DNA of 43,637 bases from Limisphaerales bacterium (GTDB lineage: Bacteria > Verrucomicrobiota > Verrucomicrobiia > Limisphaerales > UBA1100), in the NCBI GenBank assembly GCA_014382585.1, contig JACNJL010000031.1, positions 1 through 43,637 on the forward strand. Reading direction: 5' to 3'. Below the pieces are notes generated by a model. The model was given only the letters and a program-made list of their open reading frames with translations. It had not been told where the DNA came from and searched no databases. Position 1 is the first letter of the stretch. Every line of letters begins with the position of its first letter. Positions 1 through 43,637 of this stretch are shown here, one piece after another. The position numbers and the translations under genes are program-made.

Positions 1-162
1 CTCACCCTCGCCAGAAGCCGCATCACCGATGTGGATGTGGCGGTGGAAGCCACCGAATTTGCCCGCCGCCAAATCCTCGTGCAATCCGGCACCCAAATGC
101 TGACCGAAGCCAATAGTCTGCCCCGAATGGCATTGCAATTGTTGAAAGGCTTAAGTCGCTAA
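1..162 (+). CDS. Flagellin, C-terminal fragment (5' end outside window)
   Basis: An open frame enters from the left edge and ends with TAA at 160-162, giving 53 residues. It carries the hallmark of the flagellin C-terminal D0 helix: a segment reading SRITDVDVAVEATEF, then QSGTQMLTEANSLP and a hydrophobic LQLL end. This helix packs in the filament core and is recognised by the export chaperone, so the gene encodes the filament subunit of a bacterial flagellum. The N-terminal D0/D1 part and any variable domain lie outside the window. An imperfect hairpin follows the stop directly. I am confident of the family, but cannot say whether this is the major flagellin or one of several paralogues. Confidence 0.9.
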   Translation, partial: LTLARSRITDVDVAVEATEFARRQILVQSGTQMLTEANSLPRMALQLLKGLSR

Positions 163-213
163 TGTAGCCTGGGCCACCGGCCCGGACTACATTCGGTGGA
201 CGTTTTCTTTTTT
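162..213 (+). terminator. Hairpin and T-rich tract after flagellin; also a repeat unit
   Basis: The left arm at 162-175 and right arm at 179-192 pair at 12 of 14 positions around a 3-base loop. The next 20 bases become T-rich (202-213). It is positioned as a transcription terminator for the flagellin gene. The arm core TGTAGCC(T/C)GGGCC recurs on the minus strand near 37221-37238, so it is also a dispersed palindromic repeat. Confidence 0.55.
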
Positions 214-234
214 TATCGGTAGGCTTTTCCGCGT

Positions 235-711
235 ATGGGATTTTTTGGTAAATTATTTGGGGGGAACGCTGAAGCGCCGGAATCAGAGTCAACCGGTGGC
301 ACGGTGGAACCGGAGATTACGCCGGAGCAATTGCATATGGCTTGCGCGGCGTTGTTGTTGGAGGTAGCGGAGGCGGATTATAAGGATGATCCGGCGGAGA
401 CGCAGGCGGTTTTGCGCGCGCTGGAAAGTGAGCTGGGGCTGAAGCGCGCGACGGTGACGGCGCTGCTCGATCAGGCGAAGGCGGAGACGGAGGGGGCCAC
501 GGATTTATTTCCGTACACGCATCTCATCAATCAACGCTGCACGCGCGAACAAAAGTGCGCGATGCTGACGGCGATGTGGCGCGTGGCGTTTGCCGATGGG
601 GATTTGGATAAATACGAGGAGCACCTCATCCGCCGCACCACGGAATTGCTGCGGCTGGACCACTCAGATTTCATCCGCGCCAAACAAGCGGGGCGACCGA
701 AGGAGAGGTAG
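235..711 (+). CDS. TerB-like protein
   Basis: This 158-residue cytosolic protein begins GFFGKLFGG and continues into an all-helical segment. Two repeated acidic helices, AEADYKDDPAE and AFADGDLDKYEE, are characteristic of the TerB/DjlA-type domain (tellurite-resistance TerB family), in which acidic clusters may bind metal. The start ATG at 235 lies 73 bp after the flagellin stop. There are no ter-operon neighbours (TerC, TerD, TerZ), so a role in tellurite resistance is not supported; in this family the domain is widely used as a stand-alone module of unknown role. A perfect GC-rich hairpin lies 23 bp downstream. Domain assignment is fairly secure, function is unknown. Confidence 0.7.
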   Translation: MGFFGKLFGGNAEAPESESTGGTVEPEITPEQLHMACAALLLEVAEADYKDDPAETQAVLRALESELGLKRATVTALLDQAKAETEGATDLFPYTHLINQRCTREQKCAMLTAMWRVAFADGDLDKYEEHLIRRTTELLRLDHSDFIRAKQAGRPKER

Positions 712-733
712 AGCGGTTTCTCCGGAACCGCCG

Positions 734-756
734 GGGCGCGCTCGGAGAGCGCGCCC
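734..756. repeat. Perfect GC palindrome (REP-like element)
   Basis: The arms GGGCGCGCTC (734-743) and GAGCGCGCCC (747-756) are perfectly complementary around a 3-base loop. The element lies between the TerB-like gene and the convergent esterase gene. There is no T-run, so it is more like an interspersed palindromic repeat than a canonical terminator, though it could slow transcription from either side. Confidence 0.6.
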
Positions 757-805
757 TACCCACACCGTGCCAACTCGCACCAACGTTTAATTCCTTTCAG
801 CCAAT

Positions 806-1792
806 TTATTTCAGGCCGAATTTTTGTGCGACGAAGTCCACGCCGTCTTTATAATTTTCCGGTATGGGGCCGTGTTTGTAATGCACCACGCATTCCACGC
901 CGGCGGCGCGCATTTTTTCCTGCAGCTTAAGGCCGAAGAGGGCGTGGTGCACCCATGAGTTGGGGCGGGTGCGTTCGGTGACGGGATCTTTGGCCCGCGT
1001 GTGGCTGAGAAAAACCGGCGCGTCATCAGCGCTCACGTGATAGTAGGGCGAGCATCGCCTCGCCAAGGCGATCACGTGCGGATGGGTGAGTTCGTCGAGC
1101 GACTGGATTGCGAAACAATCTTTGGTGCTCGGATATTCCTTGAGGTTGTTCACGCCGAACCATCCGAACACCACCGTGGCGTCGAGGTTGGTGGGCGCAT
1201 CGCTGGTGGCGGCACAGGTGAGGCGGGTGGACTGCCGGGCAATGGGATCGTCGCTGGTGGGGTTTGCCAAATCATCGTGCGTAGCCAGCCACAACGCCAT
1301 CAGCCCGCCCGCGGAATGGCCTCCGGCGGCGACGCGTTGGGGATCAATTTTCCATTCGCTTGCCTTGCTGCGCAGAAATTGAATTGCCCGCGCGCCATCG
1401 TGCAGCGGTTGCGGCAACGGCCCGGATTGGGCGAGCCGATAATTACACGAAGCCACCGAAATGCCGCGTGCGTGAAAGGCGCGGATCACATCGGAACGCA
1501 GCCCCCACTTGTCGCCCACGCTGAAGCCGCCGCCATGAAAAAAAACATAGAGCGGACGCGGCCCCTCGCCGGGCGCTTGGAAAAAATCCAGCCGATGCCG
1601 CGCATCCGTGCCGTAAGCAACATCTGCAAACGTGGCCGAAGGCTCGATGGGCCGCCCCTGCCATTGTTTGCCGAGTATCCCAAGTACGCCCAACTTCTCC
1701 GGCCGCCACGGTTTGGGAGTGGAACGGCAACCCGCCGCAAGCACTGCTAATGCAATCGTCGGCAACAACAAACTCCGTTTACGAAAATTCAC
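806..1792 (-). CDS. Alpha/beta-hydrolase lipoprotein (esterase/lipase)
   Basis: I chose the GTG at 1792 (328 aa). It gives a classic lipoprotein signal, MNFRKRSLLL followed by a hydrophobic core and lipobox LAAGC with Cys22; the ATG further upstream at 1867 would overlap the arsenate reductase gene and bury the signal. The mature part has the oxyanion motif HGGG (86-89), the nucleophile elbow GHSAGG (Ser160), and a late region with His residues (SHTRAKDPVT, YKHGP), as in carboxylesterase/BD-FAE-type hydrolases. It is expected to hydrolyse esters, perhaps acetylated polysaccharide, at the outer or inner membrane. It lies 37 bp downstream of the arsenate reductase on the same strand. Substrate is unknown. 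Confidence 0.8.
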   Translation of the reverse strand: MNFRKRSLLLPTIALAVLAAGCRSTPKPWRPEKLGVLGILGKQWQGRPIEPSATFADVAYGTDARHRLDFFQAPGEGPRPLYVFFHGGGFSVGDKWGLRSDVIRAFHARGISVASCNYRLAQSGPLPQPLHDGARAIQFLRSKASEWKIDPQRVAAGGHSAGGLMALWLATHDDLANPTSDDPIARQSTRLTCAATSDAPTNLDATVVFGWFGVNNLKEYPSTKDCFAIQSLDELTHPHVIALARRCSPYYHVSADDAPVFLSHTRAKDPVTERTRPNSWVHHALFGLKLQEKMRAAGVECVVHYKHGPIPENYKDGVDFVAQKFGLK

Positions 1793-1829
1793 AGGGCAAT
1801 TAAGTGCGCCCGTTTGCGGATTGGCAAGC

Positions 1830-2288
1830 TCAACGGGCAGCGGCCAGGTTCCGCGCATACGCTTCAAACTTCACGCGAATCTCATCGCGCACGCGGCGAA
1901 AGGTGGCACGAATTTCTTCCTCGGCACCTTCGGCCTTCGCGGGGTCATCAAAGGGCCAATGATGTTTTGCGGATTGGCCAGGGAAATTGGGGCAAGCCGC
2001 ATCGGCATTGCCGCACACGGTGATGACGGTGTGCACTTCTTTTTCTAAAAACTGATCCAAATGTTTGGAGGCATGGCCGCTGATGTCGATGCCGATCTCG
2101 GCCATCACCTCGATGGCCATCGGGTGAACAAAACCGGCGGGGTGCGATCCCGCGCTGGCCACGGTGGCGGCATCGCCCACGGCGGCGCGCAGGATACCTT
2201 CAGCGAGATGGCTGCGGCAGCTGTTGCCGGTGCAAAGGATGAGGATGAGTTTGGTTGAGGGTTGAGGGTTGAGCGTTGAGAGTGGCAT
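1830..2288 (-). CDS. arsC: Arsenate reductase, thioredoxin-coupled (LMW-PTP fold)
   Basis: The protein has the low-molecular-weight phosphatase P-loop CTGNSCRS (Cys19 to Arg25) close to the N-terminus. A second pair, Cys92 and Cys99 ([10 protein letters not shown]), has the seven-residue spacing of the redox cysteines in thioredoxin-dependent ArsC. It should reduce arsenate to arsenite in the cytosol, using Cys19, Cys92 and Cys99 as a disulfide relay. The length (152 aa from ATG 2288) is slightly long. The extra N-terminus (STLNPQPST) is encoded inside an inverted repeat, and there is no ATG, GTG or TTG between it and the P-loop. An in-frame ATG at 2309 is the alternative start. No arsR or efflux gene is adjacent. 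Confidence 0.85.
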
Positions 2289-2337
2289 TGGCGCGCGAAC
2301 GATATTCACTCAACCCTCATTACTCAACCCTCAACCC
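2255..2337. repeat. Imperfect inverted repeat of TTGAGGG-type units
   Basis: The left arm (2255-2281) consists of tandem TTGAGGG/TTGAGCG units. The right arm (2308-2337) consists of CTCAACCC units. The right arm's reverse complement matches the left over about 28 bases with a handful of mismatches. The loop contains both possible arsC start codons. It belongs to a set of similar low-complexity inverted repeats in this window (19951-20005, 25442-25522, 33085-33170, 34343-34470). Confidence 0.7.
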
Positions 2338-2343
2338 GCGCAC

Positions 2344-2461
2344 GGACGCACCGATGCCGTGTGGGTGTATGGGGGTGGGTGTAGGTGTGGACAGGACCGG
2401 TTGAGTTTTTCGGCATCGGGCGGTCCCGCGGCCTCCCTGCGAAAGCTGGCTGGAGCCGCCC
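2344..2461 (+). ncRNA. Candidate structured RNA in a 330-bp gene-free stretch
   Basis: The region between arsC and the next lipoprotein gene has no convincing coding frame but strong self-complementarity. A 9-bp perfect stem pairs 2351-2359 with 2411-2419; it is extended by GGAC (2344-2347) with GTCC (2423-2426) across a 3x3 internal loop. The enclosed loop is G-rich (runs of 3, 5 and 3 G). A competing helix, GGGCGG (2418-2423) with CCGCCC (2456-2461), would exclude part of the first stem. A further CCCG/CGGG hairpin follows near 2470. It did not match my memory of RNase P, SRP, tmRNA, 6S or common riboswitches. Strand is a guess; both strands fold. It could be only a repeat remnant. Confidence 0.3.
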
Positions 2462-2642
2462 AGGTCGTCCCGTGTCGTGCGGGCACAGCCGCTTTCGTGA
2501 TTTAGGTTATACGCGCGGCGGGTTGCGGATGCACGATTGAGTTATTTTAAACTGCTGGAGGGTTATCCGCAGCTTGACTGGGGTACGGTGAATGGCGGGG
2601 GTTTGGGGGATAACCATTTAGGGCCCGGCCCACAAACGCCCC

Positions 2643-3089
2643 CTACCAAAGAAACGACGCTTGCTCGGCGACTTGCTCGCCGTTTTGCCAGAGGGTGACG
2701 CGCCAGGATTCGGGTTGGCCGAATTTTTTGTAACTCACCAAATCGATGAGAATGGGAGTCCACGTGTCGCCGCCTTCGGGCGTGGCGGTTTGCTCAAGGG
2801 TGAGCGGGGCGACGCCGGCTTTGGTGCTGCGCAGTTCGAGGCGAACGAGCATTTCCGCGTTGCCGCGCCAGTTGACATTGTAACGCACACCGTGCACGGC
2901 CTTGGGATCTTTGCGGAGTTCCAGTTGGTAAAGATCGCGCTCGATAAGGGTAACGCCGACGGTATGGCGGCCGTGCTCATCTAGATAATGCGGCAGCACT
3001 TTGATGAGGCCGGGCCCGCGGCTCAGGGAGCCGCACCCGAGCAAAGTGATGGCGATGAGGCCAACAAAAAAAACTGCAATTCCTCGCAT
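2643..3089 (-). CDS. Hypothetical lipoprotein
   Basis: This 148-residue protein has an N-terminal signal (MRGIAVFFVGLIAITLLGC) with a lipobox ending at Cys19, so it should be exported and lipidated. The mature part is beta-rich, including YLDEHGRHTVGVTLIERD, a run on Arg/Lys-rich strands, and WRVTLWQNGEQVAEQASFLW at the end. This resembles small periplasmic lipoproteins in which a bacterial Ig-like or YcfL-like fold is common, but I do not recognise the family. It is transcribed divergently from the DUF1501 gene, with 224 bp between them. Function unknown. Confidence 0.7.
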   Translation of the reverse strand: MRGIAVFFVGLIAITLLGCGSLSRGPGLIKVLPHYLDEHGRHTVGVTLIERDLYQLELRKDPKAVHGVRYNVNWRGNAEMLVRLELRSTKAGVAPLTLEQTATPEGGDTWTPILIDLVSYKKFGQPESWRVTLWQNGEQVAEQASFLW

Positions 3090-3243
3090 GGCGAAACCGT
3101 AACGACGCAGGGCTAAAACTCAATGCCACGTTGTTGAGTGGACAGAAAACTTATACCCAACCACACCCGTTTGAGCAGGATAACCAACCGTGGAAGGCCC
3201 AGTGCGCCCCCCCTGTTTTTTTTGAAAATTCGGCGATTTTCCG

Positions 3244-3271
3244 TTGCGTGTTCGCCATTTCGTGGTATGCT
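3244..3271 (+). promoter_or_regulatory. Possible sigma70-type promoter for the DUF1501/PSD1 pair
   Basis: TTGCGT (3244-3249) and TATGCT (3266-3271) are separated by 16 bp and lie 43 bp before the DUF1501 start codon. The match is four of six bases in each box. The rest of the 3090-3313 intergenic stretch shows nothing else I can name. Confidence 0.4.
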
Positions 3272-3313
3272 TAATAAAGAAGCTGCGTTGGAAAACTACA
3301 ACTCGGAAACCTT

Positions 3314-4735
3314 ATGCCCATGAATCAAGATTACCCACTTTATAACCGCGCCGACCACACGGCACGCACCGAAGATTTGTTTTTAAACCGCCGCCAATGG
3401 CTCACACGCACAAGCGGCGGCTTTGGCGCACTAGCGCTCTCGTGTATGATGGCTGAGCAGGGATTTGCCCAAGATAGCGGCAAAGGTGCGCTGGCTCCCA
3501 AACAACCGCCGAACAAGGCCAAAGCCAAGCGCGTGTTGCACGTCTTTTTGCAGGGCGCGGCGCCGCATATGGATTTGTGGGATCCGCGACCGGAGCTGAA
3601 CAAGAGCGGCGGCATGCAACGCGGCAACCGCAAGCTACTCGCCTCCCCCTTCAAGTTTCCGAAGTTCGGCAAGAGCGGCCTGCAGATGAGCGAAATCTGG
3701 CCCAACATCGGCCGACACGCCGATGACATCGCCATCATCCGCTCGCTCTACACCGATGCCCCCGCGCACGGCCCGGCCACTTATATGATGAACACCGGCG
3801 AGATGCAGGAAATCCGCCCCGCCGTCGGCAGTTGGGCGCTGTACGGACTCGGCACAGAAAACCAAAACCTACCCGGCTTCATCACCATGAGCCCCGGCAA
3901 CGCGCCCGACGCGCGCAACTTCACCAACGCCTTTTTACCCGGCGCGTTTCAGGGCACTTTCGTGAATTCCAATAACACGAAAATCGAAGACATCATCAAA
4001 AATATTAAGAGCGACTTTGCCAGCCGAAATGATCAGCGCAAGCAACTGGACCTGCTGTTAAAACTCAATGAGATTCACAAACAAAAGCGACAGGCCGAAG
4101 GCGCGTTGGAAGCCCGCATCAACACCTTCGAGCTAGCCTACCGCATGCAAACCGATGCCCGCGAAGCCTTTGACATCGCCGGCGAAAAACCCGAGACCCT
4201 CGCCAAGTACGGCAACAACGGCCAAGGCCGGCAGCTACTCATCGCGCGGCGTTTGCTCGAGCGCGGTGTGCGCTTCGTTCAGGTAAACCAAGGCGGCTGG
4301 GATCTCCACAACGGCATCGCCAATCGCGCCGCACGCAATGCCCAACAGCTCGACCCCGCCGTGGGCGCGTTGATGGATGACCTCAAGGAACGCGGTCTAT
4401 TTGAGGATACCTTGGTTTATATCTCCAGTGAATTCGGCCGCAGCCCCACCGAAGATGGTGGCGGCGGACGCAGCCACAACGCGCGCGGCATGAGCACCGT
4501 ACTCGCCGGCGGCGGCATCAAAGGCGGCATCGGCTACGGCTCCACCGATGAACTAGGAGGATCGGCCGTGGAAAACAAAGTCCACGTCAAAGATTTGCAC
4601 GCCACGATTCTCAATCAACTTGGGTTCGACCACGAAAAGCTTAACTTCCGTAACGGCGGCCGGGATTTCCGGCTCACCCAGCCCACCCGCACGCTGCCGC
4701 AAGGGGGCCAAGTTGTGGAAGGCGTGATCGCGTAG
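3314..4735 (+). CDS. DUF1501 family protein (sulfatase-like fold)
   Basis: This 473-residue protein has a twin-arginine-type leader, NRRQWLTRTSGGFGALALSC (Arg26-Arg27), followed by the DUF1501 pattern. It includes HVFLQGAAPHMDLWDPRPELNK near the N-terminus, SLYTDAPAHGPA, a central VRFVQVNQGGWDLH, and EFGRSP with GGGGRSHNARGMS toward the end. These are the conserved metal- and phosphate-site-like segments that relate DUF1501 to the alkaline phosphatase/sulfatase superfamily. Such proteins are abundant in Planctomycetes and Verrucomicrobia and almost always sit next to PSD1 cytochrome genes, as here. The biochemical role is not established; extracytoplasmic polysaccharide or sulfate-ester breakdown is often proposed. 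The gene precedes its partner, whereas the reverse order is common. Confidence 0.9.
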   Translation: MPMNQDYPLYNRADHTARTEDLFLNRRQWLTRTSGGFGALALSCMMAEQGFAQDSGKGALAPKQPPNKAKAKRVLHVFLQGAAPHMDLWDPRPELNKSGGMQRGNRKLLASPFKFPKFGKSGLQMSEIWPNIGRHADDIAIIRSLYTDAPAHGPATYMMNTGEMQEIRPAVGSWALYGLGTENQNLPGFITMSPGNAPDARNFTNAFLPGAFQGTFVNSNNTKIEDIIKNIKSDFASRNDQRKQLDLLLKLNEIHKQKRQAEGALEARINTFELAYRMQTDAREAFDIAGEKPETLAKYGNNGQGRQLLIARRLLERGVRFVQVNQGGWDLHNGIANRAARNAQQLDPAVGALMDDLKERGLFEDTLVYISSEFGRSPTEDGGGGRSHNARGMSTVLAGGGIKGGIGYGSTDELGGSAVENKVHVKDLHATILNQLGFDHEKLNFRNGGRDFRLTQPTRTLPQGGQVVEGVIA

Positions 4736-4823
4736 CCTATTTTGACCATGCCCGTGCCAATTGCGGGACAGGAAACTAAACGCAATTGAATGCAAATAAA
4801 TGCGATTGAAGAAAATTTGTGCT

Positions 4824-7800
4824 ATGAAAAATAACCTCACCCGCACACTCAACCCAACCCAACCGGCCGCCTTCATCCCACTGATCGCGGTCGTTTTGAT
4901 TTGCCTCACCTCCGCCGCATCCGCCCAGCAAATTTCGCCGGCAGATCAGGAATATTTTGAAGCCAAAATCCGGCCCATCCTCGTAGACAACTGCTACAAT
5001 TGCCACGGCGACGGTGCCACCAAAGGCGGGCTCGACCTTGGAAGCAAAGGCGGCTCACGCGCCGGAGGCAATACTGGTTCGGCCGTCGTGCCGGGGGATC
5101 CGGGGAAAAGCATCCTCATCAAGCGCATTAAAAACCTCGCCGACCCGATGCCCCCTTCCAACAAAGACCCCCTCACCGACGCGCAGATTTCCGAACTCGA
5201 AAGCTGGATCCGCCGCGGCGCGCCCGATCCACGCACCGGCAAATCCGCCGGCGTCATCAAGACGCAGTCCGACCGGGAAAAAGCAAAAGCCCACTGGGCA
5301 TTTCATAAAGTAAAAACCCCCACGCCGCCCCTGCCCGAATATGTGTTTAACGGCAAACTTAAAGGCTGGATCCAAAACCCCATCGACGCCTACATCCTCA
5401 AATCCCTCGAAGAACAAAATATGGTCCCCTCGCTCCCGGCGGAAAAATGGGCACTCCTACGCCGCGTGTATTTTGACCTCATCGGCCTTCCCCCAAGCTA
5501 CGAAGACATTCAGCGCTTCACCAGCGGACAGGAAACCTACGAACAAGTCATCGACCGCCTGCTCGCCAGCCCGCAATATGGCGAACGTTGGGGCCGCTAT
5601 TGGCTGGACGTCGCCCGCTATGCCGACACCACTGGCTCGGACAATCGCCGCGGCAACGTATCCCGCTACATTTACGCCTACACCTATCGCGATTGGGTCA
5701 TCAACTCAATGAACGAAGACAAGCCATACGACAAATTTCTCATTGAACAAATCGCTGCCGACCAGCAAAAAACCAATCACGGCGACCTCGCCGCTATGGG
5801 CTTCCTCACGCTGGGCCGTCGCGACCGCAACAACGAGGAAATCATCGATGATCGCATCGACGTGCTCACCCGCGGCACCCTCGGCCTCGCCGTCTACTGC
5901 GCCCGCTGCCATGATCACAAATTTGACCCAGTACCCACTGCCGATTACTACTCACTCTACGGCGTATTCAATAGCTCCCGTGAGCCCGACGACAAGACAA
6001 AGCTCAAGGATTACGTGCTGGCAACCGGATCCACCAGCGGTGGCGATGGCACCTACGCAGGTCGCTCCGACGTTGCCGAATATCAATCCAAGCTGAAAAC
6101 GCTCACCGCCGACCACAAACAATACCGTCTGCAAAAAGAATACGAAAACAACAACAACTCCCGCCAATTCATCGCTTCATATATGTATTGGACTCATATG
6201 TATACCAAAAACGATATCCGCGTGCGCGACAAACGCCGAGAATTCGAGAGCACACTCGACAAACTCATGCAAAAAGCCACCGGCGATAAAAAGGCTAAGA
6301 GCAAAATCAAGCTCAAGTCGGAAGTCGGCGAAACCTGGCAAAATTATATGCGGCGAAAAAAGGAGGACGACCGCGTGTTTGGCCCGTGGGTCACCTACGG
6401 AAACGTATCCACCAACGCCGCCGGACGCTTCATTTCCGCCGAGCTCACCAAAGCCCAAGCCAAGTTACGCCCATTGCTCGCCAAGCCCGATCCGAAAAAT
6501 AAACGCGCCAAACGCATCAACCCCATCGTGGCAAAATATTTCCCACTCAACAATCCCCCCGCCAATATGGGCGAAGTTATGAAGCGATATGACGCTATGT
6601 TTAAACTCGCCGATCAGCAATGGCGGTTTGCCATCCAGCAATTCACTGCCCAACGCGCCCAAAGCAAACCCGGTGAACAGATGGACCCTCCAAAAAGTAT
6701 GGCCGATGCCCAAAAACGATTCGGCGTGGAATACGACAAACAATTTGGCAAAGATTACGCAATCCAGATGGAGGAAATCCGACGCGTGATTTTCGAGCGA
6801 GGGCATCCCTGCAAATCCACCTTCGACGAACTTAAACGCAACGACCGCGGACTCGAAAACGAAGAACGCGATCGCTTCCTATCCAAAATTGAAACACTCA
6901 AAATTGACCACCCCGGCTCGCCTCCTTTGGCTATGGTGCTCGTGGATGGCGCCCCACGCAACGAGCGCATTATGATCAAAGGCAACCGCGGACAACGCGG
7001 CAAGGAAGTGCCCCGCCAATTTCTGGAAATCCTCTCCGGCGACGATCGCAAACCCTTCCCCAAAAACACCAGTGGCCGCCTCGAACTCGCCAAAGCCATA
7101 GCCAGCAAGGAAAATCCACTCACCGCACGCGTGATGGCGAACCGCATTTGGATGCTCCACTTCGGCAAAGGCATCGTCAGCTCCATCAGCGAATTCGGCG
7201 TGCGCGCCATGGATCCCTCTCACCCCGAGCTGCTCGATTACCTCGCCTGGTATTTCACCACCCATAACTGGTCCATGAAAACGCTGCACAAGCACATCCT
7301 CATGTCCAACACCTACCAGCAAACCAGTGATGACAACCCGCGCTACAGCATCAAGGATCCCAACAACATTTATTACTACAAAATGGACCGCCGCCGGCTG
7401 GACTTCGAAGCCTTCCGCGACGGCATGCTTTCCATATCCGGCAAGGCCGACCTCGCCATGGGCGGCAAACCGCTGCGCCTCACCGGCGGCTCCCCCAACT
7501 ATCGCCGCACCGTCTACGCCCTCATCGACCGCCGCAACCTCGACGAAGTTTTCAAGACCTTCGATTTTGCCAACCCGGACAAAACCGCTGGCCAGCGATT
7601 CACTTCCACCGTCGCCCAACAGGCACTCTTCATGATGAACAGCCCGATGGTGGCGGACCTCGCGCATCAACTCGTTAACCGCAAGGAATTCACCTCCATC
7701 CAGGATGACCGCGCCCGCATCACTGCGCTCTACAACATGATCTATCAGCGCGCACCCGAACCCATCGAACTCAAACTCGGCGTGCGTTATTTGCAGCAAC

Positions 7801-8600
7801 AAACCGGGGGCGTCACCACCGGGGCAATGAAAAGTACCCCCACTTGGTATAACGGCTACGGTCAAGCCGATCGCTACAATGAGAAAAACAAACTCTACTC
7901 CATCAAATTCTTCCAGTTCCCCTTCACCGACGGCAAAGTTTGGAAAGGCAACAGCCCGCAGTTCGGCCCACTCGAGCTCACCGCCACCGGCGGGCATCCC
8001 GGTTCACACCCCAATGTAGCCGTCATCCGCCGCTGGGTGGCCCCGACCGACACCATTGTGGATGTCCGAGCCAGGCTTGAACATAAACTCGACGACACCG
8101 CCGAAGCCGCCCGCAAAGATAAAATGAACGAAGTCTTGCGCAAGTTTTATGATGACAAAGTGTGGGATGGCATCACCGGCGTCATCGTTCATAGCCGAGT
8201 GGCCAACGGCGGTGCCCGCCTCGGCAAAGAATTGTGGCGCAGCGACGTGCGGCGCACCGCACGCGGCACAGATCTCTCCAACCTCACAGTGAAACGCGGC
8301 GACACGATCGACTTCATCGTATACAGCGGCAAGGTCATTGACCCCAAAGCGCTCGCCAGCACCAAACGCAATTATGGCTTGGAGAATCCCCAACAGGATC
8401 AGTTCACTTGGAACCCCACCGTGAGCATCAAAAAAGAAATCGCCGACGCCATAAACAATAAAGCCGGCTCACTCCAAATCACTTCCTGGCAAGCCTCCAG
8501 CGAATTTCTCGGATCCACCTATAAACCCAAGCCCCTCAACGCCTGGGAAAAATACGTCCAAGTCCTCCTCCTCTCCAACGAGATCGCCTTCGTGGATTAA
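4824..8600 (+). CDS. PSD1 / planctomycete cytochrome c protein (DUF1549-DUF1553)
   Basis: This is a very large secreted protein (about 1258 aa from ATG 4824; an in-frame ATG at 4800 would add 8 residues and weaken the signal peptide). After a signal peptide ending near SAASAQ comes the PSCyt1 haem site CYNCH (Cys57, Cys60, His61). Next is DUF1549 (VYFDLIGLPPSYEDIQ, RWGRYWLDVARYADTTG), then a second haem-type site CARCHDHKFDP (from about residue 359), and DUF1553 (LTARVMANRIWMLHFGKGIV, about 763 onward). Between the DUF1553 body and its terminal WEKYVQVLLLSNEIAFVD lies an extra beta-rich module of about 235 residues (about 996-1232). Paired with DUF1501; probably an envelope redox-linked enzyme system. 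Confidence 0.92.
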   Translation: MKNNLTRTLNPTQPAAFIPLIAVVLICLTSAASAQQISPADQEYFEAKIRPILVDNCYNCHGDGATKGGLDLGSKGGSRAGGNTGSAVVPGDPGKSILIKRIKNLADPMPPSNKDPLTDAQISELESWIRRGAPDPRTGKSAGVIKTQSDREKAKAHWAFHKVKTPTPPLPEYVFNGKLKGWIQNPIDAYILKSLEEQNMVPSLPAEKWALLRRVYFDLIGLPPSYEDIQRFTSGQETYEQVIDRLLASPQYGERWGRYWLDVARYADTTGSDNRRGNVSRYIYAYTYRDWVINSMNEDKPYDKFLIEQIAADQQKTNHGDLAAMGFLTLGRRDRNNEEIIDDRIDVLTRGTLGLAVYCARCHDHKFDPVPTADYYSLYGVFNSSREPDDKTKLKDYVLATGSTSGGDGTYAGRSDVAEYQSKLKTLTADHKQYRLQKEYENNNNSRQFIASYMYWTHMYTKNDIRVRDKRREFESTLDKLMQKATGDKKAKSKIKLKSEVGETWQNYMRRKKEDDRVFGPWVTYGNVSTNAAGRFISAELTKAQAKLRPLLAKPDPKNKRAKRINPIVAKYFPLNNPPANMGEVMKRYDAMFKLADQQWRFAIQQFTAQRAQSKPGEQMDPPKSMADAQKRFGVEYDKQFGKDYAIQMEEIRRVIFERGHPCKSTFDELKRNDRGLENEERDRFLSKIETLKIDHPGSPPLAMVLVDGAPRNERIMIKGNRGQRGKEVPRQFLEILSGDDRKPFPKNTSGRLELAKAIASKENPLTARVMANRIWMLHFGKGIVSSISEFGVRAMDPSHPELLDYLAWYFTTHNWSMKTLHKHILMSNTYQQTSDDNPRYSIKDPNNIYYYKMDRRRLDFEAFRDGMLSISGKADLAMGGKPLRLTGGSPNYRRTVYALIDRRNLDEVFKTFDFANPDKTAGQRFTSTVAQQALFMMNSPMVADLAHQLVNRKEFTSIQDDRARITALYNMIYQRAPEPIELKLGVRYLQQQTGGVTTGAMKSTPTWYNGYGQADRYNEKNKLYSIKFFQFPFTDGKVWKGNSPQFGPLELTATGGHPGSHPNVAVIRRWVAPTDTIVDVRARLEHKLDDTAEAARKDKMNEVLRKFYDDKVWDGITGVIVHSRVANGGARLGKELWRSDVRRTARGTDLSNLTVKRGDTIDFIVYSGKVIDPKALASTKRNYGLENPQQDQFTWNPTVSIKKEIADAINNKAGSLQITSWQASSEFLGSTYKPKPLNAWEKYVQVLLLSNEIAFVD

Positions 8601-8610
8601 GTTGGATAGC

Positions 8611-8627
8611 GACGCGCTGTGCGCGTC
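8611..8627. repeat. Small palindrome between convergent genes
   Basis: GACGCG (8611-8616) and CGCGTC (8622-8627) form a 6-bp stem around a 5-base loop, within the 50-bp gap between the PSD1 gene and the convergent dnaG gene. It may act as a shared termination or repeat element. There is no T-run. Confidence 0.4.
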
Positions 8628-8650
8628 CACAGGCGGACGAAGCTACGAAT

Positions 8651-10435
8651 TCACCCCGCCACCGGCGGCAGGGCTTTCTGTTTTTGTGCGCGGATTTCTT
8701 TTTGTTCCTCCAACACGCAAAGCAATTCTGCTTCCGGCAAATTAGGTTGGGCGGTCAATCGCGTCAGCTCGGCCAAACGCCGGTCGAGATACCGCGCACG
8801 CAGGCGGCTTACCAAATCCGCCAATTGGGTTGCGGGATTTGGGATGGGATCATCTGCGGCTAAGGCGCCGGTGAGCAGGCGCGCGTTGGCTTCGTCCAGC
8901 TCAGGCACCAATGCGCCGGCGTTCATTCCCAGCGCAGGCGCACGTTCAAGGATGTGCCGCACGCCCACGTGCTCCACCCATTCGGGGTTCAACTGCGCCG
9001 CCACCCATTCGCCATATACCGCACCTTCCGCTTCGTGAAAAGCCAGGCGCAACAGCCATTCCTCCTTTCGCGAGGGAGGTTCAGTGGAAATCACCGCCGG
9101 GGAAACTTCCTCCTCCCGAGGACGATTCACGCGCTCCTTCGGCAACCGCGCAAACTCCGCGTGCACCGCCTCGGCGGACGCGCCCACGGCCAACGCGGTT
9201 TGTTGCACCACGCGATCAAGCAGCACGGCGTCGTGCGTTTTTCGCACCGCCTCGCCCATCGCTCGGATGACCGCCTGCCGGCCACGATCGCTGCCGGTGT
9301 CATTTTCGGTGACCAGATATTGCAGGTAAAAATCAAAAAATCCCGGTGCCGCTTCCATTAATGCGCGGAACGCGTCCGCGCCCTTTTCGCGGATGAAACT
9401 ATCCGGATCATGCGGCGCAGGGACAGTCATCACCCGAATCGCCAGCTCGCTATCGAGCAAGCCGTCGAGCGACCGCACGGCGGCGGTTTGGCCGGCGGTG
9501 TCGGAATCAAAACACAAAATCACTTCATTGGCATAACGCTTAAGCACGCGCGCGTGGTCCGCGGTGAGCGCGGTGCCTTGCGGCGCCACCACATTTTCAA
9601 TGCCAGCCATATGGCACGCGATGGTGTCGAGCTGGCCTTCGCAGATGAGTACGCTCTCGGCGGCAATAATCGGGCGGCGCGCTTTGTCCAAACCATAAAT
9701 CACTTTGCTTTTGTGAAAAATCGGGGTTTCGGGCGAGTTCACATATTTTGCGCCCTTCACATCCGCCTCCAATACGCGCCCGCTGAAACCAATCACACGG
9801 CTTTGTTCATCGCGAATAGGAAACATCAGCCGCGCACGGAAGCGACCGTATTGCCGGCCGTCCTTGCTCGCCACCAAACCGGCCTGCTCCATCACGCGCG
9901 GCTCGTGCTGTTGCGCTTTGGCCCAGTTCACCGTGTCCTCCCAATCGCCCGGCGCGAAGCCGAGCCGAAAGGCTTCCACCGCTTCGGCGCTCACGCCGCG
10001 CGCCTGTAAATAATCGCGTGCCGGTTGTCCGGCGGCGTCATTGAGCAACACATTGTGCCAGCGTTTGGCGAGTTGTTCGTGCACTTTTAAGAGCGCATCT
10101 TTTTCGCGCCGCTTCTCACCCGCCCGCGGGTCATCCTCCAGTTCCAGCGGAATGCCCGCCCGCTCGGCCAGCCGTTTTACTGCATCCACAAACCCAATGT
10201 GCTCATATTCCTGAATGAACTTAAACACGTCACCGCCCGCATGACAGCCGAAGCAATGATAAATTTGCCGCTGCGGATTGACGTTGAAGCTGGGACTGTT
10301 TTCTTTGTGAAAGGGGCAGAGCGCCACGTGATTGCCGCCCGCGCGCTTGAGGGGAAAATAGCCACCGATAATTTCGACGATATCGCTGGCGGCGCGCACC
10401 TGTTCGAGGGTGTTATCAGGAATCAACCGGGCCAT
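8651..10435 (-). CDS. dnaG: DNA primase DnaG
   Basis: Primase makes RNA primers for DNA replication. The N-terminal CHC2 zinc ribbon has ligands Cys40, His43, Cys61 and Cys64 (LCPFHKENSPSF, HCFGCHAGGDV). It is followed by the catalytic core with the RNA-polymerase-basic region and the TOPRIM motifs (ICEGQLDTIACHMAG, then CFDSDTAG). The remaining C-terminal part should bind the DnaB helicase. I chose ATG 10435 (594 aa) because an upstream in-frame start at 10477 would overlap the stop of the TPR gene, and family members begin shortly before an IPDNTLEQVRAASDIVEIIGGY-like helix. It lies 16 bp downstream of the TPR lipoprotein gene on the same strand, so probably shares its transcript. The usual rpoD and rpsU partners are absent. 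Confidence 0.95.
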   Translation of the reverse strand: MARLIPDNTLEQVRAASDIVEIIGGYFPLKRAGGNHVALCPFHKENSPSFNVNPQRQIYHCFGCHAGGDVFKFIQEYEHIGFVDAVKRLAERAGIPLELEDDPRAGEKRREKDALLKVHEQLAKRWHNVLLNDAAGQPARDYLQARGVSAEAVEAFRLGFAPGDWEDTVNWAKAQQHEPRVMEQAGLVASKDGRQYGRFRARLMFPIRDEQSRVIGFSGRVLEADVKGAKYVNSPETPIFHKSKVIYGLDKARRPIIAAESVLICEGQLDTIACHMAGIENVVAPQGTALTADHARVLKRYANEVILCFDSDTAGQTAAVRSLDGLLDSELAIRVMTVPAPHDPDSFIREKGADAFRALMEAAPGFFDFYLQYLVTENDTGSDRGRQAVIRAMGEAVRKTHDAVLLDRVVQQTALAVGASAEAVHAEFARLPKERVNRPREEEVSPAVISTEPPSRKEEWLLRLAFHEAEGAVYGEWVAAQLNPEWVEHVGVRHILERAPALGMNAGALVPELDEANARLLTGALAADDPIPNPATQLADLVSRLRARYLDRRLAELTRLTAQPNLPEAELLCVLEEQKEIRAQKQKALPPVAG

Positions 10436-10451
10436 AGCGCCAATCAGGGCA

Positions 10452-12125
10452 TTAGGGATTGGCTGCCAGCCACTCACGAATCACCGGCGCCTGTGCGTGG
10501 GTCGGCTTCAGCACCAGCACGCGGCGATAATGTGTCCGGGCGAGATCGGCGCGCTGAAGTGTTTGCGAATACAGATTGGCCAGCTCGAGGTGCCCTGGCG
10601 TGTACGTTGGATACATCTTGAGCAGGTTTTCATATTCGCCCGCGGAATCCAAAGGATACTTCGCCCGATCCAATGCCCGGGCAAATCCGTAGCGGGCGTT
10701 CATCGAAAGCGGGTTCAGCGAGAGCGCAATTTCATAAACCGGCAACGCGGCCTTCACATCGCCGCTGCTCATAATTGCCAATGCAAGATTTTGATGCGCC
10801 TGTTGATAGCTCGGATCCAGCTTCAACGCCTCACGATAAGCGGCCCGGGCATCCTCCAACTGGTTCTGCCGATGAGCCTGATAAGCTTGATTAAATTTTT
10901 CGCGCGCCTGTTCGCGATCCCCTCCCGAGGGCCGTTTGGGTTTTTGATAAGTATACCGATCAATACCCGGCACATTGGGCAACTTCACCTCTGCCACGGT
11001 AGGGTTCGAGGCAACAGGTGGCGTGGGCGGCTGCGGCTTGGGAGGATCCACTTTGGCCACTTGCACCGGCTTGGGTGGCTTAGGCGGTTGAGGTGGATCT
11101 GGAATTACCGGCTGAGGTTTGGGGACGGGCGGTGCCACGACGGAAACGTTGGTCGCAGTCACAGTGACCGGCGGCGGAGCCACGCGGCGGGGCGGCACAG
11201 CATTGGTCGTCACCACATGGCCGAATTTACCACCATGTGGAAATACCGCCTGCACTACGAACGTCGCGTCATTCGTGTTCACCTGCACCGGAGGTTCATA
11301 GCCCGCCACGGTGTTGGTGGGCGAATTAGCCGCCACGGCCACAGGATTCAATTCGCGATCCAAGTCCGCCACAATGCGCTGCACCGCCTGCGGGCCTTTG
11401 GGATTCATCTCCAAATATTTTCGATATGCCGCCAGCGCCTGTACGCGTGGCTGCGAAACATTGGGCAGCGCGTGCCGATGCATCACAATGGCGAGATTCA
11501 ACTGCGCGGCGGAATAGTTCGGCTGTTTTTGCAACGCGGCGCGGAAGCTGTCCAAGGCTTTCATCGGCTGCTCACGCGCGAGCTGCACCACGCCCAAACG
11601 ATTCAGTGTGCGGGCAGAATCCGGCTGGAGCGCCAAGGCGCGGCCGAGTTCCAATTCCGCTTCATCCAGCCGCCCGTCTCGCCGGCACGCCTCGGCCAGC
11701 CAATAGTGGGCAGCGGGATTGGATTCCAGTTGCGCGTAGGTGCTGAGATGCTGCCGCGCGTAGGTTGGTTGGCCGGCATCCATGTACAAACGCCCCATGT
11801 TAAAATATAAGACATGCGATCCCTCGCGCTTGCCGAGCATCCGATCCTGCCCCATGAGCTTGATGGCGTGCTGATACGCTTTGCCCGCGTCGACGTGCTT
11901 GCCGCCGCGGTGCAGCGCGAGGCCGAGATGATTCCACGTCCGCCAATCCTCCGGCAAAAGTCGCGTGGCTTTTTCAAAAGCCGCGGCCGCTTGTTGCGGC
12001 CGGTTGCCGTCGAGGTGTTCGCGGCCTTCGAGCATCGCGCGCGCGCCGGGAGGCGTACAGCCGACACCGAACCATAAGCTGGCCAGCAGCAGCATGATCC
12101 CAGCCCATTTTTGTCTCGTTCCCAT
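10452..12125 (-). CDS. TPR-repeat lipoprotein with proline-rich linker
   Basis: I chose ATG 12125 (557 aa), which gives MGTRQKW, a hydrophobic core and lipobox GVGC; the upstream start at 12197 would run into the divergent gene. The N-terminal half holds several tetratricopeptide repeats (RPQQAAAAFEKATRLLPEDW, ALQPDSARTLNRLGVVQLAREQP, and others). A long Pro/Val/Lys-rich linker follows (PPPVTVTATN through PKPQPPTPP), and then a second TPR block (LEDARAAYREALKLDPSYQQAHQN, YPTYTPGHLELANLYSQ). It should be an extracytoplasmic scaffold tethered to a membrane. The linker would let the two TPR domains move independently or span peptidoglycan. Partner unknown; dnaG follows directly. Confidence 0.8.
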   Translation of the reverse strand: MGTRQKWAGIMLLLASLWFGVGCTPPGARAMLEGREHLDGNRPQQAAAAFEKATRLLPEDWRTWNHLGLALHRGGKHVDAGKAYQHAIKLMGQDRMLGKREGSHVLYFNMGRLYMDAGQPTYARQHLSTYAQLESNPAAHYWLAEACRRDGRLDEAELELGRALALQPDSARTLNRLGVVQLAREQPMKALDSFRAALQKQPNYSAAQLNLAIVMHRHALPNVSQPRVQALAAYRKYLEMNPKGPQAVQRIVADLDRELNPVAVAANSPTNTVAGYEPPVQVNTNDATFVVQAVFPHGGKFGHVVTTNAVPPRRVAPPPVTVTATNVSVVAPPVPKPQPVIPDPPQPPKPPKPVQVAKVDPPKPQPPTPPVASNPTVAEVKLPNVPGIDRYTYQKPKRPSGGDREQAREKFNQAYQAHRQNQLEDARAAYREALKLDPSYQQAHQNLALAIMSSGDVKAALPVYEIALSLNPLSMNARYGFARALDRAKYPLDSAGEYENLLKMYPTYTPGHLELANLYSQTLQRADLARTHYRRVLVLKPTHAQAPVIREWLAANP

Positions 12126-12154
12126 AGAAATTTTCGTTAGCCTTGCGGCTGAGC

Positions 12155-13525
12155 ATGTTCGCAAATACACAGGATTTGGCAAAGGTGCGTTATTCACGGG
12201 CTGGTCGCATCTTGTTCACTTTAATGTTAGGGATCGGCATAACGCTTTCCGCGCACTCTGCAGAGACCAAAAAATCCCGTGTCATCCGCGTGCGCGACGC
12301 GGAGTCCACTCGTTTTCTCACCCCAAATCCCACCCGCGTACGGGCAATGCTGGATCGCGCCCTGCTAAAGTTAACTGCCCAACCCAACGCGCGCGCGGCT
12401 TGGCGCACGTTGGTGATCCCCGCCGATATCATCGGCCTCAAGGTGGATGCCCAACACGGACCGATGGCCGGCACGCGTCCGGCGGTGGTGGAGGCGGTGG
12501 CACGCAGCCTAATGGACGCCGACATTCCTGCGCGGCAAATTGTAATTTGGGATCGCTCGCTGGAAGAATTGAAAAAGGCCGGCTACGAGAGCCTAGCTAA
12601 ATCTCTCGGCGTGCGCTTGGCCGGCGCACGCGATGCGGGCTACGAATCGCATCCCAATTTTGATGTCACCCTCACCCACCCGTTGCAGCCGGGCGACCGG
12701 CATTTTGGCAAACCCGAAAATGCACAACAGGAACGGCTTTCGCATTTATCCAAACTACTCACGCGCGAACTCACGTGCATCATCAATCTGCATCCGCTCA
12801 TCGCCCATCCGGTCACCGGCTCGCGGGGTCATCTCGATGCGCTTGGACTTGATAGCGCGGATAACACCGCACGGTTTGGCAAGTCACCCCATCACCTTCG
12901 ATTGGCCGTGCCTAATTTTTATTTGATGGCCGCGCACTCACTCACACTGCCACCCGCGCGCATCATTGCCGAACTAAAACCGAATGGCAGTAGCCGGGCC
13001 CTGTTGCTGCAACCCACTTCCGGTAAAGAATTTTTCTATTTCCACAAAACCAGTGACGAAGCCCTTCCTTTGACACGCGCTTTGGGCGATGCCCTCAAGG
13101 CGGCCACCGCCAAAGACAACACCGAAGCGCACGCCGTGTTGGTGCTGGACGAAGCCACCGCGTGGCGCCAACACCTCCTGCCCCACGGCGGCACCGTGCT
13201 GGGCGCGCATCAGCTGCGTTCCGATCGCGCATTGCCCGCACCTCGCGTGCGGCTGTGCATCACCGACGCGCTTTTGTGCCAGTTTCATTTGGCTGACACC
13301 CGCCGCACGGACTATGCCACCACGCTGAATGAATTGTGGCTGAGCGCCGATCCCGTGGCACTGGATTTGATGGCTGCCGAACGCATTGTGAAACTGCGGC
13401 GGTTTGTGAAACTCCCCACCCGCGCCGAGGCAAATGAAATGCGCCGCGCCGCCGGACGGATGGGGATGGGCGTGACGCGGCTTGAGGATGTGGAAATTAT
13501 TGATCTCCCCGCGCGGCGGAAATGA
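12155..13525 (+). CDS. DUF362-like exported protein
   Basis: A signal peptide (RAGRILFTLMLGIGITLSAHSA) precedes a body with DUF362-type features. These are IPADIIGLKVD, a loop reading GPMAGTRPAVVEAVARSLMDADIP, IVIWDRSLEELKKAGY, and a late CITDALLCQFHLADT with LSADPVALDLMAAERIV. In DUF362 proteins this fold is often linked to iron-sulfur chemistry, but I see no ferredoxin CxxCxxC here, and the gene has no redox neighbour. Start is uncertain: ATG 12155, or the GTG at 12185 preceded by AGGA and giving a more typical signal peptide (MRYSRAGR). It is divergent from the TPR gene with a 29-bp gap and overlaps the next convergent gene by 29 bp. Confidence 0.65.
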   Translation: MFANTQDLAKVRYSRAGRILFTLMLGIGITLSAHSAETKKSRVIRVRDAESTRFLTPNPTRVRAMLDRALLKLTAQPNARAAWRTLVIPADIIGLKVDAQHGPMAGTRPAVVEAVARSLMDADIPARQIVIWDRSLEELKKAGYESLAKSLGVRLAGARDAGYESHPNFDVTLTHPLQPGDRHFGKPENAQQERLSHLSKLLTRELTCIINLHPLIAHPVTGSRGHLDALGLDSADNTARFGKSPHHLRLAVPNFYLMAAHSLTLPPARIIAELKPNGSSRALLLQPTSGKEFFYFHKTSDEALPLTRALGDALKAATAKDNTEAHAVLVLDEATAWRQHLLPHGGTVLGAHQLRSDRALPAPRVRLCITDALLCQFHLADTRRTDYATTLNELWLSADPVALDLMAAERIVKLRRFVKLPTRAEANEMRRAAGRMGMGVTRLEDVEIIDLPARRK

Positions 13526-14126
13526 AATCGCGAATGAGCGACAGCTCTTCCTCGCCTGCGATGGTGTGTTCCTTGGGAAATTCTTTGGCCTCGATTTGCA
13601 TCCCTCCGTCCTGTCTCAAAATATTCAACTGGCCCTTCACTTTTTCCGCTGGGATGAGCGGGTCAAACGTACCCAGCGTGAAAAGAATTTTCTGCTCCTT
13701 CGCCACCGGCGAAAGTTCCGTGATCGCCTGTTCCGGTTCGTGAATGTAGCCACTCACCCCCACGAAACCGGCCAGCCGATGCGGATAACGCATCGCCACT
13801 TCCATCGTCATCAAACAACCCTGGCTGAATCCGAATTGAAAAGTTTGGTCGGTGGGAAAGCCCGCTTCGCGCTGGGCATCGAGCAATTCAAACAATGCCG
13901 CCCGACTGCGCTCCACCCCCGGCCCGGGGTTTTCATAAATGTCGTACCACGAAAATCCGCCGGAATAATCATCCGGCGCATTCACCAACAAATAATTCAG
14001 CCATGGCAACCCTATCGCATCCGGCAGCCAACGATAGCCCTCCAAGCTGTCGCCCAAGCCGTGCAACACCACCATCAACGATTTGGAATCCGCCTCGGCG
14101 GCTGGAATGAGTTCGTGCGTAAGCAT
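13497..14126 (-). CDS. Serine esterase, phospholipase/carboxylesterase family
   Basis: This 209-residue cytosolic alpha/beta hydrolase (start ATG 14126, MLTHELIPA) shows VVLHGLGDS near the N-terminus and the nucleophile elbow GFSQG with Ser101. It also has Asp155 in LGTFDPLIP and His187 in FPKEHTI, completing a Ser-Asp-His triad in the usual order and spacing for the PF02230 family. Such enzymes cleave short-chain carboxyl esters or acyl thioesters. An in-frame start at 14159 is possible, but the added residues (MRGRLAGAWIG) are not typical. Its 3' end overlaps the 3' end of the DUF362-like gene by 29 bp on the opposite strand. Confidence 0.85.
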   Translation of the reverse strand: MLTHELIPAAEADSKSLMVVLHGLGDSLEGYRWLPDAIGLPWLNYLLVNAPDDYSGGFSWYDIYENPGPGVERSRAALFELLDAQREAGFPTDQTFQFGFSQGCLMTMEVAMRYPHRLAGFVGVSGYIHEPEQAITELSPVAKEQKILFTLGTFDPLIPAEKVKGQLNILRQDGGMQIEAKEFPKEHTIAGEEELSLIRDFISAARGDQ

Positions 14127-14183
14127 CCCTATCCATGCCCCAGCCAGCCGCCCACGCAAAGCTCAAAACCACCCGCTTGACAG

Positions 14184-14214
14184 ATGCATATAATCAAGGC
14201 ATCTTCATATGCAT
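14184..14214 (+). promoter_or_regulatory. Palindromic operator over the vapBC promoter/start
   Basis: ATGCATAT (14184-14191) and ATATGCAT (14207-14214) are perfect inverted copies 15 bases apart. The left copy overlaps a perfect TATAAT (14189-14194), and the right copy overlaps the vapB start codon (14213). VapB-VapC complexes typically autorepress by binding such paired half-sites, so this is the likely operator. Confidence 0.6.
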
Positions 14215-14404
14215 GAGAACGACACTCAATATTGACGATGCCCTGTTGGAGCAAGCGCGTGACTACACGGGTGTGCAGGAGAAAACCGCGCTAGTAAGGC
14301 TGGGGCTTGAGGCGCTGGTGCAGCGGGAGGCCGCCCGGCGGTTGGCGGCCTTGGGCGGTTCCATGCCCAACCTGAAGGTGTCGCCGCGCCGGCGATCCGC
14401 GTAA
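14213..14404 (+). CDS. vapB: VapB-type antitoxin
   Basis: This 63-residue protein starts MRTTLNIDDALLEQA, the ribbon-helix-helix start seen in DUF2191-type VapB antitoxins: a beta strand for operator binding followed by two helices. A basic, flexible C-terminus (LGGSMPNLKVSPRRRSA) should wrap the toxin's active site. The reading frame is open upstream, but ATG 14213 is the only start that gives the family N-terminus. The stop TAA overlaps the toxin's ATG by one base (TAATG), so the two are translationally coupled. Confidence 0.9.
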   Translation: MRTTLNIDDALLEQARDYTGVQEKTALVRLGLEALVQREAARRLAALGGSMPNLKVSPRRRSA

Positions 14405-14763
14405 TGATCCTCGCGGACACATCGGTGTGGGTGCAGCATTTGCGGGTGGGTATTCCGGCATTCGAGGTGGCATTGGAGGAAGGAGAAATCTGCTGTCACG
14501 AGATTGTGCTGGGCGAATTGGGCGCGGGCAATCTTGCGCGGCGGCGGCAGTCCTTGGAACTGCTTGTGACGTTGCCCCGTGTAAGGGCGGTTTCCTTTAA
14601 TGAATGTTGGAGGTTTCTCGAAAACCAAAAGCTATTTGGCATTGGGATTGGGTGGAACGACATCCAGTTGCTTGCCGCCGCGCGTGTAGCTCGGGAAACA
14701 TTTTGGACATTCGACAAACGACTGGATGAGGCGGCGCGCAAAATGAAGGTGTCCCGCGTTTAG
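14404..14763 (+). CDS. vapC: VapC-type PIN-domain ribonuclease toxin
   Basis: This 119-residue PIN-domain protein has all four acidic active-site residues expected for a Mg2+-dependent RNase: Asp5 in ILADTSVWV, Glu38 in VLGELGAGN, Asp86 in WNDIQLLAAA, and Asp104 in FDKRLDEAA. VapC toxins usually cut tRNA or rRNA loops when freed from VapB. It overlaps vapB by one base. The pair sits between the esterase gene and dcd with no visible mobility genes; pairs like this often move horizontally, but base composition is not strikingly different here. Confidence 0.92.
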   Translation: MILADTSVWVQHLRVGIPAFEVALEEGEICCHEIVLGELGAGNLARRRQSLELLVTLPRVRAVSFNECWRFLENQKLFGIGIGWNDIQLLAAARVARETFWTFDKRLDEAARKMKVSRV

Positions 14764-14856
14764 AGGCTTCTCATAAAACGGAGTGCGCGCCGGACTCGCA
14801 GGTTATTCATTCCAATTTCCACAATGCGGCCGGTGGAATAATTGGCGCACGCCTAA

Positions 14857-15426
14857 TTACATCCTTGGGATGGTGATGCCTTTTTGGCCTTGGTATTTGC
14901 CGCCGCGGTCGGCGTAGCTGGTTTCGCAGATCTCTTCGGCTTCGAAAAAGAGCACTTGGGCGAGGCCTTCGTTGGCGTAAATTTTTGCGGGCAGTGGGGT
15001 GGTGTTGGAAATTTCCAGAGTCACGTGGCCTTCCCATTCGGGCTCGAAGGGGGTCACGTTGACGATGATGCCGCAACGGGCGTAGGTGCTTTTGCCGAGG
15101 CACACGGTGAGCACGTGGCGCGGGATGCGAAAGTATTCCACGCTGCGCGCGAGGGCAAAGGTGTTGGGCGGCACGATGCATTCATCGGCCTTAATGTTGA
15201 CAAACGATTTATCATCAAAGCCTTTGGGATCGACGATGGTGCTGAAGACGTTGGTGAATACTTTAAATTCGTCGGACACGCGGAGGTCGTAGCCGTAGCT
15301 GGAAACACCGTAGCTGATCACGCGGCTGCCGTCTTCGGCGGCACGGACTTGATCGCCGGCAAAGGGCTCGATCATTCCTTTTTCCTGCGCCATTTGGCGG
15401 ATCCATCGGTCGGAGTGTATTCCCAT
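14857..15426 (-). CDS. dcd: dCTP deaminase
   Basis: The 189-residue protein matches dCTP deaminase, a homotrimer that converts dCTP to dUTP as the main source of dUMP for thymidylate synthesis. Diagnostic segments are [63 protein letters not shown] (with the catalytic Arg/Glu region), and [16 protein letters not shown] with a C-terminal [10 protein letters not shown]. Length is normal. It follows the nrdAB genes on the same strand but is separated by a strong terminator, so it probably has its own promoter in the 103-bp gap. It could be the bifunctional deaminase/dUTPase type; I cannot tell by eye. Confidence 0.95.
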
Positions 15427-15445
15427 ATTCTAAACGTGCTTGAAT

Positions 15446-15478
15446 TGAAAAACGGCCCCCGTTGTTTCGGGGGCCGTT
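15446..15478 (-). terminator. Rho-independent terminator of nrdAB
   Basis: A perfect 11-bp stem (15451-15461 with 15468-15478) closes a 6-base loop. On the minus strand it is followed by TTTTTCAA. It stops the nrdAB transcript before dcd. Confidence 0.9.
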
Positions 15479-15487
15479 AAGTTAGGG

Positions 15488-15517
15488 GCGGCGGCGGTCC
15501 CGCAAGACCGCCGCCGC
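15488..15517. repeat. Perfect 12-bp GC hairpin (REP-like)
   Basis: GCGGCGGCGGTC (15488-15499) and GACCGCCGCCGC (15506-15517) are perfectly complementary around CCGCAA. The hairpin lies between the nrdB stop and the nrdAB terminator. Without a T-run it is more likely a palindromic repeat; it may protect the nrd mRNA 3' end. Confidence 0.6.
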
Positions 15518-15529
15518 GGTGTTCTCCAC

Positions 15530-16588
15530 CTACCAACTTAAAGAGGTCTTTTGATATTCGGTGACGCGGGTTTCAAAAAAGTTTTTCTCTTTCGCGAGGT
15601 CAATCGTTTCGGACATCCACGGGAAGGGATTGGCGTCGCCGTACTTGGCGGTGAGGCCGATGCGCTCGAGGCGGCGGTCGGCGATGTGCTGCACGTACTC
15701 GCGGAACATTCCGGCGTTGAGGCCAAGAATGCCGCGCGGCAGGCAGTCCTGTGCGTAGGCGATTTCCAACTCCACGGCTTCCTCGATGAGGCTGTCGATT
15801 TCCTTTTGGAATTCCGGCGTCCACGCCTCGGGGTTCTCGGCTTTGATGCCGTTGATGAGGTCGAGCCCGAAGTTCATGTGGATGGTTTCATCGCGCATGA
15901 TGTATTGGAACTGCTCGCCAATGCCGGTCATGCGGTTGCCGCGATGGAAGGACAGGATCATCACAAATCCGGAGTAGAAAAAGATGCCTTCCATGATGAC
16001 GTAAAACCCGATGAGGTTCCTGAGGAACGTTTGGATGCCTTCGGTGGTGTCAGTGTTGAAACCGTCCTCCATAATTTCGCGGGTGAGGCGCATCTCAAAG
16101 TTGTCCTTGTCGCTGATGGACGCCACTTCGTGATACATGTTGAACACCTCGCGCTCGTCGAGATTCAGCGATTCGCAAATGTAATGAAACGTGTGCGTGT
16201 GGATCGCTTCCTCAAAAGCCTGTCGCAGCAGATACTGGCGGCACTCGGGATTGGTGACGTGCTTGAAAATCGCGAGCACAATGTTGTTGCCCACGAGGCT
16301 CTCGGCCGTGCTGAAGAAACCAAGGTTGCGCATAATCACGCGGCGCTCGTCGGCGCTGAGCTTGTTGGATTTCCACAGCTCAATGTCCTTTTGCATCGGC
16401 ACTTCGTCGGGCATCCAATGGTTTTTGCAGCCATTGAGGTAATGTTCCCAAGCCCATTCGTATTTGATGGGCATCAGCTGGTTCACGTCCACGGCCTGGC
16501 AGTTGATGAGCCGTTTGTCCTTGGCGTTGATGCGTTTGGTGAGGTCGTGTGCCTCGGCGGGTTGGTCACTTACATTACAACAAGACAT
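15530..16588 (-). CDS. nrdB: Ribonucleotide reductase small subunit, class Ic type (R2c)
   Basis: This R2 subunit generates the oxidant used by NrdA to make deoxynucleotides. All metal ligands are visible: Glu96 (STAESL), Glu127 and His130 (EEAIH), Glu200 (VIMEG), Glu234 and His237 (RDETIH). The residue that carries the tyrosyl radical in class Ia R2 is Phe134 here (EAIHTHTF). The first ligand is Glu rather than the Asp of E. coli. Both are hallmarks of the Chlamydia trachomatis class Ic enzyme, which uses a Mn(IV)/Fe(III) cofactor instead of a radical. Trp58, Tyr229 and the C-terminal Tyr345 of the radical-transfer path are present. Start ATG 16588 is preceded by AAGGA; nrdA ends 34 bp upstream. 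Confidence 0.95.
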
Positions 16589-16622
16589 AGATTTCCTTTG
16601 GTTGAGTTTTGGTTTTTGTAAA

Positions 16623-19481
16623 TTACTGACAGGCCTCGCACTCGGGATCGAGGATGCTGCAGGTGGGGGCGACCACTGCGCTGGATTCCGATTTGCTTTT
16701 CATCCACTCCGGCTGCACGCCGTAGCTGTTGATGTTCACTGTCGATTTTTCAATTTGCGTCGCCCCGAGTGTGCGCAGGTAGTAAGTTGTTTTCAGGCCG
16801 GCTTCCCACGCGAAGAAATACATATCGCTCAATACCCGGCCGGTCTTGCCGCCCTCGGGTACTTGTCGGAGGTCGAAGTACAGGTTCAGCGATTGGCCCA
16901 TATCGATCCACTTTTGGCGCCGCGCCGCGCAGGCGATCAGCCATTTGGAATCAATCTCGAATGAGGTGCGGAAAACATCCTTCATATCATCTGGGATGCG
17001 ATCAATCTTCAGCACCGAGCCATCGTAATACTTGAGGTCCTCCACCATTTGCGCGTCCCACAAGCCACGCTCCTTCAGTTGTTCCACGAGGTAATCATTC
17101 ACCACCGTAAACTCGCCGGAGAGGTTCGCCTTCGCGTACATATTTTTGTAAGTCGGCTCGATGGATTGGCTGACACCGATGATATTCGCGATGGTGGCCG
17201 TGGGGGCGATGGCCATCGTGTTGCTGTTGCGCACGCCGTGTTTCGCGATCGATTCGCGCACGGGCGTCCAGTCCATTTGCGCGCTGCGATCCACCGTGAG
17301 GCTGCCGCCGCGCTCTTGCGCGAGCAATTCAATCGTGTCGATGGGCAGCAACCCGCGGGACCATTTGGAGCCTTCATACGTTTCGTACGGGCCGCGCTCG
17401 GCCGCCAGTTCGCTGGACGTGAGGATGGCGTAGTAGGAAATCATTTCCATGCTGCGATCGGCAAAGGCCACTGCCGCCTCGCTGGAGTACGGAATGCGCA
17501 GCTTATAAAGCGCATCCTGAAACGCCATCACGCCCATGCCCACGGGGCGATGGCGCATATTCGCCGTGCGCGCCTCGGGTGTGGGGTAGTAGTTGATGTC
17601 GATCACGTTATCCAGCATCCGGATGGCCGTGCGCACGGTGCTGGCGATGAGTTCCTCATTGAGTTCGCCGTCCTTGATGTGCGCGGTGAGATTTACCGAG
17701 CCCAGATTGCACACGGCTGTTTCCTCGGCACTGGTGTTGAGCAAAATTTCCGTGCACAAATTTGAGCTGTGCACCACGCCCATATGATCCTGCGGCGAGC
17801 GCACATTGGAGGGATCCTTAAAGGTAATCCACGGATGCCCCGTTTCGAAAAGGCTCATCAGCATTTTGCGCCAAAGATTCTCGGCCTGCACGGTTTTGAA
17901 ATGCTTGATCTCGCCGGCCGCAGCCATCGCTTCGTATTCTTCGTAGCGTTTCTCAAATGCCGCGCCGTACAGATCGTGCAAATCCGCCACGTCGCTCGGG
18001 CTGAAAAGCGTCCACTCGCCGCCCGCCTTCACGCGTTTCATAAACAAATCCGGGATCCAGTTGGCGGTGTTCATATCTGGAGTGCGCCGGCGTTCGTCGC
18101 CGGTATTCTTGCGCAGGTCCATGAAATCCTCGATGTCCAAGTGCCACGTCTCGAGGTACGCGCACATCGCGCCCTTGCGTTTGCCGCCTTGGTTCACGGC
18201 CACGGCGGTGTCGTTGGCGACTTTCAAAAACGGAATCACGCCCTGACTTTCGCCGTTGGTGCCTTTGATGTGCGAACCGGTGGCGCGGATATTCGTCCAG
18301 TCATTGCCCAAACCGCCGGCCCATTTAGACAAGCGCGCATCGTCGGCCACCAGTTTGAAAATGCTTTCGAGATCGTCATCCACCGTGCTGAGGTAGCAGG
18401 AGGAAAGTTGCGGGTGCAACGTACCCGCGTTGAACAACGTGGGCGTGGAGGACATAAAGCGGAAGGAACTCAACGCGTGATAAAACTCAATCGCGCGCTC
18501 CTCGCGGTTGGCTTCGTTCATCGCCAGCCCCATCGAGACGCGCATATAAAAATACTGCGGCGTTTCAATCCGCGTGCCGCCGATGTGAATGAGGTAACGA
18601 TCGTAAATCGTCTGGATGCCCATATAAGCAAACTGCTGATCGCGCTCCAGCTTGAAGGCCTCCGCCAGCTTGGCGTGGTCGTACTGCAGCAAATCCGGCG
18701 ACAACCGCCCGGCGTCCACGCCTTGGCGGAGGTAATCGGGGAAATGATCGCGGTGCAATTGCGGCAACTCCACCGGCGAATCAAACTTCGGCAGCACTTC
18801 CTCGTAAATTTGGTTCAGCAACAAACGCGCGGCCACGTAGGTGTACGCCGGCTCTTTTTCGATTCGCGACTTGGCGGACATCACCAGCGCTTTGTCGATC
18901 TCCACCGTGTGTACGCCGTCGTACAGGTTGCGCATCGTCTCATCGAAAAGATCGTTGGCTTGGCATTTGTCTTCCACCCCACGGCACGCGCCGAAGATGT
19001 CGCGCTTTAACCGGCTGGGATCGAGCACTTCCTGTTCGCCGTCGGGCAACGTCACGAACAATTGTTCCTGCGTCTGACCGTCCACCGTGCGGTCGCCCCG
19101 AATGGCGCGCGCCTTGCGGCGTTCCTCGCGATAAACAATGTAGCGCTTGGCCGCGCCGTGGAAGCCGCCGGACATCAGCTTTTCTTCCACCACATCCTGA
19201 ATCCGCTCAATCTCCAGCGACTCGTCATTGGACAAATAAACTAGGCAACGCTCCACGACTTCGTGCGTGAGCAACTGCGCATCCGCCTGCATCGATTCCG
19301 GCGCGGGCTCGTCCTGTTCCAAACCGGCGTCCGCCTTCAACGCCGCTTCGAGGGCTAAATAAATTCTCGTTTCATCAAACTCAATGATACGTCCATCGCG
19401 CTTGCACACTTGGAGTTGTTTGCCTTCGAGGGGGTCCAAAGTAGCCATCCGCAATTGGCCGTCGAGCTGCTCATTAATCAT
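16623..19481 (-). CDS. nrdA: Ribonucleoside-diphosphate reductase large subunit, two ATP-cones
   Basis: This class I catalytic subunit (952 aa) reduces ribonucleoside diphosphates. Active-site residues are Cys362 (LSSCYLS), Asn574-Cys576-Glu578 (SSNLCTEI), Cys591 ([10 protein letters not shown]), the YY pair in TTYYLRT, and C-terminal Cys948/Cys951 (CEACQ) for thioredoxin or glutaredoxin. It is longer than E. coli NrdA (761 aa) because there are two N-terminal ATP-cone-like regions: about 24-125 ([16 protein letters not shown]) and about 140-230 ([19 protein letters not shown]), the latter aligning with the single cone of E. coli. ATP-cones set overall activity through dATP/ATP binding. It forms an operon with nrdB; a long 5' region with DnaA-box-like sites lies upstream. 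Confidence 0.95.
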
Positions 19482-20096
19482 ACTTAGTTTATTCCTATCA
19501 ATCGTTCAGCGGCCGCCACGCCGCGTTGCATCTTGGGTCGGCAAACTGAGTTTCACCGGCCCGGGGTAGGTTGGGTTAAACCGCCCCAACTGCCCTGGCA
19601 AGGCAGCCGCCCGCACACTCGCGCAGGACTTGTCGTTCAAGCCGATCCAGCCCCCAAATCCGCCCACCCCGCCGCAACGGCGCTTCGCAGGCTAAATTGG
19701 GTCGAAAAACCATCATTTTACCGAAATAATCAGCAGGTTATTCACAGAAGACTCACATACTGTTATGAAGTTATTTACTGGCATATCCACAAGCTGTTGT
19801 GTGACCTCGCGATCAACTGCGCGATATATTGGGGTATCCCCAAAATTAGTCAACACATAAAATGACAAATTGTGGATAACCGAAGCCCGTTTTTTAGACA
19901 AATGCTCAAATGCCTCGGTATAGGCTCATTTGGGGGCCAAAAGAAATAATTCACAGTTCACTATTCACACCTCTTTCGGGGTGTGCGAGGTGAGTTTGGT
20001 GAATACCTGCGCCCCAAGCCGGTGAGACCGTGCAATTCAGTGTGAAAAAGCCCGAAAATGAGCGCGATTTATTGGCAAATGTGCCAAGCAATTTCG
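19482..20096. other. 615-bp gene-free region upstream of nrdA
   Basis: This is the largest gene-free stretch of the window. The part next to nrdA (about 19500-19690) is GC-rich and contains two hairpins: TTGGG/CCCAA at 19571-19589, and CTGCC/GGCAG at 19590-19606. The part from about 19700 is markedly AT-richer and carries DnaA-box-like 9-mers. It also has a TTGGGG-TAT-CCCCAA palindrome near 19829-19843 and one low-complexity inverted repeat at 19951-20005. It must hold the nrdAB promoter and the end of the cytochrome b transcription unit's upstream side; no gene is credible. I could not find a convincing NrdR box. Confidence 0.6.
19738..19879. promoter_or_regulatory. DnaA-box-like sites upstream of nrdA
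   Basis: Consensus TT(A/T)TNCACA is matched exactly on the plus strand at 19738-19746 (TTATTCACA) and on the minus strand at 19871-19879 (TTATCCACA, the strongest E. coli form). A one-mismatch copy lies at 19783-19791. A further exact minus-strand match occurs at 20041-20049. Two more one-mismatch copies at 19947 and 19961 fall within a repeat and may be accidental. DnaA control of nrdAB is known in E. coli. Confidence 0.45.
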
Positions 20097-21848
20097 CTAC
20101 TCCCCGCGGAGCCAGTCGACAATGCGTTCCATTTGACGAAGTGTGAGTTTTTTGTCTTTGCCAAAGGCGGGCATACGGTCGTTCTTTTTGCCGTAAAACC
20201 GTTCATGCGCAGGATCATTTACGATACCGAGCATCCATTCGCGCGAGCCGTAGCCGGTCAAGTCCGGTGCCGAATAATCATCCGCATTCCAACCGCCCAA
20301 CGCGTGGCAATCGGTGCAGCCGATTTCGTCAAACAACTCGCGACCCTTTTGAATGGCTTCGTGATCCGCCAAATCCATTTTCGATTGCGAAGCCAACGTC
20401 GCTTCGGCGGAGATGGCTTTGATGAGCAAATCCATATCCGCGCGCAAATCTTTGTCGTCATCGATGCCATCGAATTCGTCGTTCAGGAAATCCTGCATCT
20501 TACTTTTCTGGGCGTGCGCGGTGTGGCCGAAAAACTTGTCGGATCCAAACCGCTCGGGGTGCAGTAGTTCCGTCAAGTACTCGCGACTGCCAAACCCTTT
20601 GAGATCCGGCGCGCTCGGTTTTTCGACTGGATTGCCGAGGCCATTGTTGCCGCCATACGTGTGGCAGCTGGCGCAGTGTTGGGCAAACAGTTTCGGCCCC
20701 TGCAACAACGCCAGCGCGCCTTCGGGTGGAATGCCGTTCTCGGCCAGTTCTTTCACGATGGCTGCTTCGCGCGCGGCTTGTTCTTTGGAAGCAATGTAAG
20801 TGGGATTGTTGCGGTCGGAATTCACTGCCATGTAAGTGAGGATGCCGGCGAAGGCGAGGATGCCAAAAAGCAGGCCCACATTGAAACGGTGGCCGCGCTC
20901 GGATTTGCCGATGATGGGCATCAGGAAAATCAAGGTCATCGCTATGCCGGGCAGCACGACCGCGCCGAGCACTTCCCAATGGCCGGGAAAATATTTCAGG
21001 AACTGGAAGAGGAACAGGAAATACCAATCCGGCCGCGCTGGATATGCGGAGGAAGGATCGGCGGGGGCATCGAGGTGCGCGCCGTTGAAGGCAAAGTACA
21101 GCACAAGAATGGTGACGAGCACGGCAAGGCAGGCGACAGCATCTTTGAGGACTTGCTCGGGCCAGAAATATTCGTCGGCTTTTTTGATCGGTTTTTTGGG
21201 AGTCAAACCGTGTCGGCGGAACAAATAAATGTGGCCAACCGTCAGCCCAATGACACTCAGGGGCAAAATGCCCGCGTGCAGCGCGAAGAAGCGCGTGAGC
21301 GTGTGATGCCCGTAATCCGCGCCGCCGAGGACGAGTTGCTTGAGCGTTTCGCCAATGAGCGGCGTGCTGCCTAAAATATCCGTGGCGACTTTGGTGGCCC
21401 AATAGCCTTTTTGATCCCACGGCAAAAGATAGCCGGTGAGCGACAGCGCGAGCACGAGTTGCAGCAGAATAATCCCGAACCAAAAATTGATTTCGCGCGG
21501 CGCTTTGTATGCGCCGTCGATGACCACTTGCATCAAGTGCAGCACCAGCAGCACGGTCATCACCTGTGCCGTCCAGTGATGCAGCCCGCGCAGGAAGTGC
21601 CCGCCGGTCATGTGCTCCTGAATATAGTAGACGCTTTCCCACGAAGTTTGGCCGCTGGCGCTGTAGCCCATCCACAGGAAAATGCCGGTGATGAACTGAA
21701 TCATCAGCGTGAACGTCAGCGTGCTGCCCCACACGTAACGCCAGCGCGAACCGCCCGGCACGGTTTCAAACAGCGCCTCGCGGATGTGATCTTTAATGCC
21801 GGTACGATTATCCAGCCAATCGTAAAGTTGCTTCAAGCGCTGCATCAT
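20097..21848 (-). CDS. Cytochrome b fused to two cytochrome c modules (bc complex)
   Basis: Membrane subunit of a quinol-oxidising bc-type complex (583 aa). The N-terminal part is a full-length cytochrome b with haem-b histidines near H90/H91 with H104, and H191 with H206 (ALHAGILP, VGHIYLF). The Qo-site PDWY (273-276) is the equivalent of PEWY. After the last membrane helix (about 322-342) come two cytochrome c modules with CASCH (392-396) and CTDCH (511-515), the second having a likely Met ligand in DRMPAF (Met559). The fusion would replace a separate cytochrome c1. It overlaps the Rieske gene by 4 bp (ATGA), which precedes it, so the two form a compact operon. Confidence 0.93.
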   Translation of the reverse strand: MMQRLKQLYDWLDNRTGIKDHIREALFETVPGGSRWRYVWGSTLTFTLMIQFITGIFLWMGYSASGQTSWESVYYIQEHMTGGHFLRGLHHWTAQVMTVLLVLHLMQVVIDGAYKAPREINFWFGIILLQLVLALSLTGYLLPWDQKGYWATKVATDILGSTPLIGETLKQLVLGGADYGHHTLTRFFALHAGILPLSVIGLTVGHIYLFRRHGLTPKKPIKKADEYFWPEQVLKDAVACLAVLVTILVLYFAFNGAHLDAPADPSSAYPARPDWYFLFLFQFLKYFPGHWEVLGAVVLPGIAMTLIFLMPIIGKSERGHRFNVGLLFGILAFAGILTYMAVNSDRNNPTYIASKEQAAREAAIVKELAENGIPPEGALALLQGPKLFAQHCASCHTYGGNNGLGNPVEKPSAPDLKGFGSREYLTELLHPERFGSDKFFGHTAHAQKSKMQDFLNDEFDGIDDDKDLRADMDLLIKAISAEATLASQSKMDLADHEAIQKGRELFDEIGCTDCHALGGWNADDYSAPDLTGYGSREWMLGIVNDPAHERFYGKKNDRMPAFGKDKKLTLRQMERIVDWLRGE

Positions 21849-22399
21849 GAAATGGCGATCTTATCCTTTGAGTTGGCCTTGAAGCGCTGGAATTTTACCC
21901 ACACTTCGCTGGTGTTGCGCAGCTCCACGTCCAGCGTGTCCATCCCGCGCGGACTCACGCCATTTTTCAATTTGCCATCCAGTGCGAAATTACTGTCGTG
22001 ACACGGGCAGAAAAAATCCGACTCCTCTTTGCGGTAATCCACAAAACAACCGAGGTGCGGGCAAACCGTGTTAAACGCGGTGACCTCATCTTTTTCATTT
22101 TTCAGCAAATAAACCGCGCCCACCGGCACATCTTTATAGCGCGTCCACTTGTCCGATTTATCGGCCACGATGGCGAACTTCATTGGCACGCCGGTTTCCA
22201 AACCGCCTAAATCTCCCAGCCGAATCATCGCCCCGCCCTCGGCCGCCTCTTTATCCATTAGCGGACTGAGCGCCACGCGTACGCCAGCCGCCATCGGCAC
22301 TGCGCCGATGGCCGCACCGATCACGCAGGACGCGCCTTTAATAAACTGCCGACGATCCGGTTGCTCTTCTTCGGAATGTGAATCGTTTTCGCCTGTCAT
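21845..22399 (-). CDS. Rieske iron-sulfur protein of the bc complex
   Basis: This 184-residue protein carries a 2Fe-2S cluster that takes electrons from quinol. The cluster motifs are TVCPHLGC (Cys113, His115) and FFCPCHDSNF (Cys131, His134), and Cys118-Cys133 can form the stabilising disulfide. The N-terminus has a twin-arginine-type signal, DRRQFIKGASCVIG, whose hydrophobic stretch should remain as the membrane anchor. Start ATG 22399 has GAGG 5 bp upstream. The next gene, cytochrome b-c, overlaps its stop, as expected for obligate partners. Confidence 0.95.
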   Translation of the reverse strand: MTGENDSHSEEEQPDRRQFIKGASCVIGAAIGAVPMAAGVRVALSPLMDKEAAEGGAMIRLGDLGGLETGVPMKFAIVADKSDKWTRYKDVPVGAVYLLKNEKDEVTAFNTVCPHLGCFVDYRKEESDFFCPCHDSNFALDGKLKNGVSPRGMDTLDVELRNTSEVWVKFQRFKANSKDKIAIS

Positions 22400-22536
22400 A
22401 ATATCCTCGGGAAATGCTCAGTCAATGGACGCGAACCCTCCCGCAAAATTCAGTTCCCAATACACCAAGCCCGCGAGTTCTTCAAGCTTGGCGGTTTTGA
22501 AGTGCATTTTTCGCGCGTATCCCCTAACGTACCCGC

Positions 22537-23931
22537 GTGCTGGCACTCAGCCTTTTTCCCGGCGACTCGGCCTTGATGTTGTTCCTGCTCGTGGTGGGCG
22601 CATTCACCTTGCTCGGCCTGCAAACCGATGGCTTACGTATGGGGATGCTGTTTGTCGGCACGCTGTTGGCGCTGATCTTCGCGCCGATGCTCGCAGGCGT
22701 TTTAGGAAAATTCATTAATCTCCCCGAGCATCCGCTTTGGTGGGAATTGGGCGCGGGCAAAATCTGGGCCTTCTTTATTCTGATGACCGCCGTACTCGCC
22801 GCCACCCAACCGCTGCATCGCAAACTGCAACATCACATCAAACACAAACTCGAAACCAATCGCCTCGCCGAATGGGATCGCGTGAACTCCATCGCCGGCA
22901 TTTCGCTCGGCGGCATTCTCGGCGTGCTCTATCTAATGCTATTGGCCGGCATCATCACACCGCTCGGCTACGCCGCCAACCAAGTACGCCCCAACGAATC
23001 CGCCGCGGCCGATGAGCCGATGGGCTATCGCCTGGCCGCGCGTTTGCATCGCGATTTTCGCACGCTTGGCCTCGACAAATCCGCGCGCCTTTTCGATCCC
23101 GCCAGCGACCGCTTTTATGATGCGGCCGATATCACCGGTTTGCTTTATCATAATTTGCGCGGAAAAAATTTGCGGCCCTTTCGCACGCGGCTCGTGGCCT
23201 ATCCCGCCTTGGTGGAAGCCGTACACACGCAGCATCTCTTCCATCTTTTGCACCTCAGCAGCACCAACACGTTTCTATTGGCCGACCTGCAAAATCAGGC
23301 ATCTCCCTCCCGCCTGTTGCAACACGCGCACGTGCGCGACGCCCTGACCAATGAGGACCTGCGCAAAAAACTCGCCCAAGTGGACACCCGCGATTTGTAC
23401 GATTATCTTCGCACCGGCAAATCCACCTTGTATGACCCCGCCACATTGCGCGCCCAAAAACTCCCCGTGCTGCTCGGCGGCTGGGAGCTCGATGTGCCCG
23501 CCACACAACAGCAATTTGAATCGATTTATGGGGAGATGGATGACCGCGAAAAAGAAAAACTGCGCGCCTACCTTGATGCTCTCAGCCAATTTTTGTTGCT
23601 CAGTTTTTCAGAAAAGAATTTTTATTTGGACGGCCAGCATTTTGCGTACAAAGCCTTGGGCGCGAAACCGCCCCCGAACCGCACCGTCAACGGCCTCTTA
23701 CCCCGCCCCGAATCGCCCGGTGCTTTTGCACAGCGCTCCGTGCGAATCCTGCTGGCCGGCCCGTGGCAGGCGAAGGGGGATATTTTCATCACACAATTCC
23801 ACTGGCCTCACGCGCAGCCGCCCATCCAGTGTGCAGTGGAGATTCAGGAATTTTCAAACCGACTGCGCGTCACGCTGAAGGATTTCAATAACGAAGCGTA
23901 CATCTTCCGCCGCACCGACAGCGCGGAATAA
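22537..23931 (+). CDS. CvpA-like membrane protein with large soluble domain
   Basis: The protein (464 aa, GTG start at 22537) begins with four hydrophobic helices (about 10-30, 36-60, 72-92, 118-145). Their arrangement resembles the CvpA (colicin V production) family, including a glycine-rich DRVNSIAGISLGGILGVLYL helix. About 300 soluble residues follow, with no domain I recognise; they include several Leu/His-rich helical stretches (AVHTQHLFHLLHLS) and a C-terminal beta-rich part (VRILLAGPW, CAVEIQEFSNRLRVTLK). CvpA proteins are small membrane proteins of uncertain role in envelope homeostasis. It is divergent from the Rieske gene. The membrane part is probable; the family assignment is tentative. 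Confidence 0.6.
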   Translation: MLALSLFPGDSALMLFLLVVGAFTLLGLQTDGLRMGMLFVGTLLALIFAPMLAGVLGKFINLPEHPLWWELGAGKIWAFFILMTAVLAATQPLHRKLQHHIKHKLETNRLAEWDRVNSIAGISLGGILGVLYLMLLAGIITPLGYAANQVRPNESAAADEPMGYRLAARLHRDFRTLGLDKSARLFDPASDRFYDAADITGLLYHNLRGKNLRPFRTRLVAYPALVEAVHTQHLFHLLHLSSTNTFLLADLQNQASPSRLLQHAHVRDALTNEDLRKKLAQVDTRDLYDYLRTGKSTLYDPATLRAQKLPVLLGGWELDVPATQQQFESIYGEMDDREKEKLRAYLDALSQFLLLSFSEKNFYLDGQHFAYKALGAKPPPNRTVNGLLPRPESPGAFAQRSVRILLAGPWQAKGDIFITQFHWPHAQPPIQCAVEIQEFSNRLRVTLKDFNNEAYIFRRTDSAE

Positions 23932-23940
23932 TAAGCCCTC

Positions 23941-24942
23941 CTAACCATCCAACGCCACGAGCTGATGCGTCAGGCAATCAGTTAGCGCCAGCATCGGCTC
24001 ACTGCCGGTGGGTAAATTTTCCACAGCCGCCTTGGCGTTGGCGATATAACCGGCCACCACTTCGCGGCATTCGGTGGGGATGCCGGCATTCATCAACCGT
24101 TCGCGGATGGCTTCCGCCTGCGCCTCGCCGTCCTTGAGCATCGCGAGCCAGGCTTTGCGCCCGGCGTCATCTGCGCGATCCAGTGCCAGCAACACCGGCA
24201 ACGTCGCCTTGCCAGTGGCGAGATCCGTGCCCAACGTTTTGCCGGCGATGGCTTCGGCGCCGAAGACGTCCACGCAATCATCATAAATTTGATACGCCGT
24301 GCCGAGTTGATCGCCGTACTCGCGCAAGGCCGCTTCGGTGTCGGCGTCTGCCGCAGATAACCGCGCGCCCAACGCGCAGGCGAGCGCAAACAGCTCGGCG
24401 GTTTTCATCCCGACCAATTCAAAATACTCCGCCTGTTGCAATTGGAAATTGCCGCGTTGGAGGGTTTGGCGAATCTCGCCGGTGCACACCGCTTTGGCCG
24501 CGCGCGCCACGAGGCCGCACACCGATTGCGTGGGCATGTTGGCCGCCAATTGCAGCGCCTCGGCAAAAAGACAATCGCCCGCGAGCACCGAAACTTTGTT
24601 GCCCCAGTTGGCGGCGAGCGTGGGGCGGCTGCGCCGCACTTCCGCGCCGTCCACCACATCATCGTGCACCAGCGTAGCGAGGTGAATCATCTCAATAATC
24701 ACCGCCGCCCGTGCGTGCTCGGCATTGAGCCCGCCCGCGGCACGCCCACTCAAAGCCACCAATAACGGCCGCAGTTGCTTGCCTCGACTGCCCAGCGCGT
24801 ATTGCACAAAGGTGGCGATTTGCGGATCAAACACCTCCACCTCCGCCTGCAGTTGACCCGTCACCTCATCGAGAAATGGCTGCACCGGTTCGCACAAAGC
24901 CTGCCAATCCGGCGGCGGCGCGTTGGTTTTTTCGGCGATCAT
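23941..24942 (-). CDS. Long-chain polyprenyl diphosphate synthase
   Basis: This trans-prenyltransferase (333 aa) builds a long isoprenoid chain from isopentenyl diphosphate units, usually for the quinone side chain. It has the first Asp-rich motif LVHDDVVDGAE (Asp94, Asp95, Asp98), a basic GSRGKQLRPLL site, the GKTLGTDLATGK segment, and the second Asp-rich motif YDDCVDVFG (Asp221, Asp222, Asp225). Ala at the fifth position before the first motif is compatible with a long product (octaprenyl-type) rather than farnesyl or geranylgeranyl. The 3' end is 9 bp from the CvpA-like gene's end (convergent). The product would feed the quinone pool used by the bc complex. Confidence 0.92.
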   Translation of the reverse strand: MIAEKTNAPPPDWQALCEPVQPFLDEVTGQLQAEVEVFDPQIATFVQYALGSRGKQLRPLLVALSGRAAGGLNAEHARAAVIIEMIHLATLVHDDVVDGAEVRRSRPTLAANWGNKVSVLAGDCLFAEALQLAANMPTQSVCGLVARAAKAVCTGEIRQTLQRGNFQLQQAEYFELVGMKTAELFALACALGARLSAADADTEAALREYGDQLGTAYQIYDDCVDVFGAEAIAGKTLGTDLATGKATLPVLLALDRADDAGRKAWLAMLKDGEAQAEAIRERLMNAGIPTECREVVAGYIANAKAAVENLPTGSEPMLALTDCLTHQLVALDG

Positions 24943-25022
24943 CTTTGGGAAAACATACCGCGAGAGGGCTCAAACGTCGAGGGAATGATCAGTCAATGGA
25001 GAAACCAAGATGCTGCCAACCA

Positions 25023-25436
25023 TCAACCCTTAACTCCTCCCATCTTCAGCACTCTTTTAAATTCCGCCGCGCTCACTGGCGACACCGACAAACGGCTTTG
25101 CTTCAACAGCCCCATTCCGGCAAGCTTGGGTTCGGCTTTGATTTGGGCCAGCGTCACCGGTGTGGGGAGTGCTTGGTCCGGTTTCAAATCCACCACGCTC
25201 CAATCGCCTTTCGTGGCGGTGGGATCGGGGTACGCCTCGCGCGTTACCTTGGCTACACCCACCACCGCCTTTTCGCTCACGCTGTGGTAAAATAAAACCA
25301 GATCGCCCTTGCGCATTGCGCGCAGGTTGTTGCGGGCCTGGTAATTGCGCACGCCATCCCAAAGGGTTCCTTTGTCTTTCACAAACTGCGCCCACGGATA
25401 TTTTTCCGGTTCTTGTTTTACAAGCCAATGATTCAC
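25023..25436 (-). CDS. EVE domain protein
   Basis: This 137-residue protein starts MNHWLVKQEPEKYPWAQF (GTG at 25436). It continues with WDGVRNYQARNNLRAMRKGDLVLFYHS, VVGVAKVTREAYPDPTA and a C-terminal KQSRLSVSPVSAAEFK, the standard order of an EVE (DUF55, thymocyte-nuclear-protein-1-like) domain, a PUA-related fold that can bind modified bases in DNA or RNA. Its length is almost exactly one domain. An upstream in-frame start at 25490 would add a stretch derived from a repeat and is unlikely. The gene is divergent from the yggS-type gene. Confidence 0.9.
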   Translation of the reverse strand: MNHWLVKQEPEKYPWAQFVKDKGTLWDGVRNYQARNNLRAMRKGDLVLFYHSVSEKAVVGVAKVTREAYPDPTATKGDWSVVDLKPDQALPTPVTLAQIKAEPKLAGMGLLKQSRLSVSPVSAAEFKRVLKMGGVKG

Positions 25437-25441
25437 GTGGG

Positions 25442-25522
25442 GAATAGTGAGGTGGGGGCAGGGAGGAGTCACGCAAACACTACTCACCACTCACTTCTCA
25501 CCGATCACTATTCGCTACTCAC
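25442..25522. repeat. Low-complexity inverted repeat between EVE and yggS genes
   Basis: GAATAGTGAGGTG-type sequence (from 25442) faces CTACTCACC/ACTCACTTCTCACCGATCACTATTC (to about 25522). The arm cores GAATAGTGA and TCACTATTC are perfect inverted copies. It belongs to the same style of repeat as 2255-2337 and 34343-34470. Confidence 0.55.
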
Positions 25523-25550
25523 AACCCTCTATTCCCTGTAAAACACCCGC

Positions 25551-26249
25551 GTGCCGGACATCGCCGCCAATCTCGCCCAAGTGCAGCAACGCATCGCCGC
25601 TGCGTGTGAGCGTTCACAGCGTTTGCCCGATGAGGTGCAGATCATCGCCGTGGGCAAAAAATTCACCGCCGAGGTCATCCGCGAGGCCGCCGATTGCGGG
25701 CTCACGGTTTTTGGCGAAAACCGCGTGCAAGAAGCCAAGGCCAAAATCCCCGATTGCCCCGGCCATATCCGCTGGCATTTCATTGGTAATTTGCAGAAGA
25801 ACAAATGCCGCGACGCCGTGGAGCTTTTTGAAATGTTGCACGCCGTGGACAGCCTCCCCCTCGCCGCCGAGCTCAACAAACGCTGCGAACAAGCGGCCAA
25901 GACATTGCCTGTTTTGCTGGAAGTCAACGTCTCCGGCGAAGGCAGCAAACACGGTTTCACGCCCGAAACCGCCGTGGAAGCGGTGGAGGCATTCTTTGAA
26001 TTCCCGCAACTGGAGCTGCACGGCTTGATGACCATGGCCCCCTTCACCCGCGAGCCCGAAAGCGCCCGCCCCTTCTTCCAAAAACTACGCGCCATAAAAA
26101 CCAATTGTGAAAACAAACTCGGCGCCCCGTTGCCCGAGCTCTCCATGGGCATGAGCGGCGACTACGCAATCGCCATCGAGGAAGGCGCCACGATGGTGCG
26201 ACTGGGCACGTGTTTATTCGGCCCACGCGCAGCGGCTAACAAAGATTAA
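25551..26249 (+). CDS. YggS/PLPBP-family pyridoxal phosphate homeostasis protein
   Basis: This single-domain PLP-barrel protein (232 aa, GTG start) has the PLP lysine in IIAVGKKF, TVFGENRVQEAKAK, WHFIGNLQKNKC, LEVNVSGEGSKHG, and the C-terminal phosphate-binding LSMGMSGDYAIAIEEGATMVRLGTCLFG. All are signature segments of the YggS (PROSC) family, which buffers pyridoxal phosphate and affects amino-acid pools; no catalytic activity is known. The gene begins 114 bp from the EVE gene's start on the opposite strand and ends 4 bases into the convergent lipoprotein gene (TAA/TTA overlap at 26246-26249). Confidence 0.93.
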   Translation: MPDIAANLAQVQQRIAAACERSQRLPDEVQIIAVGKKFTAEVIREAADCGLTVFGENRVQEAKAKIPDCPGHIRWHFIGNLQKNKCRDAVELFEMLHAVDSLPLAAELNKRCEQAAKTLPVLLEVNVSGEGSKHGFTPETAVEAVEAFFEFPQLELHGLMTMAPFTREPESARPFFQKLRAIKTNCENKLGAPLPELSMGMSGDYAIAIEEGATMVRLGTCLFGPRAAANKD

Positions 26250-27262
26250 TACGGCAGCATTACCTTAGTTCTCGAATCGCCTAAAGGGCTGGTGCCACCG
26301 CGAGCGTTGATGTGGCCCCTGATGATTTTGCCCAAGGCACCCAAGTCAGCATCGGTGGATTGCTTGGCGGACCCATCGGCCATCACTAATTGACCTTGGG
26401 ATTTGGTTAAGCCGCTCATTGCCCTCTTTTTGACGAGAGGAGATTCCCCCTCATCGGCGCCCAGCCAATTGGACTTCGCCAAATCGTCGGTGGCGAGATT
26501 GCGCGTCATCGCAATCACGGTGGCGGGCCTTTGAAAATCGCCGCCAAGGCACAGTCCGTAGCTGAGGCCATCATGAGGAATTGGATTCCCGCCCTTGGTG
26601 TTGTAGTTACGCCAATCTTCCTGCACTTTTTCATTGGCGGCAAACCTCCCCTTGTCGCAAGGAGAGATAAGAATCTTGGCGGTTTGAACTTCAGACTTCA
26701 TCGCGGCCAATCCAAAAATGCTGCCAACGGTAAGGTTGTAGTTGCTTCCAAAATGATTGCGCTGTTGGGATGGAGCAAAATTCCACGGCGTGCGGCTCCC
26801 GTTATCCTGTGAAAAGCCCAGCATAGCTTTGCCGATCATGCCGAGATTATTCACGCACTTGATGCGGTTGGCCTTGGCGCGGGCTTTGCTCAGGCCGCCG
26901 CGGTCGCTGCCAAACATCTTTTGATACAGCGCCTCGCCCAGAGCTTTGCCGGAGATTTCCGATACCTTGAGTTCCCCTTCGCCCATGGCTCTGTTGAAAC
27001 TGTCGGTAGTCCGGTACAAATCCTTGAGGGGACTGTCATCAAGGAAATCCTCACGATCTTCCTCCGGCAATTTCTCCGCCATATACTCAATGGCTTCCAT
27101 CACCATTTGCGGAGTGAACTGGGTGGTACCGGATTTTTGGGGTGTGGTTTTCTTTTTGGTGGATGCCGGTGGGTTTCCGGACTTACCGCAGCTGATAAAC
27201 ATACAGGTGAATAAAAAGAAAACGAATAAGCCGGTGAGGTTGAGGAGGATGTATTTTTTCAT
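26246..27262 (-). CDS. Tandem lipoprotein A, pseudopilin-head-like C-terminus
   Basis: This lipoprotein (338 aa) has a signal peptide MKKYILLNLTG and lipobox FISC (Cys25), then a short linker and a helical segment (MEAIEYMAEKLPEEDREDF). The body resembles the head of Verrucomicrobial/Planctomycete pseudopilins: KARAKANRIKCVNNLGMIGKAMLGF, LSYGLCLGG followed by TVIAMTRNLA, and VMADGSAK near the end (the usual DG motif). The normal prepilin leader is absent and replaced by a lipoprotein signal. Residues 1-79 are identical to the upstream neighbour, while the C-terminal halves diverge. The role is unknown; surface display or a substrate-binding variant is possible. Confidence 0.75.
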   Translation of the reverse strand: MKKYILLNLTGLFVFFLFTCMFISCGKSGNPPASTKKKTTPQKSGTTQFTPQMVMEAIEYMAEKLPEEDREDFLDDSPLKDLYRTTDSFNRAMGEGELKVSEISGKALGEALYQKMFGSDRGGLSKARAKANRIKCVNNLGMIGKAMLGFSQDNGSRTPWNFAPSQQRNHFGSNYNLTVGSIFGLAAMKSEVQTAKILISPCDKGRFAANEKVQEDWRNYNTKGGNPIPHDGLSYGLCLGGDFQRPATVIAMTRNLATDDLAKSNWLGADEGESPLVKKRAMSGLTKSQGQLVMADGSAKQSTDADLGALGKIIRGHINARGGTSPLGDSRTKVMLPY

Positions 27263-27294
27263 AATTTGAATTTGTTTTTAAGATTGAGGTTAAT

Positions 27295-28248
27295 TTATTT
27301 GGGCAGCCAAATCTTGGTGCTGGGGGGGTCGGGAGCAATGCCACCACGTGACTTGGCATGACGAAGGGAAGCTTCTTTGAGTCCTGCGTTATCCGCCTGT
27401 ATCACTGAACCATCGGCGAGGGCCCAATTCCCTTGGCTGGCCTCCAGCCCCTTCATCACGTTGCCGAGGAAGGTAGCCCCTTTGAGCTCGGCACCGGAGA
27501 CATTGCGCGTGAGGCTCACAATCGTGTCGGGCAATTGGTCATCGCTTCCGGGACACAATCCGTAGCTGATAGCCGCATGGGGAATGGGTTTGTTTTCGCG
27601 GGCGCTGTATCCCTTGTAGTCAGCAATGGCCTTGCGATCCGGATCGCAAGGGGAATGCAACATTTTAGGGGAACCCAAACTCCACCGTATTTCCTCCAGA
27701 GCAAAAATGGTGCCCAAATGTTCGGGGTTGCCTTTGCCGAAGAAGTGCTTTTTATCGGCGGGATCCAGATGCCAAGGGAATGCTGCATGTTCCCCGGCGA
27801 ACGCAATCATCGACTTGGTAATCTGCCCCAGAGTGCTTGAACATTTGAGGCGGTTGGCCTTGGCGTGGAGTTTGCTCAGGCCGCCGCGGTCGCTGCCAAA
27901 CATCTTTTGATACAGCGCCTCGCCTAGGGCTTTGCCTGAGATTTCCGATACCTTGAGTGCCCCTTCGCCCATGGCTTCGTTGATTTCGTCGGTGGCCTCG
28001 TACAAATCCTCGAGGGGACTGTCATCAAGAAAATCCTCGCGATCTTCCTCCGGCAATTTCTCTGCCATATACTCAATGGCTTCCATCACCATTTGCGGAG
28101 TGAACTGGGTGGTACCGGATTTTTGGGGTGTGGTTTTCTTTTTGGTGGATGCCGGTGGGTTTCCGGACTTACCGCAGCTGATAAACATACAGGTGAATAG
28201 AAAGAAAACGAATAGGCCGGTGAGGTTGAGGAGGATGTATTTTTTCAT
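27295..28248 (-). CDS. Tandem lipoprotein B, paralogue of A
   Basis: This lipoprotein (317 aa) shares residues 1-79 exactly, and much of 94-126, with the gene downstream at 26246-27262. From there on it diverges: KLHAKANRLKCSSTLGQITKSM, a different middle part, and WALADGSVIQAD before the C-terminus KIWLPK. It has the same signal peptide and lipobox (Cys25) and the same pseudopilin-head-like layout. Only 32 bp separate the two genes, so they are co-transcribed, with this one first. Over the last about 230 bp of the shared 5' block, only five bases differ and all five are silent, which suggests recent duplication or gene conversion. Confidence 0.75.
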   Translation of the reverse strand: MKKYILLNLTGLFVFFLFTCMFISCGKSGNPPASTKKKTTPQKSGTTQFTPQMVMEAIEYMAEKLPEEDREDFLDDSPLEDLYEATDEINEAMGEGALKVSEISGKALGEALYQKMFGSDRGGLSKLHAKANRLKCSSTLGQITKSMIAFAGEHAAFPWHLDPADKKHFFGKGNPEHLGTIFALEEIRWSLGSPKMLHSPCDPDRKAIADYKGYSARENKPIPHAAISYGLCPGSDDQLPDTIVSLTRNVSGAELKGATFLGNVMKGLEASQGNWALADGSVIQADNAGLKEASLRHAKSRGGIAPDPPSTKIWLPK

Positions 28249-28282
28249 CGCCGTTAGTTCAGCACGGATTTTGATTTTCTGT

Positions 28283-28313
28283 CTACTATAAAGAATGACT
28301 TATTTTACAGTAG
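28283..28313. promoter_or_regulatory. Imperfect palindrome between divergent genes
   Basis: CTACTATAAAG (28283-28293) faces CTTATTTTACAGTAG (to 28313), with CTACT/AGTAG ends. On the minus strand it includes TATAGT, a plausible -10 for tandem lipoprotein B. It may be a promoter/operator; weak evidence. Confidence 0.3.
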
Positions 28314-28374
28314 GGTGGAGGCCGTTTTTTGGGAGTGCATTGGAGGGGCAGGTGTGGTTGGGTGGGCGTTTGCA

Positions 28375-28680
28375 ATGGGATTATTACCGGAAATGTTTGT
28401 GGGTGAGATTGAGGCGGCGGTGAAGTCGTTTGATCTGCATGTGGTGTGTCTGGATAAAACGCCGGAGGATTGCCAGGCGTCGCTGGAGAGTTTGCTGGTG
28501 AAGGCAATGCGGGCATACGAATCGCGCGGGGAGGGGATGCGCCACGGGATTGCGCTGGATAAACAGGTGACGATTTTTCTCAGCGAAGTGGACGGGGAAG
28601 AAAAGCCGATGTGCGGGATTTATTTCAATCTGCATTCGCCTTACAAGAAAGCGCAGGCGAAGACCGCGTCGGCGGATTAA
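28375..28680 (+). CDS. Hypothetical protein
   Basis: A short cytosolic protein of about 101 aa from ATG 28375 (MGLLPEMFVGEIEAAVKSF). An open frame extends to a GTG at 28315, but the added residues are glycine/valine-rich and unconvincing. It contains VVCLDKTPEDCQASLESLLVKAMRAYESRGEG and a beta-hairpin-like CGIYFNLHSPYKKA. I do not recognise a family. It is divergent from the tandem lipoproteins and convergent with the lipoprotein at 28784. Confidence 0.5.
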   Translation: MGLLPEMFVGEIEAAVKSFDLHVVCLDKTPEDCQASLESLLVKAMRAYESRGEGMRHGIALDKQVTIFLSEVDGEEKPMCGIYFNLHSPYKKAQAKTASAD

Positions 28681-28736
28681 CCGGGATAGCTCAGCAGAAG
28701 TTTTGCCCTTCCCTTGCGTTTGATAGATTGCGGCAA

Positions 28737-28770
28737 AGAAAAAAGGCCCCGGAGTTTCCCCCGGGGCCTT
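28737..28770 (-). terminator. Rho-independent terminator of the 28784-29215 gene
   Basis: AAGGCCCCGG (28743-28752) and CCGGGGCCTT (28761-28770) form a perfect 10-bp stem around an 8-base loop. On the minus strand the stem is followed by TTTTCTTT. Confidence 0.9.
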
Positions 28771-28783
28771 CTCCACCTATCCG

Positions 28784-29215
28784 TTATTTGGGGCGAACTG
28801 AATCGCCCACACGGATGTCCCCCTTGTTGATATCGGCTACTAAATAAGTGTCGTCGGTTTGTGCGGTGGTGGTGATCTCGCCCACGGGTCGGCCCTGGCG
28901 GAGGACGAGGTATCGCATTTCGGCCGGGGGTAATTGGGAGCCGACAATTTCAACCACCACAAACGCAAGGCCCTGATCGACAAGCATCACGCGGCCGGAA
29001 TCATTCCCAACCGGTACGTTGGCCGACGTATTAGGGTTGGCCTTGGAGCCGGGGTTATTTTTGATGCCCACTTTGGGCCCATCTCCGCCGAAGTTGGTGC
29101 CGGCCCCTCCGATGGGGTTGACCGATGGATCTTCCTTGCCCTTGAGATAGTTGCATCCAGTGAATGCAGACACGCCAAGCGCCAGCAGATAGTAAATTTG
29201 GATCCTCCTTGTCAC
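28784..29215 (-). CDS. Hypothetical lipoprotein
   Basis: About 143 aa from the GTG at 29215, chosen because it yields a canonical lipoprotein signal MTRRIQIYYLLALGVSAFTGC with Cys21. Starts further upstream (to 29377) add a basic, unlikely leader. A low-complexity Gly/Pro/Asn linker (NPIGGAGTNFGGDGPKVG) leads to a compact beta-rich domain: RVMLVDQGLAFVVVEIVG, RYLVLRQGRPVGEI, DTYLVADINKGDIRVGDSV. This last block resembles small OB-like barrels and could anchor to a partner, but the family is not recognised. A strong terminator follows at 28737-28770. The gene is divergent from the small lipoprotein at 29391. Confidence 0.65.
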   Translation of the reverse strand: MTRRIQIYYLLALGVSAFTGCNYLKGKEDPSVNPIGGAGTNFGGDGPKVGIKNNPGSKANPNTSANVPVGNDSGRVMLVDQGLAFVVVEIVGSQLPPAEMRYLVLRQGRPVGEITTTAQTDDTYLVADINKGDIRVGDSVRPK

Positions 29216-29390
29216 CCTTAACTGCGGACAGATTATGGAATTCGGCGATTTCGTCAACTGAAGGTTGCTCACAAACCGGACTCTGTGTGTGGATAAGCGC
29301 GCGACTGGATAATCCGTTGTGCTCATTCGCACCCCTGTGTCATCCTCATTTTTGAATTGCTTTTTGCCCGCGATCAACTAGGTTGGCTGG

Positions 29391-29588
29391 ATGGAGGCGC
29401 TAAACACAAAACGCATTATTCGATCAGGAATATTGATGGCAATTTTTGCAATTGGATTGACTGGGTGTTCTGGCATTCGTGTGAACCAAGGTATTTCTCC
29501 AGCCACAATTCTGTTGCCGGGATTGCTGGGCGAGCATAATCCCTCCGAAACGGAATTCGCGCCATTGGTGGCTGGGCATTCCCGATAA
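29391..29588 (+). CDS. Small lipoprotein
   Basis: The ATG at 29391 begins a 65-residue protein with a short basic start (MEALNTKRIIRSGIL), a hydrophobic core and lipobox LTGC (Cys26). The mature peptide is about 40 residues: SGIRVNQGISPATILLPGLLGEHN. The GISPATILLPGLL hydrophobic patch is likely a membrane- or partner-binding segment. I recall similar 'NQG..SPA..LLPGLL' small lipoproteins in Verrucomicrobia, but cannot confirm it here. Function unknown. Confidence 0.6.
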   Translation: MEALNTKRIIRSGILMAIFAIGLTGCSGIRVNQGISPATILLPGLLGEHNPSETEFAPLVAGHSR

Positions 29589-29802
29589 GCCCGGACTTCT
29601 GCCATAATTCTTGCCGCTTGCTCGCGCATCACGGCAATTTTTTCTTCGCTTGCATTTTCTAAATCACGCTTCTTACAGCGGTTTTTTCGAGGTCAAGTGA
29701 TTTTTATTTTTTAGAGTACCTGTTTTTTTCGATTTCGTGTTGACGGGGATTCACCAACCTGCCATAGCTAACCTTTCCGTTTTTAGAGAGAGAATTTGAC
29801 CG

Positions 29803-32800
29803 ATGCCACGAGGTAAAAAAGGAACACGTAAGCCGGCGCCCAAAAGCGGCGCGGCAATGAAGTACGATGCACACGCCACCGCATTGGAGGATGCTTATGG
29901 CATGCTGGCAGATTTGCGCCGCGAGCTGGCCGACTCCCGCGAGGACGTGGATGAACGCGAGGACATCCTCGAATTGTTCGCCAAATGCAAAGACGAGCAA
30001 CGAGCGTGGCTCTTGCTGGAGGATTATTTTTCCAAGCTGAAGCTCAGCCGCAAGGATTTTCCCGGCGACGAGTGGTGGGAAGCCGTCGCAAAGGCGAAGG
30101 GCAAAAAGCGACTGGAGGCATTGTCGGTGGTATTTCTACGCGCGGGCCGGCAAATGCCTGCGGAGCTCAATCAGCACGCGAATCTCAAACGCTTTAAGGA
30201 AATCGAAAAGGCGGAACGCGAACACGCTGTGTTCAAGGAGCTGGAACATTGGATGTTCCCGCCCGCACCGAATCATCTCGATGCCCCACGCGCATCCATC
30301 CGCGCCGTGGCCGTACCGGAACCGGAGGATTTGGATTCGAGCCTGCAAACCTTGCGGGTGGAATTCGTGGTGCGCCGTCCACGCACCGGCGACCGCAAGA
30401 AATCCATCACCAATCTCGTGGACCTCACCGTGCGCGCCGCGCACGAGCAGGAGCTCTTTCCCTCCGAGGATTGGGAATTCATCGAATGGGTCACCGAACA
30501 TTACAGCGAAGATCTCAAAGGACACGACAGCCTCAACCTCACCGGCCAGCCACTGCTGCAATGGTTGGCACATTGGGGCGGCCAAACCCGCCTGCAACCG
30601 GGTGTGGATGCCCCGCCCTACGAATTTCACGGCCAACTCGCCGAATTGATCCCCTCGCTCAAAAACGGCACGGCCATCCTTGCCTTCACGCACACGCTCC
30701 TGCTGCCCGATGGCCGCGAGGTGCCGCTGAGTGAAGCCAAGTTTTTCGCCGGCCGCCCCACCATGGTGCTGGTGGACAACACATTTTATTTCCTGCGTAA
30801 CAGCCCGCCCGCCTCGCTTCTCAGCAAATGGGTGAGCAATCCACGCGCACCGATCAACAAACTCAGCACACGGTTCATCACCGAGCTGCGCCGCACCCAC
30901 GTGCGCGAGGGCATCAACTGGAATGACTTATGCGAATCGCACACAGCCAAGCCGCTGTTCGTATTAGAAATGCATGGCGACCGCCTCGAACTGCGCCTGC
31001 AAGCCAAGAGCGATCTCGACGGCAGCCTTTGGGAATGGACCGGCCACGAATGGCACATCAAAGCCAAAGGCGAACGCCGCGCGGATAAGCCGCAGGTTTT
31101 GGAGGATGACCGCCTCGAACCTTCCATCGATTGGCTGCGCAAACTTGACTGGTTCACGCCCGAGCCCGGGCTTTGGGTCGGCGACGCGAATGAGAATTTT
31201 CTCAACGTGCTCGCCAGCGTGTGGCACGAACGCCCGCAGGACGCAGAGTTTCTCGGCAACGATTCCTTCCAGCGCCTATTCCTGAAACCCAAGCGCCTGA
31301 AGCCCACGCTCATCGTCAAAGGCAGCGGCATCGATTGGCTTTCGGTTTCCACCGAGTGGGAAGAGGAAGGCATGAAGCTCACCAAAAAAGATTTGGAAAG
31401 CCTCGCCCAAGCCACCAGCCGGTTTGTGAAACTACCCAGCAAAGGCTGGGTGGAGCTGGACGTGGACGCCACCCAACGCGCGCAGGAAACCATGGCCGAC
31501 CTCGGCCTCGACGGACTCGAAACCGGCACCCAAAAAATTGCGATGGAACAAGCCGCGCATCTCGGCGAAGACGGCCTCTCGCTATTCGGCGATGGCAAGC
31601 AAGCCCAGAAACTACGCGACCGCATCGAGCAATTCGAAGGCATCCCCACCACCGACCTGCCCGAAGGCATCGATGCCGAACTGCGCCCGTACCAGCAAGC
31701 GGGCTTCGAATTTCTCTGCCATCTGCAATCCATGCGCCTCGGCGGCATCCTCGCAGACGATATGGGCCTCGGTAAAACGCTGCAAACTCTTGCCTATCTT
31801 AAGTGGCTCAAGCAGCGGAAAAAACGCGGCAAATCCCATCCCTCACTCGTCGTGTGCCCCGCCTCGGTGATGCACAACTGGCGGCGCGAGGTGGATAAAT
31901 TCACCCCGGATATGTCCGTGCTCGTCCTCGAAAGCGGCGCCGCCCGCCATGCCATGCGCAAGCACATTCCCGATTACGATATCGTCGTCACCAACTATTC
32001 GCTGCTCCGGCGCGACCTTGAGGATTTGCAGAAGTATAAATTCAACGCCATCATTCTTGATGAAGCGCAGTTCATCAAAAACCCCGGCGCGCAAGTCACC
32101 CAATCGGTAAAGCAACTCTCCTGCAAAATCCGCCTCGCCCTCACCGGCACGCCGTTGGAAAATCGCCTGCTCGATTTATGGAGCATTGTGGACTTCGTCC
32201 AGCCCGGCTATCTCGGCGACGAAAAACATTTCCACTCGATGTACGACCCCGCCGGTGGAGACAGCGAAGAAGCCATTGCCAACCGCCGCATCGCCCGCAA
32301 ACGCCTCTCCTCCCGCCTGCGCCCCATCCTGATGCGGCGCGTCAAAACTGAGGTCGCCAAAGATTTGCCCGAACGCATCGAGCAACGGCACGACTGCGAA
32401 CTTGGCAAAGACCAACGCAAACTATACCTCGCCGAACTGCGCCGCAGCCGCGACACGGTGATGGAAACCATCCAAACCAAAGGCGTCGCCAAAAGCCGTA
32501 TGCAAGTGCTCGCCGCACTCACGCGACTGCGCCAGATTTGCTGCCACCCCTCACTCGTCGGCAACGATTCCGCCTCCGGCAAAACCGAAGCGCTCTTCGA
32601 CCTACTCGAACCATTGGTCGCCCAAGGCGAAAAAGTTTTGGTCTTCAGCCAATTTGTGCAGATGCTCAAAATTTTGGAAAAAGACTGCGGCACCCGCGAG
32701 ATCCCCACGCACATGCTCACCGGCGAAACCAAAAACCGGCAGGACGTCGTCAACGCTTTTCAGGAATCCGAAGGCGCGGGCATCTTCCTGCTCAGCCTCC

Positions 32801-33081
32801 GCGCCGCCGGCACCGGCCTCAACCTCACCACCGCGAGCTACGTGGTGCTCTACGATCCGTGGTGGAACCCCGCCGTCGAGGCGCAAGCCATTGACCGCAC
32901 CCACCGCATCGGCCAAACTAAAACCGTCAACGCCTACAAACTCATCGCGCCCGGCACCGTGGAAGAAAAAATCTGGAACCTCCAGCAAAGCAAACGCCAA
33001 ACCATCTCCGACGTGCTCGGTGAAAAAGGTTTCGCCAAGAGCCTCACCAAAAATGATCTGGAATTCCTCTTCAGTGAGTAG
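29803..33081 (+). CDS. SNF2-family DEAQ helicase/ATPase
   Basis: A large (1092 aa) ATP-dependent DNA translocase. The helicase core starts at about residue 620: RPYQQAGFEFL (motif Q-like), ILADDMGLGKTLQTLAYL (Walker A, about 650-660), ILDEAQFIKNP (about 752), SSRLRPILMRRVK, and the C-terminal lobe KVLVFSQFVQML, FLLSLRAAGTGLNLT, LYDPWWNPAVEAQAIDRTHRIGQ. The first about 600 residues have no domain I can name; they hold an acidic/basic N-terminal helix bundle and beta segments (FHGQLAELIPSLK, FVLEMHGDRLELRLQA). Such N-terminal extensions are typical of bacterial SNF2 proteins that remodel RNA polymerase or nucleoprotein, like RapA, or join defence systems. No methyltransferase, nuclease or defence neighbour is adjacent. 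Confidence 0.9.
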   Translation: MPRGKKGTRKPAPKSGAAMKYDAHATALEDAYGMLADLRRELADSREDVDEREDILELFAKCKDEQRAWLLLEDYFSKLKLSRKDFPGDEWWEAVAKAKGKKRLEALSVVFLRAGRQMPAELNQHANLKRFKEIEKAEREHAVFKELEHWMFPPAPNHLDAPRASIRAVAVPEPEDLDSSLQTLRVEFVVRRPRTGDRKKSITNLVDLTVRAAHEQELFPSEDWEFIEWVTEHYSEDLKGHDSLNLTGQPLLQWLAHWGGQTRLQPGVDAPPYEFHGQLAELIPSLKNGTAILAFTHTLLLPDGREVPLSEAKFFAGRPTMVLVDNTFYFLRNSPPASLLSKWVSNPRAPINKLSTRFITELRRTHVREGINWNDLCESHTAKPLFVLEMHGDRLELRLQAKSDLDGSLWEWTGHEWHIKAKGERRADKPQVLEDDRLEPSIDWLRKLDWFTPEPGLWVGDANENFLNVLASVWHERPQDAEFLGNDSFQRLFLKPKRLKPTLIVKGSGIDWLSVSTEWEEEGMKLTKKDLESLAQATSRFVKLPSKGWVELDVDATQRAQETMADLGLDGLETGTQKIAMEQAAHLGEDGLSLFGDGKQAQKLRDRIEQFEGIPTTDLPEGIDAELRPYQQAGFEFLCHLQSMRLGGILADDMGLGKTLQTLAYLKWLKQRKKRGKSHPSLVVCPASVMHNWRREVDKFTPDMSVLVLESGAARHAMRKHIPDYDIVVTNYSLLRRDLEDLQKYKFNAIILDEAQFIKNPGAQVTQSVKQLSCKIRLALTGTPLENRLLDLWSIVDFVQPGYLGDEKHFHSMYDPAGGDSEEAIANRRIARKRLSSRLRPILMRRVKTEVAKDLPERIEQRHDCELGKDQRKLYLAELRRSRDTVMETIQTKGVAKSRMQVLAALTRLRQICCHPSLVGNDSASGKTEALFDLLEPLVAQGEKVLVFSQFVQMLKILEKDCGTREIPTHMLTGETKNRQDVVNAFQESEGAGIFLLSLRAAGTGLNLTTASYVVLYDPWWNPAVEAQAIDRTHRIGQTKTVNAYKLIAPGTVEEKIWNLQQSKRQTISDVLGEKGFAKSLTKNDLEFLFSE

Positions 33082-33171
33082 AGCAGAGGGAGTGGGGAGT
33101 GGGGAAAAGTGAGTCGTACCCGCAGCCTTGGGTCTTGGTCATTGGAACTCGGGCAGTAAAAAAGTGGAAAG

Positions 33172-33245
33172 TGGTTGTCCCGCAGGGATTTGAACCCCGA
33201 CTAGATGTACCAAAAACATCTGTGCTACCATTACACCACGGGACA
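33172..33245 (-). tRNA. tRNA-Gln(UUG), CCA encoded
   Basis: On the minus strand a full cloverleaf folds: acceptor TGTCCCG/CGGGACA (perfect), D-stem GTG/CAC, anticodon stem GATGT/ACATC with loop TTTTGGT (anticodon TTG, glutamine CAA), and T-stem CGGGG/CCCTG with loop TTCAAAT. The discriminator A and CCA are encoded in the DNA. It sits between the SNF2 gene and dus. Confidence 0.93.
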
Positions 33246-33295
33246 GTGGGCCACACACCCTAGCCGCACATCGCACCGCCGAAAAGAAAAAACCG

Positions 33296-34342
33296 ATGAC
33301 CCCCGCCGAGCACTTCCGCGACACCCTCGCCCGCGCCCCCATCACCGCCCTCGCGCCAATGCAGGATGTCACAGACCTCTCCTTCTGGCGGCTAATGGCC
33401 AAGTACGGTGGCCCCGATCTGTACGTCACCGAGTATTTCCGCGTGCGCGAAGGGTCGTGCCTCGATAAACACATCCTCAAATCCATCACTGAAAACCCGA
33501 CCGGCAAACCCGCGCTTGCCCAGCTCATCGGCAACCACATCCCCTCACTCATCCGCACCGCGCGCGAATTGCAACAACACCCCGTCGCCGGCATCGACCT
33601 CAACCTCGGCTGCCCCGCGCCCGTCGTTTACAAAAAATGCGCCGGCGGTGGACTCCTCCGCGACCCCGCCCAAGTCGACGCCATCCTCGGCGCACTGCGC
33701 GAGGCCATCGAAATTCCATTCACCGTTAAAACCCGCATCGGTTTTGACGACCCCGCCGTGTTCGAAGAACTCCTCCCCATCTTCGCCAAACACCGCATCG
33801 ACCTCCTCACCGTCCATGGCCGCACCGTGCTCGAAGGCTACCGTAGCGGCGTCCATTACGATTACATCGCCCGCGCCGTTGAACCCCTCCCCTGCCCCGT
33901 ACTCGCCAACGGCAACATCTATTCCCCCGCCAAAGCCGCCGCCGTCCTCGCCGACACCCGCGCCGCCGGCCTCATGATCGGCCGCGCCGCCATCCGCAAC
34001 CCGTGGCTCTTCCACCAAATCCGCCAGGCACAAAAAGACGAAACTCCATTTGTCCCCACCGGCCAGGACGTGCTCAGCTATTTGCGTGACCTCTATGAAA
34101 CCGTGCGCCCCCCAAAGCTGAACGAGAAATCGCACGTGGCGAAAATGAAAAAATATTTCAACTACATCGGCATCGGCATCGAACCCACCGGCGACTTCCT
34201 CCACCGCATCCGCCGCACCACCACCGAGGCCGACCTCTTCAAAATCTGCACCGACCACCTAGAACACGACGAGCCAATGCCGCTCGAACCCTTCGACCTC
34301 AAACTAAAACCAAAGGATGTTTTGGCAGGAGAACACAGGTGA
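33296..34342 (+). CDS. tRNA-dihydrouridine synthase
   Basis: This FMN-dependent enzyme (348 aa) reduces uridine to dihydrouridine in the D-loop of tRNA. It has the family start TALAPMQDVTDLSFWRL, the substrate-proximal DLNLGCPAPVVYKKCAGGGLL with catalytic Cys115, FTVKTRIGF, LLTVHGRT, LANGNIYSPAKA, and GLMIGRAAIRNPWLF. The length is normal. A tRNA-Gln gene lies about 50 bp upstream on the other strand. The Dus subfamily (A, B or C) cannot be settled by eye. A downstream low-complexity inverted repeat follows at 34343-34470. Confidence 0.93.
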   Translation: MTPAEHFRDTLARAPITALAPMQDVTDLSFWRLMAKYGGPDLYVTEYFRVREGSCLDKHILKSITENPTGKPALAQLIGNHIPSLIRTARELQQHPVAGIDLNLGCPAPVVYKKCAGGGLLRDPAQVDAILGALREAIEIPFTVKTRIGFDDPAVFEELLPIFAKHRIDLLTVHGRTVLEGYRSGVHYDYIARAVEPLPCPVLANGNIYSPAKAAAVLADTRAAGLMIGRAAIRNPWLFHQIRQAQKDETPFVPTGQDVLSYLRDLYETVRPPKLNEKSHVAKMKKYFNYIGIGIEPTGDFLHRIRRTTTEADLFKICTDHLEHDEPMPLEPFDLKLKPKDVLAGEHR

Positions 34343-34470
34343 AAAATCCCAATAACCAAGAACCAATTCCCAAGGAATACTCAATAACCAAACCCCAAGA
34401 GGATGCCAAATTGGGTCATTGAGATTTGGGCATTCCTTGGAATTTGGTCATTGGGCCTTGGTCATTAGAA
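34343..34470. repeat. Long imperfect inverted repeat of 'CCAATGACCAAG' phrases
   Basis: The left arm (about 34343-34395) reads AATAACCAAGAACCAATTCCCAAGG and onward. The right arm (about 34415-34468) reads TTTGGGCATTCC, CTTGGAATTTGGTCATTGG. The reverse complement of the right arm tracks the left arm over about 45 bases with small gaps. It resembles low-complexity human-sentence-like repeats rather than a terminator. A related CTTGGTCATTGGAA phrase occurs at 33134-33150. Confidence 0.6.
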
Positions 34471-34477
34471 AAAAATT

Positions 34478-35233
34478 TCACTCCACCACCGGCGACCTCC
34501 ACCGAAACTCCGGCATCCGCAGCCCCGCCAGCGACGGATACGCCGCTCCGCCAAACGCGCCGGCCGCCACTTTGTCGAAGATCAAACCGCAATCCCACCA
34601 AAACCCCTCCGCGCGCACGCCGCATTCGCGCAGCAGTTTGCCGTGATCCAGCCAAACCAATAAACACGCCGCGCGAAACATCAGCCGCCACGCGCCGCAC
34701 ACCAACACCCGCGCCCAAAACGGCCAACGCTCATACGCGTGCCGCAAGTAATCCGTCTGAAACGCCAAGTGCCCCTCTTCGTCGTGACAAATCTGCGCCG
34801 CCACTTCGCGCACCACTGTGTCGTCCACCCCATCGCGCAGCGCGCGGAAGTAACGCTTGGCAATCATCTCCGCCACCAGCAGCACCAACACCTCCAGTTT
34901 CAACCCCAGCAAACGCCGAAACCGTTCAAAACACCAATCCGTCCAATGCCAACGCAACCGCGGCGCACGCATCAAATCCAGCACCCGTCCCATCAAACAC
35001 GCGTGTTCCTGTTCCTCTTTGATAAATAAATCCAGAGCGTGCCGGTACTCCACCGCTTCGCCCGAAGCATTGCGCCGGAGAAAAAATCCATCGCCCGATT
35101 CGCCCAATTGAAATCGCTGCATTGACCGCACCAACACCGCCCGCATCGCCGGCGTCACCTGCACACCTTTCTCCCATGGAATCTCCCGCCGCTTCGACGC
35201 ATTCAAATGAAAATACTCCAGCCAATCCAACAT
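34478..35233 (-). CDS. Ferritin-like (diiron-type) protein, tentative
   Basis: The ATG at 35233 overlaps the ispH stop by one base (TGATG). The protein (251 aa) has helical segments with two carboxylate/His clusters of the ferritin-like EExxH type: IKEEQEHACLMGR and QICHDEEGHLAFQ. Glu-rich and Glu-Arg helices between them (LKLEVLVLLVAEMIAKRY) could complete a four-helix bundle. This would fit a diiron oxidase, hydroxylase or metal store. The C-terminal part holds a hydrophobic helix region and ends SPVVE. Fold is likely, function unknown. It is the last gene of the four-gene operon. Confidence 0.55.
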   Translation of the reverse strand: MLDWLEYFHLNASKRREIPWEKGVQVTPAMRAVLVRSMQRFQLGESGDGFFLRRNASGEAVEYRHALDLFIKEEQEHACLMGRVLDLMRAPRLRWHWTDWCFERFRRLLGLKLEVLVLLVAEMIAKRYFRALRDGVDDTVVREVAAQICHDEEGHLAFQTDYLRHAYERWPFWARVLVCGAWRLMFRAACLLVWLDHGKLLRECGVRAEGFWWDCGLIFDKVAAGAFGGAAYPSLAGLRMPEFRWRSPVVE

Positions 35234-36159
35234 CACGCCACCTCCCATTCCCGTGTTGATGAATTATGCGAAAGCTCCCGCACGCGGGCCTCCACCGCAT
35301 CGATGATCTCATCCGGCGTCGACGTCCCCGCCGTGATTCCCAACACACCCGAAACCGGTAACCACTCCGGCCGCACATCGTCCGGCCCCTGCACGTGATG
35401 GACTGCTTTGCAAAATTCACCGCACGTGCGCGCCAATTCCGCCGTGTTATTGCTATTCACGCCGCCGATCACCAAAACCACATCCGATTCGCGCGCCAAT
35501 TCCATCGCCGATTCCTGACGTTGTTTCGTCGGCCGACACACTGTATCCACAAACCGAATCTCCGCCTGCGGAAAACGCGCCTGTAAATAATTCACCAATT
35601 CCCGCACGCGCGCGATAGGCTGCGTCGTCTGCGCCACCACACCAAAACGCGCGCGCGATTCCACCCCATCCACATCTTCTTTGCTCAAAACCACATCGCA
35701 CGCCACCAAATCCTCCGTCAAACCCCTCACCTCCACGTGCCCACGCCGACCGATCACGATGGGATGAAACCCTGTCACCACTAATTCCCGCACTTTTTCG
35801 TGCGCGAAATGCACCAGCGGACACGTCGCATCGCTCACCCGTAAACCCGCCAACCTAGCACGGGCACGAGCGCGGTCCGAGGCGCCGTGGGCGGTAATCA
35901 TTGCCGCCGAAGTCCCAACACGCTCAGGTTCATTTTCAAACCGCACGCCCCGTTCTTCTAAATCATCTAGCACCGTGACGTTATGCACTAACTCGCCCAG
36001 CACCGTGAGTGGTTGTAACGCCGCCTCGCGCCGCGCCAGAGTAATGGCATCCCGTACGCCAAAGCACATTCCCAAATGCTCCGCGCGACGGACGACGAAG
36101 GGTTCCGCCTGAACGGGTTTAAGCCCGTTGGCTTTGTAAGGCAAAGTTTGTGTTGTCAT
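35233..36159 (-). CDS. ispH: 4-hydroxy-3-methylbut-2-enyl diphosphate reductase
   Basis: This enzyme (308 aa) does the last step of the MEP isoprenoid pathway, reducing HMBPP to IPP and DMAPP with a 4Fe-4S cluster held by Cys32 (LGMCFGVRD), Cys113 (SDATCPLV) and Cys208 (DTVCRPTKQRQ). The substrate-site residues HGAS and SNNTAEL are present. No earlier start is plausible: ATG 36159 overlaps the end of the winged-helix regulator gene by 41 bp in another frame, and it overlaps the next gene by 1 bp. It supplies the isoprene units used by the polyprenyl synthase elsewhere in the window. Confidence 0.95.
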   Translation of the reverse strand: MTTQTLPYKANGLKPVQAEPFVVRRAEHLGMCFGVRDAITLARREAALQPLTVLGELVHNVTVLDDLEERGVRFENEPERVGTSAAMITAHGASDRARARARLAGLRVSDATCPLVHFAHEKVRELVVTGFHPIVIGRRGHVEVRGLTEDLVACDVVLSKEDVDGVESRARFGVVAQTTQPIARVRELVNYLQARFPQAEIRFVDTVCRPTKQRQESAMELARESDVVLVIGGVNSNNTAELARTCGEFCKAVHHVQGPDDVRPEWLPVSGVLGITAGTSTPDEIIDAVEARVRELSHNSSTREWEVA

Positions 36160-36517
36160 TTGATTTTTTCCTCCTTGATTTTGAAGCTTTGGCGGGATTG
36201 GATTTTTCCTCTGATTGCTTAGCAGATTTTACAATGCCCTCCAGTAATCCGACATATTCGCAAAACGCCTCGCGGCCGACCGTGGTGAGCCTGCAAGTGG
36301 TAAGCGGGCGTTTGTCCTGAAAACTTTTGGCGACCGCCACATAGCCCGCCTTTTGCAAAGTGCGGATGTGGGTGGTCACATTTCCATCCGTCATTGCCAG
36401 TGCATCGCGCAGTTCCGTGAACGAAAGCTCTGCCGAAGCGGCAAGCATAGACATTATCGCCATGCGGCTTTTCTCGTGGATTACTTTATCCAAAAGTTGG
36501 AAAGTTTCTGGGTTCAC
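36119..36517 (-). CDS. Winged-helix transcriptional regulator (HTH_27-like)
   Basis: A 132-residue regulator that begins at GTG 36517, overlapping the upstream membrane-protein stop by one base (TAGTG). It contains LLDKVIHEKSRMAIMSMLAAS, then SFTELRDALAMTDGNVTTHIRTLQKAGYVAV as the recognition helix and wing, TTCRLTTVGREAF, and a basic C-terminal tail (SKSRRKKS). This matches the winged-helix PF13601-type family, which dimerises on palindromic DNA. The most likely target is the 25-bp palindrome at 37149-37173 before its own operon. Its last 41 bp overlap the start of ispH. Confidence 0.85.
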   Translation of the reverse strand: MNPETFQLLDKVIHEKSRMAIMSMLAASAELSFTELRDALAMTDGNVTTHIRTLQKAGYVAVAKSFQDKRPLTTCRLTTVGREAFCEYVGLLEGIVKSAKQSEEKSNPAKASKSRRKKSNDNTNFALQSQRA

Positions 36518-37146
36518 TATTCGTCTACTTCTTCCATGGGTTCCGGCGTCAGTTTCAAATACAATCCATAAGCCAAATGATTTGCTCCGAATGCCCAACC
36601 CATCACCCAATGGGCGTGCGCTTCATCCAGCCATACCACCTCGCCTAAAGTGTGAAAACATAGGCAAATAGAGCCCAAAACGACAAAAATCCACCCGGCT
36701 AATTTCAACCCGCGTCGCATAAAAAACCCGGATGCGTGTAGAGCGCCGCCGTACAAAACCATCCACAAAGCAATCAGCCGAACACTGTCGCGGCCATTCG
36801 TGTTCAATATTTCCAGCACGCCCAAGCCCAACCCGGCGAGCAACAGCGGCGCCATCACCTGTGCCACGCGGCGCGTGGGAGGCGACCAAAATTCCTCATC
36901 CGCCTGTAATGCCTGCCGTCGCACCAACAATAATGCCGCCAAAACTGTCACTGCCCCAACGCCAAGCCAATAGCCGGCAAACAAATTTTTTCCTGTCCAT
37001 CCCATCGCCTCGGCCAAGCCAGCGGCGGCGATCCCCAACACGCCGACGGCAATGGCGATTGGCGCGAGGGCGCGGCGGTATACGCTGGCCCTTTCCATCA
37101 GGGTGCGAATGGTGTTTAGATTCTCCTCGGCCCACTGTGCGCTCAT
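36517..37146 (-). CDS. Integral membrane protein (about 5-6 helices)
   Basis: The start was chosen at ATG 37146 (209 aa), 2 bp after the palindrome; an open frame upstream would run through the palindrome and is unlikely. It starts with a soluble MSAQWAEENLNTIRTLMERASVYRRA and then has hydrophobic helices: IAVGVLGIAAAGLAEAMGW, LGVGAVTVLAALLLV, VMAPLLLAGLGLGVLEIL, LIALWMVLYGGALHASGFF, and LAGWIFVVLGSICLCFH. I do not recognise the family. It precedes a small DNA-binding regulator in the same transcript, a layout typical of a sensor/transport module with its own repressor. Probably senses or handles a membrane stress. Confidence 0.7.
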   Translation of the reverse strand: MSAQWAEENLNTIRTLMERASVYRRALAPIAIAVGVLGIAAAGLAEAMGWTGKNLFAGYWLGVGAVTVLAALLLVRRQALQADEEFWSPPTRRVAQVMAPLLLAGLGLGVLEILNTNGRDSVRLIALWMVLYGGALHASGFFMRRGLKLAGWIFVVLGSICLCFHTLGEVVWLDEAHAHWVMGWAFGANHLAYGLYLKLTPEPMEEVDE

Positions 37147-37148
37147 CG

Positions 37149-37173
37149 ATTCACTTTGTACTACAAAGTGAAT
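37149..37173. promoter_or_regulatory. Perfect 25-bp palindromic operator
   Basis: ATTCACTTTGTA (37149-37160) and TACAAAGTGAAT (37162-37173) are perfect inverted copies around a single C. It begins 3 bases upstream of the membrane protein's start codon, so a bound dimer would block transcription or translation initiation of the regulator operon. A 17-bp partial copy exists at 36131-36147. Confidence 0.8.
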
Positions 37174-37250
37174 TGCGCAAGCAAGACTTATCCGCAGAGA
37201 GTTTTGGTGGGGCCCCGAGACACCGGCCCGGGCTACAAATGAAACGCGTA

Positions 37251-38492
37251 TTACACCTGGTCGGCGGCGACTTTTTGGAGGATTTCTTCGAGGGTGGTTT
37301 TGCGGTCGACGACCATTTGCAGACCGCCGTCCCAAAGGGTGGTCATTCCGGCGTTGACGGCGATTTCTTGAATTTCAGAAGTGGGTTTCTTTTTCATGAC
37401 CGCCTCGCGGACGTCTGCGTCGCAGGTGAGCAGTTCGGTAATGGAGGAACGTCCGCCGAAGCCGGTATTGCCGCAGGCGGTGCAGCCGGTACCGCGATAA
37501 AAACTGTCGTGCTCAAGGATTTGATTGACGTATTCGCTGCCCTCGTGTTGGCGGAGTTGCTCGATGGCAAAAGCTTCGGGTTGATAGGGGGCGGAACAGT
37601 GAAGGCAGTTTTGGCGGAGCAATCTCACGCCGAGCACGCCAATGATGGTGGAGGCGAGCAGAAAAGGCTCGATATTCATATTGATGAGGCGCGCAAAGGT
37701 TCCGGAGGTGGTACCGGAGTGAATGGTGCTGATCACGAGGTGACCGGTCATACCGGCGTTGATGGCGATATCGGCGGTGTCCTCATCCCGAATCTCACCC
37801 ACCATAATAATTTCGGGGTCCTGCCGCATCAGCGATCGCAGCGCCAAGGGGTACGTGTAGCCCATGCCAACGTTTAGGGAGGATTGATTAACCCAATCGA
37901 GGTTTTGCTCCACTGGATCTTCCACGGAGGACACCGCAACAGCGTTGCCTGCTTTTTCTAGAATATGACCGATGGCAGCATAAATGGCGGTGGTCTTGCC
38001 CGAGCCGGTGGGCCCGGTGAGCAAAATGAGGCCGGTGGGTTTGGAAACGATTTCTTTGAAACGCTCCAGCGTATCATCATCGAACCCGAGTGACTCGATG
38101 TTGAACATCTTGGCGTCAGGATTAAAAATACGACAAACAATTTTCTCACCATACACCGTTGGGAAAATGGAAACGCGCAGCTGCACCCCGTGGAATTCCT
38201 CCGGCGCAGCTTTGCCATCCTGCGGAAGATCCTTTACGTGGCTTTTCATATTTGCCATCACCTTGAACCGGCCACAGATGTTTTCGTGAAAATCGCGGGG
38301 GATGCCCACCACCCATTGCAGCACACCATTTGCGCGTACACGCACCCCGGTCATATCCTCCCAAGGCTCGATGTGGATATCACTCGCGCCGCGATCGAGA
38401 CCGTCCTGAATGATGAGATTAACCAGATGCGGCACATCCACTAACTCATTGGCAGCGACTTGGGCTTCTACGTATTGCTCGGTATGGCTCAT
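37251..38492 (-). CDS. PilB/GspE-family secretion ATPase, short form
   Basis: A hexameric ATPase (413 aa) that powers type IV pilus or type II secretion assembly. It has Walker A GPTGSGKTT (160-168), Asp-box SSVEDPVEQNLDW, Walker B/His-box IIMVGEIRDEDTADIAI and GHLVISTIHS, and the zinc cysteines CLHC and CTAC. It lacks the roughly 150-residue N-terminal MshEN-type domain of full PilB/GspE, starting directly at a helical LVNLIIQDGLDRGASDIHIEPW. The short form may still oligomerise through the core. No other pilus gene is adjacent; it is separated from the membrane-protein operon by 104 bp. Confidence 0.92.
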   Translation of the reverse strand: MSHTEQYVEAQVAANELVDVPHLVNLIIQDGLDRGASDIHIEPWEDMTGVRVRANGVLQWVVGIPRDFHENICGRFKVMANMKSHVKDLPQDGKAAPEEFHGVQLRVSIFPTVYGEKIVCRIFNPDAKMFNIESLGFDDDTLERFKEIVSKPTGLILLTGPTGSGKTTAIYAAIGHILEKAGNAVAVSSVEDPVEQNLDWVNQSSLNVGMGYTYPLALRSLMRQDPEIIMVGEIRDEDTADIAINAGMTGHLVISTIHSGTTSGTFARLINMNIEPFLLASTIIGVLGVRLLRQNCLHCSAPYQPEAFAIEQLRQHEGSEYVNQILEHDSFYRGTGCTACGNTGFGGRSSITELLTCDADVREAVMKKKPTSEIQEIAVNAGMTTLWDGGLQMVVDRKTTLEEILQKVAADQV

Positions 38493-38593
38493 AAACGACG
38501 CCCACGATACGGAACGCCTTGCGCCTCTGTCACTCCCAAACTGGCGGGATTGAATTTACGGTGGAAATGAGATGGGTGTGGATCCCGCAAGCG

Positions 38594-39874
38594 CTAGCGC
38601 AACTTCAGCGCCGTCAGCTTATTTTTTCCATCGCGCAATCCGTCTTTCACATAAAGCACGCCGGCGGAATAGACGGGGAAGGTCCATGAGGGCTGGCTGG
38701 CGTTTTCGATGCGGCTGAGTTGGGTGAATTTTTTGGGGGTGGCGCGCAGCAACGTCACCGTACCGCGCGAGCCGTGGACGAGGAGGGTATCGCCCATTGA
38801 AATCACCGAGGCGTAATCGGTGAAGCCGCGTTCGCTCCATTCGGTTTTGCCGGTTTTGTGGTTGATGCAAACGAACTCTGAGTTGCGTCCGCGCGATGCG
38901 CCGAGGCCGTACAAAAAACCATCCTTCAATACGGGCGTGGTGATGTTAGTACGGGCTTCCCGATTGCGCCAAATTTCCTCAGCAGTTTGGCCGCTACCAC
39001 TATTACGGATGCGGATTTGAAAAGTGCCCAAGGTATGGCTGGCCATGGTGACGGTGTCGCCGTGTAGAATGGGTGTGACGATGTTGCGGGCCGCGCCGGT
39101 TTTTACGGGGACGCTCCAAAGTTTTTTGCCGTCCTTGGCGCGATAACCGATCATGTTGGCGGCGGTGACCATGACGATTTGCTCCACACCGGCAAGCGTG
39201 CCGCGCATAAGGCCGGAGTAGGCTGCATAATCGGTGCCGCTTTTCCAAACGAGGTTACCCGTTTTTTTCTCAAGGCAAACGAGGCTGGCACCGGTGTGGC
39301 TCCCGGCGGGGGCATAAATATAATTGGCATCGGTGACCGGTTGGCCGTTGTTGCCGTGACGGCTGGCGGCGGTACCCTCACTGCCAGGTGCATTGCCGCC
39401 AAACCATTTGGCGCCAAAATCTGTTGCGTAGTTTTTAGCCCATAGCAAATCGCCATTCTTCATCGAAATGCAGGCGAGGGCGCCCGCAGCGCTTTGGCAA
39501 AAAAGGAGATCCCCGTCAATGAGCGGCGCGGTGCGCGGGCCGGGGCCGTACACGTTGGTATATTGCCAGGAATCGGCATACGCAGTTTCCCAAATTTGTT
39601 TGCCGTCGGCGATACGGATGGCGCGGGCGGTTTCCTGCTTACCCTTCGAAGAAGTTTCATGCAGCACGATAAGCACGCCCTTGGCGAGCGCGAGGCCGCC
39701 CTGGCCTTTGCCAATGGGGATTTGCCAAAGCGTGGCGGGCTTGGCAGGGAGTTTGGCGAGGGCGGGTTCGCCGTGGAGAATGCCATCGCGATTCACTCCG
39801 CGCCACTGCGGCCATTCACTGGCGGAATGGGAGACGGCGAAAGTGAGGGAAAGAAAAGCGAACAGAGTTTTCAT
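38594..39874 (-). CDS. PQQ/BamB-like beta-propeller protein
   Basis: This exported protein (426 aa) has a signal peptide MKTLFAFLSLTFAVSHSAS followed by propeller blades. Repeated 'DGKxIWE/DGKxLWS'-type motifs appear: RIADGKQIWETAYAD, SMKNGDLLWAKNYAT, EKKTGNLVWKSGTD, RAKDGKKLWSVPV, INHKTGKTEWSER. These are PQQ-like WD-type repeats. Similar proteins are BamB of the outer-membrane assembly complex or quinoprotein dehydrogenases, but there is no obvious cofactor-binding tryptophan docking motif I can defend. It lies 57 bp downstream of the LptE-like gene, following an outer-membrane gene set, which favours envelope assembly. The enzymatic alternative cannot be excluded. Confidence 0.75.
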   Translation of the reverse strand: MKTLFAFLSLTFAVSHSASEWPQWRGVNRDGILHGEPALAKLPAKPATLWQIPIGKGQGGLALAKGVLIVLHETSSKGKQETARAIRIADGKQIWETAYADSWQYTNVYGPGPRTAPLIDGDLLFCQSAAGALACISMKNGDLLWAKNYATDFGAKWFGGNAPGSEGTAASRHGNNGQPVTDANYIYAPAGSHTGASLVCLEKKTGNLVWKSGTDYAAYSGLMRGTLAGVEQIVMVTAANMIGYRAKDGKKLWSVPVKTGAARNIVTPILHGDTVTMASHTLGTFQIRIRNSGSGQTAEEIWRNREARTNITTPVLKDGFLYGLGASRGRNSEFVCINHKTGKTEWSERGFTDYASVISMGDTLLVHGSRGTVTLLRATPKKFTQLSRIENASQPSWTFPVYSAGVLYVKDGLRDGKNKLTALKLR

Positions 39875-39931
39875 CGGCCCGAGTTTGAGTCATAGGTGAT
39901 GGACGGGCAACCTTTTTTCGGGACTACGTTT

Positions 39932-40480
39932 CTAGGGAGTTTCTGGCTCCGGTTTGGGGTCGGGCCAATTCCCGTCCACGATGTGGAGCACGGCTTGCTC
40001 GGCGAGTTTACCAGCAATAATGGGAACGGCTTGGCGTTGGCCGGCGGTGAGGTCGTCACCGACGCGCACGGTGGAAGAGCTGGTGAGGGTCTCTTTGAAA
40101 ATCTCCTCGCCGGTGGTGCGGTTGATGACGGTAACCTCGGCGGAAAGATCCATCGTATAATCCTGCACGGTGAGCACGTCGCCGGGTTTGTAACTCACGC
40201 CGTTGCGACGGAAGTCAATGAGCTTGCCGCTGATAATGAAGTCCCCTTCAGATTGGGTTTCGAGTGTGTAGGTGCCGTCCTTTTGAAACTCACGTTTCAT
40301 TGCACGATTCACCGCGGTGGCAAGGCGCGGTTCAAAGGTTTCATTTTTGAAGAATTGAATTTGCACCGAATGTGCGCCGGCGGTGAGCCCGTTGGTGGAG
40401 CCGATGTGGTACCCCGCGCAGCCCATGCTAATCCCGGCGGCAACCGCCAGCATACCTGAAAGGATTCTGTTAATTTTCAT
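39932..40480 (-). CDS. LptE-like LPS-assembly lipoprotein
   Basis: A 182-residue lipoprotein (lipobox SMGC, Cys21) with the LptE/RlpB-style start CAGYHIGS, followed by VQIQFFKNETFEPRLATAVNRAMKREF. It then continues with beta strands YTLETQSEGDFIISGKLIDF and DYTMDLSAEVTVINRTTGEEIF. LptE plugs and helps fold the LptD outer-membrane pore for lipopolysaccharide. It begins 2 bp after the BamD-like gene, so they are co-transcribed. I see no lptD nearby. The family match is from recognisable segments, and sequence divergence in this family is large. Confidence 0.7.
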   Translation of the reverse strand: MKINRILSGMLAVAAGISMGCAGYHIGSTNGLTAGAHSVQIQFFKNETFEPRLATAVNRAMKREFQKDGTYTLETQSEGDFIISGKLIDFRRNGVSYKPGDVLTVQDYTMDLSAEVTVINRTTGEEIFKETLTSSSTVRVGDDLTAGQRQAVPIIAGKLAEQAVLHIVDGNWPDPKPEPETP

Positions 40481-40482
40481 AG

Positions 40483-41961
40483 TTATTCTTTGTTCGCTTC
40501 AGCCTCACGCCGGTCGAGCTCGGCTTCGGCGGCCTTGAGGAGGGTATTCGCACGAGCTTTCAAGGCATCGACTGTTTGGTAAACTGCATCGTCCTCATCC
40601 ACCGCTTTCCGCAGCACGGCCTCTTGTAGTCGCAGGTTAAGCTCGATTCGGCGGGACGACCGTTCCACGGAGTTTAACTCGCGATCACTAAGGTTCACCA
40701 ATTGCGTGGGATCTACGTTTTCAATTTCTGCCGCCTTGCCCAGTGCCTCATTCACGCTTTTTTTAGACACTCGAAATAACGATGTGATCGCCTGCTGGTT
40801 GATCCCTTGTGCTTCCTCGTAAATCGGGGTTCCTTTCGCCGCCAACCCCTCAACATTTTCCGCGCGCGCGGAGGTTTCACCAAAATATTTAAAGGCGGCG
40901 ATCCACTTTCCGCGACGTTCATAAAACTCCGCAATCGCCAGCGCGCCTCGAACCCGCTCAAGATGCAGACCATTGATGCGCGTGACCGCTTCTTCGCGTC
41001 GCGGTTTCAACTCGGGGTTGCCCGTGTTCAAGGTGAGGAAATCGCTGAACGCATTGATGGCGCGCTCGGCCATGCTTTGATCGTAAACGCCCTCATTCGC
41101 CTGCACTTCATAAATGGACGCCACGCGAAAACTGGCCTCCGCCACAACGCGATCGATCTCTTTTTGATTAGGCCGGGGCGCATCGCCCGGGCGTTTTTGA
41201 TAGCGGTCGGCCAATAATTGATACGCTGCGGTGGCTTTTTTATACGCTTTTTCATCAGCGAAAAACCCCCAGAACCCCGTCAAAGCCTGTTCGTGTGCCT
41301 GCCCCACCCCGTATTGTGCCGAGGCTGCAAGTTCACCATACGGCGCATTCGTCACCACCTGCTGATAAAGCTTCGCCGTGCGGTTCATCGACGAAAAAAG
41401 CGGCAGATACATTCGTTCCTGATAAGGTATTTTCCAGCGAAACCATTTGCCCCCCAGATATTTACCCGCGATATCGAACATCCGTTGTGCCACCTCCGCG
41501 CGTTTGGCGGCATCGTAGTTGGGGTGCGCATCCAACAACGCCTGATATTCCTGAAACGCATTTTCCTGAAACCCGCGCTTCTCATAAACCTCCGCTACAA
41601 TGCGACGCGCTTCCGGGGCAAGATCTGCGCCAGGTTGATGAACATGCAGCCAGCGCGCGGCAAACAACGCCTTGGTATTATCCCCCGCGACGAATGCCTC
41701 TTGAGCCAACGCGAACAACTCCTCGGCCGTCATCGTAAACAACTCAGCCTTCACGCCGGGCGGCAAATATTTCCAGCCTACACCATCAAAATACTTGAAC
41801 CCGTGCCCCGGTGACGCCGTGTTGCGCATCCGTTCAAGCGGGTTGCGGCTCGGCGGGTTCACCGCACGTCCCCCCGATTTTTCATCTTTGGCCGAGATGC
41901 AGCCCGAAAACATCGAGCCCAACGCGCTCAGTGCAAATAGCAAAAGGAATCCCCTCGTCAT
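40483..41961 (-). CDS. BamD-like TPR lipoprotein
   Basis: A 492-residue lipoprotein (lipobox MFSGC, Cys21). The N-terminal half has TPR-like helices in BamD/ComL style: AEELFALAQEAFVAGDNTKALFAARWLHVH, AEVYEKRGFQENAFQEYQALLDAHP, and a later KKATAAYQLLADRY. It is about twice the size of E. coli BamD (245 aa); the second half has further TPR-like and coiled-coil helices (AEANKE end, RANTLLKAAEAELDRREAEA). BamD is the essential lipoprotein of the beta-barrel assembly machine. The position directly before an LptE-like gene supports an outer-membrane role. A general TPR lipoprotein is the alternative. Confidence 0.7.
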   Translation of the reverse strand: MTRGFLLLFALSALGSMFSGCISAKDEKSGGRAVNPPSRNPLERMRNTASPGHGFKYFDGVGWKYLPPGVKAELFTMTAEELFALAQEAFVAGDNTKALFAARWLHVHQPGADLAPEARRIVAEVYEKRGFQENAFQEYQALLDAHPNYDAAKRAEVAQRMFDIAGKYLGGKWFRWKIPYQERMYLPLFSSMNRTAKLYQQVVTNAPYGELAASAQYGVGQAHEQALTGFWGFFADEKAYKKATAAYQLLADRYQKRPGDAPRPNQKEIDRVVAEASFRVASIYEVQANEGVYDQSMAERAINAFSDFLTLNTGNPELKPRREEAVTRINGLHLERVRGALAIAEFYERRGKWIAAFKYFGETSARAENVEGLAAKGTPIYEEAQGINQQAITSLFRVSKKSVNEALGKAAEIENVDPTQLVNLSDRELNSVERSSRRIELNLRLQEAVLRKAVDEDDAVYQTVDALKARANTLLKAAEAELDRREAEANKE

Positions 41962-42067
41962 GTAGCCACGCTAACGGCCCGCCCGCGGAACGTCAAGCCG
42001 GAGCCTTTCACGGGTTGTTCACGGACGCATTGACTTGGCAACCTCCATGATGGGACAGTCCGCGCCT

Positions 42068-42742
42068 ATGATTCGGCTCGTGCTATTTGATATCGACGGC
42101 ACCCTCATCCTCACCGGCGGTGCCGGTATGAAGGCCTTTGCGCAGGCATTTGCCGATGAATTTGATTTACCCCACGCCACCGAATCCATGGAATTCGCCG
42201 GGCGCACCGATCGAGGCCTCGCCTACGAAGTCTTTCGAGCCAACAACATCGCCACCACCGAAACCAATTACCAGCGCTTCACTCAAGCCTACACCCAACG
42301 GCTCGCCAAACATTTGCCCGCCGACAAAACCCAACCCCTCCCCGGCGTTGTGGAATTGCTCGATGCAATCGAGGCCATGTCCATCCCGCCCGTGCTGGGC
42401 CTGCTCACCGGCAACCTCCCATTAGGCGCAGAACTCAAACTCACCCACTACCACCTTTGGCATCGCTTTCAATTTGGGGCCTTTGGCGACACCACCGAAA
42501 ACCGAAATGACATCGCCCAAGCTGCACTTGAAAATGCTCGTGAACAATTCCCCAATCTCAACCCGTCGGAAATCCTCATCATCGGAGACACCCCCGCCGA
42601 CATTGAATGCGCCCAATCCATCGACGCCAGCGTACTCGCCGTTGCCACCGGCAATTTCACTGAAGCCCAACTCGCCAAACACCACCCCACCCACCTCGCC
42701 CCCAACCTTAAAGACGTCACTCTTGACATGTTAAACGCATAA
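42068..42742 (+). CDS. HAD-superfamily phosphatase (phosphoglycolate-phosphatase-like)
   Basis: This cytosolic enzyme (224 aa; ATG 42068, with 42047 or 42050 as weaker alternatives) has motif I IRLVLFDIDGTL (nucleophile Asp8, Asp10), motif II VLGLLTGNLP, and motif IV ILIIGDTPADIECAQ. The cap domain between motifs I and II is helical (FAQAFADEFDLPHATES, YTQRLAKHLPADK), as in subfamily IA. It probably dephosphorylates a small sugar or glycolate phosphate. The neighbours are the divergent BamD-like gene and the convergent TIG-domain gene. Confidence 0.88.
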   Translation: MIRLVLFDIDGTLILTGGAGMKAFAQAFADEFDLPHATESMEFAGRTDRGLAYEVFRANNIATTETNYQRFTQAYTQRLAKHLPADKTQPLPGVVELLDAIEAMSIPPVLGLLTGNLPLGAELKLTHYHLWHRFQFGAFGDTTENRNDIAQAALENAREQFPNLNPSEILIIGDTPADIECAQSIDASVLAVATGNFTEAQLAKHHPTHLAPNLKDVTLDMLNA

Positions 42743-42780
42743 AAAACGAGGCGGCCCCTTTCGAGACCGCCCCCGTTTTA
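42743..42780. terminator. Bidirectional terminator between HAD and TIG genes
   Basis: AAAACG-GGCGG on the left and CCGCC-CGTTTT on the right pair with small bulges around CCCCTTTCGAGA, with A/T tails on both sides. It can end transcription from either direction. Confidence 0.65.
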
Positions 42781-42801
42781 TCACTCCACCCGTTCCTTAG
42801 C

Positions 42802-42819
42802 CCCCGCCAAGCGGCGGGG
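42802..42819 (-). terminator. GC hairpin just after the TIG gene stop
   Basis: CCCCGCC (42802-42808) and GGCGGGG (42813-42819) form a perfect 7-bp stem around AAGC, 5 bases beyond the stop codon of the minus-strand gene. There is no long T-run, so it probably works together with the 42743-42780 hairpin. Confidence 0.5.
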
Positions 42820-42824
42820 TTAAA

Positions 42825-43637
42825 TTAGTTGTTCGCATTAATCAGAGGCGTGGTAGCATTTTGATCTGCTGCGCCCAGTATTAGGATAGCCCGGTTACTT
42901 CCACCCAACCAAGTTGCGTTAATATCGTTAATCGCAGCCTTGGTGAAACTCATCTGTGTTCCCGCAGCATTGATAGTCACGCCCGCTGGCAGGGCATTTG
43001 GGTTAATACCGAAACCGTGCCCTAAATACCGGTTTTCGTTTGATGCCACAACTGAGCTATTTCCGGAAGCCATCCAATCTGTGAGTTGGTTCAAGGCATT
43101 CTCGCCGAAATACAGCCTCTTAACACCACGGAAATTTGTTCCGTTCACGATTAAAATACCGCGACTAGCATTATAATCAGATCCATTAAAATCTGCCGAT
43201 CCGGCAAATGTATTTGCGGCTGTGTTTGCACTTAGCGGCAAAAAGTCCGGTGTTGCGGAAATTGTAAACGCACTGCTCAGTGGTGTAGTAAGAATTCCAA
43301 ATGGAGTGATCACACGAATCCGTCTCGTTCCGTTATTGTCACTCAACAATGTGGAGGAATCTAACAAGTGCCCTTTCCCTGTGAATGCGGCGGCATTTGA
43401 ATCTAACTGGAATGAACTCGAAGTAACACTCGATACCCCTGTTTGATCTGTTGCATCAGTTACTCCGGGAATAGGATTCCCGTTCACATCAACAATTTGC
43501 ACCACAGAAAGCAGACCCAATCCACTACCATTGAAAGTGATATTATCATTATCTCTACGGTAGGCTGGAATTTCATCATTTTGCCCGGCAACCATGGCCA
43601 TGCTTAGGCCACTGAAACTACTGTAGGTTGGAGGCAC
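42825..43637 (-). CDS. IPT/TIG-like surface protein, C-terminal part (continues off window)
   Basis: The frame runs to the right edge, so only the last about 270 residues are seen and no true start is visible. Two or three Ig-like TIG modules are suggested: NITFNGSGLGLLSVVQIVDVNG, ending RRIRVITPFGILTTPLSSAFTISATP; and GILIVNGTNFRGVKRLYFGENALNQL with a similar sandwich ending ATWLGGSNRAILILGA. The residues are rich in Asn, Ser and Thr with few charges, as expected of an extracellular adhesin or filament. The DNA is clearly lower in GC than its neighbours, and codons such as ATT and AAT are frequent. Function unknown. Confidence 0.7.
   Translation of the reverse strand: MPPTYSSFSGLSMAMVAGQNDEIPAYRRDNDNITFNGSGLGLLSVVQIVDVNGNPIPGVTDATDQTGVSSVTSSSFQLDSNAAAFTGKGHLLDSSTLLSDNNGTRRIRVITPFGILTTPLSSAFTISATPDFLPLSANTAANTFAGSADFNGSDYNASRGILIVNGTNFRGVKRLYFGENALNQLTDWMASGNSSVVASNENRYLGHGFGINPNALPAGVTINAAGTQMSFTKAAINDINATWLGGSNRAILILGAADQNATTPLINANN

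Follow-up and report, generated by a model that had tools for sequence, protein, structure and literature searches.

The window (the whole 43,637-nt stretch of Limisphaerales DNA analysed here) carries on its minus strand, in this order, a gene for a secretion ATPase, a palindrome (designated O1), and genes encoding a membrane protein, an HTH_34 winged-helix regulator, a short LytB/IspH protein (IspH2) and a ferritin-like protein (Table 1). Since the genes overlap from the membrane gene onward (the GTG start of the regulator overlaps the stop of the membrane gene), the stretch from the membrane gene through the ferritin-like gene is likely to form one operon. The PF13601 domain of the regulator scored 88.9 bits (against a curated cut-off of 27), and redox sensing by a cysteine of this protein was considered and rejected, the one frequent Cys not being invariant. 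The membrane protein possesses a conserved N-terminal segment (IRTLMERS-YRRALAP), and its confident AlphaFold model matched no PDB entry at E 0.001 or better. IspH2 exceeded the cut-off of TIGR00216 (228.4 vs 187.85 bits) and retains, in an alignment with 3dnf, the catalytic residues. The ferritin-like protein falls into two divergent subfamilies (~29% identical), both of which accompany IspH2.

Table 1. Coordinates of the genes and candidate regulatory features discussed in the text.
Feature	Position	Strand	Remarks
T2SSE-type secretion ATPase	38492-37251	-	upstream of O1
TTGCGC, candidate -35-like box	37175-37180	-	degenerate here; where relatives have TTGAC(A); read by eye from O1 alignment
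O1, 25-bp palindrome	37149-37173	.	candidate operator core 37153-37169 (ACTTTGTACTACAAAGT), kept in orthologs
Membrane protein, 209 aa	36517-37146	-	no Pfam family; six helices in AlphaFold model
HTH_34 (PF13601) winged-helix regulator, 132 aa	36119-36517	-	GTG start; PF13601 E 2.4e-25
O2, degenerate copy of the candidate operator	36131-36147	.	GCTTTGTAAGGCAAAGT, 3 mismatches; inside first ispH2 codons
IspH2, short LytB/IspH, 308 aa	35233-36159	-	PF02401; second IspH of the genome
Ferritin-like protein (by eye)	34478-35248	-	last gene of probable operon; no Pfam/NCBIfam family

In O1 (ATTCACTTTGTA C TACAAAGTGAAT) a single central base separates two perfect 12-bp arms; the palindrome ends 2 bp ahead of the ATG (37146-37144, minus strand) of the membrane protein gene, as an earlier note on this DNA had described it. 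Among palindromes with perfect 12-bp arms and a spacer of 0-4 bp it is the sole case in the window, as compared to 0.03 per dinucleotide shuffle; the 25-bp palindrome is real and beyond chance. Its extent, as given in that note, did not hold: conservation is confined to an inner stretch of 17 bp (ACTTTG-N5-CAAAGT), so that the perfect 25 bp are partly luck and overstate the element. At 57 orthologous O1 sites, base pairing outside the 17-mer did not exceed what column composition predicts. Both half-sites, ACTTTG and CAAAGT, hardly vary, the bases between them are loosely conserved, and the outer flanks show no strong conservation as a dyad. Such near-invariant half-sites, with flanks that pair at no more than chance level, point to a protein dimer reading duplex DNA, and not to an RNA stem. 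The inner 17-mer (ACTTTGTANTACAAAGT) has one exact occurrence in the 3.7-Mb genome, so that the genome-wide motif search from which the earlier note had expected a regulon returned, in this genome, O1 as its only exact match. No consensus sigma-70 promoter was found by a scan of the window.

Conservation and position of the twin sites

Comparison across the order establishes that the site is conserved and that it is twinned: in almost every relative a second copy (O2) is situated about 1 kb from O1, after the regulator gene and before the LytB/IspH gene. We detected the regulator in 66 of 98 genomes, and the locus counts are based on the 64 clear orthologs (>100 bits); a site was called present at ≤4 mismatches of 16, a threshold which, as we estimate from the numbers of mismatches, well under 1% of random 100-bp stretches would pass. 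By this measure O1 precedes the membrane gene in 58 of the 64 orthologous loci (in 48 of these 58, 6 or 7 nt separate the 17-mer from the start codon), and O2 follows the regulator, in a conserved position, in 61 of the 64. The pair of membrane protein and regulator genes is devoid of O1 in G030, G054, G062 and two more loci. The reading of the palindrome as an operator, which the earlier note had tied to its presence upstream of orthologous operons, is thus not refuted and gains support, but it was incomplete in that O2, IspH2 as a target and the wider regulon had been overlooked. More distant PF13601 paralogs of the order (L078-L081) have no such palindrome nearby, save one 4-mismatch site 1 kb off.

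Within the window, O2 rests on orthology and not on its own score, because 3-mismatch sites in this genome are not above the control (6 vs 11 for the reversed pattern in a pattern search). Being degenerate and outside the exact pattern, it may be a relic there; in the window's genus it can still be recognised, and its TTG, TAC and AAA codons are invariant in seven congeners. The distance between O1 and O2 varies little (981-1105 bp, median 1002, 58 loci), as would be expected if one regulator multimer bridged both sites and the ~1-kb DNA between them formed a repression loop. We regard such looping as possible and not needed, and on balance as unlikely, since the distance is already set by two genes whose lengths hardly vary, the regulator consists of little more than one small DNA-binding domain, and in most relatives O2 appears to have a promoter of its own.

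The promoter architecture was read in relatives outside the window's family and f2. Upstream of O1 lies TTGAC, at a distance of 6-7 nt from ACTTTG in 40 of 47 loci, while O2, mostly located 32-47 nt past the regulator stop in these relatives, is preceded by an ECF-sigma-like TGAAC-N17-GTC in 28 of 50 (and by the N16 or N18 variant in 5 more). The patterns joining a promoter box to the putative operator were encountered in 26 and 20 of 96 genomes, all of which harbor the system, and the reversed controls in 0. The ECF-like O2 promoter is absent from the window, and no sigma factor was identified; the window's genus has lost this promoter, and its ispH2 has a GGAGG-type ribosome site inside the regulator gene.

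Co-inheritance with IspH2 and sites outside the locus

Almost every well-assembled genome of the order carries a long IspH, with a domain span of ~1020 bp (in the window's own genome at G000:C43:5177-6196), and a few incomplete genomes have no IspH or the short one only. The short IspH (~813 bp) was recovered in 63 of 96 genomes and is co-inherited with the regulator: both are present in 62 and neither in 32 of the 96 (p 4e-23), the two exceptions (G088 and G064) being at contig ends. Two congeners (L015, L018; also L042, L037) encode the regulator and IspH2 as a single fused ORF of ~400 aa. A remnant of O2 sits in the linker of this fused ORF.

The exact motif follows the same distribution, occurring in 43 of the 64 genomes that have the system and in 2 of the 32 that do not (Fisher p 4e-9); G049 and G073, both incomplete, contain the motif while the regulator was not detected in them. 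Taken together with the presence of a single PF13601 gene in the window's own genome, this tracking of the regulator by the motif lends good support, at the level of sequence comparison, to the earlier proposal that the palindrome is an operator for autoregulation.

Sites unlinked to the locus were likewise found in relatives. Extra exact copies stand before a ferritin-like gene (G038), before membrane-protein genes (G027, G068, G053 and G057), before an ankyrin-repeat gene (G049) and before BchE-like radical SAM genes (G081 and G035). With the exception of the BchE-like ones, homologs of these genes occur downstream of the regulator or IspH2 in other genomes (ferritin-like homologs, for instance, after IspH2). 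Furthermore, in G030 and G054, where the pair is without O1, the operator motif accompanies an ispH2 situated apart from it. These observations provide good comparative evidence for a diffusible factor that would act at unlinked sites; the extra sites L121, L124 and L128 showed no link of this kind. In two genomes (L122:804-2393; L127) the BchE-like B12/radical SAM gene lies directly behind the motif, that of L122 scoring above the TIGR02026 cut-off.

In other classes of the phylum both sites flank the pair in many loci, and the next gene there encodes IspH, a LytB-like protein below the IspH cut-off, a DUF4153 membrane protein, HMG-CoA synthase (TIGR01835, above cut-off; at the second site in L157, without a clear O2 in L162) or others. 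The sites of L150-L160, from another class, are usually extended to ACTTTG-N5-CAAAGT-NCTTT, as if by a third half-site. In another family of the window's class, the LytB/IspH-like genes L140:1885-2733 and L147:496-1356, situated behind the same membrane-regulator pair, fall below the IspH cut-off and have apparently lost the Fe-S cysteines (as judged by eye). The pair and the motif were also found on plasmids of other phyla (Bacteroides, Thermomicrobium, a Chloroflexota bacterium and Aureimonas), with O2 at the start of uppS in Aureimonas; two ACTCTGCATNNCAGAGT-type palindromes were found in Azospirillum, and none in Parabacteroides. A link of the putative operator and the pair to isoprenoid and envelope genes is suggested by these neighborhoods.

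A site of this kind could in principle serve any dimeric factor, and the sites might be bound by a transcription factor other than the neighboring HTH_34 protein. The co-presence and co-absence of motif and regulator across the order, and the recurrence of pair and motif in other phyla with different neighbors, render this quite improbable. Slightly less probable still is an RNA hairpin in the 5' leader (acting in translation control or as terminator of the upstream secretion-ATPase gene): a 61-nt RNA around O1 does fold at -21 kcal/mol (z -3.0 vs shuffles), but it is the bases and not the pairing that are conserved (in 57 and 61 orthologs, centre and flanks pair only to the degree set by column composition), no T tail is present and no terminator was called at O1, no Rfam family matched, and the same motif recurs at O2 and before unlinked genes, with either promoter-box context.

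Proposed mechanism and relation to known systems

A repressor very probably binds the palindrome. More specifically, we consider it likely that O1 and O2 are the operators of an HTH_34 autorepressor that acts with a membrane partner of six helices to control its own expression and that of IspH2. A dimer of the regulator would read the ACTTTG and CAAAGT half-sites, and at O1 it would cover the core promoter of its own operon: the TTGAC -35 box would be immediately before the site and the -10 element within its right half-site, and the transcript would begin at the ATG or beside it, with practically no leader. We infer repression, as opposed to activation, because O1 overlaps this predicted core promoter; that binding at O1 would block both promoter clearance and the start of translation, as the earlier note had proposed from the position of the site, is plausible. 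At O2 the dimer would cover the transcript start of ispH2, which in most relatives appears to have its own ECF-type promoter. Derepression would then supply a second IspH along with accessory membrane and ferritin-like proteins (and, in some relatives, the products of unlinked targets), and the sensor or anti-repressor is likely to be the six-helix membrane protein encoded in the same probable operon. On a more speculative note, this membrane protein could make up, with the PF13601 repressor and the ACTTTG-N5-CAAAGT site, a widespread and undescribed membrane-sensing system that adjusts isoprenoid supply; we put this idea forward tentatively, the second site being at IspH2 in the window's order, at HMG-CoA synthase in some other members of the phylum and at uppS in Aureimonas.

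The closest solved HTH_34 chain, PH1061 (PDB 1ub9), matches the regulator by profile at E 3.5e-10. In the open-access literature searched we found neither an operator or target for any member of the PF13601/HTH_34 family nor a description of this operator system or of a regulated second ispH. The autorepressors of the MarR and ArsR/SmtB families are small, dimeric winged-helix proteins whose palindromic operators overlap their own promoters, and by analogy the regulator of the window would work in the same manner. Its domain matches to these families are weaker than that to PF13601 (with the NCBIfam ArsR model below cut-off), and, unlike in MarR and ArsR/SmtB, no ligand domain or invariant cysteine was seen in it. 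PF13601 regulators are widespread, and the present comparisons assign to one of them a concrete candidate operator of 17 bp, together with a putative regulon and partner genes. In Bacteroides finegoldii (NZ_OY725918.1) the same pair occurs in the same order behind a nearly identical site (ACTTTGTATCACAAAGT); the third gene there is creD and not ispH, no O2 was found after the regulator, and the membrane protein has no Pfam family in common with that of the window.

A bacterium with two IspH homologs is Mycobacterium tuberculosis (LytB1 and LytB2), whose case is presented as one of genetic redundancy (PMC4550268). The second IspH described here, in contrast, travels with a dedicated regulator, with which it comes and goes in many members of one order, and this regulator-linked IspH2 is relevant to the question of why a second copy of this Fe-S enzyme is retained in some bacteria.
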